Assembly (NCBI GenBank): GCA_903887485.1
Contig: CAISPV010000110.1
Location: forward strand, 62,001 to 126,000
Source of the DNA: an uncultured Desulfobulbaceae bacterium
Lineage (GTDB): Bacteria; Desulfobacterota; Desulfobulbia; Desulfobulbales; Desulfocapsaceae
DNA: 64,000 nucleotides
Reading direction: 5' to 3'
Positions 1-64,000 of this stretch are shown one piece after another. A program made the position numbers and the translations under genes. How positions within the stretch are numbered: the first letter of the stretch is position 1; each line of letters starts with the position of its first letter. The notes under the pieces are model-generated. The model was not told the origin of the DNA, did no database searches, and saw nothing but the letters and a program-made list of their open reading frames with translations.

Positions 1-516
1 CGTAAGACCACCGAAAACCTCAACCCGCTTTCCCCAGATACCACTGACACGGCGGCCCAGCAACATCCCAACCACGGTCAGCACCCCAGCCGTAAGACCA
101 ATCACCAGAGACGGCACCCAGACGCTGACACTGAGCAAGGCCAGGGTCAAACCCACCGCCAGGGCATCGATACTGGTGGCCACCGACAGCAGAATCAGCG
201 ACCAGCCGCGGGTCGGATCACGGCCCAGATCGTCTTCATCATGGTCGGCAAAGGCCTCGCGAATCATCTTGCCGCCAACAAAGACCAGGAGGGCAAAGGC
301 GATCCAATGAGCATAGGCGGCAATCCATCCCTGGATGGTCATCCCCGCCAGCCAGCCAACAACCGGCATCAACGCCTGAAAAAGACCAAAATGAAAACCC
401 AGACGAAAGAGGTGCCGCCCGTTCATAAGGGGTAACGCCAAACCGGTGGCCAAGGCAACGGCAAAGGCATCCATGGCCAGGGCCACGGCAATGCCTAATA
501 AGGTGATTGTATCCAT
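1..516 (-). CDS. mntP: Manganese efflux pump MntP (C-terminus cut by window edge)
   Basis: The minus strand is open from an ATG at 516 to the window edge, 172 codons with no stop. The translation begins MDTITLLGIAVALAMDAFAV and contains the second family repeat (SVATSIDALAVGLTLALL). The two MDA/IDA segments, with an aspartate in the first and fourth membrane helices, are typical of the MntP family, which exports Mn(II) across the inner membrane. Full-length members are about 185-190 residues, so only the last few residues are missing. It lies 26 bp downstream of a PP-loop gene and may be co-transcribed with it and recN. A DtxR/MntR-type regulator lies at 3552, which fits metal-dependent control, but no operator is seen directly upstream of mntP. 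Confidence 0.9.
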   Translation of the reverse strand, partial: MDTITLLGIAVALAMDAFAVALATGLALPLMNGRHLFRLGFHFGLFQALMPVVGWLAGMTIQGWIAAYAHWIAFALLVFVGGKMIREAFADHDEDDLGRDPTRGWSLILLSVATSIDALAVGLTLALLSVSVWVPSLVIGLTAGVLTVVGMLLGRRVSGIWGKRVEVFGGLT

Positions 517-542
517 GTTTTTCTGCTCTTCCCTTTTACCTG

Positions 543-1658
543 TCAGCCTTCAGCATCATTCAGGATCCACTCCTGAAACACCTGGTCAGCAAGGGGCAGA
601 ACCGTTAAAGTCTGTGTTTCTCTTCCCATGGTAACACGTACATTTCCCTCCGGGGAGCCATCTTTTATCTTTTTGCCGAAGCGCACCACCAGTGCTGCCG
701 CCAGTTGCAATGCCTCCCGCAATTGAGTGTCATGCTCATAACAGCTCACCGGTCGCTCCTGCGCCGTCCTTGGCGCCTGCGACACTGGGCCGTCCATGGC
801 CTGCGCCCGTCTAAGAATGGCAGTTGGGCCGGGACGCACCGGCATGGAGAGCACCGCGTCACCATCCTGGACCATGGTCAGCAACCGCGCGTTTTCCTGC
901 TCGTTGCGCCCCAGGATCAACCAGCCGCCGCCGGGCAGCAAAAACTGCCGGCCCGTAAGAAGCAGACGCACATCCGCCACCGTGATATCTTCGACACTAA
1001 CAATGGAATTTCCTTGATAGATGCGGGCAATCCGGGGGCTGAGATTAGGATCGGTCAGGATACAACCGCCGGCCGGGGTTGGAAAATCAACGATCCCCAG
1101 ATCTCTGGCGAGAGCAATCTGGCGGGAGCGGCCACGGCCATTCATATCCAGCAGTTTTTCCCGATCAATCCAGCCACGCGCCTCGGCCTCGGTCTCAGGG
1201 AGCAGTTTGGCCGACAGAGGGCGCAGCAGGAAACGATCAGCGCCGGAATCACGTTCGATGACCCGCAGGGTATCACGACGCTGCGACATGGGCCGCTGTC
1301 CCAGCACCTCACCGGTGACCAGAAAAGAGGCGCCCAAAGCGGCCATCATCTCCTGGGCCCGGACAAGCATGAGAATCTTGCAATCGATACAGGGATTAAA
1401 GTTCTTACCAAAACCATGCCGGGGATTATGGAGTAGTTCCAGATAGCCGCTGCTGAGGTCTTCAAGGAGCACCTCAATCCCATACTTTTTGAAGACCTCC
1501 TGCCGGTAGGCATCAGGAGCAGCCAGAAGCTCATAATCAAAGAAAGGGGTCACAAACTTGACGGCCACTACCCGGATGCCCTGCGCCGCCACCACCCGAC
1601 AGGCAAGGATCGAATCCAGACCGCCTGAAAAAAGGGCCAGGGCCGTTATCTGGGGCAC
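543..1658 (-). CDS. PP-loop (adenine nucleotide alpha hydrolase) protein, tRNA-thiolase-like
   Basis: 371 residues. The N-terminus has a PP-loop ATP-binding motif (SGGLDSILA, about residues 11-19). A CxxC pair (C90, C93, in NPCIDCK) and a further cysteine in PAGGCILTD (about C199) resemble the catalytic/persulfide cysteines of MnmA- and ThiI-like tRNA thiolases. The C-terminal 150 residues form a separate domain with no motif I recognise. Proteins of this layout are often annotated as tRNA thiouridylase-like in deltaproteobacteria; the substrate is not shown here. The start overlaps the end of recN by 13 bp, so the two are probably translationally coupled. Exact function is inferred. Confidence 0.75.
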   Translation of the reverse strand: MPQITALALFSGGLDSILACRVVAAQGIRVVAVKFVTPFFDYELLAAPDAYRQEVFKKYGIEVLLEDLSSGYLELLHNPRHGFGKNFNPCIDCKILMLVRAQEMMAALGASFLVTGEVLGQRPMSQRRDTLRVIERDSGADRFLLRPLSAKLLPETEAEARGWIDREKLLDMNGRGRSRQIALARDLGIVDFPTPAGGCILTDPNLSPRIARIYQGNSIVSVEDITVADVRLLLTGRQFLLPGGGWLILGRNEQENARLLTMVQDGDAVLSMPVRPGPTAILRRAQAMDGPVSQAPRTAQERPVSCYEHDTQLREALQLAAALVVRFGKKIKDGSPEGNVRVTMGRETQTLTVLPLADQVFQEWILNDAEG

Positions 1659-3382
1659 ACAGCCCCTTTTTCCTTTAGTCCAGCCTGTCCGCTCTTTCCC
1701 TTGGCCAGCAGTTCCTGAGCCCAGGCACGGGTCTGGGCTGAAACCGAGTCACCCGCCAGCATCCGCGCCAACTCATCCACCCTTTGTTCAGGGGCAAGCA
1801 GTGAAAAAGAAGAGTGGGTGCGGCCTTGCGCCATCTGTTTGGCCACCCGGAAATGGGTGTTTCCCCTGGCGGCAATCTGGGGCAGATGAGTGACACAGAA
1901 GACCTGATGATGACCGGCCAACTCCTGGATCTTGCGGGCCACCGCCTCGGCCGCCTCGCCGCCGATACCCGCATCCACCTCATCAAAGATAACGGTCTCG
2001 ACCATATCTTTTTTTGCCAGCAGACATTTGAACGCCAGCATCAACCGCGAGAGCTCACCGCCGGATGCGACCTTGGCCAGAGGTCTGGCCGCCTCCCCTG
2101 GGTTGGCCGAGAAAAAGAACTCCACCCGATCCCAGCCATTGTTTCGGACCATCTCAACACCCTGTTCCTGCCCTTGTTCATACCCCTGAAAACGAATCTC
2201 AAACCCTGAATGGCTAAAGGCAAGAGATGCCAGTTCCGCGGCCATGGCCTTTGTCACCTGCTCGGCCGTCTGACGCCGCCTGGCCGAAAGGGCGGCAACC
2301 TGGCGCAACAACTCCTGTTCCAGACCGGCTACCACCGCCTCCAGCTCACTCATCTTCTTGTCCATATTGTCAATGAGCTGGAGCTCACTCTCCGCCGCCA
2401 CCACATAAGCAAGCACCGCCTCCAGGGTCTCACCATATTTACGTTTCAGATGGTGCAGTCCGTTGAGACGCTCATTCACCTGCTCAAGACGGGCGGGATT
2501 ATGTTCGAGCGAATCCTTGTAACTCCGCAACTGACTGACAAAATCCTCGGCCTGATAACTGTAGGCGGTAATCTCGGCCGCCAGCCCTTCCACCTGGGCG
2601 TCCAGCTGCACCACCTGCTCCATATCCCGCCGCACCTCAAACAACCCGTCGACAAGGGTAGTAGAAAAGAAACGATACACCCTCTGACTGAGGGCAATCA
2701 GGGCATCCGCACTTTTCAGCCGCTTGCGCTCGGCCGCCAGCTCCTCATCCTCACCCACCATCGGCCCAACCTGCCGGATCTCGGCCAGCTGATACTGGAG
2801 GAAATCGCGCCGCTGCTCCTTATCCCGCTCCTGCTGACGGAGCAGAACAAGCTCATTCTTTTTCTGCTGCCATTGTCCAAAAACCGTGGCCACCTGCGCC
2901 CGTTCCTCCCAATGTTCACCCAGCGCATCAAGAAAGTCGAGATGCAGCGCCGGCTGCAACAACTGTTGATGATCATGCTGACTGGCGACATTAAGCAAAT
3001 TATCTGCCAGCAGAGAAACCATCTTTGCCGTTGCCAGGGAGCCATTCACATAGAGCCTGCTCTTGCCGCTACTGGTGAGCACCCGCTTGAGAATAACCGA
3101 TGTCTCATCGCCAAACCCCGATTCCTGCAAGGCCTGCAACAGATCCTGATGATTGGCATTCACCACAAAAAGCGCCTCCACCACACACTGATCCGCGCCA
3201 TTCCTGATCCAGTCCGCCTGCGCCCGACCACCCATGAGGAGATGAATGGCCCGCAGCATGATCGATTTCCCGGCGCCGGTCTCACCGGTCATCACCACCA
3301 GCCCCCCCCCCTCTTCCTGATCAAAATGGAGGTGCAGGGATTCAATTAAAGCAAGATTTTCAACCTTCAGTTCACACAGCAT
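1646..3382 (-). CDS. recN: DNA repair protein RecN
   Basis: 578 residues, close to the usual RecN length. It is an SMC-like ATPase acting in double-strand-break repair. Walker A is TGETGAGKS (about residues 32-40). The middle is long, charged and heptad-like, as in a coiled coil. Near the C-terminus are the ABC signature ASGGELSRLMLA and Walker B (TVIFDEVDAGIGG). The ATG at 3382 is preceded by a GGAAG purine tract. It is divergent from the DtxR-like gene at 3552 with a 169-bp shared upstream region, and is the first gene of a possible recN/PP-loop/mntP transcription unit. Confidence 0.95.
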   Translation of the reverse strand: MLCELKVENLALIESLHLHFDQEEGGGLVVMTGETGAGKSIMLRAIHLLMGGRAQADWIRNGADQCVVEALFVVNANHQDLLQALQESGFGDETSVILKRVLTSSGKSRLYVNGSLATAKMVSLLADNLLNVASQHDHQQLLQPALHLDFLDALGEHWEERAQVATVFGQWQQKKNELVLLRQQERDKEQRRDFLQYQLAEIRQVGPMVGEDEELAAERKRLKSADALIALSQRVYRFFSTTLVDGLFEVRRDMEQVVQLDAQVEGLAAEITAYSYQAEDFVSQLRSYKDSLEHNPARLEQVNERLNGLHHLKRKYGETLEAVLAYVVAAESELQLIDNMDKKMSELEAVVAGLEQELLRQVAALSARRRQTAEQVTKAMAAELASLAFSHSGFEIRFQGYEQGQEQGVEMVRNNGWDRVEFFFSANPGEAARPLAKVASGGELSRLMLAFKCLLAKKDMVETVIFDEVDAGIGGEAAEAVARKIQELAGHHQVFCVTHLPQIAARGNTHFRVAKQMAQGRTHSSFSLLAPEQRVDELARMLAGDSVSAQTRAWAQELLAKGKSGQAGLKEKGAVCPR

Positions 3383-3422
3383 TTTTTTCTTCCAAGCATA
3401 TACCCATAATTCTCGTCACGTC

Positions 3423-3460
3423 TTGACTCACTCCCTAAACAACGCTATTCTAAATAGCGT
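3423..3460 (+). promoter_or_regulatory. Promoter with overlapping inverted-repeat operator upstream of the DtxR-like gene
   Basis: TTGACT (3423-3428), a 17-bp spacer and TATTCT (3446-3451) form a good sigma-70-like promoter reading toward the regulator. An 8-bp inverted repeat (ACGCTATT at 3442-3449, AATAGCGT at 3453-3460, 3-bp centre) covers the -10 element. A palindrome in this place is what an autorepressing DtxR/MntR-type regulator would bind; the regulator identity is inferred. Confidence 0.5.
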
Positions 3461-3551
3461 ACAATTTCACCTATGAGAATAAACGACTCTGCGGAAAAAA
3501 CTTTACAGACATACTTCCTTTTTACTGTCTTTTACCGCCACCAGACCTGCC

Positions 3552-4076
3552 ATGCCCAAAAAAAACACCCTCAGCGCCAGTCTTGAAGATTATCTGGAGG
3601 CAATCTACCATATCATTCAAGACAAGCATGTGGCCAGAAGTAAAGAGATCGCCGCCCGCCTGCAAGTCAGCCGCGCATCCGTCACCGAGGCCCTACAGGC
3701 CCTAGCCAAGAGAGAGCTCATCAACTACGCCCCCTATGAGGCCATCACCATGACCGCAAAGGGGGAAAAAGCGGCAGAAAGTGTCATCTTTCGCCACGAC
3801 GCCCTGAAACAATTTTTCATTGAGGTCCTGGCCGTTGACCACAGTGTGGCCGAAGAAGGCGCCTGCCGGGTAGAACATGCCGCCCCGCCGGAGGTCATCG
3901 CCCAGATGATCTCCTTTATCGAATTTCTCAAGATCTGCCCGCGCGGCGGCAGCGAACTACTCCAAGGCTTTGCAGACTACTGCAAGCAGGGCAAGACCAG
4001 AGACAACTGCGATGCTTGCATGTCAAGTTGTCTTGTTGCTCAAGGGCCCGAAGGACAGGGAACAGGAGACAGGTAA
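3552..4076 (+). CDS. DtxR/MntR-family metal-dependent transcriptional regulator
   Basis: 174 residues. The N-terminal winged helix-turn-helix (about residues 8-65, with SLEDYLEAIYHII and RSKEIAARLQVSRASVTEAL) is typical of DtxR/MntR proteins. The following dimerisation/metal-binding part keeps HAAPPEVIAQM-like residues and ends in a Cys-rich tail (CDACMSSC) unusual for MntR, possibly an extra metal site. Family members repress iron or manganese genes when metal-bound. The start lacks a clear Shine-Dalgarno sequence. The palindrome over the promoter suggests autoregulation, and the nearby mntP makes manganese a plausible signal, though iron cannot be excluded. Confidence 0.85.
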   Translation: MPKKNTLSASLEDYLEAIYHIIQDKHVARSKEIAARLQVSRASVTEALQALAKRELINYAPYEAITMTAKGEKAAESVIFRHDALKQFFIEVLAVDHSVAEEGACRVEHAAPPEVIAQMISFIEFLKICPRGGSELLQGFADYCKQGKTRDNCDACMSSCLVAQGPEGQGTGDR

Positions 4077-4116
4077 CAAAAAAGCCCCCATCCTCTTCCT
4101 GCTCCCTCTTCCCCTG

Positions 4117-4332
4117 CTACCGCAACAAACCGGCAATCTCCCCCTCTTCAGGAAAACGCTTCAGCTCCTTCTTGGAAAACACAATCTTGCCGTCAACGGT
4201 GATCTCAAACACCCCACCGGTGGAAGGAAGCAACTCCACCTCCGCGCCAAATGCGTTTTTCAACTCCTCTTCCAACCTGGAAGCACGAGGTAAATAGTTT
4301 CACTTTGTACAATATTCAATTGTGATCTTCAT
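4117..4332 (-). CDS. SelW/Rdx-family selenoprotein with in-frame UGA (Sec) codon
   Basis: The minus strand from the ATG at 4332 to the TAG at 4117 reads 71 residues if the TGA at 4300-4302 is decoded as selenocysteine. The start gives MKITIEYCTKU: a CxxU redox motif at residues 8-11, exactly where SelW/SelT/SelH-type Rdx proteins carry it. The C-terminal half (TGGVFEITVDGKIVFSKKE) also matches that thioredoxin-fold family, small redox proteins of unsettled substrate. AAAGGAG lies 5 nt before the ATG. A stem-loop starts 16 nt after the UGA and fits a bacterial SECIS. Standard gene callers would miss or truncate this gene. It converges with the DtxR-like gene, 40 bp apart. Confidence 0.88.
4269..4283 (-). 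promoter_or_regulatory. Bacterial SECIS stem-loop of the selW-like gene
   Basis: On the mRNA strand CTTCC-AGGTT-GGAAG forms a 5-bp stem with a 5-nt loop containing GGU. A lower CCT/AGG pairing sits below a bulge. The stem begins 16 nt 3' of the UGA, within the spacing known for SelB-bound bacterial SECIS elements, and the GGU loop resembles that of Escherichia coli fdhF. Confidence 0.7.
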
Positions 4333-4472
4333 GGGTTCTCCTTTAGAAAAAAACAACCTTTTCAACTTTTGAAAATAAATTTACAATTCACATCCGTCAT
4401 TACCAAGCTGCCATAAACAAAAGATATACTCAAAAGGACGTGCAGTTAATTCACGTTCCTTCAATAGATTAA

Positions 4473-4501
4473 TTGACTATAATTCAAAAAGTATCTTATA
4501 G
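4473..4501 (+). promoter_or_regulatory. Probable promoter for the HDOD-kinase gene
   Basis: TTGACT (4473-4478), a 17-bp spacer and TTATAG (4496-4501) form a sigma-70-like promoter about 100 bp ahead of the ATG at 4601, in an AT-rich intergenic stretch. Confidence 0.4.
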
Positions 4502-4543
4502 TCATTTAATATATGAGAGCAAGACAGACAATAACCAAACTGG

Positions 4544-4581
4544 TTATCAAATAATTTACAACGTTTATCAAATAATTTACA
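4544..4581. repeat. Two 17-bp direct repeats, 21-bp period, just upstream of the HDOD-kinase gene
   Basis: TTATCAAATAATTTACA occurs at 4544-4560 and again at 4565-4581. The 21-bp period is two helical turns, so a dimeric or tandem regulator would bind the same DNA face. The repeats end 19 bp before the start codon, downstream of the predicted promoter, so a bound protein or the 5' UTR could affect expression. The binding factor is unknown. Confidence 0.6.
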
Positions 4582-4600
4582 GTGTCAATGATACGTTACC

Positions 4601-6748
4601 ATGACCAACAATGCTCATCTCTTAGCCCGTCTTCAGGATTCAAGTAACCTTCCATCCCTGCCGCAGGTACTCCTACAGGTTACTGAAATCAATGAGCAGG
4701 AAGATTTCGATATCAAAAAACTTGTCAAGATCATAGCTCAAGATCCAGCCATCAGCGCAAAAGTATTACGACTTGTCAATTCCGCACACTTCAATCTGGA
4801 AGGTAAATTCATCAGTCTTGAAAGAGCTGTTCTTTATCTTGGGGTTGATGTCATAAAAAAAATTGCATTAACCGCCTCCATACAACATGTCTTCAATGGA
4901 GTGAAACAAAACGAATCATTTCCAATAAACCGTTTCTGGCGGAACTCTTTTTCCTGTGCCGTTTTTTCCAAAAGAATTGCCCAACAGACAAAATATATCA
5001 ATGTTGAAGAGGCCTATGTGGCCGGCTTGCTCCACAATATAGGGAAATTATTGCTCTGGATAAATTTCCCAAAAGAATACATGTCCATCTTGCCTTTGCT
5101 TGAAAGTCAGACAGATGAATGCAATGCGGAAAAACAACAAATTGGTATCACACACTGCGAGGCAGGTTGCTGGCTAATCAAACACTGGAAGCTTAATTCA
5201 TTCATGGCTGATGCCGTCCTCTATCATCACGAACCTCTTGCCCGAGTCAAAAATGGCTTTCCCCTGGTTAAAATAACCTGGTTAGCCCACAAACTCAGCA
5301 AGATGAATAACGATGATCAAACCTCAACATTTGCCATCGGCCAGGAATTACTGGGACTCAACAACCCGCAGATGAATACGATCATCTGCGGCGCTCAAAA
5401 AGAAATAGAAGATATTGCCTCGAGCCTGGAACTGACAATTAAAGCGCCGGCACATAGAGAGGAACCAAAGACAGACCCTCTTGACAAACACTCTCCGCAT
5501 CTCGTCACCAAGATACAAGACAGCTCTCTATTGACCTTTTTCCTGGAAGATCTGATTCAAGCCAACGACAGAGATTCCATTCTGAAGGCCACAGAGCAGG
5601 CCCTGAATATACTTTTAGAGATTGACACTGTCCTCTTTTTTCTCCAGGACGTTGACGATAAGACTCTTTTTGGTTGCACATCTCCCCAGAACCGTTTTCA
5701 AGAATTAGCCCAGGATCTGGTCCTCCCAAGTGAAGTCACCACCAGCCTCCTCGCCAGGTCAATAAGTGAACAGAGAATCATAAACACCCACGAATTAACA
5801 CCCACAAACCAACTCAGCCTAGCCGACTCCCAACTTCTTAATTTAATTGGAGAAAGCTGGATGGCCTATGTACCCATGGTAACCAACAATATACCCGTAG
5901 GGAGTATTGTCCTTGGCCTAAAGAAATCCGAACTCAAGGGTGACGCCAGACTCTTGCGTCTTGTGGCAAATCAGACGGCACGTTCTCTCCACCTTCATGA
6001 TATCAGGGAAAAACAGGCAGAAAGAATCCAAGAAGAACGACTAGCCACACTCTCCATGACTGCTGCTAAAATTGCGCACGAAGTCAATAATCCTCTCGCC
6101 ATTATCAAAAACTATTTCAAAATATTCGAACTAAAATTTACTCACTCATCAACGCTGAAAGAAGATCTGATAAGTCTTAATGACGAAATCAACCATATCT
6201 CAAACATTGTTCAGCAATTAAATAACTTTGCTCCTTCTGATAAAAAAGAACGTGAAAAAATTGACCTTAATTCTTTATTGGCTGGTTTGACTAAAATTCT
6301 TTCTAAATCCATTTTATATTCTTCTAAAATTCAGATTCACTTTACCCCGGACCCAGACCTTCCTCCCGTTGTGGCATACGCAGACGAGATCAAACAAGTT
6401 ATAACCAATCTTGTCAAAAATGCCGCAGAAGCAATTCAGGAAGACGGAAACATCTATATAGAGGCCCATCGGAAAGATTCAGTAAACGAAACAACAGCGT
6501 CAGACAGAATGCATCTGAGCCGACAAAGTGTTGAAATAACTATCCGTGATGATGGCCCAGGCATAGCTGAGGAAATTGCCTCCAATCTTTTTGATCCTTT
6601 TATCAGCACCAAAGGCACAGGAAACTCTGGATTAGGGCTTTCCATTGTTCAGAATATCGTTTCAAAACTCAATGGGACCATCACCTGTAGCAGTAACAAG
6701 TTGATCGGCACCTCTTTTACGATTATTCTGCCCATTGATGGTTCTTGA
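4601..6748 (+). CDS. HDOD-GAF sensor histidine kinase
   Basis: 715 residues. An N-terminal HDOD domain (about 1-270, opening LPSLPQVLLQVTEI) is followed by a GAF-like domain (about 310-470) and a histidine kinase core. The phosphoacceptor is His493 in KIAHEVNNPLA, the N box is NLVKNAAEAI, and the G boxes are DDGPGIAEEIA and GNSGLGLSIV. There are no membrane segments, so it is probably cytosolic. HDOD domains are usually output modules; here the domain precedes a kinase and is likely the input. It lies 44 bp before a REC-containing hybrid kinase that is a natural partner. The signal is unknown. Confidence 0.9.
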   Translation: MTNNAHLLARLQDSSNLPSLPQVLLQVTEINEQEDFDIKKLVKIIAQDPAISAKVLRLVNSAHFNLEGKFISLERAVLYLGVDVIKKIALTASIQHVFNGVKQNESFPINRFWRNSFSCAVFSKRIAQQTKYINVEEAYVAGLLHNIGKLLLWINFPKEYMSILPLLESQTDECNAEKQQIGITHCEAGCWLIKHWKLNSFMADAVLYHHEPLARVKNGFPLVKITWLAHKLSKMNNDDQTSTFAIGQELLGLNNPQMNTIICGAQKEIEDIASSLELTIKAPAHREEPKTDPLDKHSPHLVTKIQDSSLLTFFLEDLIQANDRDSILKATEQALNILLEIDTVLFFLQDVDDKTLFGCTSPQNRFQELAQDLVLPSEVTTSLLARSISEQRIINTHELTPTNQLSLADSQLLNLIGESWMAYVPMVTNNIPVGSIVLGLKKSELKGDARLLRLVANQTARSLHLHDIREKQAERIQEERLATLSMTAAKIAHEVNNPLAIIKNYFKIFELKFTHSSTLKEDLISLNDEINHISNIVQQLNNFAPSDKKEREKIDLNSLLAGLTKILSKSILYSSKIQIHFTPDPDLPPVVAYADEIKQVITNLVKNAAEAIQEDGNIYIEAHRKDSVNETTASDRMHLSRQSVEITIRDDGPGIAEEIASNLFDPFISTKGTGNSGLGLSIVQNIVSKLNGTITCSSNKLIGTSFTIILPIDGS

Positions 6749-6792
6749 AACAGTAGCGACAAATTCATACAACATCCACGAAAAGAGGTTCC

Positions 6793-8718
6793 ATGACAGG
6801 TCACTCTCAACATATTCTTCTTGTAGACGATGAAATACGTTTCGGTGAAACGCTCAAGCAAATTCTCTCCTTCTATGGATATCAAGTTACACTTGCCACC
6901 AATGGCCGTGAAGCCATAGACCTGCTGGCTAATCATACCTTTGACCTTGCCCTTCTTGATATTGAGTTACCCGACATGTATGGCTACGATGTCATTGATT
7001 CGATAAAAGAGAACAATCGCTTTTTAGGTACGATCATGCTGACCGGCAACGGTTCAATGGAAACGGCAATTCAGTCCTTGAGAAAAGGAGTCTACGATTA
7101 CCTGAAAAAACCCGTTGATTCTGACCTGCTTCTCAAAACCATAGAAAAGGCGATCGAGCATAAACAGTTGGAAAAGGCCCTCAGAGCCAGTGAAGAACGG
7201 TTCAGAATACTGGCAGACGCTTCCTGGGAAGGAATTGCAATCCATGACCAGGGAATTCTTCTTGAGGCAAATCGACAATTTTTTAATATGTTTGGATATC
7301 AGGCAAAAGAGGCGATCGGCACCGATATACTTGAAAAGATATTTCTTCCTGAAGAGCTTACTACTGTTAAGGCCAGAATCAAGACGGGTGAAGTGGGTTT
7401 TCATGAGGCCACAGGACTCATGAAAGATGGAACAAATTTCCCCATTGAAACCAATAGCAGATACATGGAATACCATGACCGAAACGTCAGGGTCTGTGCC
7501 ATACAAGACATATCGACACGAATTAAGGCCGAACAGGAAAAACTAAAACTTCTGGAAAAACTGGCACTAGCAAACAAAATTGAGACAATTGGCTTGATGG
7601 CCGGCTCTATTGCCCATGATCTCAATAATATCTTATCAGGTATTGTCACTTTTCCAGAAATAATACTCATGAAAATGGATAAATCTGATAAACACAGAGA
7701 ATCCATTGAGTTTATTCGAGACGCAGGCAAACGGGCCGCCGCAGTCGTCTCTGACTTACTCACCGTGGCCCGTGGCACCACAGCAACCAAAAAAATCTGC
7801 AACCTGAACGCTCTCATCAAGAATCATCTGGCTTCGATTGAACAGCAGGCAATCAGTTCACAATTTAAAGAAATGATAATCGAAACGCAACTTGCCGACG
7901 ATCTGCTCAATTTTAACTGCTCAGAAATCCATATCTGCAAGGCAGTAATGAACCTTGTCAACAATGCCCTGGAAGCCATCGAAAAAAATGGCACTATTGT
8001 TATTTCCACCAGTAACAAACTTCTTGATACCCCACTCGAAGCATATGAACATATCAATGCCGGCGAATATGTTGTCCTCACAATCTCTGACAACGGCACT
8101 GGTATCCCTGAGCATGCATTAAGTAAAATTTTCGAACCTTTTTATTCAAAAAAAGAAATGGGCAGAAGTGGCACGGGGCTTGGCTTGACCATTGTCTGGA
8201 GCACAGTGCATGATCACAACGGTTATGTAAATGTGCAGAGTAATGAAAAAGGAACAACCTTTGAACTCTTTTTCCCTGCCACCAGAAAACAGGTGGATGA
8301 AAAACCAGACGGCATTTCCATGAATGCGTACAAAGGACATGGAGAAACCATTTTAATCGTTGATGACCAGGAAAACCAAAGGACGATTGCCTGTAATCTG
8401 CTTAACAGGCTTAACTACCAGACTTGCGCAGTCGCCAGTGGTGAAGAGGCCATTGCCTACCTCCAACAGAAAAAAGCGGATCTGGTGCTCCTGGATATGA
8501 TTATGGAGCCAGGCATGAATGGCCGTGAGACATACGAGCAAATACTCAAAATAAATCCCGCGCAAAAGGCTATTATTGTCAGTGGCTTCTCAGAAGATGA
8601 GGAAGTGAAAAAAATTCACGAGCTTGGGGTTATTCAATTTATCAAAAAACCTTATACTGTAGCTCAGATCGGAATAGCAATAAAGCAGGCATTGCATAAT
8701 GGGCAGTTTAGCCACTGA
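6793..8718 (+). CDS. Hybrid histidine kinase REC-PAS-HisKA-HATPase-REC
   Basis: 641 residues. The first receiver has the acid pocket VDDE and phosphoacceptor D56 (LLDIELPDMYG). A PAS domain follows (about 130-250, ASEERFRILADASWEGIAI). The kinase phosphoacceptor is H275 in GSIAHDLNNILSG, followed by the N box VNNALEAI and G box GRSGTGLGLTIV. A C-terminal receiver has D568 (LVLLDMIMEPGMNG). With a receiver at each end it can take phosphate from the upstream HDOD kinase and pass it on. No DNA-binding domain is present, so the output is elsewhere. No transmembrane segment is seen. Confidence 0.92.
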   Translation: MTGHSQHILLVDDEIRFGETLKQILSFYGYQVTLATNGREAIDLLANHTFDLALLDIELPDMYGYDVIDSIKENNRFLGTIMLTGNGSMETAIQSLRKGVYDYLKKPVDSDLLLKTIEKAIEHKQLEKALRASEERFRILADASWEGIAIHDQGILLEANRQFFNMFGYQAKEAIGTDILEKIFLPEELTTVKARIKTGEVGFHEATGLMKDGTNFPIETNSRYMEYHDRNVRVCAIQDISTRIKAEQEKLKLLEKLALANKIETIGLMAGSIAHDLNNILSGIVTFPEIILMKMDKSDKHRESIEFIRDAGKRAAAVVSDLLTVARGTTATKKICNLNALIKNHLASIEQQAISSQFKEMIIETQLADDLLNFNCSEIHICKAVMNLVNNALEAIEKNGTIVISTSNKLLDTPLEAYEHINAGEYVVLTISDNGTGIPEHALSKIFEPFYSKKEMGRSGTGLGLTIVWSTVHDHNGYVNVQSNEKGTTFELFFPATRKQVDEKPDGISMNAYKGHGETILIVDDQENQRTIACNLLNRLNYQTCAVASGEEAIAYLQQKKADLVLLDMIMEPGMNGRETYEQILKINPAQKAIIVSGFSEDEEVKKIHELGVIQFIKKPYTVAQIGIAIKQALHNGQFSH

Positions 8719-8744
8719 ACAATTACCCATTATTCTAAAGTCCC

Positions 8745-9941
8745 ATGTCAGACTCAGACCCACACACGCTCCTTTTTGCCATCCTGGACGACCTCAATCA
8801 GGATGAGCAACGGCGCCTTTCTCCTGCCGCTACTCTGAGTATTCATGCCAAAAGAAGAAAGGATGAAGCAAGAAAAGGTTACAGACAGGCCTATGCCCTG
8901 GATGCTGACCGCATCCTCCACTCCCGGGCCTACACCCGCTACATCGACAAGACCCAGGTCTTCTGCCTGATCGCCAACGACCACATCACCCACCGGGTCC
9001 TGCACGTGCAGCTGGTCTCCCGCATTGCCCGAACCATCGGCCGCTTTCTCCATCTCAACGAGGACCTCATTGAGGCCATCGCCCTTGGCCATGACATCGG
9101 CCACCCCCCTTTCGGTCACGATGGCGAACATTTCCTGGCCGCACTCTGCACCAAACACGGCCTGCCACCCTTTCAGCACAATATCCAGTCAATCCGCTTT
9201 CTTGATCAACTGGAACGCCAAGGCCAAGGCTGGAATCTCAGCCTACAGACCCTGGATGGTATTCTCTGCCACGATGGCGAACTGCACGCGCGCCACCTGA
9301 GCCCCATGCCCATAGGCGATTTCATCGATTTCGACCAGAAGCTGGCCGCCAAGCAGGCAGACCCCGCGATCAATCTGGCCCCGGCCACCCTGGAAGGATG
9401 CGTGGTTCGCATGGCCGATACGATCGCCTATATCGGCCGCGATATCGAGGATGCCATCACCCTGAAGCTGATCAAACGGGCAGATATCCCCGGGCCTTGC
9501 CGGCAGATTTTAGGTGAGAGCAACGGCTCGATTGTCTATACCCTGGTCACGGATCTGATCGCCAACAGTCAGGTAGCAGAGCCGGGCGTACCGCCTAACC
9601 CTGCAACCGACCACATCGGATTCAGCGATGAAATTGCGGGCGCCTTAAAAGAGCTCAAGCAGTTCAATTACGCCAGTATCTACCTGCATCCCCAGACAAA
9701 AACCAGCATGCCACTCATAAAAAACTGCTACGAAACGCTCTTTGAGTCCTACCTTGATTGCCTGGAAAACAACGGCGCGACCATGGCGGCACCGAGTGAT
9801 CTGATAAGCAACGTGGCAAACTCGCACCTGAACAATCAGACACCAGCAACCATGGCCCGTGACTATATTGCCGGCATGACCGATGACTTTTTCCTGAAAC
9901 AGGCCAAAGCGGCTGGCTGCACCGTGCCACAAAAACAATGA
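8745..9941 (+). CDS. dgt: dGTP triphosphohydrolase-like HD-domain protein
   Basis: 398 residues. It has the metal-binding HD-domain residues of the dNTP triphosphohydrolase family: THRVLHVQLVSRIARTIGR near the N-terminus, LGHDIGHPPFGHDGE (HD dyad) and the later RMADTIAYIGRDIEDA. Family enzymes hydrolyse dNTPs to nucleoside plus tripolyphosphate. The short N-terminal RAYTRYIDKTQVF segment is also typical. The gene ends in an ATGA overlap with the ClC gene, so the two are translationally coupled. Confidence 0.9.
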   Translation: MSDSDPHTLLFAILDDLNQDEQRRLSPAATLSIHAKRRKDEARKGYRQAYALDADRILHSRAYTRYIDKTQVFCLIANDHITHRVLHVQLVSRIARTIGRFLHLNEDLIEAIALGHDIGHPPFGHDGEHFLAALCTKHGLPPFQHNIQSIRFLDQLERQGQGWNLSLQTLDGILCHDGELHARHLSPMPIGDFIDFDQKLAAKQADPAINLAPATLEGCVVRMADTIAYIGRDIEDAITLKLIKRADIPGPCRQILGESNGSIVYTLVTDLIANSQVAEPGVPPNPATDHIGFSDEIAGALKELKQFNYASIYLHPQTKTSMPLIKNCYETLFESYLDCLENNGATMAAPSDLISNVANSHLNNQTPATMARDYIAGMTDDFFLKQAKAAGCTVPQKQ

Positions 9942-11719
9942 AAATCACCCTGCAAAAATTTATCCCCGGCGAAAATGTGCGGATGATGATCATTGCCACC
10001 TGCATCGGGTTGATGACCGGAATCAGCATTATTCTCTTTCGAAGCGTAGTCGAAGGGGTAGAGACGATTATTTGGGCAGGCGGCAAAAAAATGCTGGGCA
10101 TCCACCTGGGGGGGTGGCACCTGCTGCTCCTGCCCCTGATTCCCATGACCGGCATGGTCCTGCTGATCCCACTGTCCCTGCTCTTTCCCGGAGAGGTGAA
10201 CGGCTACGGCTTCACCAAATTCCTGCGCAAGGTGAACCTGGAAGGGGGGTACATCAAAACCAGGACCATCTTTCTCAAGCTCATCTCTACCGCCCTGACC
10301 ATCGGCACCGGTAACTCCGCCGGTGTCGAAGGACCGATTGCCGCCATCGGCGGGGCCATTGGTTCACAGGTTGGCCAGATTTCAAGGGTGTCAGGTGCCC
10401 GAATGAAGATCTATATTGCCGCCGGATGCGCCGGAGCTATTGCCGGCATCTTCAATGCCCCCCTGGCCGGCATCTTTTTTGCCTCGGAAATTGTCCTGCT
10501 CGGCACCTTTGAGATCTCATCTTTTTCCGCCCTGGTCATTGCCTCAGCCATATCCACGGTGGTCACCAGGGCCTGGTATGGTGAAAACCCGGCCTTTTCC
10601 ATCCCAGCATATCACCTGGTCAACCCCTTTATCGAGCTGCCGATCTACACCGTCATGGCCATCATCACCGGCCTGATCGCCGTCTTTCATATCCGTATTT
10701 TTTACTTTATCCGCGACCAATATCAGGCCCTGCCCATCCATCCCCAACTCAAACCACTGACCGGAGCCTTTATTATCGGCTGCATCGGCATGGCCTTTCC
10801 CCAGATCATGGGCAACGGATATCAGTTTATCGAGTCAGTTCTCAATGGCGATGGAACTCTCCTAATCCTAATTGCCCTGATCTTTCTCAAGATCATCGGC
10901 ACCGCCATAACCCTGGGCTCCGGCGGCGCCGGCGGGGTCTTTGCCCCTGCCCTTTTTATCGGGGCGATGATCGGCGGCGCCTTCGGCTACCTGGCCAATA
11001 TGCTCTCGCCCACCATGACTGCTGACCCAGGCGCCTACGCCACAGTGGGCATCGGCACCTTTCTGGCCGCATCCACCCACGCGCCCATGACCGCCACCTT
11101 TCTGCTCTTTGAAATGACCGGCAACTACACGATCATTGTCCCCATCATGCTCACCTCCATTATCAGCACCATGGTTGCCAAGAAATTCAATAAAGATTCC
11201 ATCGACACGGTTGATTTCACCCGTGAAGGTATCGACATCCATGAAGGCCGCGAAACGGCGATCATGAAATCCATCCGCGTCGGCAAGGCCATCACCGAAG
11301 ATGTCGATTTCATCAGTGAAAAAGCCAACATCAACCAACTGCTGGAGATATTTCGCTTCGCCAAGGGAGGCTTATACTTTCCCGTTATCGATGACTCAGG
11401 AAAAATGACCGGCATCATCTCCATGCAGGACGTAAAAAATATCCTGCACAAGGCCGAGGAAGAACGGGTCTGTTATCTGGTCGGGGGAATATGCAGTCGA
11501 GACGTGATCATGCTCACCCCCGACGACTCCCTCTATACGGCCATGCAGCTCTTTGACATCAAAGGCCTGGAAGAGATCCCGGTGGTGGAAGATCTGGAGA
11601 ACAAATGGGTGGTGGGCATGCTCAAGCGTCGCGACGTGATTGCGGCTTACAATCACGAAGTGCTGAAAAAAGGGATCAGTGAAAAGGCAGAAACAATCAG
11701 GATAACCTGTGGCAGTTGA
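9938..11719 (+). CDS. ClC-family chloride channel/transporter with tandem CBS domains
   Basis: 593 residues. An N-terminal ClC membrane domain (about 1-430) has the selectivity-filter segments GTGNSAGVEGPIAAIGG and GSGGAGGVFAPALFIG. The glutamate of GVEGP corresponds to the gating glutamate of ClC Cl-/H+ exchangers, so exchange rather than channel activity is possible. Two C-terminal CBS domains (about 450-580) probably bind adenine nucleotides and regulate transport. It overlaps dgt by 4 bp. Confidence 0.92.
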   Translation: MKITLQKFIPGENVRMMIIATCIGLMTGISIILFRSVVEGVETIIWAGGKKMLGIHLGGWHLLLLPLIPMTGMVLLIPLSLLFPGEVNGYGFTKFLRKVNLEGGYIKTRTIFLKLISTALTIGTGNSAGVEGPIAAIGGAIGSQVGQISRVSGARMKIYIAAGCAGAIAGIFNAPLAGIFFASEIVLLGTFEISSFSALVIASAISTVVTRAWYGENPAFSIPAYHLVNPFIELPIYTVMAIITGLIAVFHIRIFYFIRDQYQALPIHPQLKPLTGAFIIGCIGMAFPQIMGNGYQFIESVLNGDGTLLILIALIFLKIIGTAITLGSGGAGGVFAPALFIGAMIGGAFGYLANMLSPTMTADPGAYATVGIGTFLAASTHAPMTATFLLFEMTGNYTIIVPIMLTSIISTMVAKKFNKDSIDTVDFTREGIDIHEGRETAIMKSIRVGKAITEDVDFISEKANINQLLEIFRFAKGGLYFPVIDDSGKMTGIISMQDVKNILHKAEEERVCYLVGGICSRDVIMLTPDDSLYTAMQLFDIKGLEEIPVVEDLENKWVVGMLKRRDVIAAYNHEVLKKGISEKAETIRITCGS

Positions 11720-11741
11720 ACCCGGATTCTTCTCGTACTCT

Positions 11742-11778
11742 CCATCATTTATTTATACAAACAATAACAAAATGATGG
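11742..11778 (+). terminator. Hairpin after the ClC gene
   Basis: CCATCATTT (11742-11750) and AAATGATGG (11770-11778) are perfect 9-bp inverted repeats 22 bp after the ClC stop. No T-run follows, so this is either a weak terminator or an RNA-stability hairpin. It also separates the operon from the tRNA gene. Confidence 0.35.
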
Positions 11779-11829
11779 TAAGATATTGAACTGCTTTATT
11801 GATTTAGTTTTTAGTCTGCTTTACTACAA

Positions 11830-11906
11830 GCGCTCGTAGCTCAGCTGGATAGAGCACCGGACTTCGAATCCGGGTGTCGGGGGTCCGAATCCCTCCGGGC
11901 GCACCA
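11830..11906 (+). tRNA. tRNA-Arg (anticodon TCG)
   Basis: A 77-nt cloverleaf with encoded CCA. The acceptor stem is GCGCTCG/CGGGCGC. The anticodon stem CCGGA/TCCGG encloses CTTCGAA, placing anticodon TCG at 11864-11866. The T stem is GGGGG/CCCTC. The anticodon reads CGA arginine codons (CGN by wobble). Confidence 0.95.
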
Positions 11907-11960
11907 GTTTTCAACACTTCCAGAAGGCATCAAAATCCTGCTTTCTTTATCCCCCCACCC

Positions 11961-12407
11961 TTGAACGATTTCCTCCTTCATCACAGCCTGACAGCGCTCT
12001 TTGTGATCAGTTTTCTGGCAGCCACCATCCTTCCACTCGGCTCCGAATGGTTATTGGTCACCCTGATCCTGCAGGCACACCCGATAAAAGATGTGGTTCT
12101 GGTGGCAACCCTGGGCAACTTCCTAGGGGCCTGCACCACTTACGGCATTGGACTGTGGGGTTCTTCTTTTCTGGTAACAAAGATCCTGCGCATTGATGAG
12201 GCCCGGTTTAACAAGACGGTTCTTCTGTACCGGAAATACGGTTCCTGGTCTCTCCTGCTCTCCTGGGTACCCATCATCGGCGACCCACTTTGCCTGGTCA
12301 GCGGGTCATTCCGTCTGAACTTCCTGTTGTTTTCTCTTCTTACATTCAGCGGCAAATTAACCAGATATATTGTTGTTGCCACCGTCACTGTCAGCACTTT
12401 GGGATAA
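11961..12407 (+). CDS. DedA/VTT-family inner membrane protein (YqaA-like)
   Basis: 148 residues from a TTG at 11961. An in-frame ATG further upstream lies inside the tRNA and is not credible. The protein is hydrophobic, with ATILPLGSEWLL and a glycine-rich GNFLGACTTYGIG segment, and the LLLSWVPIIGDPLCLVSG motif typical of YqaA/DedA proteins. These are putative lipid or ion transporters of the inner membrane. The length matches the short YqaA branch. No clear ribosome-binding site is seen, so the start is uncertain. Confidence 0.75.
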   Translation: MNDFLLHHSLTALFVISFLAATILPLGSEWLLVTLILQAHPIKDVVLVATLGNFLGACTTYGIGLWGSSFLVTKILRIDEARFNKTVLLYRKYGSWSLLLSWVPIIGDPLCLVSGSFRLNFLLFSLLTFSGKLTRYIVVATVTVSTLG

Positions 12408-12461
12408 TCACAGCCACCCATCTTTAAGGTGATAAATTGCAATGACAAGTGTCGCCGATAC

Positions 12462-13082
12462 TCAGATGACCTGGCGCGTTTTAAGGAGGGATAACACCTT
12501 CGCTATGCAGGTCTCAAGCGGTGAGGTACCGGTATCAAGTACCAGATCGGGATGCACCGGTTCTTCATATGGCGAAGATATCCCCGTATAATTTTGGATC
12601 TTTCCTTCTCGGGCCTTTCGGTATAACCCTTTTACATCACGCCCCTCACAGACATCCAGAGAACATTGGCAGTAAATCTCAATAAAATCCTCACCGAGCA
12701 ACTCCCGAACCCGTTGTCGATCTTCCCGTAATGGCGAGATAAACGCGGTAAGGGCAATCACGCCCACCTCCAGAAAAAGTTTCACCATCTCGGCGATGCG
12801 ACGGATATTCTCGCTTCTTCCTGATTCGCTGAAATCCAGGTCGCTACACAGGCCGTGGCGTACATTGTCGCCATCAAAAACAAAGGTTCTGCAACCGGCA
12901 CGAAAAAGGTGCTCCTCAACCGCATGGGCAATAGTCGACTTCCCGGACCCTGAAAGGCCGGTGAACCACAAATTAACTGCCCTGTGTCCGTTAAGTTCCT
13001 GCCGCAATTCCCTTGTCACTGCGGCTTGGTGCCAGACCACGTTCTTAGCTAAAGATTCCACTTTTCCTTTTTCCTTTCTCAT
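12462..13082 (-). CDS. cysC: Adenylylsulfate (APS) kinase, copy 1
   Basis: 206 residues. The P-loop GLSGSGKST is followed by the APS-binding residues ([10 protein letters not shown]), the lid region ([16 protein letters not shown]) and [14 protein letters not shown]. It phosphorylates APS to PAPS, the sulfate donor for sulfotransferases. It is the last gene of the polysaccharide locus and has no ATP sulfurylase or PAPS reductase neighbour, so sulfation is a more likely role than assimilation. It is clearly diverged from the second copy at 36940, so this is not a recent duplication. Confidence 0.92.
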
Positions 13083-13157
13083 CTCTTTTCTTCATTACAT
13101 CGGGAGCGTGACGGTCAGCCAGCCCAGACATTCCTCCATAAAACGCTTGGCGGCATC

Positions 13158-13503
13158 TCACTGCCCCTTGCCAAGCCGATCCCCCGACATCGGCAAGGCC
13201 TCGTTGTTTGGCAACAACCGAGTGATCACCACGACAATGCATTCTTCCTTGTTGGCCTCTTCTTCAGTAGACTGTGAGGTGTTCGACATCATTCTGAGCT
13301 CGAACTGTACACGATTTCTCTCTCTCGCGCCCTTACCCGTAAGAACGACCCGGATCGTCCGAAGAAATATCATGAGATCAAGAACAACACTCCGGTTCTT
13401 GATAGAGTAAAAATCGCACATCAGCTTCTGGCGCCTATCTTCGATTGAATTGCCGTAGGGGTAATTAATCTGCGCCCATCCCGTGATCCCGAGCGTTGTC
13501 AGG
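13158..13503 (-). pseudogene. 3' remnant of an EpsB-type polyprenyl glycosylphosphotransferase
   Basis: Reading the minus strand from about 13490, the translation begins GITGWAQINYPYGNSIEDRR and continues through CDFYSIKNRSVVLDLMIF to the end motif LTGKGAR. This is the C-terminal end of an initiating sugar transferase of the type often annotated as exosortase-associated. The catalytic N-terminal two thirds are absent: an in-frame TAG lies 11 codons upstream of the conserved part. After GKGAR the frame runs on for 50 atypical residues. It is a leftover of a second initiating transferase, distinct from the intact gene at 13932. Confidence 0.7.
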
Positions 13504-13931
13504 TACTATAATGCCGTCCGGCGAAATCCTTCATCCCTACTGATGGGTGGATCCACCTGCAAAGCCCCACACAGCCGCATTGCTAATGCCCGTCTCCTCG
13601 CCATGAGGCTCATACCCCTCGGGATTTTTCTTCTGCCAGCTCCAAGGATCCCGGCACATCTCCTCAAGCCCTAATTCTGCCGCCAACCCAACACTTCGCA
13701 GACCAAGACCAGGATCAGTATAGCAGGCCGCGATGCAACCGGCGCTTCCCGGGGGTGACGCCTATGTGCCATTGTCTACCTTGCCTCTCTCTTTCAATTA
13801 TACATCAAATATCGACCTCGGTCGGCTCCGCCGTGAACGTCCCGTCATTCCGACGAAGGCCGGAATGACGGATTTTGTGAAAGAGGCAATCGTTACAAGG
13901 TACTTTTGATTTAGAAATGGAATTACCTCAA
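13504..13931. other. Non-coding stretch with a palindromic dispersed-type repeat
   Basis: No convincing gene is seen between the sugar-transferase remnant and the intact sugar transferase. A perfect 10-bp inverted repeat (CCGTCATTCC at 13842-13851, GGAATGACGG at 13862-13871, 10-nt loop) resembles dispersed palindromic elements common in proteobacteria. It could also act as a transcription terminator in either direction. Confidence 0.5.
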
Positions 13932-14492
13932 TCAGTGGGTCACCCCTTCGCGCCGAATTACCCTCAAGACAGTCTGAACGATAATTCTGATATCCAGGAG
14001 AAATGACTGATTCAAAAGATAGTAATTATCAAACTCTACCTTAACTGGAATAGGCAATTCATCCCGGCCATTTATCTGCGCCCATCCCGTCAGGCCCGGC
14101 GTCAGTTCATGTACACCATACTGGGTGCGCAGTGCGATCAGATCACCCTGGTTGAAAAGTGCAGGTCGGGGGCCGACGATGCTCATATCTCCAGTGAGGA
14201 TACTCCAGAGTTGGGGCAGTTCATCAAGGCTGGATTTGCGGAGGAAACCACCTACCGGAGTAAGCCATTGATCAGGATTGTCAAGCAGGTGAGTAGCAAC
14301 GGCTGGGGTGTCAATACGCATTGTGCGGAACTTCGGCATCTTGAATATGATGTTGTCGCGGCCTACCCGGTTGGACCAGTACAAAACCGGTCCGGCCGAA
14401 GTCATTTTCACCAAGGCGGCAACGAGCAGCATCGGCAAGGAAAATACAATGAGAGTAAGCAATGAAAAGGTAGTATCGAAAAGTCGTTTCAT
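13932..14492 (-). CDS. Initiating sugar-phosphate transferase (PglC/WcaJ-type)
   Basis: 186 residues from the ATG at 14492, which forms an ATGA overlap with the stop of the upstream wbuB-like gene; an upstream in-frame start at 14510 would overlap more. One N-terminal hydrophobic segment ([15 protein letters not shown]) precedes the catalytic domain with [23 protein letters not shown] and [12 protein letters not shown], all conserved in monotopic phosphoglycosyl transferases. These place the first sugar phosphate on undecaprenyl phosphate. It lacks the long multi-TM N-terminus of full WcaJ, matching the PglC length class. Confidence 0.9.
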
Positions 14493-15688
14493 GTCAGTTC
14501 CCGCATCCATCCTTCCAGCCGGTCCATGAGTTTCTCACGTCCAAAGTTAGCTTCACAAAATCTTTTCCCTCGTTTTCCCATCTCTTCCCGTTGCTCCTTG
14601 GGCATTCGGTACATGGTCAAGACGGCATCGGCCAGTGCATCCACATCCTCTGCCGGCACCGATAATCCGGATCCAGATTCGACAATCAACCGTCCACCTT
14701 CTCCATCAAGGGCAGCAACAATCGGTCTGCCGCAGGCCATGTAGGATTGGATTTTTCCCGGTACAGTCAAAGCGAAAACCGGATCACGTTTCAAAGTAAC
14801 AAGCGTCACGTCTGCCTGCGCAAAAACAACAGGCATTGCTTCAGGAGGATAGCGCCCTTTCAAATGGAATGATGCGGAAAGTTTTCGTCGTTCGACTTGA
14901 CCTGTCACCCAATCCAGTCGACGTCCATCTCCAAAAATAATCCACTGTATGTCACAGTACTCTTTCAATTTTTCGGCAGCGCTCAAAATAGTTTCAAAGT
15001 CCTGTGCAGCCCCCACATTACCAGCAAAAACAATACGGAACCCGTCAGGAATATCTGAAGTGCCTGTTGACGTTTCTATATATTCCGGTTCTTGCCAGTT
15101 TGGAAAATAATCAAGTCGTGTTGGATTGTCCAATTTCCTTGCGACACTAGGTATAAACCCTCGCGACGAAACAACAATTTTATCACATCCTCGATAAATG
15201 AAACGAACCAGTACATCTACCATTTTCAAAATACCCGGTGAACGTATGGCAGCGGTTGCCGACAAGCTCTCTGGCCACACGTCGAGTATCCAAAAAATGA
15301 TCGGTATACGTTTGATTTTTTTCAAGAGCAGAGCTGGCAATCCAACAGTCACCGGTGAAAGTTGACAGACAAATATCAGATTGAATTTACCACGACACAA
15401 AAAAGGGCCAAACAAACAGGACGTTAGAGCAAATGAGAGATAATTGGCAAACAACCGCAGGCTTCTGCCATTGCCACGCGCTATCAAAGGAACCCGGATT
15501 ACTCTAACCCCGTTATACTCCTCTTGTTGGTTAATAATACCATAGCCGGGATAAAACTTACCCTCAGGATAGTTGGGAGTTCCTGTCAAGACTGTCACGT
15601 CATGCCCCCGCTTAACAAGTTCCTTGGCAAGATCGTTGATCCGGAAATTCTCCGGCCAGAAGTATTGGGAGACAATCAGAACTTTCAT
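14489..15688 (-). CDS. wbuB: Glycosyltransferase family 4, WbuB-like (probable L-fucosamine transferase)
   Basis: 399 residues. GT-B fold with the N-terminal acceptor region (SQYFWPENFRINDLA) and C-terminal donor region (VFAGNVGAAQDFETIL, then QSYMACGRPIVAALDGEGG). Sequence style and length match WbuB/WcaI-type transferases that follow fnlABC genes in O-antigen loci, so transfer of FucNAc or its amidino derivative is inferred. It overlaps the sugar transferase by 4 bp and starts immediately after a wecB/fnlC remnant, recalling the usual fnlC-wbuB order. Confidence 0.82.
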   Translation of the reverse strand: MKVLIVSQYFWPENFRINDLAKELVKRGHDVTVLTGTPNYPEGKFYPGYGIINQQEEYNGVRVIRVPLIARGNGRSLRLFANYLSFALTSCLFGPFLCRGKFNLIFVCQLSPVTVGLPALLLKKIKRIPIIFWILDVWPESLSATAAIRSPGILKMVDVLVRFIYRGCDKIVVSSRGFIPSVARKLDNPTRLDYFPNWQEPEYIETSTGTSDIPDGFRIVFAGNVGAAQDFETILSAAEKLKEYCDIQWIIFGDGRRLDWVTGQVERRKLSASFHLKGRYPPEAMPVVFAQADVTLVTLKRDPVFALTVPGKIQSYMACGRPIVAALDGEGGRLIVESGSGLSVPAEDVDALADAVLTMYRMPKEQREEMGKRGKRFCEANFGREKLMDRLEGWMRELT

Positions 15689-15966
15689 TTAAAGATTTTT
15701 CTTCCAGACGTTCCTGTTTACATAATCCGTGTAGCTGTGAATAATCTACACTACTTTGTCTGACACATTGGGCATGCTGGAATCACACACGTGGCGAAGT
15801 AGCGATTGCCATCCCCCATGTAACATATGGGAATTTTACGATGTTTTACCGGGATCGCCGCCAAACAACTATTGGTGTCGCCCAGGATCAGAGCATCGTT
15901 TCTGGTTGCTCCGAAGCAAGCACAGCGTCCACCGCAATGATGACCTTACTGATCGTTTCGGCGGCG
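15689..15966 (-). pseudogene. Internally deleted remnant of a second wecB/fnlC gene
   Basis: This stretch aligns with two separate parts of the intact wecB-like gene at 19175-20305. 15697-15795 matches its 3' end (shared CATAATCCGTGTAGCTGTGA-like sequence), and 15800-15966 matches the segment starting at 19933. The join falls at CGAAG, which occurs at 19278-19282 and 19933-19937 in the intact gene, so about 655 bp were lost, apparently between 5-bp direct repeats. The retained copy is diverged, not identical, so it derives from another allele. Its stop codon abuts the wbuB start. Confidence 0.85.
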
Positions 15967-16056
15967 TTTTATACAGTTTCCCCCCATGCCTGGTTCCGAC
16001 AAGCAAGGTTTTCCGGTTAACTTTTTCTTTCTTCTTGATCTGGATTGACTAATCCG

Positions 16057-18852
16057 CTACTTGACGGCTTCGCCCAATGTAATGGTCGTCAGTTTCGCCG
16101 CCCCCCCGCCACCGCTTAAGCGAATCATGCTTTCACCCGATGGCAGCTTTGGTATTGTAGTTAACGACTTGACGGTCGAAAGAAGGACTCCGTTCTGGTC
16201 AAAAACCCGCACCGGTCCCTCGCCCCAATACTCAGCATAATCTCCGTTCTTCAGTGACACTGGAAGCGTGAACTTTGCGGCCCCTACGGAAATCTCCGGA
16301 TTCTTCAGCACTGAATCTTCTTCCATGAGCGCTTCAACGAGGCTAATACTGCACTCTGACGGTTTCGCAGGAGATTGACGCATCCAGCGGAAATTGAGCG
16401 CCACGATGTTTTTGTAGTTGAATGTGTACATTGCCGCCTTGAAGTCATAATTTCCTGATGCGGGCCGAAATTCGGGGAGCATCCGTTCAGTGTTCGGTTC
16501 CGCAATGATAATCGTCCTTTCGCCGGTAAAATCGAGGTCGATGTAATGATCGCGATAGATTTTGCCGCCAGCCTCCAACTGGATGTTAAGGACAGCACAC
16601 GGCTCCCCAGGTTTCTGAGAGGGGTGGTCTACTTTCACATGCACAGCCAGGGCACGGTGGGTAGTCAGATCGAGAGCTTTTCCTCTCTGGCCGGGGCCGG
16701 ATTCAAAACCCGGACCCACCATGAACACGCTTTTCTGCTCCCCCGTTGGTTTTGTAAATTCGACACGTTCGGCCAGCGCACCTGGCGCCGCCGCTTTGGA
16801 GACATCCTGTTGCAGTAGCAGCGGTGTAGCAGGACGCATGAGGACGATGTTTGCCCGATCACCCACGTTTGCCAGATGCGGTACGGCCTGCAATCGAAAC
16901 TTGAATTTCTGGGAACCGTACCCGTTTTGAACTTTGACCTCTCCAGGTGCATCCAGCCGCTTCACGTAATACCTGACAGGTTGAAATTCAGGCTTTCCCC
17001 CCTTCAGGACCAGGTGCCATTCGCCCGTGCGGAGTCTTTCCTTCACCGCAACAGGCACGGTCCTCTGAAGCCGCAACTGTTCATAACCTCCCAACAGTTT
17101 GAGCATCTCGTCAGTCCGGCCATTTGCCTCCAACTCCTTCAGACTTGTTTGCAAAGATATCGGCGCGTCAAGCGCCAGCATACGGACGGTATAATATTCC
17201 ACTTCATCGGGCGTCGTGGCGGGGTGATCCGGCGCATAATCCAGGAATCCCCACCAACCCAACTCCGCCGGTAAGAAATTATTGGCATAGTATTGCAAGG
17301 AATCGGTGATCTTATGATAATCCAGGTATTCCTTTGGGGCCACCGAGGCAAAATCATCGCAAGTGCCCCGTGAAAAGATATGCCACAACCAGGAGGGCAT
17401 GCCGGCGCCTTGTACCAGCAAGTCACGGTTCACTCTTTTCCAGATATCCATCTGCTGCTGACTTACCCAGTACCAGGATGGGCCATTTGCGCTGTTCACT
17501 TCACCACCGTCAAAATAAATCATGTCAAATCCGCAACGATTTATCAGGCCCGCAATGCGGTCCGAGATTTTGTCCTTGAGCGGAGTTCGCAGGTCCGCAA
17601 GATAGCAACCGTAACGCTCGGCAAGATGGTATATCTTGGCACCTGATTTGTGGGGCATTGCCTTGGTCCCGCTGTAGCTGCGAGTGCATTTTAAGAAACG
17701 TTCGGACGCGGGCCCGCCGATTGACTGATAATGAATAATCTCATCGTCAATCACCAGATCAAGCCCGGCCTTTGCGGTCCCGTAGTAGGCCGGCTCCGAC
17801 GGGAATCCCGCCAGTCCGGTCGTTGCGATTATCTCCTGAGCCTTCTCGTCCAGGTCAACCGCAAGGATTGCCTCGGCATCCTTCAGAAGTCCCAGGTCAG
17901 GTACAGGGTGCACCAAGGAATCGTTCTTCCCCACAAAGCTGGTCAGCATATCCATTCCCACCTTGAGCCCTGCAGCATGGCACTTGTCGATTACCGCTTT
18001 CAGCCCCTTTTCGCCGTCATGGAAACTACGAGTGTTGATCGGGTAGGAGCCGAGCGAAGAAGACCATGCCCCGTTGTAGATCATGATATACTTGATTCCA
18101 GCCAGCTTGGCATACCGTATCGTCGCATCTGCATTTTCTTCGGTAAGGTCTGTGAACAGATAGCTTTCGCGGACGTCGAGCGACATTTTCGCCCATTGAC
18201 CTTCCAGTGTGGGCGCAGGAAGATGGAAGTCTCGCTCAAACTTCTGGACAGCATTCAGAAAGTCTGGCGTCAGAACGGCCATAATCGCCACCTTTTCACC
18301 TTCCATACCAAATTCGGGGTAGACTGAAGCAACGATCATGTTGTCTTCAAGCCGGGTATCGACCCGATCACTCAACCCCATCAAACAAACTGCAAACTTG
18401 TCATTCCACCGGGAGACAAGTAACGAGCCAGAATTTTTCAATGGAGCGACGCGAAGCTGAGCAAGCCGCAGTTCCTCCACGCTTTCACCATAGAAACGCA
18501 CAAGCTCCACGACAATACACTCATCCCTGCCAACGATTCTGAAGTCCGCCTTAATCCCTGATTTACCGAAAACCGCACGGTAAATATCACCTTCCCGTAT
18601 GAGTGTTGAAATCTGGAAAAACTTCCCGCCTTTTTTTATAGAAGCAAACGAATATTGGTTTTGCTCAAGATATTCATGTCCCGTTTTCTTCTCGACCAAA
18701 CTCTTGCTGACCCCGTCTTGTCCTATGACATACCGAACAGCACTGGTCTCGAAAACGAAATCACCGGAGCCAGCAAACGCAGCCATGGAGGAGAAAGAAA
18801 ATACCGTCACAACAATTGCACAGATCATACTCCAGTTTTTCAGAAGCATCAT
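16057..18852 (-). CDS. Secreted glycoside hydrolase-like protein
   Basis: About 931 residues from the ATG at 18852, which has AAAGG upstream and begins a signal peptide (hydrophobic core ICAIVVTVFSFSSMAAFA); an in-frame start at 18984 would lie inside a neighbouring gene remnant. An N-terminal beta-rich region (about 30-220) is followed by a TIM-barrel-like domain (about 230-560) with IKYIMIYNGAW, AGLKVGMDM and the acidic strand FDMIYFDGGE. A C-terminal beta region follows. The layout resembles alpha-galactosidase-like hydrolases, with the D/E of YFDGGE a possible catalytic acid. Trimming or turnover of the polysaccharide is inferred. The family is not identified exactly. Confidence 0.65.
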   Translation of the reverse strand: MMLLKNWSMICAIVVTVFSFSSMAAFAGSGDFVFETSAVRYVIGQDGVSKSLVEKKTGHEYLEQNQYSFASIKKGGKFFQISTLIREGDIYRAVFGKSGIKADFRIVGRDECIVVELVRFYGESVEELRLAQLRVAPLKNSGSLLVSRWNDKFAVCLMGLSDRVDTRLEDNMIVASVYPEFGMEGEKVAIMAVLTPDFLNAVQKFERDFHLPAPTLEGQWAKMSLDVRESYLFTDLTEENADATIRYAKLAGIKYIMIYNGAWSSSLGSYPINTRSFHDGEKGLKAVIDKCHAAGLKVGMDMLTSFVGKNDSLVHPVPDLGLLKDAEAILAVDLDEKAQEIIATTGLAGFPSEPAYYGTAKAGLDLVIDDEIIHYQSIGGPASERFLKCTRSYSGTKAMPHKSGAKIYHLAERYGCYLADLRTPLKDKISDRIAGLINRCGFDMIYFDGGEVNSANGPSWYWVSQQQMDIWKRVNRDLLVQGAGMPSWLWHIFSRGTCDDFASVAPKEYLDYHKITDSLQYYANNFLPAELGWWGFLDYAPDHPATTPDEVEYYTVRMLALDAPISLQTSLKELEANGRTDEMLKLLGGYEQLRLQRTVPVAVKERLRTGEWHLVLKGGKPEFQPVRYYVKRLDAPGEVKVQNGYGSQKFKFRLQAVPHLANVGDRANIVLMRPATPLLLQQDVSKAAAPGALAERVEFTKPTGEQKSVFMVGPGFESGPGQRGKALDLTTHRALAVHVKVDHPSQKPGEPCAVLNIQLEAGGKIYRDHYIDLDFTGERTIIIAEPNTERMLPEFRPASGNYDFKAAMYTFNYKNIVALNFRWMRQSPAKPSECSISLVEALMEEDSVLKNPEISVGAAKFTLPVSLKNGDYAEYWGEGPVRVFDQNGVLLSTVKSLTTIPKLPSGESMIRLSGGGGAAKLTTITLGEAVK

Positions 18853-18862
18853 CGATATACCT

Positions 18863-19174
18863 TTACACGCACTTTCGCAACTGTCTTGCATCAACAACCT
18901 CTTCAAAATATGAGCGTATCTTACCGGCAGCATCGGCCCATGCCCGGTGTCGATTAATTTCTTCTTGAGCGCAGTGTCTGTCATAAAGAGTCGTCCGCTC
19001 GCGTGCCTTTAAGGCTAAAGTATCCAGTACTGCTTGGTCGTCGATGACGGAGGCAATTTTGTCAGCAAAGTTCTGAAGAGAAGAAGGATCAAAGTATACA
19101 GCTGCATCGCCGGATGAACGCAAGGGTGGAAAAACGTCAGCAATCAGCGCAATGCACATCGAGTTGCCCGTTGC
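18863..19174 (-). pseudogene. 3' remnant of a family-4 glycosyltransferase
   Basis: The 97 residues from ATGNSMCIALIADVFPPL to the stop at 18863 match the C-terminal donor-site region of GT4 enzymes (the part usually reading ATGTPVIASD...GDAALYFDP) and its terminal helices. The rest of the enzyme is absent: it is cut off by the stop codon of the wecB-like gene directly upstream. The few catalytic residues left are insufficient for activity. Confidence 0.8.
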
Positions 19175-20305
19175 TTAATACTTCTTCCAAACTACACGAT
19201 TCACATAGTCAGTATAGCTATGAAGTATCCGCACCACTTTATCCGACACATTCGGCATGCTGTAATCGCCCACTTGGCGAAGGAGGCGTATGTCGCCACG
19301 AGGCTGGCTTTCCAGAATGGCCAAGGCTTGCATGACGCGATCGACCTCAAGCCCAACCATCATCACGGCAGCTTCTTCCATGCCCTCTGGGCGCTCGTGA
19401 GCTTCACGAAGATTGAGAGCTGGAAAGTTGAGGATGGAAGATTCTTCGTTGATGGTACCGCTGTCTGATAACACCGCTTTGGCGGAAAGTTGCAGCTTAT
19501 TGTAATCCTTAAAGCCCAACGGCTTGAGTAATTGCACATTGGCATGAAACTTGGCACCCATCGCATCGATCCGTTTCTGCGTCCGCGGGTGGGTGGAGAC
19601 AATAACTGGGAATCCGTAGTGCTCAGCTATCGTGTTGAGCACTGTAACCAGCTTGCCGAAATTCTGGTCCGAATCAACATTTTCTTCCCGGTGAGCGCTG
19701 ACCACAAAGAAGTCACCCTCTACCAAGCCCAACCGATGCAGCACGTCGGAGCCCTCGATGCCATCACGGTAATAGGTGAGCACCTCATCCATCGGGCTTC
19801 CGGTCTTAATGACGAGATCCGAAGGCAACCCTTCCCGCAAGAGATATTCCCGCGCGATCGAGCTGTAAACCAAGTTAACGTCCGCAGTGTGATCGACGAT
19901 CTTCCGATTCGTTTCTTCCGGCACCCGCTGATCGAAGCAGCGATTGCCAGCTTCCATGTGAAATATGGGAATCTTTCGACGTTTCGCCGGAATCGCCGCC
20001 AGACAACTGTTGGTGTCGCCCAGAATCAGCATCGCCTCCGGTTGCTCCGAGGCCAGCACAGCGTCCACTGCAATGATGACCTTACCAATGGTCTCGGCAG
20101 CGTTGGCACCGGCAGCATTGAGAAAATGGTCGGGCTTGCGTATTTCCAGATCCTTGAAAAAGACCTCGTTGAGTTCATAGTCATAATTCTGCCCGGTATG
20201 CACCAAGATATGATCAATGTGTTTATCAAGGGCAGCAATCACTCGAGACAAACGGATAATCTCAGGACGGGTACCGACTACAGTCATCACTTTTAGTTTT
20301 TTCAC
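19175..20305 (-). CDS. fnlC: UDP-N-acetylglucosamine 2-epimerase family, FnlC/WbjD-type
   Basis: 376 residues with the WecB fold: VVGTRPEIIRLSRVIAAL at the N-terminus, HTGQNYDYELN, VLGDTNSC, HMEAGNRCFDQRVPEE and the C-terminal LSDSGTINEESS. General WecB enzymes convert UDP-GlcNAc to UDP-ManNAc. In a cluster with capE/capF homologues this gene is the 2-epimerase giving UDP-N-acetyl-L-fucosamine. It overlaps fnlB by 4 bp and its upstream partners are contiguous. Confidence 0.92.
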   Translation of the reverse strand: MKKLKVMTVVGTRPEIIRLSRVIAALDKHIDHILVHTGQNYDYELNEVFFKDLEIRKPDHFLNAAGANAAETIGKVIIAVDAVLASEQPEAMLILGDTNSCLAAIPAKRRKIPIFHMEAGNRCFDQRVPEETNRKIVDHTADVNLVYSSIAREYLLREGLPSDLVIKTGSPMDEVLTYYRDGIEGSDVLHRLGLVEGDFFVVSAHREENVDSDQNFGKLVTVLNTIAEHYGFPVIVSTHPRTQKRIDAMGAKFHANVQLLKPLGFKDYNKLQLSAKAVLSDSGTINEESSILNFPALNLREAHERPEGMEEAAVMMVGLEVDRVMQALAILESQPRGDIRLLRQVGDYSMPNVSDKVVRILHSYTDYVNRVVWKKY

Positions 20306-21420
20306 TCTTTCACCTTCAGGAAATATGTGTCCGGCTCTTCGGGGTTAAATATTTGGTTGGCCCAAAACAGACAAATCATCTCTTCTGTTCCCATATTTTC
20401 AATCGAATGAGTATAGCCGGGCGGGATATCCACTACTTTGACCATATCGCCATCAACCGGATATTCCAAAATTACACGAGAACCAATCTTCCTGAACCGG
20501 ATCATCCCCTTCCCCTGGATAACACAAAACTTTTCTAATTTGGTATCATGGTAATGGTTGCCCCGGGTAATCCCAGGCCGGGTCTTAGACACGAAAATCT
20601 GGCCAAACTGTTCTGATTTTATCAACTCAAAGAGCCAACCACGCTCATCTGTGAACATTTTGACCGGGTAAGCGAAATCATCTTCCGGCAGAAAAGAGAG
20701 ATAGGTGGCATGAAGGCATTTCATCAAATCATCTGACAAGTCCGGTATCACCAGAGTTTCCCGGATGGCATAAAGTGCCCTGATCCGCTCGGCCAACTCA
20801 CCCAAAGTAATCCTGAAGGTCCGAGTCACAGTGCAGCGTTGCCGATCTTTTGCAAATCCTTCATCCAGATGGCGCAGAAATTCAGCCACCACATCATCAA
20901 CATAAACCAGTTCCAATTCATGATCCGGGGCTGAGATACGAATCTCGAGTCCTCTGGAAATATTATGGCAAAAAGTAGCCACAACGGTATTGTAATTAGG
21001 TCGGGACCATTTGCCAAACACACCAGGCAACCGGTATACCGCCACAGCAGCGCCAGTCTTACGGTGATATTCAAGCACCGAATCTTCAGCCGCTTTTTTA
21101 CTCCGGCCATAAGGATTATCCAGCGCAGCCTGACTGGAAGAGGGAAGTACGATCTTGGGCGTCTTACTGTTCCGCTCCAGAAACCTCACTATATAGTTAG
21201 TAAGCTCTGCATTGCCGCTTACAAATTCATCTTCATCCTTGGGGCGATTCACTCCAGCCAGATGGAAGATGATATCAGCCTCGAGCAACGCATTATCCAG
21301 AGCAGCCCGATCATCATCACTGGTAATCGTGCTCAAGATGATATCTTCACACCTCTGCAAGGCAGTGACAAGGTTTATTCCTACAAAACCAGCCGCGCCG
21401 GTCACGAGCACATTTTTCAT
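20302..21420 (-). CDS. fnlB: UDP-2-acetamido-2,6-dideoxy-hexulose reductase/epimerase, FnlB/CapF-type
   Basis: 372 residues in two domains. The first is a short-chain dehydrogenase-like Rossmann domain (VLVTGAAGFVGINL; SSSQAALDNPYGRSKKAAE with Y-x3-K). The second is a C-terminal cupin domain (ITRGNHYHDTKLEKFCVIQG, with metal-binding His residues). This fusion is diagnostic of CapF/WbjC, which epimerises and reduces the CapE product en route to UDP-FucNAc. It lies 15 bp after fnlA and overlaps fnlC. Confidence 0.93.
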   Translation of the reverse strand: MKNVLVTGAAGFVGINLVTALQRCEDIILSTITSDDDRAALDNALLEADIIFHLAGVNRPKDEDEFVSGNAELTNYIVRFLERNSKTPKIVLPSSSQAALDNPYGRSKKAAEDSVLEYHRKTGAAVAVYRLPGVFGKWSRPNYNTVVATFCHNISRGLEIRISAPDHELELVYVDDVVAEFLRHLDEGFAKDRQRCTVTRTFRITLGELAERIRALYAIRETLVIPDLSDDLMKCLHATYLSFLPEDDFAYPVKMFTDERGWLFELIKSEQFGQIFVSKTRPGITRGNHYHDTKLEKFCVIQGKGMIRFRKIGSRVILEYPVDGDMVKVVDIPPGYTHSIENMGTEEMICLFWANQIFNPEEPDTYFLKVKE

Positions 21421-21435
21421 ACCTTTTCCTGTCCC

Positions 21436-22467
21436 TTAATTGCTATGGCTCTCATTCCATTCTGCCAGTTCGTTACGAACAAGCTCAAGAGATAATAATT
21501 TTTCTTTTATCTGCGCGATATTGAGACGTTCAGTATTATGCGAATGATAATCTTCTGCCTCTGATACGTCACTTTGTCCCTCTATAAAATACTTATTATA
21601 ATTCAGATTGCGGTTGTCGGCAGGAATGCGGTAGTAGCCACCAAGATCTTCGGCATGGGCCATTTCCTCACGGGTTAGCAAGGCTTCATAGAGCTTCTCA
21701 CCATGCCTGGTGCCAATGATTTTCATCTCATTGTCAGCATGAAACAGCTCCTTCAGCGCCTGGGCCAAGTCACCAACAGTAGAGGCCGGGGATTTCTGGA
21801 CGAAGACATCACCTTGCTGGGCATGGGTATACGCATACAACACCAGGTCAACCGCATCATCAATAGACATGAGAAAACGGGTCATATTAGGGTCGGTAAC
21901 TGTCAGCGGCTTTCCTTCTTTTATCAGCTTGATAAAAAGAGGGATAACCGATCCACGTGAAGCCATGACATTGCCGTAACGTGTGCAGCACATGGTGGTC
22001 TTGGTCGGATCGGTGAACCGGGATTTGGCTACCATCAACTTTTCCATCAGTGCCTTAGAAATCCCCATGGCATTGATTGGATAGACAGCCTTATCTGTGC
22101 TCAGACAGATAACCTTTTCCACCCCTTTTTCCACCGCAGCATTGAGCACATTTTCAGTTCCAAGAACATTTGTTTTCACGGCCTCTAAAGGATAGAATTC
22201 ACAGGAAGGAACCTGTTTCAGGGCGGCGGCCTGAAAAACATAATCCACACCATGCATGGCTGAATTGATACTGGCCGGATCACGCACATCACCGATATAG
22301 AATTTCAGTTTAGCGTTAGCCAAACTGATACGCATGTCTTCCTGTTTTTTTTCATCCCGGCTGAAAACTCGAATTTCCTTGATATCAGTATTGAGGAATC
22401 GTTGAAGAACGGCATTGCCAAAGGTACCGGTACCGCCGGTAATGAGAATGACCTTGTCTTTGAACAT
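21436..22467 (-). CDS. fnlA: UDP-GlcNAc 4,6-dehydratase/5-epimerase, FnlA/CapE-type
   Basis: 343 residues. NAD-binding motif ITGGTGTFG and the STDKAVYPINAMGISKALME segment, where the usual tyrosine is replaced by Met and the Lys is kept, as in inverting dehydratases of this family. The length matches CapE/WbjB. It makes the first intermediate of UDP-N-acetyl-L-fucosamine and is followed by the CapF and WecB-like partners in the usual order. Confidence 0.93.
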   Translation of the reverse strand: MFKDKVILITGGTGTFGNAVLQRFLNTDIKEIRVFSRDEKKQEDMRISLANAKLKFYIGDVRDPASINSAMHGVDYVFQAAALKQVPSCEFYPLEAVKTNVLGTENVLNAAVEKGVEKVICLSTDKAVYPINAMGISKALMEKLMVAKSRFTDPTKTTMCCTRYGNVMASRGSVIPLFIKLIKEGKPLTVTDPNMTRFLMSIDDAVDLVLYAYTHAQQGDVFVQKSPASTVGDLAQALKELFHADNEMKIIGTRHGEKLYEALLTREEMAHAEDLGGYYRIPADNRNLNYNKYFIEGQSDVSEAEDYHSHNTERLNIAQIKEKLLSLELVRNELAEWNESHSN

Positions 22468-22533
22468 TGAATAGACTCCAGTAAAATTTAATAAAAATAT
22501 TCGTGTTAATTCGTGAAATTCGTGTCTAACTGA

Positions 22534-23301
22534 TTATCTGCCAATAAGATGGTCTTTTTCAGCTCTAGTTGGATAATTGATAAGTACTGCTTTGTATTTG
22601 CCCTTAAACACAAACAGGCTTCCAGCAGAGGCCCCAGACACCCCACACTTACTGATGACCTCATCAATATCATGAAGTGACCCTGCACCACCCAAGGCCG
22701 TGACCGGGACATTGACCGCGTCCCTGATTTGTTGCACTAAGGTAAGATCATAACCCTTCATAAGGCCGTCATTGTCAATTGAGTTAATGACAATCTCACC
22801 TACACCAAACTTTTCCATTTGCCGGGCAAATTCCACCGGATCTTTTCCGGTCTTCTTTTGTCCATTGTGGGTACGCACCTCATATTTACCGCCTAATAAA
22901 CTTTTTTTTACATCAATCACCACAATTACACTTTGGTTGCCAACATATTCAGCAGCTTCAGTAACAATCTGGGGATGATTAAACGCGGTAGCACTGATAG
23001 CCACCTTTTCCACACCCAGACTGATGATTTTTATTATCTGTTCAGATGTTCGCACACCACCACCATAGCAAAGCGGCATCCGGCACTCAGCGGCAAGATA
23101 AGCAATCAACTTGTAGTCCGGCTCGGAGTTGTTAACCGTGGCATCAATATCCAGCACAATAAGTTCGTCAGTCTCCTTCTCGTTAAATATCTTGACAGCA
23201 TTGATTGGGTCACCAACGTACTTTGGATTCTTGAAGCCGACGGTCTTAACAAGGCCGCCTTTATGGACAAGCAGGCAAGGAATAATTCTGGGACGTAGCA
23301 T
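22534..23301 (-). CDS. wbuZ: HisF-like cyclase subunit for sugar amidination (WbuZ-type)
   Basis: 255 residues, TIM-barrel HisF fold (MLRPRIIPCLLVHKGGLVKT, LDIDATVNN, CYGGGVRTSEQI, ALGGAGSLHDIDEV). No other histidine genes are nearby. With the adjacent HisH- and WbpG-like genes, it fits the P. aeruginosa WbpG-HisH2-HisF2 and E. coli WbuXYZ sets, in which HisH/HisF supply ammonia for converting a sugar N-acetyl group to acetamidino. Confidence 0.88.
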   Translation of the reverse strand: MLRPRIIPCLLVHKGGLVKTVGFKNPKYVGDPINAVKIFNEKETDELIVLDIDATVNNSEPDYKLIAYLAAECRMPLCYGGGVRTSEQIIKIISLGVEKVAISATAFNHPQIVTEAAEYVGNQSVIVVIDVKKSLLGGKYEVRTHNGQKKTGKDPVEFARQMEKFGVGEIVINSIDNDGLMKGYDLTLVQQIRDAVNVPVTALGGAGSLHDIDEVISKCGVSGASAGSLFVFKGKYKAVLINYPTRAEKDHLIGR

Positions 23302-23395
23302 GTTAAAAAGTACCGAGTTAGGTGTGAGGTATGAGCAGAGAAGAGTAATTGGACAGAATATATGAAAAAGAAGATAACATAATTATTTTCCTCTT

Positions 23396-24010
23396 TCACA
23401 TTTCGGCGAAATTTTTCAACAGGTTAGCGCCATAGTGGTGGCTTTTTTCCGGATGGAACTGCACACCATAGACGTTTGCCGAATGAACAGCACAGGTAAA
23501 ATCCATACCGTAATCTGCAACAGCGTCGACATTTTCTTGTAGATCGCAGTCAAAGAAATATGAATGTAAAAAATAAAAACGTGCATCTGTTTCCAGCCCT
23601 TTGAATAATCCGCAGTTACCAACCATCTGCACATCATTCCAGCCCATATGCGGCAGGGGCAAACCGGCTGCCCGAGGTTCAGACTTGAAGGCACGAACAC
23701 GGCCAGGAATCCACCCCAAGCCCGGCAAGCAGCCTTCTTCACTGGAATCGGCCAGAATCTGCATCCCAACGCATATCCCGAGTACCGGCACCTTACATTC
23801 AAGTACCATCTCGTCCAAAGTCTGCCGCATTCCTGAGGACTGCAACAGCGTCATGGCGTGATCAAATGCCCCTACCCCCGGCAATATCAACTTACTTGCT
23901 TTACCCAAGTCGGCACTATTGCCTGCAACCGTCACGGGAATATTCATTCTCTTAAACGTATTAACAAAAGCCAGGATGTTACCCAAGCCATAATCGATAA
24001 TTGCAATCAT
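23396..24010 (-). CDS. wbuY: HisH-like glutamine amidotransferase for sugar amidination (WbuY-type)
   Basis: 204 residues, class I glutamine amidotransferase with the nucleophile in VLGICVGMQIL and the His-Glu pair in VQFHPEKS. It releases ammonia from glutamine for the HisF-like partner. It overlaps the wbuX-like gene by 4 bp (ATGA), and a 94-bp gap precedes the HisF gene. The location in a sugar cluster argues against a role in histidine synthesis. Confidence 0.9.
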   Translation of the reverse strand: MIAIIDYGLGNILAFVNTFKRMNIPVTVAGNSADLGKASKLILPGVGAFDHAMTLLQSSGMRQTLDEMVLECKVPVLGICVGMQILADSSEEGCLPGLGWIPGRVRAFKSEPRAAGLPLPHMGWNDVQMVGNCGLFKGLETDARFYFLHSYFFDCDLQENVDAVADYGMDFTCAVHSANVYGVQFHPEKSHHYGANLLKNFAEM

Positions 24011-25149
24011 CTAAATAACCTTCTCTCTAAACCTAATCGCTGCATAACATTAGCACCAATACCAATGAGGAATCGCTTATTTTTATAGTCCTTATATGTT
24101 TTATTCTCTCCTTCAAATATTTTTTGAAGTTCTTCAACAGTCAAATCCAATTTATTGGCCACATATTCGAACTCACGCTCAAGAAAATGACTATCCATTT
24201 CCGGTTCCGAGATTCTTTGCAAAGCTTCATCTCTAGTCATTTGTCCTGTCATGATCAAACTGGAAAAATGCGCTCTCCGTTTTTCATAACCAAATTTACG
24301 GGGCATCCAGTAATCTTCATAAAAGCGGGTAAAACGGGATTCATGATGTTTATGCTGGAATTTTTCCCAGCCAAATAACTCCTCCAGTTTTGCCTCGGCA
24401 TCCTTTTTGATATAAGGAACAAAGTTCAAAGGTTTGATAACTTCCATGCCCAAAACGTACTTGTAGTAAAGTTTGTAGACCATGATATCGACAATGGGAA
24501 ATGTCTCAAGCGGAATACGGCCAAATTTTGAATGGATATCATTAATCAGGGTCTTGTCAATTCCGGGATACGCTCCCCATTCATCCGGCTCACGGCAGCA
24601 TTCAGTGGAAAAATTCCCTCCGGTAAGTACATATTTAATTTTGTATTTCCGGGAAAATTTGTATAGGGCAGAGAAAAAGGCGGTGTCCTGGGGGATATCC
24701 TGGTCGGCAATCTGCGCGCGCAGCATAGCCACCTGAAGGTCTTTCATTTCCTCCCAGTTAATCACTTCAGTATACAGTTCCAGCCCTAATTCATTAACCA
24801 ACTTCTCGATATTGCCGACAGCCTTATCCGTGTTCCAGCCTGCATCAACATGGAGGAGTAAAGGGCGCAGGCCCATTATTTCTTTAACAATATATGCTGT
24901 ATACGAACTATCAAGACCACCACTCAGGCCAATGATGCAGTCAAAGTCCTTACCTTTACCTTCTTTTTTTATCTTTTCTGCAATTTTAATTAATTCATTT
25001 TCACCGTTCTCATCTGGATGCCAATTCGGCTTGATGTTCGAGTGAAAGTTTTGACAATAGTCACACCAACCGCGTTCATCGAAGTGAATATTCGGATCCG
25101 TGGTATCCATTATGCAGTTTGCGCATATTCGATACGTCTTTTTACTCAT
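24007..25149 (-). CDS. wbuX: N-acetyl sugar amidotransferase, WbuX/WbpG-type
   Basis: 380 residues. An N-terminal zinc-finger-like CxxC pair (CANCIMD and CDYCQNF) and a PP-loop ATPase motif (IGLSGGLDSSYTAYI) precede TGGNFSTECC. This matches WbpG/PseA/WbuX, which amidate an N-acetyl sugar nucleotide using ammonia from HisH/HisF. Position directly upstream of fnlABC points to L-FucNAm as product (inferred from E. coli O145-type loci). Confidence 0.9.
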   Translation of the reverse strand: MSKKTYRICANCIMDTTDPNIHFDERGWCDYCQNFHSNIKPNWHPDENGENELIKIAEKIKKEGKGKDFDCIIGLSGGLDSSYTAYIVKEIMGLRPLLLHVDAGWNTDKAVGNIEKLVNELGLELYTEVINWEEMKDLQVAMLRAQIADQDIPQDTAFFSALYKFSRKYKIKYVLTGGNFSTECCREPDEWGAYPGIDKTLINDIHSKFGRIPLETFPIVDIMVYKLYYKYVLGMEVIKPLNFVPYIKKDAEAKLEELFGWEKFQHKHHESRFTRFYEDYWMPRKFGYEKRRAHFSSLIMTGQMTRDEALQRISEPEMDSHFLEREFEYVANKLDLTVEELQKIFEGENKTYKDYKNKRFLIGIGANVMQRLGLERRLFR

Positions 25150-25233
25150 ATTGATTACTCCTGAATATTATTCCCTTGCAATTCTAACTTGGACTTCCAT
25201 GTAGATTTCACAAAGTAGTGAGTTTTATAATTC

Positions 25234-25271
25234 AAATTTCATTGGCTGAAAAGTTCCCCCCAATGAAATTT
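25234..25271. repeat. Perfect 12-bp inverted repeat (hairpin)
   Basis: AAATTTCATTGG (25234-25245) and CCAATGAAATTT (25260-25271), 14-nt loop. It lies about 85 bp upstream of wbuX and could be an operator or an RNA hairpin in the leader. Confidence 0.55.
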
Positions 25272-25533
25272 CCCAAAAAGTTCTAATTCAATCACCGGAT
25301 TTCACGCTGTCAAAAATTTTCTTCACGGAAAACAGCCTTGAACAAAAAGTTAAGCTGTGCTTTTACCAACAACCGTTCAAAACAAACAGCAGGTCAATCA
25401 TTGGCCAACAAAGTGTAGAATTTCGTTATCGAGTCTAATTGTTTTAGGTGTGTTCTTACAACTGTTGTATTTCATGCAAAACATATCTCTTAATAACTGT
25501 CATTACGTATATAAAAAAACCTATAAGCAGCAT

Positions 25534-25636
25534 GACAGTCTCGCAAAAAGTCGAAAATCTAAAAAATCGACATTGTAAGTTATTGTAATTACTAAGTCAA
25601 GAAAATGACTGTTTTGGGACTTTTTGCGAGATTGTC
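25534..25636. repeat. MITE-like element with 19-bp terminal inverted repeats
   Basis: GACAGTCTCGCAAAAAGTC (25534-25552) and the reverse complement of GACAATCTCGCAAAAAGTC (25618-25636) match at 18 of 19 positions and bound a 103-bp AT-rich, non-coding element. This is the form of a miniature transposable element; no clear target-site duplication is seen. Confidence 0.55.
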
Positions 25637-25643
25637 AATATTC

Positions 25644-26267
25644 TCATTTATTCATTCTGTCTATCTTCACTCTTTCTATGAAATCAGCAGGGTTAATAAA
25701 ATACTGCGCGTAACCCTTCAGAATTTTATCGCTGAATTCCCACCATTTGATTTCTAATAATTCTTCGATGATTTTAGTATCAAACCTTTTTCTTATCAAT
25801 TTTGCAGGGCATCCAGCCACAATCGTGTAAGGATTAACATCTTTTGTAACAACGCTGCCCATTCCTACAACTACGCCATCTCCAATAATGACACCTTGCT
25901 TTATTAAAGCTCCTTCACCAATCCACACATCATGGCCAATTGTTGTTCTTTTTACTGATTCTCTTTTATGGATAGAGAATTTAGCTTTAACACTGTCTCT
26001 TCCTTCATAAAATACCGGAGATGTAGATACCCATTCCATAGGATGGAAAGCACCGCCAATTATAACGTGATTCGCTATTGAACAAAACGACCCAATATCG
26101 CAGTTTTCAATTTTACAGTCGTAACCGCAAAATGAATGCTTATCGAAGGTAGTATTAACAACATGACTACCTGATTCTACCTTTGATGTCTTATGTATTG
26201 TAGTGTTGACAATGGCACTACCTCTGAGTTTCTTTAGTAGTTTAGACCAAAAGTATATTGGTGACAT
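25644..26267 (-). CDS. Hexapeptide-repeat acyltransferase (CatB/NodL-like)
   Basis: 207 residues from the ATG at 26267, preceded by a GGGGGG ribosome-binding tract; a start 36 bp upstream is less likely. Left-handed beta-helix repeats run through about residues 25-160 ([47 protein letters not shown]), with the usual active-site His in GGAFHP and the C-terminal PAKLIRKRF. It probably O- or N-acetylates a sugar residue of the polysaccharide. The substrate is unknown. Confidence 0.82.
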
Positions 26268-26428
26268 ATTCCCCCCAAGGCAACTACATGAAATTTTCGA
26301 CACCAGACAAGTTTGACCAGCTCCAGCACTTCAAATTGTTGATTTATTATCCAGTGGGCCACAGATCGAACAGAATTTAAGCTTATCAGTTATCATTGGG
26401 CCATATTGGCTCCCTCAACAGACGGAAC

Positions 26429-27649
26429 TTATAGTTTTTTGTATACTTCTAAAAACTTCTTACTCTCTAAGTTCCAGTTATACTTTTGTTGGAAAGCAGC
26501 TTTTCCTCTTTCACCCATTTTTTTTCCTTCCAAAGGATGCTCGAACAACCAACTAATTTTTTTCTTAATTTCATCTACATCCCACATGTCAACAAGAACA
26601 CCGCACTCCTCTTCCTTGACAATTATGCCAATATCACCATCATTTGTTACCAGGAGTGCCAACGACGCCTTCATGTATTCCATTAATTTTCTTGAACCAC
26701 CTTTGGTAAACTTTCCAGCTAGTTGTTTTTGTATAAGTCCTATACCAATATCTGCAATACAATAATATGTATACAGTTTGTCATAAGGCTGAAAGCCTAT
26801 AATATCTATATGATCTTGAAGCTTAGTCTGAGTAATATATTTATTTATTATTTCAGTATCATCACCGATAGCACTTCCTATTAAAAGTAACTTGACTTCA
26901 GGATATTGATTCCTCACATAATTAATGGACTTTACAACATTCATTATTCCCTTTTCTATACTTATAGCTCCAGCATAAACCAGTATTTTTTTTTTCAAAT
27001 ATCTGGTTTTAAGGACATCATAAAGTTCCTTGTCGATAGCACTCTCCAGAACCGGCACATTGAAGATTTCCCTTACAACACTGTTATTTTCAGAGTATGT
27101 CTTGAATAATTTATTATCAGTTGATGGAATACAGAAGACACCATCTACTTGTCGTACAAGTAATCCCTCTAAATAAATAACGATTTTTTTTAAAAACCGA
27201 AGCGACCGCGGTAGCGCCGCAAGAGATTGTGATATATAGAATTCTACGGCTTCGTAAATAATCTTTTTCCTTTTAATTTTGCCAAAAAGTACAACAACTG
27301 GTAGAAGGGCAACATGTGTACAATGTAAAATATCCAGCTGTTGTTTTGATAACGCTCTGTAAAGATTGAAGTATAAGAGTGGTATTTTTTTCAAATTCCA
27401 CAAACCATTCTGCCCTGGAACACCCCAAAAAGTACGTTCAGATTGTATCTCGCTGGTATTTACTCTAGAAGAATATGGGCCTATTCTTATAAAAGATACT
27501 CCGTTAACAACTTCTTCTTTTGAATAATCTTTTCGCCTATCCCATCCGAAATGGACGACCTTGAAATTATTTTCCATGAGAGTTTTTGCCTGCAGTTCCA
27601 TTCTCGGGATTAACTCTGGTTCCATGGTAACGTAGGCGACTGTTTTCAT
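26429..27649 (-). CDS. Glycosyltransferase family 4
   Basis: 406 residues from the ATG at 27649 (MKTVAYVTMEPELIPRM); a TTG 30 bp upstream that overlaps the previous stop is the alternative. C-terminal GT-B donor domain: VYAGAISIEKGIMNVVKSI, LLLIGSAIGDD and the segment GGSRKLMEYMKASLALLV in place of the classical E-x7-E site. It adds a sugar to the lipid-linked repeat unit in the cytoplasm. The donor is unknown. The gene is AT-rich like its neighbours. Confidence 0.85.
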   Translation of the reverse strand: MKTVAYVTMEPELIPRMELQAKTLMENNFKVVHFGWDRRKDYSKEEVVNGVSFIRIGPYSSRVNTSEIQSERTFWGVPGQNGLWNLKKIPLLYFNLYRALSKQQLDILHCTHVALLPVVVLFGKIKRKKIIYEAVEFYISQSLAALPRSLRFLKKIVIYLEGLLVRQVDGVFCIPSTDNKLFKTYSENNSVVREIFNVPVLESAIDKELYDVLKTRYLKKKILVYAGAISIEKGIMNVVKSINYVRNQYPEVKLLLIGSAIGDDTEIINKYITQTKLQDHIDIIGFQPYDKLYTYYCIADIGIGLIQKQLAGKFTKGGSRKLMEYMKASLALLVTNDGDIGIIVKEEECGVLVDMWDVDEIKKKISWLFEHPLEGKKMGERGKAAFQQKYNWNLESKKFLEVYKKL

Positions 27650-27675
27650 GTCATTATCTGTATGTTTAATTAATT

Positions 27676-29010
27676 TCAAAATGGCATCTTCTTGGTGAAA
27701 GATGCGTGGTATAATAGTTCCGAAAATTTATTTTGAATTGTCTTAAGATCATGATTAATCATTGCTGTTCTTGTTGCAATCGTTACTAATCGTTGACGCT
27801 CATCGTAATCTGTGATTATTTTTTCAAATGCACAAGCCAGTTTCACAGGATCTCGATCATCTACAACAGCGCCCCAACCTTCTTCTTTAGCATATCTCGC
27901 AATTCCGGTAACATGGGAGGAGTAAACAACTATAGGTTTTCCGCTGTACATGAAAAGAGGTGCTTTTGAAGAAATGCTCATACGAATGCCTTCTGAAGAC
28001 TCATCAAATCTTTCTGGTAGAAAAAGGATATCAGCTCCCTTGAGCAAGGATGGTAATTTATTATGTGAAGGGCAGGGTTCGATATTAATATGGCGCCATC
28101 TGGCCACCGAAGACTCTTTCTCCAGTTCGTTGACCGAAAACACAGTAGCTCGCACATGAATCCCTTTTGAAATTAGGTGATGACATGCTTGATCAAGATC
28201 ATCTAAAAGCGGTATCCTGCTTTTTCCAAATACACCTGTGCATACTATCCAGTGTGTATGTTTTTCTGTTTTCGGTGCAGGGTTACAAGCTTGAAAACGA
28301 GTCAAATCATCTCCATGCATAAGAACGGAGAACTCCTTACCGTATCGTTTGCGATACTCTTCCCGCATATAATGGTTAAACGCCAACCTGACAACCGAGT
28401 TATTGACCAACCGGAATGCAGTTTTTGAAACCACTCGCCCTGTAAAACGGGATATAATAGAATTTGAATAATGTGAAATACGGTACTTTTCGTTTGGCCA
28501 GTCATCAGTAGGATAATAAGCCAGTGGTAATCGAAAATAATTAGATAACAGGAGAGGAAGCAATGCAAAGGAATAATTATATCCTTGGGAAAAAATGATA
28601 TCTGGTTGAAAATCACCGACCCATAGTTTCAACTTTCGAGATAATCGTGGACGAAATATGAATTCGTATAAGCCGGTGTCAACTAAGAGCTGCCTGCCAA
28701 TTGATTTTATATTAAAAAATTTCTCAGTTCCTTTGGAGTTTACAGAAGGGGTGCTTTTTAATTGAATGGAATCTCCAAGCTCTTTTGTTTTAATCTTGTA
28801 AAACAATGCCCCCATGAGGCGATCTCCTAGGCCCATCTTGTAATAATGCCCAAAAAATCCAAGGTCATCATTTTCACCACTGCTATAAATTTGGGCCAGA
28901 TTTTCCCGTGGCCAATTTGCAAATAAATTTCGCAACAGAAGCCCATTGTTTTCAGTGTCAGCTGCATTGATTCGTCCCAAAGTAACTATAAGGACACGTG
29001 GATAATTCAT
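27676..29010 (-). CDS. Glycosyltransferase (GT4-like)
   Basis: 444 residues. N-terminus MNYPRVLIVTLGRINAAD; conserved YPTDDWPNEKYRI in the acceptor half and ADILFLPERFDESSEGIRMS and LFMYSGKPIVVYSS in the donor half. It fits a GT-B enzyme distant from well-known groups. Substrate unknown. The stop lies 26 bp before the next glycosyltransferase. The start overlaps the end of a short reading frame that follows the Wzy-like gene. Confidence 0.75.
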   Translation of the reverse strand: MNYPRVLIVTLGRINAADTENNGLLLRNLFANWPRENLAQIYSSGENDDLGFFGHYYKMGLGDRLMGALFYKIKTKELGDSIQLKSTPSVNSKGTEKFFNIKSIGRQLLVDTGLYEFIFRPRLSRKLKLWVGDFQPDIIFSQGYNYSFALLPLLLSNYFRLPLAYYPTDDWPNEKYRISHYSNSIISRFTGRVVSKTAFRLVNNSVVRLAFNHYMREEYRKRYGKEFSVLMHGDDLTRFQACNPAPKTEKHTHWIVCTGVFGKSRIPLLDDLDQACHHLISKGIHVRATVFSVNELEKESSVARWRHINIEPCPSHNKLPSLLKGADILFLPERFDESSEGIRMSISSKAPLFMYSGKPIVVYSSHVTGIARYAKEEGWGAVVDDRDPVKLACAFEKIITDYDERQRLVTIATRTAMINHDLKTIQNKFSELLYHASFTKKMPF

Positions 29011-29162
29011 GCTTGGGAACTCTTCACTGTATTTAAAAAAGTTTTAAAAATATCAATCAGTTGTTCGGTAATGCTATATGTGTAATTACATAGTATTATT
29101 TCACGAGACTTCGTCGAAATTTTGTTTACAAATCCTTCATCAGTTAAAATGGTTCTTCCGGA
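29011..29162 (-). other. Short open remnant between wzy-like and glycosyltransferase genes
   Basis: Directly after the TAA of the Wzy-like gene the minus strand stays open for about 50 codons (GRTILTDEGFVNKISTKSRE ... ending TGA at 29007). The wording resembles the C-terminal tail of a glycosyltransferase, but it has no start codon context. It may be a decayed gene end. Confidence 0.3.
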
Positions 29163-30428
29163 TTAAGCGTACTTTGCTTTAGTACTATGGATATTTTTAA
29201 CAGGAACAGTGAGCGCTAAAAATGCTCCAATTGCGGGAGAATGCCAAGTTGGGTTCAGAATTCCAGAAAGAACTAATACTACCCACGCAATTATAAGCGC
29301 GTATTTTTCTATCTCATGAGTAGAATAGCGCAAACTATCCTTGAAAATTTTCCATAATCCACAAAACCAGAATAGTGCTCCAAAAATGCCAAAGAGTACA
29401 AGTGAGTTCGAGAGTGAACTGTGTCCATTATCACGCATTCCTACTACGCCAGGAATATAGCCTGCAACCGGGTTTTCAATAACGGCTTCTAACTCTTCAA
29501 TAAACCAGTTGCCTCTTTCTGTTTCATCACCCTCTTGAAGACCTGCCGATCTAATGCCCCCATAAAGTCGTTCAACTTTAGAAACCACATCATTAATTTG
29601 TGGTATATTTTCTACGTAATGGTATGCGATAGGTAAAAGTAATAATGGCAGCAGGAGGATAAAACATCTGCCGAATCGAGCTAGGCCATGTGCCATCATT
29701 ACCCATATTAACAGTGCAAAAAAAATACTGATAGCAAGTAAGGTAGATGCCATGCTAAAAGTCGATAAAAAAACACCAAGACTTGCAAGAATAAGTAAAA
29801 CTATATTGCACCAGCGCCAAATAGTAGAGTTTACTTTTTGAATTATTACAAACATCGGAACAAAACAAATTGCTAAAAATGTATAGGTTGTATAAGATCC
29901 TACTCCAAGTGGAGCATAAATTGATGCGTTTTGCTCTGCATCTACATTACCCATGACCCATTTGGCAACGCCAGGATTTGCTAAAAGTTCCGGAACTCCA
30001 AGAGCAAGGCTCAGGGACCATCCAAACAAAATACCGACGCGAAACCGGTTTAATGTTTTTTGACCAAGTTCTGCCAACGCCCCGATCCACAAAAGAAAAA
30101 ATGATAGAGTTAATGGATTAAGAACATATCTGTCAAATAGATCTAACTTGTTATCATCATAAAGGAATCTAAGAGTTGCTTGTAAAAGAAAAAGGCAACC
30201 CAGAAGGAAAAAAGAACGAAACCGTTTAAAGGAAAGCCAGAAGGCTTGTGGTGCCAACCTGGTTATTGCTACCCATGCGACAGCTAATGCAGGCAAAGCA
30301 GTACGAAGGCCATGTCCCAACGTGCCTATCTGAGGAGAGACAAAAGATAAAACAGCGATTGTAAGAGAGGCTATTGCCAGCACTTGCCAGTAATGATGGG
30401 AGGTACGTTGTTGACTCGTTCTAAACAT
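29163..30428 (-). CDS. wzy: Polysaccharide polymerase/O-antigen ligase family membrane protein (Wzy-like)
   Basis: 421 residues with about 10-12 hydrophobic segments and a large periplasmic loop (about residues 270-350, containing ERLYGGIRSAGLQEGDETERG and PVAGYIPGVVGMRDNGHSS). This is the Wzy_C/WaaL topology, with a conserved His/Asn-Gly (DNGHSSLSNSL). As it sits among the glycosyltransferases and next to wzx, it is the better candidate for the polymerase; the paralogue at 49431 lies with the export genes. Confidence 0.8.
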   Translation of the reverse strand: MFRTSQQRTSHHYWQVLAIASLTIAVLSFVSPQIGTLGHGLRTALPALAVAWVAITRLAPQAFWLSFKRFRSFFLLGCLFLLQATLRFLYDDNKLDLFDRYVLNPLTLSFFLLWIGALAELGQKTLNRFRVGILFGWSLSLALGVPELLANPGVAKWVMGNVDAEQNASIYAPLGVGSYTTYTFLAICFVPMFVIIQKVNSTIWRWCNIVLLILASLGVFLSTFSMASTLLAISIFFALLIWVMMAHGLARFGRCFILLLPLLLLPIAYHYVENIPQINDVVSKVERLYGGIRSAGLQEGDETERGNWFIEELEAVIENPVAGYIPGVVGMRDNGHSSLSNSLVLFGIFGALFWFCGLWKIFKDSLRYSTHEIEKYALIIAWVVLVLSGILNPTWHSPAIGAFLALTVPVKNIHSTKAKYA

Positions 30429-30448
30429 AATTCCACAAATTTACTGAA

Positions 30449-31717
30449 TTAATGAGAGGATAGTTTATGACTAGTTCCTAGTAAAATTTCTGAAAGAACT
30501 TGCCGGTATATTTCCAGTTGCTTCTTTACTACTTTACTCCAATCGTTGCGACGCTCAGCAATCTTTATACCTTCTTGAGATAGACTTTCAGCCAATTTCC
30601 TGTCAGACAAGACTTTTCTCAACTGATATGCACACATGGCCTCGTCTCCTGGCGGAAAAAAAAGCGCAGACTCATCATTTTTAGCAATGCAGGGGATTCC
30701 ACCGGAAAATGCTGCCACGGCAGGAGTCCCTATCATTAAGGCTTCTGCCAGACCCAAACAATAACCTTCGACAAAACTCGGTATGACCACAGCAGCGCAT
30801 TCAAGTAGTTCGGCAATAATTTGTGGGGCCGATAACGGTCCTAACCAAGTTACATGGTTATCAATTCCCAACCTGGATATCTCCTGATTAACCCATGAGA
30901 TATACCCATCCTGACGAAAACCTTTACGTTGGTGTGCTCCAGCAATGCGCAACCGTATCGCTGGTAGTCGTTTTTTTAAAATCGAAACTGCTCGTACGGC
31001 AACATGTAAGCCTTTAAAGGGGGCCGAATATGCTGCTGTACAGAAAATAGTCGGATTAGCGGAATGTCGCCATTTTTCTGAAGAATAAAATTCTTCGCGC
31101 AAAACGAAGTCATTGCGGAATATTTCACAGGTGTCGTTATATTGTCGCACCTGCGCCTCTAACCAATCAGTTTGAACAGTAATGAAACGATGCCTGGATA
31201 GCATCTCCTTTTCGAAAATGCCCCACTCTTCAAAACTTTTGCGTGCTTGATAAATGGTCGATCGGCGAAGTAATTCCTTTAAGCCGATGCTTGATATTTG
31301 CTCACTAAATGTAAGGCCACCATGAAACACCTTGGCAATAGCAAATTTCAGTCCCTGTGTTTCAAGCAAGACGGGCTGTTGTATCAGATTTCTTGCTGAC
31401 AATAACCCCCAATAGCTTTCTGTCCCCCAGATGTGCACAAGATCTGGGGAGACATCTTTCACAATTCCAACAAGTTCGGCAATGATGTGTGAAGGAGGCA
31501 AGCCGTCACGTCTTGATTTCGATATCGGTATGATCCACTGGTGAATAGCCCCAGCATCTTGTTTAATCGGCACCTCAACATTACCGATAGTAATATTAAA
31601 TAACTCAACCTGACCCGTCGCCACCAAATTTTTTGCCAAGGCACCAAGCCACGTACCTGAGCTACAATCGTCCTTATCAGAAAAGGCTTTATTGCTGAAC
31701 CAGAGAATTTTCATCAT
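30449..31717 (-). CDS. Glycosyltransferase family 4
   Basis: 422 residues. N-terminal MMKILWFSNKAF; donor domain with TAAYSAPFKGLHVAVRAV, RLRIAGAH and an intact E-x7-E motif (EGYCLGLAEALMIGTPAVAA). A retaining GT-B transferase acting on the lipid-linked repeat. The donor is not evident; a sulfoquinovosyl transferase must exist if UDP-sulfoquinovose is used, and this is one candidate. Confidence 0.88.
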   Translation of the reverse strand: MMKILWFSNKAFSDKDDCSSGTWLGALAKNLVATGQVELFNITIGNVEVPIKQDAGAIHQWIIPISKSRRDGLPPSHIIAELVGIVKDVSPDLVHIWGTESYWGLLSARNLIQQPVLLETQGLKFAIAKVFHGGLTFSEQISSIGLKELLRRSTIYQARKSFEEWGIFEKEMLSRHRFITVQTDWLEAQVRQYNDTCEIFRNDFVLREEFYSSEKWRHSANPTIFCTAAYSAPFKGLHVAVRAVSILKKRLPAIRLRIAGAHQRKGFRQDGYISWVNQEISRLGIDNHVTWLGPLSAPQIIAELLECAAVVIPSFVEGYCLGLAEALMIGTPAVAAFSGGIPCIAKNDESALFFPPGDEAMCAYQLRKVLSDRKLAESLSQEGIKIAERRNDWSKVVKKQLEIYRQVLSEILLGTSHKLSSH

Positions 31718-31805
31718 GGATTTTACTTATACAACCTCTGAAGATAAGTTTTTGGGAACATTGAACTTTAACATTGTTCAAATCACTTGATTGCATGTCG
31801 TAAGT

Positions 31806-33128
31806 TCATAAAGATGAATCCTGTCGAATCAACTTAACGACATCAATGTAACCTACTGCAATCCAAACGGCATTTCCTATCAATGAGCCAACTGCAACGG
31901 CCAGCATGCCTCCTATAATCGGTACCAACAAATAAACAGCGAGGGGAAATACCAAAAGCCCTGCCAAAATCCCTTTGCCAAAAAGCCATCCCTTGCCCGT
32001 AGCAAAAAGTCCGTTGAGAGGTAAACTGGCTGCATGGATAACGGCAACCAAACTACAAATTTTCATAAGCTGTATCCCGTCAATATATTTAGGAATAAAA
32101 TTTGGCACAAAATAATCAAGTAGATAAGATACAAGCCAAACTACAAGTATCATAAAAACTGACAATACTGCAGCAATTAAGGAATAATGCTGTAAATTCC
32201 TACCCATGTGTCCTAGGCGCCCATAGGTCTCAGCAATACGTGGTTTTAAAACCTGGAATATTGCTTGAGGTAAGACAGATACACTTTCCCGGTAAACAAT
32301 TGCTACCGAAAAAAGGCCTAGAGCCTTGACACCGCCAAAATACAACATCAAGGTACTCTCTGCAGCAAGCCAAAGAGATGTATTAAGGCTTTGCCAAAAG
32401 CAAAGAGGGGCTCCAATTTTCAAAACCTCCATAAATACCGTAAAATCAAATTTCAACGGCATCCGTAATGGTCGGTTCCGATGGTACAGCCAAACGCATA
32501 TTATTGAAGGGATAGAGGCTTTTAAACAAAGTCCGTATAATTGGAAAAATGGCACAGCGAAAACGAAAATAAAAGCCAGGACAGATTGAATAAGTTGGAT
32601 ACGAGCAACAGTAACAAAGTTATTGACAGTTCTAAAAGTATTGCCAAGGTATCCTCCATAATAGACAGACCAACAAAAAATTGCCTGAGAGAACCAACCT
32701 GCAGCGGCACCCCAGTTGTATTGTAATAACTCCCAAAAAGTAAACCCAACAAAAACAATAGATATCAGTGTTGCAACACCGATATTCCAGGCACCAGCGA
32801 CTGACGCAATCTTTTCAACCTGGTCTGGATTCCCAAGTCCTGTGTAATAAGGAATCTGTCTTTGGATACCTTGAAAAGTTCCGAGTTGTAGAAAGGTAAG
32901 ATACATCAAGGGTATTGTAAAAATGCGGAACTGGCCATTAACTTCCGGTCCAACAAATCTGGCAACCAGAAGACCGCCAAGCGCACCCAAAATTGAAACA
33001 CTTAAGTTGCCGGCAAAAAGAGCACCTATAGATTTTATAATATTTCTATGTCTTTTTAATCCTCTTTTGGAAGAATGAAAAAACGACATTATGTTGTTAA
33101 TCAAGGAAGTTGCACCATTTGACATCAT
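31806..33128 (-). CDS. wzx: Wzx-type oligosaccharide flippase (MATE/MOP superfamily)
   Basis: 440 residues, about 12-14 hydrophobic helices, GNLSVSILGALGGLLVARFVGPE near the N-terminus typical of polysaccharide flippases. It moves the undecaprenyl-linked repeat unit to the periplasm. It lies 9 bp after the sulfotransferase stop, so the sulfate may be added before export. Confidence 0.88.
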   Translation of the reverse strand: MMSNGATSLINNIMSFFHSSKRGLKRHRNIIKSIGALFAGNLSVSILGALGGLLVARFVGPEVNGQFRIFTIPLMYLTFLQLGTFQGIQRQIPYYTGLGNPDQVEKIASVAGAWNIGVATLISIVFVGFTFWELLQYNWGAAAGWFSQAIFCWSVYYGGYLGNTFRTVNNFVTVARIQLIQSVLAFIFVFAVPFFQLYGLCLKASIPSIICVWLYHRNRPLRMPLKFDFTVFMEVLKIGAPLCFWQSLNTSLWLAAESTLMLYFGGVKALGLFSVAIVYRESVSVLPQAIFQVLKPRIAETYGRLGHMGRNLQHYSLIAAVLSVFMILVVWLVSYLLDYFVPNFIPKYIDGIQLMKICSLVAVIHAASLPLNGLFATGKGWLFGKGILAGLLVFPLAVYLLVPIIGGMLAVAVGSLIGNAVWIAVGYIDVVKLIRQDSSL

Positions 33129-33137
33129 AAAAATCTT

Positions 33138-33962
33138 CTACCCAAGAATATCGCTCTTTACCGATGATTCTCCTTGTACCCAAGAATGATCTTCCTCATA
33201 ACCAAGCGATATCAAGGCATTACCAGCATAATCATCAAATAATTTTCTACTCTTAGAGGTAAAATGATTTTTCCAATCTCCGATAATACCCTTGCGCATG
33301 AAAGAATGTATATTTTCATCACCTGGCTTACGCTTGGATTTCCTCTCAAATGAATGAGCATCAATAATATTTTGAATTTCATCATCTTCAAGAGTTTTAC
33401 CTGTTAATTCATTGACGATACGTGACAATTCCACAAATGGTTGTGTGCGTAAATCTTCATATTTTACATGGACACAACGTTCACAATCCGCCCATTTGTT
33501 GACGAAATCTGTCCAGGATATGTCAATAGATCGCTTGTCATCAAATATGTATTTCATAAATATAGGCAAATTGTTTTTTATGTCCTGGTAGTCAGTAAAT
33601 TGCAAATCACCTCGGCTTCTATCAACTAATCTTGAATTAAACCTCTCATTTTTAAAAAGCCAATAATAATACTGCGATACTAAAAGGTCTCTTCCATCAC
33701 GCCACACAATTACAACATTGTGCATGTTCCATGATTTCAACGTATGTCCTTGCAATATACTGGATTTAAATACAGGTAAACGGTTGCGGGGAAAGGGTAC
33801 TTTAAGCGCATCACTTAACATTTCCCCTACCCAGCTACCACCTGACTTTGGATATTCATTTACAACATATAAAGGAAAAAATTTAGTTCCAAAGTGCCTT
33901 AGAAGCAATCGAAGATTTCTGTTTAACATATGCCAGTAAAATGTTTCTTTTTGAGTAATCAT
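33138..33962 (-). CDS. PAPS-dependent sulfotransferase
   Basis: 274 residues with both PAPS-binding motifs: the 5'-phosphosulfate loop YPKSGGSWV (37-45) and the 3'-phosphate site VWRDGRDLLVSQY (86-98, with R88 and S96). FERKSKRKPGDE near 232-243 resembles the C-terminal basic loop of cytosolic sulfotransferases. It transfers sulfate from PAPS to a hydroxyl or amine, most likely on a sugar of the repeat unit. Two APS kinase genes in the same locus can supply PAPS. It precedes wzx by 9 bp. Confidence 0.9.
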   Translation of the reverse strand: MITQKETFYWHMLNRNLRLLLRHFGTKFFPLYVVNEYPKSGGSWVGEMLSDALKVPFPRNRLPVFKSSILQGHTLKSWNMHNVVIVWRDGRDLLVSQYYYWLFKNERFNSRLVDRSRGDLQFTDYQDIKNNLPIFMKYIFDDKRSIDISWTDFVNKWADCERCVHVKYEDLRTQPFVELSRIVNELTGKTLEDDEIQNIIDAHSFERKSKRKPGDENIHSFMRKGIIGDWKNHFTSKSRKLFDDYAGNALISLGYEEDHSWVQGESSVKSDILG

Positions 33963-34139
33963 CGGCAGTTCTCGAGTGAAAGGTTGTATTGACTTCCAAG
34001 CAACTTCAACTTAATCACTTGAATTTTATGCTTAATTTTTTTGACCTTGGTTGCCAATTTGGGCAATAATTGGCGGGAATGCCAGAAGCTCTTTTTGATC
34101 AGCCGCAGTTCCCAGGCCTCCCAGTAATAAGCCAATTAT

Positions 34140-35285
34140 TTACCATTTAATGCCTCGAAAAATTTTATGTTGTTGAATATCATGTTGATACTTTTCCACT
34201 ACTTCAAACATGCGGTTGAGTACTTCGTCTGTAAGATAATGGGGTTCAAGGCCAAGATCTTTCAAACCTGAGTAAGTCGGGTTATAATAATGTTCTTCTT
34301 TTTCCACCCGGGGATTTTCAATACTCTTGATTTGAGCCGCATGGCCACGTTCATTGCCCACTTTCACTACCCTTTCGGCAAGTTGATTGACAGAAAAGGT
34401 TTCTGTCACCTGGTTATAAATATTAAGTTCCCCTGCTGCTGACGGATTCAGCATAGCCAACTCAACACAGGCGATGGTATCTTTAATATTGATATAACCT
34501 CGTGTCTGGCCCCCCTTGCCATAAACAGTAAGGGGATGTCCGGCAATGGCTTGTACCACAAAACGGTTGATAACCGTGCCGAACAGTTCATCATAATTAA
34601 AAATTGTGCCCAGCCGTTCATCCAGTACAGTTTCATTTGTTTCCAGTCCATAAACCGGTCCCTGCTGCAAGTCAGTGACTCGCAGGCCCCAGGTCCTGGT
34701 ATAAAACCAGAGCATATCCGTATCCTGAATTTTAGTGGTGTGATACAAAGAGCTTGCCTGTCGTGGGAAGAGGAAACGATCCTTGCGACCTTTATGCTCA
34801 ATATCAATCCAGCCCTCTTCGATATCTATATTGGGAGTTCCATAAACACCCATTGTCCCGAGTTTAACGATATGGCAATCCGGGACATGCTCATGAATGG
34901 CCCATGCAATATTCAGGGTTGATTGCAGGTTATTATTGAGTGTAATCCGAGCACTCTCATGGTTAAGCATTGAGTAGGGGGCAGATGGCTGCTCTGCATA
35001 ATGAATGACAACTTCCGGCTGAAACTCTTTAAAAATGGCTGAGAGAAAAGGGTATTCGCAACAATCCCCAATTCGGGCATGTATTGTTTGCCCGGCAAGC
35101 TCCTGCCAGATACGGACACGCTCTAAAAGATTTGGGACAGACCAGAGAGGCTCGACATCATGCTTCCGAGATAGATCACGTCGCAGGTAATTATCCACCA
35201 CCATGACATCATAAATTTTTTTTGAAAAAGCCATGGCCGTTGGCCAGCCAAGATAGCCATCACCACCTAATATGAGAACGCGCAT
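34140..35285 (-). CDS. sqdB: UDP-sulfoquinovose synthase (SqdB/SQD1-like)
   Basis: 382 residues from the ATG at 35285; a GTG 12 bp upstream is an alternative start with an AGGA tract ahead of it. NAD-binding GGDGYLGWPTA near the N-terminus; LGTMGVYGTPNIDIEEGWI and EHKGRKDRFLFPRQASSLYH match SQD1 almost word for word. T144, Y181 and K185 correspond to Thr145, Tyr182 and Lys186 of Arabidopsis SQD1, and YGKGGQTRGYI is also retained. It converts UDP-glucose and sulfite to UDP-sulfoquinovose. Neither sqdD/sqdX-type lipid genes nor other photosynthetic lipid genes are present, so the sugar probably enters the polysaccharide, as proposed for archaeal Agl3. Confidence 0.92.
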   Translation of the reverse strand: MRVLILGGDGYLGWPTAMAFSKKIYDVMVVDNYLRRDLSRKHDVEPLWSVPNLLERVRIWQELAGQTIHARIGDCCEYPFLSAIFKEFQPEVVIHYAEQPSAPYSMLNHESARITLNNNLQSTLNIAWAIHEHVPDCHIVKLGTMGVYGTPNIDIEEGWIDIEHKGRKDRFLFPRQASSLYHTTKIQDTDMLWFYTRTWGLRVTDLQQGPVYGLETNETVLDERLGTIFNYDELFGTVINRFVVQAIAGHPLTVYGKGGQTRGYINIKDTIACVELAMLNPSAAGELNIYNQVTETFSVNQLAERVVKVGNERGHAAQIKSIENPRVEKEEHYYNPTYSGLKDLGLEPHYLTDEVLNRMFEVVEKYQHDIQQHKIFRGIKW

Positions 35286-35312
35286 AATATACCCCACTAA
35301 TTCCTGAGAAAA

Positions 35313-36407
35313 TTAATTCACTTTTTCTTCTTTTTCACCCGGCCAATATCTACGATCCGGATGATCTGCCTTTTTTCCATTTTCAAGTAAATTATTCTTG
35401 ATCAGAAAATCCCGTAAAGATTGTTTGTCCATTGTTTCTTCATCTGCAGAGATATACGGGTTGGTTACCTTGTCAGTAACAATATCAGGATAGACATAAT
35501 CTATGTCTTTATAGATCCCGCGAAAAGCCGGAAGCACTGCAAAATAATTGGGAAGTTCGATCGAGCGCCGGGTCTCTTCATAACTCATCAGCTCCTCGTA
35601 AAGTTTTTCCCCAGGCTTGGAACCAATAGTAGTAATGGCTATATCTTGTGGCTTATAACCATAGCTTGGTGCTAATTCTTCGATCATCACCTCTGCCAAA
35701 TCTTGAATTCTAATTATCGGCATCTTGGTAATGAAGACCTCACCTCCCATGGCCAATGAAGCGGAATCTATAACCAGGCGAACCGCCTCTTCAATGCTCA
35801 TAATAAAGCGGGTCATATTGGAATCAGTTAAAGTGACCGGGCCGCCCTTCATAATCTGTTTCTGGAAGATCGGAATAACCGAACCACGCGAACCGAGCAC
35901 ATTACCGAATCGAGTTGAAGCAAATATGGTTCTACCTTTTGATTGATTACTATTGGCTGCGGTCATGATTTTTTCGCCCATCAATTTTGATGTGCCCATA
36001 ACACTTGTTGGATTCACGGCTTTGTCGGTACTCGTAAAAATAACCTTTTCGACATTATTCTCATAAGCTGCGTAAATAATGTTTTGCACACCATTAATGT
36101 TGGTCTGGACCGCTTCAAATGGAGACCGCTCACAGAGAATAACATGCTTAAAGGCCGCAGCATGAAAAATGACATCCACTCCCCGTGTTTTACGACACAG
36201 TTTGTCACGATCGCGCATATCTGCCAGGAAAAAGCTCGCTCTTTTATCTTGAAGGAAACGTTGTTCTAGAAAAAAAAGCTCACTTTCGTTGTTATCCAGC
36301 GCAATCAAACCGGCAATTTGTGAATCACTTTCAAGCAGTTGTTGCACCAGTTCAGAACCGACAGTACCGCAAGCACCTGTAACCAAAACGACTTTACCTT
36401 TTAACAT
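35313..36407 (-). CDS. NAD-dependent 4,6-dehydratase/epimerase (CapD/PseB-like)
   Basis: 364 residues. VTGACGTVGSEL binds NAD(P); HAAAFKHV, and STDKAVNPTSVMGTSKLMGE with Met-Lys in place of Tyr-Lys, are typical of inverting UDP-sugar 4,6-dehydratases. It is shorter than WbpM (no TM domain) and separate from FnlA, so the locus has three such enzymes. It is 27 bp ahead of the sulfoquinovose synthase, but the two reactions do not belong to one known pathway. The substrate is unknown. Confidence 0.85.
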   Translation of the reverse strand: MLKGKVVLVTGACGTVGSELVQQLLESDSQIAGLIALDNNESELFFLEQRFLQDKRASFFLADMRDRDKLCRKTRGVDVIFHAAAFKHVILCERSPFEAVQTNINGVQNIIYAAYENNVEKVIFTSTDKAVNPTSVMGTSKLMGEKIMTAANSNQSKGRTIFASTRFGNVLGSRGSVIPIFQKQIMKGGPVTLTDSNMTRFIMSIEEAVRLVIDSASLAMGGEVFITKMPIIRIQDLAEVMIEELAPSYGYKPQDIAITTIGSKPGEKLYEELMSYEETRRSIELPNYFAVLPAFRGIYKDIDYVYPDIVTDKVTNPYISADEETMDKQSLRDFLIKNNLLENGKKADHPDRRYWPGEKEEKVN

Positions 36408-36515
36408 AAATATATCCTCATAATTTTGTTGGATTCGTAATAAATCAATGTGGAAATCTCACTATTTAGTAGTCATCTGCTCGGCAGAGATTAGTTATTA
36501 ACCAGTAATGTCCGG

Positions 36516-36821
36516 TTAGGAAATCACATACAAAAAAGCATAAAAATTTCGGGCGATTTGAATCGCACTTTTGCCTTTGATAAAACCAACAACCTGTGAT
36601 ACCGAGTACTTCGGTGGAATGGAGAGCAACATATGAACATAATCGCACATGAGATGCCCTTCAACCACCTTGCACTCTTTTTGCGCTGCCAGTTCTCGAA
36701 ATATTTCTCCCAGATATTTCCTGAGGTCTTCAAATATTGCCTTCTTGCGATACTTCGGAATCCATACAATATGATACTTGCATTCCCACTTCGTGTGGCT
36801 TAAACTTTGTTCGTCATACAT
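36516..36821 (-). mobile_element. tnpA: Degenerate IS200-type Y1 transposase (TnpA) fragment
   Basis: 101 residues. KWECKYHIVWIPKYRKK and KYSVSQVVGFIKGKSAIQIA are IS200/IS605 TnpA hallmarks. The HUH metal site is damaged: the expected H-x-H reads DYVH, with Tyr in place of the first His. The frame ends at residue 101 without the catalytic Tyr region (usual length about 140). It is therefore inactive. It lies between cysC copy 2 and the dehydratase gene. There is no IS605 TnpB neighbour. Confidence 0.85.
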
Positions 36822-36905
36822 AGGAAGTCTCCTTTTCTTGAACTTTGAGCGGTTCAGAATCGTGAGACTTCCATCTTATTCCCGTATTTGTCAAACTTTG
36901 TGAGT

Positions 36906-36924
36906 CCACCGGCAGAGCCGGTGG
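36906..36924. repeat. Hairpin at the left end of the IS200 remnant
   Basis: CCACCGG (36906-36912) and CCGGTGG (36918-36924) with a CAGAG loop form a 7-bp stem, 85 bp from the transposase start and 15 bp downstream of the cysC copy 2 end. IS200 elements carry such subterminal hairpins as TnpA substrates. Confidence 0.6.
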
Positions 36925-36939
36925 TTTACCTATTTTTTA

Positions 36940-37545
36940 TTATTTGAAAATTATTCCCCTGGCATGGAGAGCATCCACAATAATATTTACACATTCCATC
37001 AGGGGCTGCGTGCCGGTATGAAGTTCTATCTCTGGATTGACCGGCGGCTCATAGGGTGAGGAAATGCCGGTGTAATTTTCAATCTTTCCTTCGCGCGCCT
37101 TTTTATACAGCCCTTTGACATCGCGCTGTTCACAGATTTCCAGGGAGCAGTTGCAGTAGACTTCAATAAAGTCATCGGGGCCGATAATCTCCCGAATCCG
37201 GGCCCGGTCTTCTGCCAGGGGCGAAATAAAAGCGGTGAGCGAGATCACCCCGGCATCAAGGAAAAGGTTGGTCATTTCCGCAATTCTCCGCAGGTTTTCC
37301 CGCCGCTCAGCCATGCTGAAGCCCAGATCTCCGCACAGCCCATGCCTGACGTTATCGCCATCAAAGACATAGGTCCTTTTGCCCTGCAGGTGCAGTCGTT
37401 CTTCTACAGCATGGGCCAGAGTTGACTTGCCGGCACCGGACAGGCCGGTAAACCAGAGATTGACGCTTTTATGACCGTTTAAGGTCTCACGCCGCGGCCG
37501 AGTTACAGCCGCGTTATGTCTTATTACATTGGGGGAGCTTGTCAT
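36940..37545 (-). CDS. cysC: Adenylylsulfate (APS) kinase, copy 2
   Basis: 201 residues from the ATG at 37545; a GTG 27 bp upstream is also possible. P-loop [34 protein letters not shown] and DVKGLYKKAREGKI are all intact. It is about two thirds identical (by eye) to the copy at 12462, so the two are diverged paralogues at opposite ends of the sulfur-sugar block. Product PAPS for the sulfotransferase is inferred. Confidence 0.92.
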   Translation of the reverse strand: MTSSPNVIRHNAAVTRPRRETLNGHKSVNLWFTGLSGAGKSTLAHAVEERLHLQGKRTYVFDGDNVRHGLCGDLGFSMAERRENLRRIAEMTNLFLDAGVISLTAFISPLAEDRARIREIIGPDDFIEVYCNCSLEICEQRDVKGLYKKAREGKIENYTGISSPYEPPVNPEIELHTGTQPLMECVNIIVDALHARGIIFK

Positions 37546-37646
37546 GGAATCTACGGTTCCTTTATTGCGCACGGCAAAGGTTTTATTCAGTCTTACGACA
37601 GACAGTTAATAGCACATTTACCTCGCTCTGTCGGCACTTGAGATAT

Positions 37647-38246
37647 TCAACTCTGTTTGAGTGAAATATTTTTCTTCTCGAGTTTCCCGAGCAAATATTT
37701 CTTCGAAAAGGAATATCTTTTGAGCAAAACAATCATCAATGTGCAGCAAACTAAGGTTAGAACGAAAACGAAAAACTGGTATAGCAAAGCACTATTTAAT
37801 ACCTTTGCGGAGAAAAACGTTGTAAGCGCCGAAATAAATATGCCCTGCAACGCGTAATATCCGAGCGACTCAGTAGAGAGTATGTTCACCCACCAGTTCT
37901 TAATCTTGATCTTTTCCTTGACGGAGAAAATAACAATAATAGCCCCAATTGCGCATATGTACTTTATGACGAGGGTGAGCGGTGATGCTACTGCATTGCT
38001 TTTAATGGCGAAACCCAAAAAACTAGTTATTAGAAAGTCGTCATCCGCTGTCTTCTGGATTAGGTAACCGCTGACAAACATGAATAGGGACATATGGAAA
38101 GAATAGATTATCCTGAAAAAAATGGAGCTATCGAAGTCTGCATTGGTGTATTAGATGACATGCCCAACAATGACTAAAAACGTGGCTAATGCCTTAATCG
38201 CATCCAGGCCGAGGTCCAGGCCCACTGATTTAGGTGTAGTGTTCAT
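37647..38246 (-). pseudogene. Acyltransferase-3 (OafA/NolL-like) remnant with in-frame TAA
   Basis: From the ATG at 38246 the frame reads GLDAIKALATFLVIVGHVI, the N-terminal helix and catalytic His of acyltransferase-3, then a TAA at codon 32 (38151-38153). It continues in the same frame with FHMSLFMFVSGYLIQK and further hydrophobic helices to 37647. In addition the total of about 199 codons is well short of the usual 340-380, so an internal part is missing. It would have acetylated a polysaccharide sugar; it is now broken. Confidence 0.85.
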
Positions 38247-38489
38247 ATATGGCTATTCTTGTAAGGTTGGTTATACGTATCAGTTGTCCAAGCATGGGTT
38301 GCAGGGAATTCCGAGGACACCTTAGTCAATTCCCAAATTCCCCACCAACCAGCCTCATGCTGATGAATATCACCCCCGACAACACTACCGCCTTGCGCCG
38401 ATCTTCTGTAAGTACTCCCACTCGCCCATATCTTGCATGCCGTGGTGGGGTTATTTGAAAACGTATTCACCTTTCTCTATCTAGCAGGA

Positions 38490-39491
38490 TTATTCTTCCG
38501 CAAAAACACGATAAGTGCGTCGGAGACCCTCATCTAACAGAGTTCCGGCCCGCCAGCCAAGTTTGCGCAGGCGAGATACATCCATCAGCTTGCGCGGGGT
38601 ACCGTCCGGCTTGCCGGCGTCAAATGTTATTGCCCCATCAAAACCTACCAAGCTTTTTACCAGCTCCGCCAACTCCCGGATGGTGAGGTCTTCGCCGGTA
38701 CCTATGTTAATCAAGGGTGGGCCATCCGCAGTTAACAGTTGGCAGAAGTGAGTGTCGGAAAGGTTCATCAGATACACACAAGCAGCCGCCATATCGTCAC
38801 TGTAAAGAAATTCGCGCCGCGGGGTGCCCGATCCCCACACCACCACTTCCTTGCTTTTACATAACTTAGCTTCATGAAATTTTCTCATAAGTGCCGGAAT
38901 GACATGACTGTTATTGAGATCGTAGTTGTCACCGGGCCCATAAAGGTTGGTGGGCATGACCGCCAAATATTGCGTACCGTATTGCCGGTTGTAGCTCCAG
39001 CACATTTCAATACCGGCAATTTTAGCCACAGCATAAGGGCGGTTAGTCGGCTCCAGCGGCCCGGTAAGGAGGTATTCTTCCTTCATCGGCTGCGAGCAGT
39101 CGCGGGGATAAATGCATGAAGACCCCAGGAACAGCAGGCGCTTGACGCCGACGCGGTAGGCCTCATGAATGATGTTGGTCTGGATAGCGAGGTTGTCGTG
39201 GATGAATTCTGCCGGATAGGTATTGTTGGCCACAATTCCGCCAACCTTGGCGGCCGCAAGAAAGACATAGGCGGGTTTTTCTTTTTCAAAAAACATCCGT
39301 ACCGCCAACTGGTCGGTCAGGTCAAGTTCGGCATGGGTTCGGGTGATGATATTGGTGTAGGGGATTGCATCCCCTACACCAATATCATCACCCGCCAAGG
39401 GAGAGGGGGATTGCAGGCGGCGCATGAGGGCGGAGCCAACTAAGCCTCGGTGACCGGCGACGTAGATTTTAGATTCATGATTCATAGACAA
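38490..39491 (-). CDS. fcl: GDP-L-fucose synthase (with in-frame palindromic insertion)
   Basis: 333 residues. [15 protein letters not shown] binds [24 protein letters not shown] is the family signature, and [14 protein letters not shown] carries Y-x3-K. It epimerises and reduces the Gmd product to GDP-L-fucose. Residues about 28-45 ([18 protein letters not shown]) are an extra segment between beta-1/alpha-1 and the [14 protein letters not shown] strand; homologues have about three residues there. The segment arises from a 24-bp palindrome (39341-39393). Whether activity is retained is not known. It lies 4 bp after gmd. Confidence 0.9.
39341..39393. repeat. Perfect 24-bp inverted repeat inside fcl
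   Basis: The left arm 39341-39364 and the right arm 39370-39393 are exact reverse complements separated by TTGCA. The left arm is the normal coding sequence for the YTNIIT strand. The right arm is an inverted copy and is followed by a CCAAGGGAGAGGGG stretch of REP-like type. Arms this perfect imply recent origin. Confidence 0.95.
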
Positions 39492-39495
39492 ATCC

Positions 39496-40611
39496 CTATT
39501 CGTGGCAATTCAAGACTGAATACCCATGCTTCTTTACCAACTCATCCCGCTCGGCGGCCTTCAGATCTTCGCGCACCATTTCGGCCACCAATTCATCGAA
39601 GGTAATTTTGGGGGTCCAGCCAAGCTTCTCTTTTGCCTTGGTGGGGTCGCCCAGCAGGGTTTCAACTTCGGTGGGACGGAAGTAGCGCGAATCAACAGCG
39701 ACGACACATGTGCCGGAGTGGTCATACCCTTTTTCGTCCATACCCGTTCCTTCCCAGCGGATGTTCATCCCCAGTTCCTTGGCTGCAGCATTGACAAAAT
39801 CGCGCACACTATACTGCACGCCGGTGGCGATGACAAAGTCTTCCGGTTTGTCCTGTTGCAGCATGAGCCACTGCATTTCGACATAATCCTTGGCGTGGCC
39901 CCAGTCGCGCTTGGCATCAAGATTGCCGAGATAGACGGCATCCTGCAGCCCGAGCTTGATACGCGCCAGGGCACGGGTAATCTTACGGGTGACAAAGGTT
40001 TCACCCCGGACCGGGGATTCGTGATTGAAAAGGATGCCGTTGCAGGCATACATGCCATAGGCTTCGCGATAATTGACGGTGATCCAGTAGGCATAGAGCT
40101 TGGCACAGGCATAAGGCGAGCGGGGATAAAAAGGCGTGGTTTCCTTTTGTGGAGTTTCCTGCACCTCGCCAAAGAGTTCTGAGGTGGATGCCTGGTAAAA
40201 GCGGGTCTTCTTCTCAAAGCCAAGGATGCGAATCGCTTCCAGCACGCGGAGCGTTCCCAAGGCATCGGAGTTGGCGGTGTATTCGGGTTCTTCGAACGAT
40301 ACCGCCACATGGCTCTGCGCCGCAAGGTTATAGATCTCATCCGGCTGTACTTGCTGGATGATACGAATCAAACTGCTGGAGTCGGTCATGTCACCGTGGT
40401 GCAGGAGGAAGCGGCGATCTTTCTCGTGCGGGTCCTGGTAGAGGTGGTCGATGCGATCCGTATTAAAAAGCGAGGTACGGCGCTTAAGACCATGGACCTC
40501 ATAGCCTTTTTTCAAGAGAAACTCGGCAAGATAGGCGCCATCCTGCCCGGTGATACCGGTGATTAATGCAACCTTGGGTTGTAACGAGGGGTGAGGCTTT
40601 AATTGAGTCAT
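39496..40611 (-). CDS. gmd: GDP-mannose 4,6-dehydratase
   Basis: 371 residues from the ATG at 40611 with a purine-rich AAAGAG upstream; an upstream start 54 bp earlier would add an atypical extension. [19 protein letters not shown] binds NADP. The substrate-binding and catalytic segments ([43 protein letters not shown]) are present. It makes GDP-4-keto-6-deoxymannose for fcl, giving GDP-L-fucose. Confidence 0.94.
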
Positions 40612-40754
40612 TTTTAATCTCTTTATTTTTGAACAATAGCGCAAAAGCTTTGGCGAAATAATCATCGGTGCTACTGTTTAAATTGTGGTTGTCTCATCAG
40701 CTAGCTATAATAGACGAAACTTACCAAGTATTATTTGAAAGAAAACACTGATTC

Positions 40755-40783
40755 TTTCTACTTATTGCGGATCCAAGAGTCAA
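40755..40783 (-). promoter_or_regulatory. Possible internal promoter upstream of gmd
   Basis: On the minus strand TTGACT (40783-40778), a 17-bp spacer and TAGAAA (40760-40755) lie in the 342-bp gap (40612-40953) between the WbpM-like gene and gmd. The -10 is imperfect. No gene is seen in this gap. Confidence 0.35.
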
Positions 40784-40953
40784 GGCGACAGATGCCCTTT
40801 TTGCTTTCCAGAAGAGGGGTTTCCTCAAGCGGTTATCATGTCATACAATCCCAAGAACGTCTAAGAAATAAAATCACCATGGTAAGTCTTCGACGGACAT
40901 GCTCGTTCCGGAAGGCAGGTAACCGCCCCAACCTCTGACGGCCCGGACATGAC

Positions 40954-42927
40954 TCACCCGACAATGGATTTTGCATGTAAATCCGATGTATATTCGGGAA
41001 CTATCTTCTTGAATATCTCTTTGATTCCGGGTCCATCATAAGATGCTCCCATTCCGGTCAACTCATCGAGAAGCTTTTCCATTTCATGCAAAGGTTTGCC
41101 GTCACCACTCAGCACCATGATTTTTTCATGCGGGGTAGGGACGATACCTTCACCTTCGGTAATAAGCTCTTCGTAGAGTTTTTCTCCGGGGCGGAGACCG
41201 GTGCAAGTAATTTTGATGTCAATTTCCGGTTCAAATCCCATGAGTTGAATGAGATCACGGGCCAGGTCGGCTATTTTCACAGGGGTCCCCATCTTCAAAA
41301 GAAAAATTTCCCCACCGGACCCCATCGCCCCCGCCTGGATGATAAGCTGGGCAGCTTCTTCAATGGACATGAAATAACGGGTGATATCAGGATGGGTAAT
41401 GGTTACCGGGCCACCCATTTCAATCTGCCGCTTAAAAAGAGGGATGACGGAACCCGACGAACCAAGGACATTGCCAAAGCGTACCGCCTGAAAAATCGTA
41501 TGGTGATTATCTGAATCCTGAGAAGAAGGGTTATTCATACGACTCTTACCGTAGGCCAGCATCAGCAGTTCTGTGATGCGTTTGGAAGCACCCATCACGT
41601 TAGTGGGCCGAACGGCCTTATCGGTTGAGACCAGAACAAAGCGCCGCACCCCGTGGGCAATGGATGCCTCCAGCAGGTATTTGGCCGCAAGGATATTGTT
41701 GGTCACCGCCTCCCATGGATTAATTTCAACCAGAGGGACATGTTTGTAGGCAGCGGCATGAAAAACAACCTCCGGCTTATATTGACTGAAAACTTTCTTT
41801 AGCAATTCCTTATTCTGGACCTGACCGAGGACAGTAACGTAGTTATTGAATGCATATTCATGCTCCATCTCCATCTGGATAGCATAGAGATTCTCCTCAC
41901 CACTATCAAAAAGGATGAGCCGCTTTGGGTGGAAGCGAAGCAGTTGACGGCACAGTTCTGAGCCAATCGACCCCCCTGCTCCGGTGACCAGGACTGTCTT
42001 TCCGGTCACATAACCACCGATTTTCTCCTGATCCAGTTTCACCTCGTCTCTGCCCAACAAATCAGTATAACAGATATTGCGGATGGCCTTAACGGATACG
42101 GTGCCATTAATAAGCTCACCCAGACCAGGCAATACCTTGTAGGGGAGTTTTGTTTGCTGGCACAAGCCGACAATACGTTTCATCTGCTGACCAGTGATAG
42201 CAGACATGGCAATTAACAACTCTTCCACATCTACCTGATCGACAAATTCCACCAGATCATCTATACCGCCAAGAATGGGTATGCCATGAATCCGCATTCC
42301 GGTTTTTGCCGGATCATCATCGACAAATCCGACAACTTCATAGGGCAGCAATGGATTGGCCGCGACTTCTCGTACCACCTGTTCGGCAGCATCCCCTGCC
42401 CCAATCAGGAGGAGCTTTTTTTTTTGGACCTGCCGGACCTGTTGCCGAGAATGGTTACGATGGAGCAGACAGCGGATTGAGACCCGGCTGCCACTTATGA
42501 ATAATAAGGTAAGAATAGCATCCATAATGAACACCGACCGGGAAAATCCCTGGAAACGGTTAACCAATAACATTATGGAAAAGATGATAGCCGAAGAAAG
42601 AAGAACCGCCTTGATTATATTCTGTAGATCGCGCAACCCGGTATAGCGCCACATACCGTTATAGAGTCCCAGTATATAAAATACCGAAAGTTTTACTCCC
42701 AAAACGACAGGTAAAACCAAAAGATAAGAGAGCGGATTATGAGAGAGCGAGAAAGCCTCAAAACGAAGGTAATAAGCCAATACAAGCGCCAGTATAATGA
42801 ACAACGCATCCGTCACCAGCATAATCCAAAAATGAACACTCGTACTTTTTTTCTTCAATCGCAACACATACTGACTCAAGAAATATAAACAATAAGACTT
42901 GATTTTATCGCAAGATCGGGCGGGCAT
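40954..42927 (-). CDS. Membrane-bound UDP-sugar 4,6-dehydratase (WbpM/PglF-type)
   Basis: 657 residues. Four to five N-terminal hydrophobic helices (about 30-135), a first Rossmann domain (about 160-280, GAGDAAEQVVREV) and a second with VTGAGGSIGSELC. The catalytic segment is STDKAVRPTNVMGASKRI, with Met replacing Tyr as in PglF/WbpM. It converts UDP-GlcNAc to a UDP-4-keto-6-deoxy sugar, a precursor of QuiNAc-, bacillosamine- or FucNAc-type sugars. No dedicated aminotransferase or reductase is seen nearby, so the product is unclear. Confidence 0.9.
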   Translation of the reverse strand: MPARSCDKIKSYCLYFLSQYVLRLKKKSTSVHFWIMLVTDALFIILALVLAYYLRFEAFSLSHNPLSYLLVLPVVLGVKLSVFYILGLYNGMWRYTGLRDLQNIIKAVLLSSAIIFSIMLLVNRFQGFSRSVFIMDAILTLLFISGSRVSIRCLLHRNHSRQQVRQVQKKKLLLIGAGDAAEQVVREVAANPLLPYEVVGFVDDDPAKTGMRIHGIPILGGIDDLVEFVDQVDVEELLIAMSAITGQQMKRIVGLCQQTKLPYKVLPGLGELINGTVSVKAIRNICYTDLLGRDEVKLDQEKIGGYVTGKTVLVTGAGGSIGSELCRQLLRFHPKRLILFDSGEENLYAIQMEMEHEYAFNNYVTVLGQVQNKELLKKVFSQYKPEVVFHAAAYKHVPLVEINPWEAVTNNILAAKYLLEASIAHGVRRFVLVSTDKAVRPTNVMGASKRITELLMLAYGKSRMNNPSSQDSDNHHTIFQAVRFGNVLGSSGSVIPLFKRQIEMGGPVTITHPDITRYFMSIEEAAQLIIQAGAMGSGGEIFLLKMGTPVKIADLARDLIQLMGFEPEIDIKITCTGLRPGEKLYEELITEGEGIVPTPHEKIMVLSGDGKPLHEMEKLLDELTGMGASYDGPGIKEIFKKIVPEYTSDLHAKSIVG

Positions 42928-43111
42928 GAAATATTACTCCCTCTACTAAAACGAAAACTCTCAATTATATATTTTTACTCACTCTCCCGATCGATACAAG
43001 GGTTGGAATGAAGGTAAAAGTACCAACATGGTGTCATTAGCCAACTTCCCCCCAAGGACACTTTCTTCGGAGCACATGGGCGCCAGATAACACTGAAAAA
43101 AATCAAAAACG

Positions 43112-44734
43112 TTACTGATCAAAGCTGTAGCTCATTTTCTTTACGTGCAATTTTCCATGGTCAGCGACGAGCAGAAAATCAATTTTACCATGGCCATGAA
43201 CGACTTCTGCATTCTGATACACCAGATCGATTTTGAATCTGCCATTGAGGGCGATCTGCCCTTTTGGGGATTCCTCCCATTTCAGCGTTGAAACATGCAA
43301 CCCAATAGTTTTCGTGGATTGGAACAGGTTTGTATACGTGCCAATGAGTTGTGAAATTGGTTTACCGTTTTCTGTGGCATCAAGTTCAAAAAACCGGGTG
43401 AATTCCATAAGGTTTTTTCCTCCGTAGGCTCGGCAATATTCCAACAAAAACGTATCAATGCGCTGTTGCACATCAGGTTCAGAACGAGAATCCTCTTTGG
43501 AATTTTCTTGCACTTGCGGTGGTTCAATAACAGGTTGAACCGCAACTTTTTGTTTCGCTACATCCTTTGTTGGCGCTGTACTTATCTGTTTATCCTGCTG
43601 GGCCATGCGCTCTACCGCTGGTTGACGAAGTTCAGCAGGATCATCTTTCTTGAGATCTGGTGCTACGATGTTTTTTGTTGTTTGAATTGTATTCTTCTTT
43701 GTACCTCCAGCTTCATCTATTGTTTTTTCCTTGAATTTTTCTGCCTTAGTTTCAACAGAATGAAGATCTATCGTCTTTTTAACTTTTTCAGCAGGTTTCG
43801 TTTTCTGGGAATCGACTGCAGAGAGAGAAGGTATTGCCTGTACCACCTCTTGCGGAGGAATACCAACCGTCTTCTTCTGCTCGGTCAGCATACCTGTCTT
43901 GACAGCTTTTAGCTCGGGAGGTTCAACGCTGTCTGCTCTTTTTTCGTGGTCAGCTTCTGATTCTTTTTGTCTGGCGGCCTGCTCGGCCTTTCCCATTGTC
44001 TCGGCAATCTTCATCTTTTCAGCAAAGGTCATTGCCACAAGCGGTGGAGCAACCTTAGATTTTTTTGCCGGAGGTACAAATGCGGCGCCGCTATGCTGAA
44101 GCGTCGAAACCATCACTTTTTGGGAATATATCTGGGCAATCAAACCGCAGGAGAGCACTAAACCCAGGATCAGGACAGAAATCCACACTATTGTTTTTTT
44201 GTTTACCCTGCTGCCCGAAACGCTTTCTGTCTTTCCATAACGCCAGGATTGCGATGTGCCCTCCGATTTTCCATCGACAGAATCCTGTCTTTTGCTGGTG
44301 GTGATGGCATGGTATGCTTTGTTAATCCTGATAAATTGTTCTGTTGTATCTCGGCCTGCGTTACCAGCAGTATCTGGATGATACTTGACAGTCAATTTAC
44401 GATATGCCTGCTTGACTTCAGCTAAACTGGCAGAAGAGGGTAGACCAAGAATCCCATAACTATCGCCCTGTTCATCTTCCGGCTGAAAAATCTGGAGGAT
44501 CCGCCCAGCTTCCTTGAGAAAGTAGCTATATTGGACGCCATATTTACCACACTCTTTTTGTACCCATTCTCTAATCTCTTCGCTCCCATCCCGGCAGAGG
44601 GTCAGGATTTTTTTACAAGATGAAAGCATACCACCATTATCAGCGACAAAGGCAATAGTATCCTCTGTGTAAGAATCCCGCGAAAGCTGCTTCAACAATC
44701 GAGATATATTATCCGCATCTATCGCTGCAATCAT
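43112..44734 (-). CDS. Membrane-anchored J-domain protein with NTF2-like C-terminus
   Basis: 540 residues. A DnaJ-type J domain (about 92-150) carries the HPD tripeptide at 119-121 (KYHPDTAG). One transmembrane helix (about 181-203, VWISVLILGLVLSCGLIAQI) leads to a long low-complexity Lys/Glu/Pro-rich region and a C-terminal NTF2/SnoaL-like domain (about 430-540). The J domain should stimulate a cytoplasmic Hsp70, while the C-terminal domain would be periplasmic. The start forms an ATGA overlap with the TPR-like gene, so it is part of the export operon. The role in polysaccharide biogenesis is unknown. Confidence 0.85.
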   Translation of the reverse strand: MIAAIDADNISRLLKQLSRDSYTEDTIAFVADNGGMLSSCKKILTLCRDGSEEIREWVQKECGKYGVQYSYFLKEAGRILQIFQPEDEQGDSYGILGLPSSASLAEVKQAYRKLTVKYHPDTAGNAGRDTTEQFIRINKAYHAITTSKRQDSVDGKSEGTSQSWRYGKTESVSGSRVNKKTIVWISVLILGLVLSCGLIAQIYSQKVMVSTLQHSGAAFVPPAKKSKVAPPLVAMTFAEKMKIAETMGKAEQAARQKESEADHEKRADSVEPPELKAVKTGMLTEQKKTVGIPPQEVVQAIPSLSAVDSQKTKPAEKVKKTIDLHSVETKAEKFKEKTIDEAGGTKKNTIQTTKNIVAPDLKKDDPAELRQPAVERMAQQDKQISTAPTKDVAKQKVAVQPVIEPPQVQENSKEDSRSEPDVQQRIDTFLLEYCRAYGGKNLMEFTRFFELDATENGKPISQLIGTYTNLFQSTKTIGLHVSTLKWEESPKGQIALNGRFKIDLVYQNAEVVHGHGKIDFLLVADHGKLHVKKMSYSFDQ

Positions 44735-46239
44735 GGTTTAGTATCTGGTAAGGAGTGCTCCTGCAAATCGTGAAGCAAAATTTCCGTACTTGGAGAAGAT
44801 TCTATCTCTACGGCATCATGTATTTCCAAATCACGAAGCCAGAGATCACCGGCCAGAAGATTTTCAAAATGCTTACTAGGATTTCGTCGCACTCGCACCT
44901 GAACGGCTTCACAATCTTCAGAGACATTGAAAGTTAGAGTAAAAGGGGTCCAGGGTTGGCTCTTGGCCACAATCTCAGTATTAGCTGGGGCGATTGTGCA
45001 ATTGTATCCCACTACTTCCAGATAAGGACGTTGATCCGTGGTCAATTTTTCTGTCTTCAGCCAGCCGGTAAGACTATATTTTCTGGCAGATGCAAGTGGA
45101 ACAATTTGCGTCAGATGATTGAATGCGATATTGTTAGTTCCTGAAAAATGGAGGTGCATGACCTGAGACTTCTCTTCTCCCTTGTCACTTTCAATACGCC
45201 ATGTGCTCCCCTTGGGCTTACCCACTTGCCAGCCAAAGGCATAGCTCATACGCTCTTCCTGAAAACTACCATCATTAAGCAAGGGCTTGCTATTGAAATA
45301 TTTTTCCCAAAGTGGCATGGCGTCAATTTCAATACGCCATGTGCTCCCTCTGGGCTTACCCACTCGCCAGCCAAAGGCGGTGTTCATAGGCTCTTCCTGA
45401 AAGCTACCATCATAGAGCAAGGACTGGTTATTGAAATATTTTTTCCAAATTGGCGTGGCTTGAGCTATTTTTCCATTCTGGATCAGGGATTCTAAAAATT
45501 TAAGTACAAAATATTTTTTCCAAATTGGCGTGTCTTGAGCTATTTCTCCATTCCGGATCAGGGATTCTAAATATTCAAGTACCTCTTCGTTGTTGTCATC
45601 CACTAAAATCTTTTCAATATATGGCCAGAATGCCAGCGCGATATCAACCTGTGCGGTTTGTACCGCATAACGAAATAAATACATGACATTCTGTGTACCC
45701 ATCCGGTTCAGGAGCTCCTGCGGATCGTCCCAGATGGAAAAAGCCATTTTCAGGGCACTCTGCCTCGATTTCCCCTGTGTCTTTTTTATGATGTAAGAAA
45801 GATCACGGTACAGGATGTCAAGCCTGTCCAACTGATAGGCAAGCAGTGCCTTGTCCCAGCGCCAGCGACTGATATCGGTGCTGAGTTGATCCACATACTC
45901 CAGAATAGCTTGGCTCTCGGATTTTCTGCCCTGATCATTGCGCAACTCTGCCAGCCCCAGCCAGGCAGGGAGGAATAAAGGGTTTTGCACCAGGGCCCGC
46001 TTGAACAAGTCTTCCGCCTGGTCCATATCACCTTCGATCCGGTGAAAACGCTTTGCATGCCAAGTGAGCAGAAAAGAACTGTGCAGGTATTCAAGCAGAT
46101 CAGCAGAATCGCTTGTGCTGCTGTATTCGGTTTGCTCCTGCCGGGCGATAAATAACTGCAACCCCGCCAAGCCAAGTAAAACAAGGAAACAGACGACGCG
46201 AAAAGTCCAGTGATATCTATACGATGAAGATCCAGCCAC
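44731..46239 (-). CDS. TPR-like membrane-anchored protein with internal duplications
   Basis: 502 residues, GTG start at 46239 with AGGA 5 nt upstream, 2 bp after the wzc stop. One N-terminal helix (about 13-30), a helical-repeat (TPR-like) region (about 45-260: ALVQNPLFLPAWLGLAELRN) and a C-terminal beta-rich, lectin-like domain (about 300-460, HLHFSGTNNIAFNHLTQIV). Two tandem duplications are visible: a 25-residue unit (FLESLIxNGxIAQxTPIWKK) and a 46-residue unit (LLxDGSFQEExMxxAFGW). A periplasmic role in chain handling is inferred; no known family is assigned. Confidence 0.7.
   Translation of the reverse strand: MAGSSSYRYHWTFRVVCFLVLLGLAGLQLFIARQEQTEYSSTSDSADLLEYLHSSFLLTWHAKRFHRIEGDMDQAEDLFKRALVQNPLFLPAWLGLAELRNDQGRKSESQAILEYVDQLSTDISRWRWDKALLAYQLDRLDILYRDLSYIIKKTQGKSRQSALKMAFSIWDDPQELLNRMGTQNVMYLFRYAVQTAQVDIALAFWPYIEKILVDDNNEEVLEYLESLIRNGEIAQDTPIWKKYFVLKFLESLIQNGKIAQATPIWKKYFNNQSLLYDGSFQEEPMNTAFGWRVGKPRGSTWRIEIDAMPLWEKYFNSKPLLNDGSFQEERMSYAFGWQVGKPKGSTWRIESDKGEEKSQVMHLHFSGTNNIAFNHLTQIVPLASARKYSLTGWLKTEKLTTDQRPYLEVVGYNCTIAPANTEIVAKSQPWTPFTLTFNVSEDCEAVQVRVRRNPSKHFENLLAGDLWLRDLEIHDAVEIESSPSTEILLHDLQEHSLPDTKP
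45191..45466 (-). repeat. 138-bp tandem coding duplication in the TPR-like gene
   Basis: The sequences beginning TCAATACGCC at 45191 and at 45329 repeat with a 138-bp period (46 codons). The copies differ at several positions, so the duplication is not brand new. They encode the WKKYF...DGSFQEE...GSTWRIE unit. Confidence 0.8.
45434..45583 (-). repeat. 75-bp tandem coding duplication in the TPR-like gene
   Basis: AAATATTTTTTCCAAATTGG occurs at 45434 and 45509, a 75-bp (25-codon) period, with most of both units alike (ATCAGGGATTCTAAA near both ends). It overlaps the end of the 138-bp repeat, so two duplication events share a border. Confidence 0.8.
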
Positions 46240-46241
46240 GT

Positions 46242-48542
46242 TTATCCTGCATTCTCCTCGCCGTATTTATAATTATAGGCGTAATATTTATAACTGCCGT
46301 ATGAGCTGAATCCTTTCTTTCTTCCCGACTTATTAATGATGGCTCCAAGAATACGGCCACCAACATTGACGACGGCTTTTCTGAAATGCTTAACACCTTC
46401 ACGTGGCGTTTCTCCCTCAACAGCAATAAGGATAACACCATCAACCATATGAGAAAGAACAAGGATCTCCGCAAATCCTTGATATGGCGGACCATCAAGG
46501 ATGATACGATCGTAGCGCCCTGAGACGACAGCCAGCAATTGCCGCATACGTTTAGAGCTCAACAGTTCTGCCGGATTAGGAGGCAACGGCCCACTGGCGA
46601 TAAAATCCAGGCCAGGAAACTCGGTCTTCGTAATGACCTCACTGAGTTGGGCCATACCACTCAACACACTGCTCAAACCCATTTTTTTTCTTGAGGTTTC
46701 AAAAATTTTATGCAGGCTTTGTTTTCTCAAATCCACGTCAATAATCAGACAGCTTTCATCCTCTGCCAGATAGGAAAATGCGGCATTCGTCGCCAGGGAA
46801 CTCTTACCGGCTCCTGGCAGAATACTGGTCAGAAGAATAGTCTTGGGTGGATTGTCAGCAACAGACAGCCGCACGGAAGTCATGGTTGTCCGAAAGGCCT
46901 CAGTAACCGGAGATCGTGGATCATGAAAAAATTTCATGGCCATTTTATTTCGATTATCAACACTTTCCTTGTCAAAGGGAATAAGACCGAGGACGGGAAT
47001 ATGGAAACGGTCAACCAACTCATCTGGATTTTTTATGGTGTTGTCAAGGGCTTCGAGGGTAAAGGCTGTTCCTGTTCCCAACATCAGACCAAGGACAAGG
47101 CCCAGCAGCAAATTCTTGGCCACTTGCGGTTTAAAAGGGAAAAGGGGTACAGTCGCTCGATCAATAATCTCGATGTTGGAGATTGCGGCGCCGACCGTTG
47201 CCTCAAGTTCCTTAGAGCGCTGCAGGAGGCTCTGGTAGATGCTCTTGTTTGTTTCTATATCCCGCTCCAGAATTCTATATTGTGTAGATTTTTCTGCTAA
47301 TTCCAAAGCTTTTGTTCTTTGCTCATCAGCGTTTGTTTGAAGATATTGTTCTGTTTTTATGGCTGTTTCATAGTTGTTTTTGATGGCGTCGAGAATCAGC
47401 TGTTTTTCCGCTTTGATCTGCGCCGCGACCTCATCCATTTTCGCCTGCAACTGCTGCAGTTTAGGGAAGCCCGGCTTGAAGGTAACACTCAAATCCTTAT
47501 ATTCTGCCTCAAGCGTCGAATATTGAGTTTTCAAACTCTGAATGAGTAAATTATTAACCACCTGATCGAGAGATTTGTCATCAAGCAGCATATTTTGTTT
47601 ATACATGGCTTCTTTGGCTATTCTTTCGGAAGACGCCTTGGCCAATGCATTGTTCGCTTCTACCAACTCCGTCAGCACCAGATTTTGTTCCGGGTCTAAA
47701 GAAACGATCCCTAAGTTTTTGGCAAATTCGTTGAGTTGCTGTTCGGATTCCTCAAGTTTGATCTGCGCGTCCCGAATCTGTATATCCAGAAACTTACTGG
47801 CAACATCGGACGCCGCCACATTGCTGTCCATATGCATCTGGATAAATTCATACATGGCGGCATTGGTAACACTGGCGGCCAGAGCCGGGTTAGGTGATTC
47901 AAAGGTTATGTCAATCAACTCACTGTTTTTTACTGGCGACACATTTAATCTTTTCTGAAATGCCTTAAGGACGTTATAAGTCAAAATCTGATTTTGAGCA
48001 TCCTCATCCAATACACCGATCTGGTCTTGTTCCTGATCTGCACGGATAAAATTTTTAATGGAAGTGAGCAGGGATTTTGGCTGGTTATTCTTGTTCTGGT
48101 CAACTACGCGAGGATTAAATGTTGCATTATTCATCAAGTCAAGCTTCTCAATAACCCTGTTTGCCAATTGATTACTTTGCAGGAGGTTCACTTGAGTTTG
48201 CTGGAATTCTTTTGACTGTATGGCATTATTATTGGGATCCAGACTCTCAAATTTAGTCACATTTGAACTCTGGGCGGAAGCCCTTATCGTTCCTTTCGCC
48301 TTAAACTGCGGGGTTGCCCCAAAGGTATACAAGGCTGCCAGAACAAAAACCAGCAAACACACTGAAAGCACTGCTGTTTTCCGGCGAATCAGAATATCCA
48401 GATAATCCCGCAGATCTATTTCATCCTGGAATTCAGGGACAAGCTCCCGCACCTCAACACTGGGAAGGTTTTTCTGGGCCTCATCCCGTATCATCAGGCT
48501 GTTATCTGCTTCTGAAAATTTATCGTCTTTATTGCCTATCAT
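46242..48542 (-). CDS. wzc: Wzc-type polysaccharide co-polymerase / BY-kinase
   Basis: 766 residues. Wzz-like N-terminal domain with transmembrane helices near residues 50-75 and 460-485 flanking a coiled-coil periplasmic part. The cytoplasmic kinase domain has Walker A LPGAGKSSLATNA (K580) and Walker B-like CLIIDVDLRKQ. The tail is tyrosine-rich (SYGSYKYYAYNYKYGEE), the autophosphorylation cluster. It controls chain length and export through Wza. It overlaps the upstream PHP phosphatase gene, which should dephosphorylate this tail. Confidence 0.93.
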   Translation of the reverse strand: MIGNKDDKFSEADNSLMIRDEAQKNLPSVEVRELVPEFQDEIDLRDYLDILIRRKTAVLSVCLLVFVLAALYTFGATPQFKAKGTIRASAQSSNVTKFESLDPNNNAIQSKEFQQTQVNLLQSNQLANRVIEKLDLMNNATFNPRVVDQNKNNQPKSLLTSIKNFIRADQEQDQIGVLDEDAQNQILTYNVLKAFQKRLNVSPVKNSELIDITFESPNPALAASVTNAAMYEFIQMHMDSNVAASDVASKFLDIQIRDAQIKLEESEQQLNEFAKNLGIVSLDPEQNLVLTELVEANNALAKASSERIAKEAMYKQNMLLDDKSLDQVVNNLLIQSLKTQYSTLEAEYKDLSVTFKPGFPKLQQLQAKMDEVAAQIKAEKQLILDAIKNNYETAIKTEQYLQTNADEQRTKALELAEKSTQYRILERDIETNKSIYQSLLQRSKELEATVGAAISNIEIIDRATVPLFPFKPQVAKNLLLGLVLGLMLGTGTAFTLEALDNTIKNPDELVDRFHIPVLGLIPFDKESVDNRNKMAMKFFHDPRSPVTEAFRTTMTSVRLSVADNPPKTILLTSILPGAGKSSLATNAAFSYLAEDESCLIIDVDLRKQSLHKIFETSRKKMGLSSVLSGMAQLSEVITKTEFPGLDFIASGPLPPNPAELLSSKRMRQLLAVVSGRYDRIILDGPPYQGFAEILVLSHMVDGVILIAVEGETPREGVKHFRKAVVNVGGRILGAIINKSGRKKGFSSYGSYKYYAYNYKYGEENAG

Positions 48543-49314
48543 TTTGTTTTTCTGTTTTGATTTTTATTGTTCCCAATTGATGATTTGTATTTTCCGCAAG
48601 AAGTTGAGCGGGGTTAATACAACACAATTGTTCGAGGACATCGGCGCCAAGAGTTGTTTGTAATTGTAACCATTCTTCTAATGTTGGCGGTCTGCGTGAG
48701 TTTACCCCATGGGCATCAGAGGCCAGATAATGGACACAATTACTTTCAATGAATTGCAACCCGACATGTTTGCTTTCTGCACCAAATTTACCAAGTAAAC
48801 TACCAGTATTAATCTGGATCCTGATTCCTCGTCTGACAAATTCGTCGAGAGGATACCCCATTCCCCGCAACGAGGGTATTCTTTCCGGATGGGCCAGAAT
48901 GATCTTCCAGCCTTGTTCCAGAAGGAGGTCAAGACAATGAAAAAGAAACTCCGCAGAATCAGTAAAGGATGGCTCCAGTAAATAATAAAAACTTGTGCCC
49001 AGGGGTAAAAAAGTTTGTGCCTCCAGATGTTCCTGTAACTTTTTATGACACGCAATTTCCATACCTGGAAATATTGCCAAAGGGATATTGTTTCTTTGCA
49101 GATATCCCTGTAACTCGGCAATTTTTTCAAGGATAAGCTGGCTGGAAGCTGTCCAAGCAGTTCCAGGGATATAATGCGAAGTGGCAATTACCTGTGTAAC
49201 ACCCATATCAGTATAACATCTTGCCAGGGCCGCACTTTCTTCCAGGTTATTGGGTCCATCGTCAAGACCTGGAAGAATATGGGTGTGGATATCTATAAAA
49301 TCTGACAAAGACAT
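48529..49314 (-). CDS. PHP-type tyrosine phosphatase (CpsB/YwqE-like)
   Basis: 261 residues. Metal-binding DIHTHILPGLDDGP at the N-terminus, then SHY and LAHPERIPS, and the C-terminal SDAHGVNSRRPP, all typical of PHP phosphatases of the CpsB/CapC family. Those act on the tyrosine-phosphorylated tail of the wzc product. The gene overlaps wzc by 14 bp. A gap holding a strong hairpin separates it from the upstream ligase-like gene. Confidence 0.9.
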   Translation of the reverse strand: MSLSDFIDIHTHILPGLDDGPNNLEESAALARCYTDMGVTQVIATSHYIPGTAWTASSQLILEKIAELQGYLQRNNIPLAIFPGMEIACHKKLQEHLEAQTFLPLGTSFYYLLEPSFTDSAEFLFHCLDLLLEQGWKIILAHPERIPSLRGMGYPLDEFVRRGIRIQINTGSLLGKFGAESKHVGLQFIESNCVHYLASDAHGVNSRRPPTLEEWLQLQTTLGADVLEQLCCINPAQLLAENTNHQLGTIKIKTEKQNDRQ

Positions 49315-49373
49315 GACACTTATTTTAGTAATTATTCATAAAGAGTAATTTCATAACATTCTTTTCTTCCACA

Positions 49374-49421
49374 GAGGAGCAGAGAAAAGCTTTTTTTGTT
49401 TTATATCTTTCTCTGCTCCTC
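49374..49421 (-). terminator. Strong intercistronic hairpin before the PHP phosphatase gene
   Basis: GAGGAGCAGAGAAA (49374-49387) and TTTCTCTGCTCCTC (49408-49421) are perfect 14-bp inverted repeats with a 20-nt AT-rich loop, starting 10 bp after the stop of the ligase-like gene (its lower coordinate is 49431). There is no long T-run after the stem, so it is likely an attenuator or RNA-processing/stability element rather than a full terminator. Confidence 0.6.
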
Positions 49422-49430
49422 CGCGCGAGA

Positions 49431-50885
49431 TCACTCTTCCATCGGCGAGGGATGATCCTGTATCGCATAGGAAATCAACGCAACCAAGGTAACTGCATAC
49501 AAGGAATTTGCCGGAAGCCGCCAACCGAAATCTATCAGGCCATGAATCAAAAAGCCTAAAAGCGAACAGAAAGCAGCACAGCCCACTATTATTGATGTCC
49601 TACTCTCTTCATGAATGGCGCGGCTTTTTTGCACCAGTTTTTTCCCTGTTACCAGAATCCCACCCAAGAGCCAGACAAAAAAGAGGAGCGCCATGGGCAA
49701 ACCCAATTCAATAGCCAATTCAAGATACTCGTTGTGCACTCTATCAAACAGGAGATCCTCTGGAAATTCTTTAAGATATACGCCAGATAGTAACTGGAAC
49801 GAACCAAATCCAATACCCGAAAACCAGTGATCTAACAACATGGGAAGACTGGACATATAAATATTAAGTCGCGTTAAGACAGAACCGTCAATGGTACTAA
49901 ATCTGCTGAAAAGTCCATCCAGACCAAATAACGAACCGTAACCCCCGAGGAAGACAAACGGCAAGACAGTCAGTAACAGCTTTATCTTGCGGGAACATGG
50001 CATAAACAAATCAAGAAAAACAATCACCAGTAACATTGCCAGTATTCCGCCCCGGGAAAATGATAAGACTACAGCGAGAATCATGACCCCGATAGCGAAA
50101 AGGAAAAACAAAACTTTTATATTCAGTAGAGATAAAGATTGAAAAAAGTTATGCAATCTGCCTTTTGTTGGCCTTCCTTTTGCTCTATCCTTTAAGGAGC
50201 CAAGAAAAATCAGCACTCCAGCAAGAGATAGAGGCCAACACATATTCAACAGAGAAGCATATTGATTTTTATAAATAATGGTGCCATGTGCAGCACCTTT
50301 ACTTGTTATGGGTAACCACAAGATTCCCACATTTGGATTCATCACCTGGACCAGGCCATAGGCACCTTCAAAGAGTCCGACGCATGCAGTAATGTAGAGC
50401 AATCCTTTAACTAGCTTTCTATTTCTGTTGAGCAGTGTTGTGAGAACAAAATAATAGAGGAGCAGAGAAAAAACAAAGATTGCACTCTGCATCCCTGCAA
50501 TTCCATTATCACTTATGGAAGCAGTGTTCAGTCTTGTCTGAGCCAGGGTGTTTACCATTTGAATTCTGGCTGCCCTGACAGGAGACACAAGCTCAACAAC
50601 AGATAAGGGTAAGGGAAGTGACTGCAGGGCTATATAGCCTATGAGAACAATCGGGACGATCAACCAGAACCAGGAAAGATCTTTCCACGGTAACTCCGGC
50701 AGCGCATAGAGCAACCAGCCACCAAGCCCAGCCAGGATAAGGAGAGTGTAGACACCTTGAACAATGGGATGAACAGCGCCAAAAATTAAAGGAAGGGTGG
50801 CTACGAGGGAAAAAACCAGCATTTGTGCTAATTTTTCAGGTTGCGGCAGCCTATCCACAAGCTGAAGAGATATTGACGTCGCCAT
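49431..50885 (-). CDS. O-antigen ligase / Wzy-like membrane protein
   Basis: 484 residues with about 12 hydrophobic segments and the Wzy_C-type periplasmic loop near residues 335-400 (WFSGIGFGSFQLLSGVYLK and RVHNEYLELAIELGLPM, with the conserved His-Asn-Glu). It could be the polymerase, or a ligase for the export block. The start overlaps the wza stop by one base (TAATG). Confidence 0.85.
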   Translation of the reverse strand: MATSISLQLVDRLPQPEKLAQMLVFSLVATLPLIFGAVHPIVQGVYTLLILAGLGGWLLYALPELPWKDLSWFWLIVPIVLIGYIALQSLPLPLSVVELVSPVRAARIQMVNTLAQTRLNTASISDNGIAGMQSAIFVFSLLLYYFVLTTLLNRNRKLVKGLLYITACVGLFEGAYGLVQVMNPNVGILWLPITSKGAAHGTIIYKNQYASLLNMCWPLSLAGVLIFLGSLKDRAKGRPTKGRLHNFFQSLSLLNIKVLFFLFAIGVMILAVVLSFSRGGILAMLLVIVFLDLFMPCSRKIKLLLTVLPFVFLGGYGSLFGLDGLFSRFSTIDGSVLTRLNIYMSSLPMLLDHWFSGIGFGSFQLLSGVYLKEFPEDLLFDRVHNEYLELAIELGLPMALLFFVWLLGGILVTGKKLVQKSRAIHEESRTSIIVGCAAFCSLLGFLIHGLIDFGWRLPANSLYAVTLVALISYAIQDHPSPMEE

Positions 50886-51922
50886 TATTTCTTTGGATTC
50901 GTAAAGCTGACGCCTGTTCCCAGAAAACCAAGTGTGAAACCAGAACCAGAGAAAAGAGTGCCACTGGAACTGGACTCTGCGAAAATTATATCCTGATCCT
51001 TGATCAAAAGGGTATCACCGACTCCGCCCTGAAGATCACTAAAACTCAAGCTCAACACTTGCCTTTCCTTGCCGTTTTCCATACGGCGGATAAGTTTGAT
51101 TTTGTCACTGTCAGCGTATCCTGCCAGGCCACCGGCAAGGGTGATGGCTTCAGTAATAGTCATACCGCTTCTCAGTGGGTATGTTCCTGGCTTACGGACC
51201 GCGCCATCGACAAAACATTGGCCTGTTTCGGGAATGAAGATGACATCCCCACCCATGACCACTATGTTCTGTTCCATATTCCCTTTTCTGACAAGTTCAT
51301 CCAGGTCTATGAAGTAATTTACATTTTTTTTGGATTTGTCATCAAAGCGGGTAATATATGCTGCCGATCCTGCTTTTTCTGACAAACCTTCGGCAATGGC
51401 TATAACATCAAGAAGTTTTCGTTTAGAGACGTAATCAATTGTTCCTGGCTTATTAAAAGAACCAACCAAGGTTATTTGCTTACTGACATGCTCTTTAATA
51501 TAAATAGAGACATGAGGATCATGAAGATACTTAACTTTAAGGTCTGCTTCAATTTTCCCTTCTGCTTCTGCGGCGGTGAGGTTACTGACTTCAACATTAC
51601 CGAGAAGCGGTAGACTTATGAACCCTCTCGAAGATACTCGAACCAGTGCATTTAATGCTTCAGTTTCAAACACCGTAACCTGAATAAGATCTCCTGGGCC
51701 TAAAAGATAATCCCCGACATCAACTGATGCCAGAATCGCAGATGAAGGCTTCTGCACATTGTCGGTTGTCGCGGCTTTATCTTTTTCTATTTTTTGACTG
51801 ACGTCCTGGAACTTTTTGAGATCCGTATTGGCTTCAAATTGTTCCGTAGCGCATCCAGACAGAAAGATAGACACAAAAAGAATTAAGAGATAACGAACCA
51901 TTCCAGTAGATGACATTGGCAT
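50885..51922 (-). CDS. wza: Outer-membrane polysaccharide export lipoprotein (Wza-like)
   Basis: 345 residues. Lipoprotein signal with an LSGC lipobox near the N-terminus, a polysaccharide export (PES) domain (about 70-150, LLGPGDLIQVTVFETEALN) and SLBB domains (ITLVGSFNKPGTIDYV; FVDGAVRKPGTYPLR). It forms the outer-membrane export channel that pairs with Wzc. Shorter than E. coli Wza (379), as in other bacteria. Confidence 0.9.
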   Translation of the reverse strand: MPMSSTGMVRYLLILFVSIFLSGCATEQFEANTDLKKFQDVSQKIEKDKAATTDNVQKPSSAILASVDVGDYLLGPGDLIQVTVFETEALNALVRVSSRGFISLPLLGNVEVSNLTAAEAEGKIEADLKVKYLHDPHVSIYIKEHVSKQITLVGSFNKPGTIDYVSKRKLLDVIAIAEGLSEKAGSAAYITRFDDKSKKNVNYFIDLDELVRKGNMEQNIVVMGGDVIFIPETGQCFVDGAVRKPGTYPLRSGMTITEAITLAGGLAGYADSDKIKLIRRMENGKERQVLSLSFSDLQGGVGDTLLIKDQDIIFAESSSSGTLFSGSGFTLGFLGTGVSFTNPKK

Positions 51923-51980
51923 TCCAGTAAAACAACTTAAGTGTTTAAATTATACAATTATTTTTTTGTGCTAAAATCCA

Positions 51981-52017
51981 GAAAGAGGATTGCCAAAAAA
52001 ATCAGCAACCCTCTTTC
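51981..52017 (-). terminator. Hairpin between fecR-like gene and wza
   Basis: GAAAGAGGATTGC (51981-51993) and GCAACCCTCTTTC (52005-52017) pair over 13 bp with one mismatch and an 11-nt loop. It lies 23 bp after the stop of the FecR-like gene and precedes wza. It may partly terminate transcription, so that the small secreted protein is made in excess, or protect the 3' end. Confidence 0.5.
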
Positions 52018-52039
52018 GCACACCTACACTCTATTCAAC

Positions 52040-52789
52040 TTAGTGGTTTGGGCTAGGATTTGGCGTTGGCCTTGGTGATGGCCTGGGTGTTGGCCTTGGA
52101 GTTGGTGGTGGTGTCACATGTGTCTCGTTGTCGTTGTCTCTCTGTAACAAGTATATTGCTGTAACTACCCCCGCTGCCACTGCCCCAGCTATAAACAGAC
52201 CGTTATTATTATCAGTATCAATATTAGTGTTATGACCAGCACCAGGCACATCTGCCATTGCCAAGACAATTTTTTCATTTGCACCAACAGACTTCATGCC
52301 GTTAGCCGTTGCAAAAATCAACCGTCCTTCCTTGACACTGATTTCAGTTTTTCCATCCTTATTTACTTTCACACTCCCGCGCACAGCAGGACTACTTGCC
52401 GCATTAAAAACTATTTCAGCAACACTATATATGCCTTCGGGAGTGTGAAAAGCTATCTTGCGAGCTTTATCAGTAATAACATAATCCACACTACCTGCAC
52501 GTAAGAACAACCTGAAAGTATCCGCTTCATTTTTAATGGCAAATTTTGCCTGATCAGCTGCTACCAGGGAGATCCCTTCTGACTTGACCATGCATTTACC
52601 GTCACAAACCAGCATGGCCTCATCTTTAAGTGGATTTTGGCCTGAAAGCTTATCAACCAGCTTATCACCTTTCATAACCGAGAAATCCCCTTGACCAATA
52701 CTTCCACCCTGTGCTGCAACTGCTGCAGTTGTTGCCATTCCAAAAGCCAATACAAAGCACAGTGACACTATACTCAATTTTTTTCTCAT
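52040..52789 (-). CDS. FecR-domain secreted protein with Pro/Arg-rich tail
   Basis: 249 residues from the ATG at 52789, preceded by AAGGAGG (a strong ribosome-binding site); a start 21 bp earlier is less likely. Signal peptide MRKKLSIVSLCFVLAFGMAT, a FecR-like domain (about 30-180, VRGSVKVNKDGKTEISVKEG), a transmembrane segment GLFIAGAVAAGVVTAIYLLQ (about 203-222) and a repetitive tail (PTPRPTPRPSPRPTPNP). No sigma factor gene is near, so this is not a classic FecR anti-sigma factor. It is the first gene of the polysaccharide locus; its role is unknown. Confidence 0.75.
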   Translation of the reverse strand: MRKKLSIVSLCFVLAFGMATTAAVAAQGGSIGQGDFSVMKGDKLVDKLSGQNPLKDEAMLVCDGKCMVKSEGISLVAADQAKFAIKNEADTFRLFLRAGSVDYVITDKARKIAFHTPEGIYSVAEIVFNAASSPAVRGSVKVNKDGKTEISVKEGRLIFATANGMKSVGANEKIVLAMADVPGAGHNTNIDTDNNNGLFIAGAVAAGVVTAIYLLQRDNDNETHVTPPPTPRPTPRPSPRPTPNPSPNH

Positions 52790-53163
52790 ACGTCCTCCTT
52801 TCTGGTTCATTGGATAAAAACCCTGTCAGCCATAGGGCATAGTTTTGATCAATTGATCAAAACCAATGAATAATAACCTGTAACTTTGGCAAACCCCACT
52901 CCTTCTTAATTTTCTTTCAAGAAAAAAAGTACTTATAACTACTGAATAGACTGAATAGTACTGGACAATTAGTTATAATGATAGTTATTTATACCATATT
53001 AATGATTCCTATCACAAGACATTTAAAAGCAAAACTGAATTTTCCCACTACCGTACGTCATTCGCAACAGCAGAGTTACGATGGAATGAACTACCGATTT
53101 ACGTGGAACAGGGCAAAGAGTTTCAAAATTATCGTTCAAAGCCTCTTTAAAAAAATAACTATC
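52790..53163. other. Divergent promoter region between fecR-like gene and htrA
   Basis: 374 bp without a gene. The plus-strand sequence TATAAT at 52974-52979 is a perfect -10 but its -35 is weak (CTGAAT at 52951-52956). Tandem 9-bp repeats ACTGAATAG lie at 52941-52958. The open frame upstream of the htrA start is not a likely coding region. The region must carry the promoters for both the capsule locus and htrA. Confidence 0.45.
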
Positions 53164-54306
53164 ATGACCTTTCTCAAGCCCAAAACACTCCTTTCCGTTT
53201 TCTCAACCATTATTATCCTGTTTATCCCGGTTGCCGGTATTGGCGCGGAAAATATCGATGCCCGGACAGCAACACTGATTGATACGGCGGAAGCATTTCA
53301 CGCTGTTACCCAGAAGGCAAAACCTGCTGTTGTTTATGTTTATGTAAAAAAAGTGACAACGGACAACACCGCCGAGAAACAAGCCTCGGACAAATTCTTC
53401 AACGACCCCCTCCTTCATAGTTTCTTTGGAGAAGAAAATAACAGCAAGGACCATGCCCTTGGCGACAGGCAAACAACATTCGCTCACGGATCTGGATTTA
53501 TTATCAATAAAAACGGCTATATCCTCACAAACTCCCATGTCATCAACAACGCGCAGGAGATATCCATCCGCCTTATAGACAAGCGAGAGTTTACGGCTAA
53601 AGTAATCGGCCAGGATCAGAAATCGGATGTGGCTCTGATAAAAATCGATGCAGAGGAGCTTCCGGTAATATCCATGGGAGACTCCTCGTCGCTCAAGGTC
53701 GGAGAATGGGCGCTCGCCATAGGATCACCTTTTGAGATGCTGCAAACAGTCACCGCCGGGATTATCAGCGCCACAGGACGAAGCAGTGTCGGTATCAGCG
53801 AATACGAAGATTTCATCCAGACCGATGCGGCTATCAATCCTGGCAATTCAGGCGGCCCGCTTCTCAACATTCATGGCCAGGTTGTCGGAATAAACACGGC
53901 CTTTCTGACGCAAACCGGCGGGTATATGGGGGTTGGTTTTGCCATTCCGATCAATATGGCAAAAATAATTGCGGAGCGACTGCAAAAAGACGGAAAAATG
54001 ACACGAGCATGGCTGGGGGTTGCGCTCAAGGACATTTCCCCTGATGAGCTTAAGACGCATAATCTGACCACCGATGCAGCCAATGCCGCCCTCATCAGCA
54101 AAATCGAGGCAAATGCGCCAGCTGCAAAGTCTTCTCTGCAAAAGGGAGACTTGATTGTATCCATGGATGATATCAGTATTGCCGGAGCGGCCGATCTTCG
54201 CAACCGGGTCGCCCTGAATGCACCAGGAACAACCATCACTCTGCAATATCTCCGTGACGGTCGAAAGCTGTCAACGACGGTGACTTTAGGCGCCAAGGAA
54301 GAATAG
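53164..54306 (+). CDS. HtrA/DegP-like serine protease
   Basis: 380 residues from the ATG at 53164, chosen because it begins a signal peptide (MTFLKPKTLLSVFSTIIILF ... AGIGAE); an in-frame frame extends 62 codons upstream but has no secretion signal. Trypsin-like domain with the triad H125 (LTNSHVIN), D155 (SDVALIKID) and S229 (NPGNSGGPL). A single PDZ domain (about 285-375, LGVALKDISPDELKTH) follows. It degrades or refolds damaged periplasmic proteins. It diverges from the capsule operon. Confidence 0.92.
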   Translation: MTFLKPKTLLSVFSTIIILFIPVAGIGAENIDARTATLIDTAEAFHAVTQKAKPAVVYVYVKKVTTDNTAEKQASDKFFNDPLLHSFFGEENNSKDHALGDRQTTFAHGSGFIINKNGYILTNSHVINNAQEISIRLIDKREFTAKVIGQDQKSDVALIKIDAEELPVISMGDSSSLKVGEWALAIGSPFEMLQTVTAGIISATGRSSVGISEYEDFIQTDAAINPGNSGGPLLNIHGQVVGINTAFLTQTGGYMGVGFAIPINMAKIIAERLQKDGKMTRAWLGVALKDISPDELKTHNLTTDAANAALISKIEANAPAAKSSLQKGDLIVSMDDISIAGAADLRNRVALNAPGTTITLQYLRDGRKLSTTVTLGAKEE

Positions 54307-54334
54307 GCTATTGAGCACTAAAACTGCTGCCGGA

Positions 54335-56851
54335 TTATTGCTCTGACTCTACGAAAGCCTTTACTTCCAGGGGCAGAAAATCAATCTGCAAAGTACCATT
54401 GACCGCCATCGCCTTGCTGCCATCAAAGAATTCCCGCCAGACCAATTTTTTCCCTGTCGAAAGTGACAAAGATGCCCTGGTGTAGGTTGGCAGGGTATTC
54501 ACACACAGGAGCATCTGTTCGGATTCATTTTCCTTATATACACAATGAACAGCCGGATTCCCTTTCGGATCGAACCTGTTCGCGGACAGCATTTCAACGG
54601 CAACGGGTTCCGGGTTGTTTATTCGTTTCAGCCAGGGAAGAATCTTTTGCAAACGTGCCACAACTCGCTGAAAATCCTTTTTCCCCTGTTCATCGGCAGT
54701 GATAACTGGAAATGTATAAAAATACACCCCTCTGCTGCCATGAATAATGGACAGAAAGGTGAGACAGTTCATTTCCTCAAAGGTTGGCAGTCTCGGCCAG
54801 CCGGAAGAACTCAACTCACTGCCGCCAAATGCCTGGATAACCGATTGCAGACGATTCCGACCGACAGAAGCAGCCGCCTGATCCATTGACTCGGAAAGCC
54901 AGGTCATCGGCATAAAAGGCACGGGATATTGATCGAGCATGAAGAAATCAGAACTTCCAACGTAATCCGCAATGTTCTGCGGCCTCACTATTGCCATGGA
55001 TGTTGGAATTCCGGGAAATCGATCATGGAGAATCCTTTGGATATCCAGGGCCTTCCAACGTGGAAAAGAATAAATCTCCGGTTCATCATTGACATAAAAG
55101 CTGAATCTGCCTTTGGAAAAACGATCAGCCAAGGTGTCGACAGCTACGAGCAGCTCTTCAGGGTTATGCGGCACCGAGAGAAGACAATGCATGTCATTGT
55201 GTATACACGCATCCATAGATTTCTCATTCATACGAATAACAGCGCTGTTTAGGCCCATTTCTTTCATCATCGAGATATTGTCGGCACTCGCTCCATAGGC
55301 GCCAATCGGGAAGAAATTGGTATCACCTGTAAGATTCTGCTCGACCGGCCGGGAGACATCTTCAACCAATTCGGGATTCTGCATCCAGAACGTCGTACCC
55401 GGAGCATTGTTTTTAAAGGAGAAAAATCTCTCAGATTCCTTCAGGTCTTGAGGACAGTGGACAGAGACGCGAAGGTTTTGAAACCGCCCGACACCACGAT
55501 GGGTGTTAAGCAAATATTGCCGGCCCCATACCTCAATCTCCGGGTACGCAGATCCATTGAGATCCTCCCGAAAAAAGTCTGCGGAGAATCGATACGTTTT
55601 CCGGGGATCACACGCAGGGAGAGCTGTTTTCCATGCTCCCTGGCGATCGAGACCGGCAGTTACCCCCAGTGTTCCGCTGTTCTTTTTAGTGTCTGGTTGG
55701 AAGAGATATTTGGTGTCAACAGCAGCAGTGCCTTGTTGCCAGGAAGTCGGCGCCTGCTTGTCTCCTTTGGAAGTTATGGTGAACTCCAGAGGCGGGAGAA
55801 GATTTATCTTCGCGTCGAAATCCCTCAACAACGGCCACAAATTCTCTTTCATATCAGAATAAATAAAGACCAGAAGACCTTCAGCCCCGCTTTGGGAGAC
55901 TGACTGTACGGATTTTGTAAATTCATCCGGTGCGACATCAGCTGATTGAATAATCGGCCAAACAGCTTTTTCAGCCATATCCTGAAAATATTCGCTGATA
56001 TCCCTGACCCATTCCACAGGCTGCCCAACCATAACATAATAGACCATGGGCGATAACACATCCACATAAGGGGCAATCTGGGTTGCATCCTGGGCTAATT
56101 GCCTTAACACCGCGCCTTGCCGCTCCCCTTGGGTCCAGGGAACAAGAAAAACACCGAGTTTGATCTTTTTCGTTGTCTGTACCTTTTCCACCACGGAACG
56201 GGCTTCACGGACAAATGAGGTGATCTGTTCCTTTTTCCATTGCCGCCATTTTGATTCTGCATGTTTATGAATCCAGTCAGCCGCCTCGGCGGTAGTCATA
56301 TTACCAGGAACATCAACTCCCTTTTCAATCTGGAAAAGCTTAAGACAACGCGGACAATAACAGGTATCCGGGATTTCTGGCTGTTTCTCTTCCCAACGTC
56401 CGGGGTATCTGAGGAAATCAAGCCACACCCCGTTAATACCGTCAGCTCCCCCATATTCCTGCAGCCAGGAGGCAAGAAGGGCCAGCCGTTCTTCACGCCA
56501 GGCAAAGTGTGTTGGGCAAACCCCGCCATGTTGAGACGAGACAGCCTTGCCCGAAGCCGTGACTGGGACTGAATCAGGATATTTTTTCCAGGCCCCGACT
56601 CCTCCGAAAACATTCAGGGTCAGATATACCTGGAATCCTGCTTTACTTAAGCGCGAGATTGTCTGCTGATGAGGAGGGACAAAAACTGTTTGAACGTGAG
56701 CATCCAGAAGATGTTGCACCGTTTTTTCAATATCGTCGGCAGGAATCCCGTACATTCCACGAACGGTTTCCGTTCTGCCAGGAAGAACATCACCGGCAAA
56801 GACGAGGAAGAGAGTCAAGAGCGACACCATCAGAACAAGTGTCTTTTTCAT
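54335..56851 (-). CDS. Secreted GH-like TIM-barrel protein
   Basis: 838 residues with a signal peptide (MKKTLVLMVSLLTLFLVFAG). The N-terminal barrel (about 30-340) has GINGVWLDFLRYPGRWEE and the paired cysteines DTCYCPRC, resembling glycosyl-hydrolase-like (GHL10/PgaB-like) domains. A beta-rich middle follows. A C-terminal barrel-like part (about 510-760) has SFYVNDEPEIYSFPRW and FMLDQYPVPF. It probably acts on glycans in the periplasm or outside. The substrate is unknown. It is outside the capsule operon but may serve it. It is convergent with htrA, 28 bp apart. Confidence 0.65.
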   Translation of the reverse strand: MKKTLVLMVSLLTLFLVFAGDVLPGRTETVRGMYGIPADDIEKTVQHLLDAHVQTVFVPPHQQTISRLSKAGFQVYLTLNVFGGVGAWKKYPDSVPVTASGKAVSSQHGGVCPTHFAWREERLALLASWLQEYGGADGINGVWLDFLRYPGRWEEKQPEIPDTCYCPRCLKLFQIEKGVDVPGNMTTAEAADWIHKHAESKWRQWKKEQITSFVREARSVVEKVQTTKKIKLGVFLVPWTQGERQGAVLRQLAQDATQIAPYVDVLSPMVYYVMVGQPVEWVRDISEYFQDMAEKAVWPIIQSADVAPDEFTKSVQSVSQSGAEGLLVFIYSDMKENLWPLLRDFDAKINLLPPLEFTITSKGDKQAPTSWQQGTAAVDTKYLFQPDTKKNSGTLGVTAGLDRQGAWKTALPACDPRKTYRFSADFFREDLNGSAYPEIEVWGRQYLLNTHRGVGRFQNLRVSVHCPQDLKESERFFSFKNNAPGTTFWMQNPELVEDVSRPVEQNLTGDTNFFPIGAYGASADNISMMKEMGLNSAVIRMNEKSMDACIHNDMHCLLSVPHNPEELLVAVDTLADRFSKGRFSFYVNDEPEIYSFPRWKALDIQRILHDRFPGIPTSMAIVRPQNIADYVGSSDFFMLDQYPVPFMPMTWLSESMDQAAASVGRNRLQSVIQAFGGSELSSSGWPRLPTFEEMNCLTFLSIIHGSRGVYFYTFPVITADEQGKKDFQRVVARLQKILPWLKRINNPEPVAVEMLSANRFDPKGNPAVHCVYKENESEQMLLCVNTLPTYTRASLSLSTGKKLVWREFFDGSKAMAVNGTLQIDFLPLEVKAFVESEQ

Positions 56852-57191
56852 ACTAACCTCCTTGGGTGAATAATTGATGGCTTTCCTCAGGTTTTCCTGC
56901 AGTTGGCCGCCGTTTTTTGTGTGATGGATTGCTTACGAATTCATCACGGTTCATACAATTTTTATGCAATCTCAAACAGGTACAATTTCTTATCTGACGA
57001 ACCATCAATGATGACCAGTTGACCAGGCCAAGTTCAGAGAATTTTTTAAGGCAAGACAATGTGACATGTTTCTGCGACTCCTGAAAAACAAAGAGAAACT
57101 AATCGAGTACGCATTCCCGTTTGACTTCAAAGGCAAAACTCTTCTAAATTCCTGCTTTCAGGTGAAAGAAGAGAGAGCGTTGAGTTGATGT
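56852..57191. other. Intergenic region between glk and the GH-like gene
   Basis: 340 bp with no convincing gene. It holds the terminator-like hairpin of glk at its right end (57139-57173) and presumably the promoter of the GH-like gene, which I cannot place. Confidence 0.5.
57139..57173 (-). terminator. Terminator-like hairpin after glk
   Basis: CTCTTCT (57139-57145) and AGAAGAG (57167-57173) pair over 7 bp with an inner CTTTC/GAAAG hairpin. On the minus strand the stem is followed by TTTTG. It lies 18 bp after the glk stop. Confidence 0.45.
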
Positions 57192-58238
57192 TTACATTCC
57201 ATCTGCAGAGGCCTGTTGCATCGTGGCACAAGATGAGGACACCATCGCAGCTCCATAGCTGGCAGCGCCCAGCAAGGCGGCATCTTTTCTGGTAATCATA
57301 CGCACCGGGATAGTCGCCATCAGCGCCGCCATCTTTTCTTTGTTGTTGAAGGCCGCAAGCAATGGGGCAAAGGAGATCCGGCCGGCAAGATGCAGCATGA
57401 TCCCGCCGCCAATGTACAAGCCGCCGGTACTGTACAGTTTCAGGGCAAGATTTCCTGCCTCGGCCCCCAGGATGGTCAGAAAAAGTTCTATGGTCTTCCG
57501 GCATACAAGGCAGGGATTCTCACCATCGAGGGCGCCATTGACAATCACCGGGGTCTGATCCCCGACCGTTGCCAGCGCCGCACGAACCGCCGGTGCTTCC
57601 TCCATCCCCGAGGCCTTGAAAAAAGCATAGAGAGTGGGAATCCCCAAACCGGAACAGAGCATTTCATAGCTGATCGGGACAGACCATGGATGCTGTCGGC
57701 GCTTCCAGTCAAGCAGGGCGGCCTGGGTGGCATCGGTCGGGGCAAAATCGGCATGACCGCCTTCTGTCCCCTGGGCCCAGATCACTTCTCCAGTCTGCGC
57801 CAGAAACCCCTCGCCCAGACCGGTTCCCGGGGCAATCACCGCCCGAACGCCGCCAGGGATCTCTTGTCCAGTTTGCAATTCCAGACAATCATCTTCCTGC
57901 AGGAGGGGGAGGGATGAACAAACAGCGGTCAGATCATTGATCAACCACACCCCGGCAAAACCAAAACGCTCCGCCACCAACGATGCCCTGATCATCCAGG
58001 GGAGATTGGTCATCTCGGCCTGACCATTGCCAACAACCCCTGCCACGGCCAGGCAGGCATATTCCGGCACATGTCCTGTCTCCCCCAAAAAGGTGCTGAC
58101 AAGCTCCAGAATGCCACTAAAGTTGCGACTGGCATAAATGCCCTGCACCAGTGGCGCTGACCTCAGATCGCCCTGAAGGTCAAAAACCGCCAGGACGCTC
58201 TTGGTTCCACCTATATCTGCTGCCAGAAGAAGGGACAT
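57192..58238 (-). CDS. glk: Glucokinase
   Basis: 348 residues from the ATG at 58238 (MSLLLAADIGGTKS); an ATG 12 bp upstream is also possible. ATP-binding LAADIGGTKSVLAVFD, the proteobacterial Glk signatures LINDLTAV and APGTGLGEGF, and GGLYIGGGIM for ATP. It phosphorylates glucose to glucose-6-phosphate. It diverges from def, with a 457-bp gap. Confidence 0.9.
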   Translation of the reverse strand: MSLLLAADIGGTKSVLAVFDLQGDLRSAPLVQGIYASRNFSGILELVSTFLGETGHVPEYACLAVAGVVGNGQAEMTNLPWMIRASLVAERFGFAGVWLINDLTAVCSSLPLLQEDDCLELQTGQEIPGGVRAVIAPGTGLGEGFLAQTGEVIWAQGTEGGHADFAPTDATQAALLDWKRRQHPWSVPISYEMLCSGLGIPTLYAFFKASGMEEAPAVRAALATVGDQTPVIVNGALDGENPCLVCRKTIELFLTILGAEAGNLALKLYSTGGLYIGGGIMLHLAGRISFAPLLAAFNNKEKMAALMATIPVRMITRKDAALLGAASYGAAMVSSSCATMQQASADGM

Positions 58239-58250
58239 AAGGACATGCAT

Positions 58251-58707
58251 ACCTCAAAAAAAGAGTGATCCGCTTGTTCATTCTTACTCTTTCCCGGAGT
58301 TGGAATAACCAAGGGACTTGACACGATAAACATAATGATGATACCGAATACCTTACGACTTTAATCCATACGCTTAAAGCCAAACTTTGGAGGAAAATTG
58401 CTATTTATTTTAACCTTCCATTTTTTGTCACGATAACATCGTCATGATTTGTAAACAATCACAGAAATTCAATAATTGGAAATTTCACCCATCCATAAAG
58501 AGTAAAAGAGATGGTCACGAGTCCACTTATCGACACCAGATACTTCCGTATGAAGAAGATGTCAAACCAGCCCCGTCTTATGGCGTAAATCCGATCTCTG
58601 TGTTATAATTTATTTTTTGAATAAGATAGAAAAAAGAAACCTCATCCTTCTCTCCTTGTCGGAGAGGGTTTTACACAAGCCTCAACAAAAACATTATATT
58701 CTTTTCC
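58251..58707. other. Intergenic region between glk and def
   Basis: 457 bp with no gene seen. A perfect TATAAT lies at 58604-58609 (plus strand), though without a good -35, about 100 bp ahead of def. A hairpin (CTCTCC at 58650-58655, GGAGAG at 58661-58666, followed by GGTTTT) resembles the REP-like CTCTCC...GGAGAG sequences. Confidence 0.5.
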
Positions 58708-59226
58708 ATGGCCATACGTACAATTTTAGAATTTCCAGACCCGGTCCTCCGTCAGCAGGCACAACCGATCACCGTTTTTGACGAAAGACTCATCGAACTG
58801 GTCAAAGACATGACCGAGACCATGTATGACGCGCCCGGCATTGGTCTGGCCGCGCCTCAGGTTGGCGAGTCCATCCAGTTGATTGTGGTCGATGTGGCCA
58901 AGATCGAAAAGGAGCAAAAGGTCCTGGCCATGATCAACCCCCGGCTTATTGGTCATGAAGGAACCCAGGTCGACGAGGAGGGCTGCCTCAGTGTCATTGA
59001 GCTGACCGCCAATGTCAAACGGTATAAAAAGGTCACTGTCTCCTATCAGAATCTGAGCGGAGAGCCCAAAGAACTGACCGCCGAAGACCGCTTTGCCGTT
59101 GTTCTCCAGCATGAAATCGATCACCTGCACGGGATTCTCTTTCTCGACCACCTGAGCGCCTTGAAACGTGCCCTTTACAAAAAAAAGGTCCAGAAGATGC
59201 TGGCCGAAAAAAAGGCAGAACGATGA
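58708..59226 (+). CDS. def: Peptide deformylase
   Basis: 172 residues. All three metal/active-site motifs are present: GIGLAAPQ (44-51), EGCLS (90-94, with the metal-binding Cys) and QHEIDH (133-138). It removes N-formyl groups from nascent proteins. The ATGA overlap with fmt makes the usual def-fmt pair. Confidence 0.96.
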   Translation: MAIRTILEFPDPVLRQQAQPITVFDERLIELVKDMTETMYDAPGIGLAAPQVGESIQLIVVDVAKIEKEQKVLAMINPRLIGHEGTQVDEEGCLSVIELTANVKRYKKVTVSYQNLSGEPKELTAEDRFAVVLQHEIDHLHGILFLDHLSALKRALYKKKVQKMLAEKKAER

Positions 59227-60173
59227 CAGGCACAAGCTTCCGCATCATCTTCATGGGAACCCCGGACTTTGCGGTCCCTGCCTTGCACCAACTGCTGAAC
59301 GGGCCGGACAAAGTGGTAGCGGTCGTTACCCAGCCTGATCGCCCTAAGGGCCGCGGTAAGAAACTGACCCCACCTCCAGTCAAAGTGGCGGCGGAACAGG
59401 CCGACATCCCGGTGCTGCAACCCACTAAAATCAGAACTGAAGAATTCAGTAATATTCTCAAGAGTTACAGACCAGACCTGATCGTTGTCGCCGCCTACGG
59501 CCGCATTCTGCCCGCTTCCATCCTGGAGCTTCCCCGGCTGGGCTGCATCAACATCCATGGCTCGCTATTGCCCTGGCACCGTGGGGCCGCCCCCATCCAG
59601 TGGGCAGTCATCAAGGGCGACAAGCTGGCAGGCGTCACCATCATGCAGATGGACGCAGGCATGGATACTGGCGACATCCTGTTGCCGGCAGCAATCCCCG
59701 TGAACGAAGACGAAACAGCGGGCAGCCTCTTTGGCAGACTTGCAGAACTGGGCGGCATCACCCTGATCCAGGCGCTCGACCTGCTGCGACAGAACAAACT
59801 CCCCCCGATCAAACAGGACCACAGCCTGGCCACCGCCGCCCCGCCGCTGACCAAGGAAGACGGCAGCATTGACTGGAAGAAACCAGCTACAGAACTGCAT
59901 TGTCTGATCCGCGGCCTTGATCCCTGGCCTGCCGCCTACAGCTTTATCGACGGCCAGCGTTTCCGTTTTTTTTCGCCGGAAATTGTCCATAAGGAGTGCC
60001 AGCAACCTGTCGGAACCCTGATCCTGGCCGACCCCCAAGGGCTGCTCATCGCCACCGCTCACAACTGCCTGCTGATCAAGGAGATCCAGCCGGAGGGGAA
60101 AAAACGCATGACGGTTGAGGCCTACCTGTGCGGCCACCCCCTGGCGTCTGGCATTCAACTCACCCGAGAATAA
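59223..60173 (+). CDS. fmt: Methionyl-tRNA formyltransferase
   Basis: 316 residues. FMGTPDFAVPALHQLL at the N-terminus, HGSLLPWHRGAAPIQWA (SLLPxxRGxAPxQ signature) and a C-terminal domain (about 210-310). It formylates initiator Met-tRNA, the counterpart of def, with which it overlaps by 4 bp. Confidence 0.96.
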   Translation: MTGTSFRIIFMGTPDFAVPALHQLLNGPDKVVAVVTQPDRPKGRGKKLTPPPVKVAAEQADIPVLQPTKIRTEEFSNILKSYRPDLIVVAAYGRILPASILELPRLGCINIHGSLLPWHRGAAPIQWAVIKGDKLAGVTIMQMDAGMDTGDILLPAAIPVNEDETAGSLFGRLAELGGITLIQALDLLRQNKLPPIKQDHSLATAAPPLTKEDGSIDWKKPATELHCLIRGLDPWPAAYSFIDGQRFRFFSPEIVHKECQQPVGTLILADPQGLLIATAHNCLLIKEIQPEGKKRMTVEAYLCGHPLASGIQLTRE

Positions 60174-60244
60174 CCGCCCAGATCTCTTCCACCAGCAAAG
60201 AGATCTTTTTTTTAATCCTGTTATACCATTTCCATATACAACCC

Positions 60245-61408
60245 ATGAAGATTGCCTATACTGACTGTTTTTCCGGAATCAGCGGCGATATGTTTCTGGC
60301 CGCCTTGCTCGATGCGGGCCTTGACGAAAATCTCCTGCGGCTGGAACTGGAAAAACTGGATATTGGCCCATTCGATCTCTCGATTACCACCACCAGACTG
60401 TCAGGAATCAAAGCGGCCAAGGTCGAGATCAGCGCCAGGGCTGATCAGCAGTTTCGCAACCTTGCCACCATCCTCGATATCCTGCAGACCAGCGACCTGG
60501 AGCCAATCATTATCGACAAGGCCGGCACGGTGTTCCAAACCCTGGCCCGTGCCGAGGCCAAAGTCCATGGCCTGCCCGTGGACACCATTCATTTTCATGA
60601 GGTGGGGGCCATCGACACCATCCTGGATGTGGTAGGCGTCACCTTCGGCCTGCATCATCTGGGGATAGAGCGGCTGATCAGTTCCCCGCTGCCCTGGGGG
60701 CATGGCTTTGTGGAGTGCGCCCATGGCCGCCTGCCACTCCCTGCCCCGGCCGTCTGTGAACTGCTGACAGGGGTTCCGGTCTATGCCGTTGACATGGCGC
60801 AAGAGCTGGTAACCCCCACCGGGGCCGCCCTGCTCACAACCCTGAGTCAGGGTTTTGGGCCGCTGCCGGACATGACCATCGACGCCACCGGCTACGGGGC
60901 CGGCAGCCAAACGCTTGCCAACGGGCAGCCCAATCTGCTGCGCCTGATCATTGGCCACAAGACAGAGCAATCCCAGACCGTTGAGATCATCGAGACCCAC
61001 CTGGACGACTGGAACAGCGAAGGGTTCCCCTATCTCTGCGAGCTCCTGTTCAAACAGGGAGCGCTCGATGTCAGCCTGACCCCGATGATAATGAAAAAAG
61101 GGCGGCCCGGCCAGCAGTTGCGCGTCATCTGCCACCAAGCCCATGGCCTGCAGCTGAAACAGACTATCCTCTCGGAAACCACGGCCATTGGCCTGCGCTT
61201 TCGCACAGAGGCCCGGCTGACCCTGGAACGTGAACAGGTGACGGTGAACACCCAATGGGGAAAGGTGGCGGCCAAGAAGGTGCAGACCCCGGCAGGACCC
61301 GTGATCTATCCGGAATATGAGGCCTGCAGAGAGATTGCTGAATCCGTGCATGTCCCCCTGCAACAGGTCTATCGAGCCGTGGTTCAGGGAAAAGAGGAGA
61401 AGGAGTGA
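60245..61408 (+). CDS. larC: LarC-family nickel-insertion protein (DUF111)
   Basis: 387 residues from the ATG at 60245 (MKIAYTDCFSGISGDMFLAA); an in-frame extension upstream overlaps fmt and is not likely. The motifs HFHEVGAIDTILDVVG and VTPTGAALL are typical of the family. LarC inserts nickel into the pyridinium thiocarboxylate cofactor of lactate racemase and related LarA enzymes. No larA/larB/larE is in the window. It overlaps pgpA's upstream region. Confidence 0.9.
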   Translation: MKIAYTDCFSGISGDMFLAALLDAGLDENLLRLELEKLDIGPFDLSITTTRLSGIKAAKVEISARADQQFRNLATILDILQTSDLEPIIIDKAGTVFQTLARAEAKVHGLPVDTIHFHEVGAIDTILDVVGVTFGLHHLGIERLISSPLPWGHGFVECAHGRLPLPAPAVCELLTGVPVYAVDMAQELVTPTGAALLTTLSQGFGPLPDMTIDATGYGAGSQTLANGQPNLLRLIIGHKTEQSQTVEIIETHLDDWNSEGFPYLCELLFKQGALDVSLTPMIMKKGRPGQQLRVICHQAHGLQLKQTILSETTAIGLRFRTEARLTLEREQVTVNTQWGKVAAKKVQTPAGPVIYPEYEACREIAESVHVPLQQVYRAVVQGKEEKE

Positions 61409-61410
61409 AG

Positions 61411-61875
61411 ATGGATCGAGTGATTATCGCCCTGGCGACAGGATTCTATGCGGGCAAACTGCCGATATGCCCGGGGACCTGGGGTTCACTTGTGGCCATC
61501 ATCCCCTGGTTTTTTTTGCGCAACCTGACCCTGCCGAGCTACCTGCTCATGCTGGGGCTGGTCTTTGTGGTCGGTTTTTTTGTCTCCGGCTCAGCCGAAA
61601 AACTACTGGATCAGGCCGATGCCGGCCCGATTGTCATTGATGAATTCTTAGGCATGTTCATCACCCTGGCCTGCGCCCCCGATCATCCAGCCGCCTGGAT
61701 ACTCGGCTTTTTCCTCTTCCGCTTCTTTGACATCGCCAAACCCTTTCCCTGCTCCTGGTTTGACCAGCGCATCCATGGCGGCATCGGTATCATGATGGAT
61801 GACGTGATCGCCGGGATCTATGCCCTGGCCAGCCTGCAGCTCATCTCGGTTTTATGGGAAACATTCAGGGCATAA
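61411..61875 (+). CDS. pgpA: Phosphatidylglycerophosphatase A
   Basis: 154 residues from the ATG at 61411, chosen because AAGGAG lies 5 nt upstream; a GTG at 61405 overlapping the larC stop is also possible. GFYAGKLPICPGTWGSL near the N-terminus, DEFLGMF and RFFDIAKPFPCSWFDQ match PgpA, an inner-membrane phosphatase that makes phosphatidylglycerol. Several hydrophobic helices are seen. Confidence 0.9.
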   Translation: MDRVIIALATGFYAGKLPICPGTWGSLVAIIPWFFLRNLTLPSYLLMLGLVFVVGFFVSGSAEKLLDQADAGPIVIDEFLGMFITLACAPDHPAAWILGFFLFRFFDIAKPFPCSWFDQRIHGGIGIMMDDVIAGIYALASLQLISVLWETFRA

Positions 61876-61896
61876 GCAACACATCCACAAGTCACC

Positions 61897-62607
61897 TCAC
61901 CGGCCCAAGCGCTCAATCTCCTGCTGCATCATCTCAATCACCCTGATCGGGTCATCGGCCCTGGTGATCGGCCGTCCGACCACCACATAATTCGCTCCGT
62001 CGGCAATGGCCCTGCCCGCAGTCACAATCCGTTTCTGATCATCTTCGCAGTCCGTCACATTGGCCCCTGGCCTGATCCCAGGGGTGACAATCAGCAGTTT
62101 TTCACCCAGGCCATCCCGCAGACGGCCAGCCTCCAGCCCGGAAGAGACCACCCCGTCACAGCCAAGATCGAGTGCCCGCTTGGCCCGGAAATAGACCAGA
62201 TCCTCAATCGACTGGGTCATGCCCATGGCCCGCAGGTCCTCCTCGCCAAAACTGGTAAGCACGGTCACTGCCAGCAGCTTCATGTCGCCACGGGCGGCCA
62301 CAGCTGCCCGGATGATGGGATCATTGCCATGAATGGTGGCAAAGGTGACGCCCCGGTTATTGACCTGCTCCACGGCCAGTTTCACCGTTTCCGGGATATC
62401 AAAAAATTTCAGATCGAGCATCACCTTATGGCCACGATCGATGATCCAGTCAACCACCTCAAACCAACTGGCCATAAAGAGTTGCAGCCCCACCTTATAA
62501 AAGCCGACATGGGACTCACAGCGCTTGACCAGTTCTTTGGCCTGCTCGGGTCTTTCCACATCCAAGGCCACAATGATACGATCTCTCAAAGGAATTTCTA
62601 TTGTCAT
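61897..62607 (-). CDS. pyrF: Orotidine 5'-phosphate decarboxylase
   Basis: 236 residues from the ATG at 62607, with GGAAAGGG upstream; an in-frame extension of 25 codons beyond it is not homologous. DRIIVALDVERPEQA, the catalytic DLKFFDIPETVK (Lys/Asp), and VVGRPITRADDPI are diagnostic. It makes UMP from OMP. It converges with pgpA, 21 bp apart. Confidence 0.95.
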   Translation of the reverse strand: MTIEIPLRDRIIVALDVERPEQAKELVKRCESHVGFYKVGLQLFMASWFEVVDWIIDRGHKVMLDLKFFDIPETVKLAVEQVNNRGVTFATIHGNDPIIRAAVAARGDMKLLAVTVLTSFGEEDLRAMGMTQSIEDLVYFRAKRALDLGCDGVVSSGLEAGRLRDGLGEKLLIVTPGIRPGANVTDCEDDQKRIVTAGRAIADGANYVVVGRPITRADDPIRVIEMMQQEIERLGR

Positions 62608-62926
62608 CACGCCCTTTCCAATCTCGTTTTTCTCATATATACTCCATATAATACAGGGCAGCACCGAGTGCCCTGCAATCATCTTTCCAACAACTTCTTT
62701 TTACCTGCTCGACCCATCTTCCGCAAGAGATCTGTCGACGAGGGTCAAGTATCGCCGTGACTTTGGTGTCTCGCCAATCCCTTCTCTGCAAGTGATGACA
62801 ATAAAACTCAAGATAATCATTGACGGTTTCAACAATAAAGACAATATTTTCAAGAATGATTATCACATAAATCATAAAAAATATTTTGACAATCACTCAC
62901 CAACCATCAACAGAGGAGATCACCAC

Positions 62927-63502
62927 ATGGCCAGTCTAAAAGGAACACAAACCGAAAAAAACATTCTGACCGCCTTCTGCGGCGAGTCCCAGGCCCGAAA
63001 TCGTTACACTTATTTTTCTGCCCAGGCCAAGAAAGAAGGGTTCGTACAAATTTCCCAGATATTTGAAGAGACAGCCAATCAGGAAAAAGAGCATGCTAAA
63101 CGGCTGTTTAAATTACTGGAAGGTGGCGAGGTCGAGATCAAGGCATCCTTCCCTGCCGGGGTCATTGGCACAACCGTGGAGAATCTCACGGAAGCGGCCG
63201 GCGGCGAACACTACGAGCACACCATCATGTATCCGGGATTTGCCAAGGTGGCGAGAGAAGAAGGCCTGCAGGTAATCGCCGCGATTTTTGAGGCCATTGC
63301 CGTCGCCGAAAGACAGCACGAAAAGCGGTACCTGAAGTTAAAGGCCAATATTGAGGCCGGCCACGTCTTCCAGCGGGAGGAGAAGGTCACCTGGCGCTGC
63401 CAGAATTGCGGCTATCTCCATGAAGGAGAGAAGGCTCTGGAGAAATGCCCGGCCTGCGACCATGCTCAGGCCCATTTTGAGTTACTGGCCGAGAACTGGT
63501 AA
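62927..63502 (+). CDS. Rubrerythrin
   Basis: 191 residues from the ATG at 62927, preceded by AGAGGAG; an in-frame frame upstream is not a gene. Ferritin-like diiron domain (CGESQARNRYTYFSAQAK, then EKEHAKRLF and ERQHEKRYL) and a C-terminal rubredoxin-like domain (WRCQNCGYLHEGEKALEKC with CxxC pairs). It detoxifies peroxide in anaerobes, using electrons from rubredoxin. Confidence 0.96.
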   Translation: MASLKGTQTEKNILTAFCGESQARNRYTYFSAQAKKEGFVQISQIFEETANQEKEHAKRLFKLLEGGEVEIKASFPAGVIGTTVENLTEAAGGEHYEHTIMYPGFAKVAREEGLQVIAAIFEAIAVAERQHEKRYLKLKANIEAGHVFQREEKVTWRCQNCGYLHEGEKALEKCPACDHAQAHFELLAENW

Positions 63503-63549
63503 TTCATGCACCTTACTCAAGTGAACAGTTTTCTAACTTTGAATTGAGC

Positions 63550-63593
63550 AATCCCCATCAATCCTCTTGTTAAAAAGGGGGCTGATGGGGATT
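63550..63593. terminator. Hairpin after rubrerythrin
   Basis: AATCCCCATCA (63550-63560) and TGATGGGGATT (63583-63593) are perfect 11-bp inverted repeats with a 22-nt loop, between two convergent genes (rubrerythrin and a decarboxylase). It would suit a bidirectional terminator; no long T-run follows. Confidence 0.6.
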
Positions 63594-63648
63594 TCCAAAC
63601 AGAATATTATGAAAATATGCCGCAACAGGCAAAGAGAAATGTTAGCAA

Positions 63649-64000
63649 CTAAACCTTCACGCAATCCATCGCGTACACAACCTTGCCATCTCTCTCTTCT
63701 TTTACAAGGCCGTGGATGTCGGTTTCAAAGCCAGGGAATTTCTCATTAAAACTACGGGCAAATTTCAGATACTCCAGGATAGTCCTGTTAACCCGCTCAC
63801 CTGGTATGAGAAGGGGAATCCCTGGAGGATAAGGAGTCAGGAGAATACTGGTGATGCGGCCTTCAAGATCATCTATCTCAACCCGCTCGATCTGATGATG
63901 CACCATCATCGCATAGGCGTCAGCCGGCTTCATCGCCGCTTCCATATGCGACACATACATCTCGGTTGTCAGCCGCGCCACATCATTTTCTTTATACATG
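63649..64000 (-). CDS. Orn/Lys/Arg decarboxylase, C-terminal part (cut by right edge)
   Basis: At least 117 residues, continuing beyond the window (the MYKEN methionine at the edge is internal). LTPYPPGIPLLIPGERVNR is the C-terminal domain signature of PLP-dependent Orn/Lys/Arg decarboxylases. The N-terminal PLP site is not in the window, so the substrate cannot be judged. Confidence 0.9.
   Translation of the reverse strand, partial: MYKENDVARLTTEMYVSHMEAAMKPADAYAMMVHHQIERVEIDDLEGRITSILLTPYPPGIPLLIPGERVNRTILEYLKFARSFNEKFPGFETDIHGLVKEERDGKVVYAMDCVKV

Follow-up and report, generated by a model that had tools for sequence, protein, structure and literature searches.

Bacterial SelW-like selenoproteins have been reported in the Sargasso Sea data set, and the SelW family was described there as having redox activity or interacting with glutathione (PMC1088965). 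SelW-like proteins are among the commonest marine selenoproteins in the GOS data (PMC2398784), one is listed for the related organism Desulfotalea psychrophila (PMC1794560), and the family is counted among those predicted with high confidence (PMC13188914). For Campylobacter jejuni selW, read-through of the UGA codon was demonstrated by Ribo-seq together with proteomics/mass spectrometry (PMC11955535). The hallmark of a bacterial SECIS element is a small apical loop with a conserved G in a hairpin located just after the UGA (PMC1088965). Genes of the selW type have been wholly overlooked in genome annotations (PMC4607533).

Here we analysed a 64,000-nucleotide stretch of DNA (the window) from an uncultured Desulfobulbaceae bacterium, contig CAISPV010000110.1, and followed up a candidate gene of this family. 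With a probability of about 0.97, the locus is a SelW-like (Rdx) selenoprotein gene in which UGA codon 11 is decoded as selenocysteine (Sec) via a SECIS element, giving a thioredoxin-like product. A first-pass annotation had arrived at the same interpretation, which is supported because the UGA is conserved, the hairpin covaries, the Sec machinery is present and the modelled product has the SelW fold. Its description of the selenoprotein as "hidden" is nevertheless overstated, since the SelW-like family is already well known, and the gene in the window is an ordinary further case of a bacterial selenoprotein family published since 2005.

The frame begins with an ATG at 4332-4330, passes the TGA at 4302-4300 and ends with a TAG at 4119-4117. 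With the TGA read as Sec, the product is MKITIEYCTKUNYLPRASRLEEELKNAFGAEVELLPSTGGVFEITVDGKIVFSKKELKRFPEEGEIAGLLR. The 71-residue frame with an in-frame TGA is thus borne out by the sequence, on the minus strand, which the earlier description had left unstated, and the ribosome-binding site assigned to it is found ahead of the ATG, with comparable purine stretches preceding the selW start in many relatives (Table 1). A promoter and terminator scan around selW found no terminator-like site and nothing decisive. When the window was scanned for further CxxU, UxxC or CU frames with TGA read through, a second convincing selenoprotein was not found.

Table 1. Coordinates in the window of the selW-like gene, its signals and its conserved neighbours
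Feature	Position	Strand	Remarks
selW-like selenoprotein gene	4117..4332	-	71 aa, Sec = residue 11, TAG stop included
In-frame TGA, codon 11, read as selenocysteine (CTKU; CxxU redox motif)	4300..4302	-	Conserved in relatives
Ribosome-binding site AAAGGAG	4338..4344	-	5 nt upstream of ATG; from the sequence
Bacterial SECIS hairpin, 6 pairs, 3-nt GGU apical loop	4269..4283, loop 4277-4275	-	Covariation, invariant loop G
Convergent DtxR/MntR-type metal-dependent regulator, conserved neighbour	3552..4076	+	Fe_dep_repress, Fe_dep_repr_C; next to selW in 46 loci
recN, conserved neighbour, same strand as selW	1646..3382	-	TIGR00634 above cut-off; 52 loci

The SelW-like identity of the product is secured by three family models, all of which score above their cut-offs: Pfam PF10262 (Rdx; 84.2 bits against a cut-off of 22.6, E=7.5e-24), NCBIfam NF041051 ("SelT/SelW/SelH family (seleno)protein"; 109.6 bits against 88, E=6.4e-32) and TIGR02174 (68.4 bits against 34.2). 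An AlphaFold model computed with no template from an alignment of 35 sequences reached a mean pLDDT of 93 and places the CxxU motif C8-T-K-U11 after the first strand (strand 2-8, helix 14-28). The best PDB match of this predicted model is the SelW-related protein 2fa8 (TM 0.93, rmsd 1.0), and the TM-score against mouse SelW (2npb) is 0.70, so that the model displays the thioredoxin-like SelW fold.

Compared with the bacterial SelW-like/SELENOW-like selenoproteins (PF10262, NF041051), the gene in the window shares length, CxxU motif, UGA position, a hairpin directly after the UGA and the thioredoxin-like fold, and there is no essential difference; the middle residues of its motif are TK. C. jejuni SelW (CJnc60) likewise contains a UGA and was compared via NF041051 (SelTWH_Campy), which scores the window protein above the cut-off, but it comprises approximately 80 aa instead of 71 and belongs to a different phylum. 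Agrobacterium Atu0228 (PDB 2fa8) is a Cys-containing Rdx protein of the same fold whose CTQC aligns with the CTKU described here; proteins of this type carry Cys where the window gene has Sec, and the Cys genes sampled mostly do not have the SECIS stem. The proposal that CTKU occupies the redox position of the family and that Cys homologues align at U therefore agrees with the data, as Cys homologues carry Cys at this position, including the solved SelW-related structures 2fa8 and 3dex.

To follow the UGA codon among relatives, 84,980 species genomes were scanned with peptide patterns that skip the Sec position, and the 80 best relatives, with 49-93% identity to the window protein, were taken. 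These come chiefly from Desulfobulbales metagenome-assembled genomes, and others are labelled Gemmatimonadetes, Marinimicrobia, Verrucomicrobia, Campylobacteraceae, Krumholzibacteriota and further groups. In every one of the 80 this codon is TGA and the frame continues beyond it; none ends there, an outcome that would have counted against the Sec reading. Within the taxonomic family of the window organism, selW was found in 51 of 60 genomes, each full-length match having one in-frame TGA, while one genome has selW as two fragments only (G015). The protein match combined with the comparative evidence puts the observation far beyond chance. Five genomes were sampled from one genus of the family (g4), and selW was found in none of them; four keep selA (G003, G020, G033 and G042) while the fifth (G048) has neither gene. 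A lineage-specific loss is probable.

These comparisons bear directly on two other ways of reading the frame. Were the TGA a true stop, the frame would have to be either a Cys gene in decay or the result of a sequencing error, and it would be hard to see the same TGA in relatives ranging from 49 to 93% identity, with the protein conserved on both sides of it and the hairpin conserved as well; nothing was found to favour this explanation, and we regard it as extremely improbable. Just as improbable is a restart after the TGA, in which the real product would be the 52-aa frame from TTG 4275. Such a frame exists mechanically, and the automatic annotation of a Thermomicrobium relative proceeds in this way, yet the resulting protein would have neither strand 1 nor the CxxU motif and would keep the first helix only in part. 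Moreover, the residues MKITIEYC preceding the TGA rank with the most strongly conserved ones, M1, I5 and C8 showing no variation, and the ribosome-binding site precedes the ATG at 4332. Decoding of the TGA as Sec within one 71-residue frame remains the preferred reading, and with it the annotation is corrected from nothing, or from a headless 52-aa fragment, to a real selenoprotein of 71 aa. The expectation that automatic annotation misses such a gene or calls only the part after the UGA holds for Thermomicrobium roseum, where the annotated selW CDS begins 30 nt past the TGA, and for the published cases (PMC4607533), but it needs to be restricted, as the NCBI model NF041051 now exists. The UGA-selW of T. 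roseum sits on the megaplasmid NC_011961.1, and that of Cytobacillus spongiae on a 690-kb replicon (NZ_CP089998.1) that also carries selB.

The hairpin CUUCCA-GGU-UGGAAG (4283-4269) begins 16 nt past the UGA, in agreement with the position and loop first described, and its reading as a SECIS element is backed by covariation. Taken on its own, the hairpin is unremarkable: it has a z-score of -1.2 for folding and is matched in stability by 24 of 200 shuffles, and an equally good hairpin follows 76 of the 2546 TGAs in the window (approximately 3%), so that single-sequence folding is not the main evidence. This modest z-score, along with the fact that several stem positions are set by the conserved A-S/A-x-L-E residues, would fit a hairpin imposed by constraint on the encoded protein and no SECIS at all. 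A covariation test of the six-pair stem over 30 diverse sequences with 500 shuffles speaks otherwise. Pairing holds in 96.1% of cells, compared with 82.9% after shuffling; double-change cells number 22, where the shuffles give 6.7; and the covariation score is 0.422, a value reached by none of the 500 shuffles, which give 0.168. The shuffle control ignores the relatedness of the sequences, which is accounted for by sliding the stem partner by 1-3 columns; pairing then amounted to at most 60.6% and the score to at most 0.136. RNAalifold gave the same stem unprompted, and the apical-loop G (column 26) is invariant. Compensatory changes at third codon positions count against a coding by-product: the pair 21-33, formed by two third positions, is UA in 36, CG in 27, GC in 6, AU in 2, GU in 2 and UG in 2 of 78 distinct sequences. 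In addition, Cys homologues mostly break the stem and differ in the loop, as seven on plasmids form 1, 1, 2, 2, 4, 4 and 3 of five pairs and hold a Trp codon in the loop, whereas two plasmid relatives with TGA form 5/5, and phage relatives with different stems still pair. A by-product of coding is hence very improbable, and the SECIS interpretation stands; the comparative set provides a clean SECIS element with covariation at third codon positions.

The machinery that Sec decoding implies, and that had been named as a check, is complete in the genome from which the window derives, with selA, selB, selD and selC, the tRNA-Sec (anticodon tca/UCA), all present. With this set the Desulfocapsa-like genome has the means of decoding UGA as Sec, and its other in-frame TGAs therefore need to be handled with care. 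The selD gene also codes for a selenoprotein, its own TGA lying in the active-site motif AAGUAAK. Four near-complete Sec-decoding relatives (G005, G013, G023 and G046) apparently lack selA while having selB and tRNA-Sec. A true loss of selA in these genomes was judged unlikely in view of the masking of the rRNA operon in other relatives and of contig breaks; because selA adjoins the rRNA operon in relatives of this family, many genomes lose it where a contig breaks or the sequence is masked, which gives the appearance of absence. The gaps are best explained as a masking or assembly artefact. In many draft genomes selA lies within a few hundred bases of a contig end, and in two single-contig relatives it adjoins an rRNA operon with long stretches masked as N.

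Computation shows that the gene is under selection for the UGA, the SECIS hairpin and the Rdx fold, and that the genome is able to decode UGA as Sec. From the machinery together with the published C. jejuni homologue, we infer that Sec insertion in the window organism would be SelB-dependent: the hairpin just past UGA codon 11 would bind SelB loaded with Sec-tRNA-Sec, the UGA would be decoded as selenocysteine, and translation would proceed to the TAG. The resulting protein of 71 residues would be thioredoxin-like, with Cys8-x-x-Sec11 in the loop that leads from strand 1 to helix 1. Judging by the CxxU motif and the family, it most likely acts as a thioredoxin-like selenol/thiol redox protein, which may reduce disulfides or other oxidised partners or relay electrons to them.

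Viral contigs in IMG/VR were also scanned, using a DNA pattern containing the TGA. This retrieved 18 contigs, to which one was added by protein, giving about 19 contigs with approximately 11 distinct proteins; a profile search of viral contigs that required Cys at the Sec position gave no match, nor did a search of deposited phages for selW. The viral hairpins form 5-6 of 6 pairs, and their stems show compensatory changes of their own (CTCTCA/TGAGAG, CTCTTA/TAAGAG, CCCTTA/TAAGGG and CTCGTA/TACGA). Several of the selW-bearing contigs carry T4-like phage genes, and beside selW on several are genes for gp32-like and RecA/UvsX-like proteins, baseplate wedge, ribonucleotide reductase and endonuclease VII. 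On the stretches of these contigs that were examined, tRNA-Sec was not found. It is rather likely that T4-like phages of marine origin possess a UGA/SECIS selW of their own, use the machinery of a Sec-decoding host and make selenoproteins during infection. Provided that these phage genes are genuine, phage gene repertoires would include selenoproteins, and infection would be tied to the selenium use of the host.

Phage-encoded selenoproteins seem to be undescribed in the accessible literature, in which our search found no report of one; most subscription papers lie outside it, and this absence is therefore no proof of novelty. Outside the RNR II, plastocyanin and Cu-Zn SOD families, few or no viral sequences were reported (PMC9402790), phages are unmentioned in PMC13188914, and the accessible part of PMC6145125 reports a phage tRNA-Sec and no phage selenoprotein.

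The order selW, convergent DtxR/MntR-type regulator, recN recurs in approximately 46 related loci, some of which are the same genomes counted twice. In some relatives where the regulator is missing, recN directly follows selW (e.g., loci L072, L109, L124 and L125). This order may be plain synteny, while a functional link of selW with the regulator and recN, in the response to metal or oxidative stress and in DNA repair, is conceivable. The gene adjoining recN, at 543-1658 on the minus strand, codes for a product that combines a ThiI-type domain with an NFACT-R_2 RNA-binding domain at its C-terminus and may be an enzyme that transfers sulfur to tRNA.
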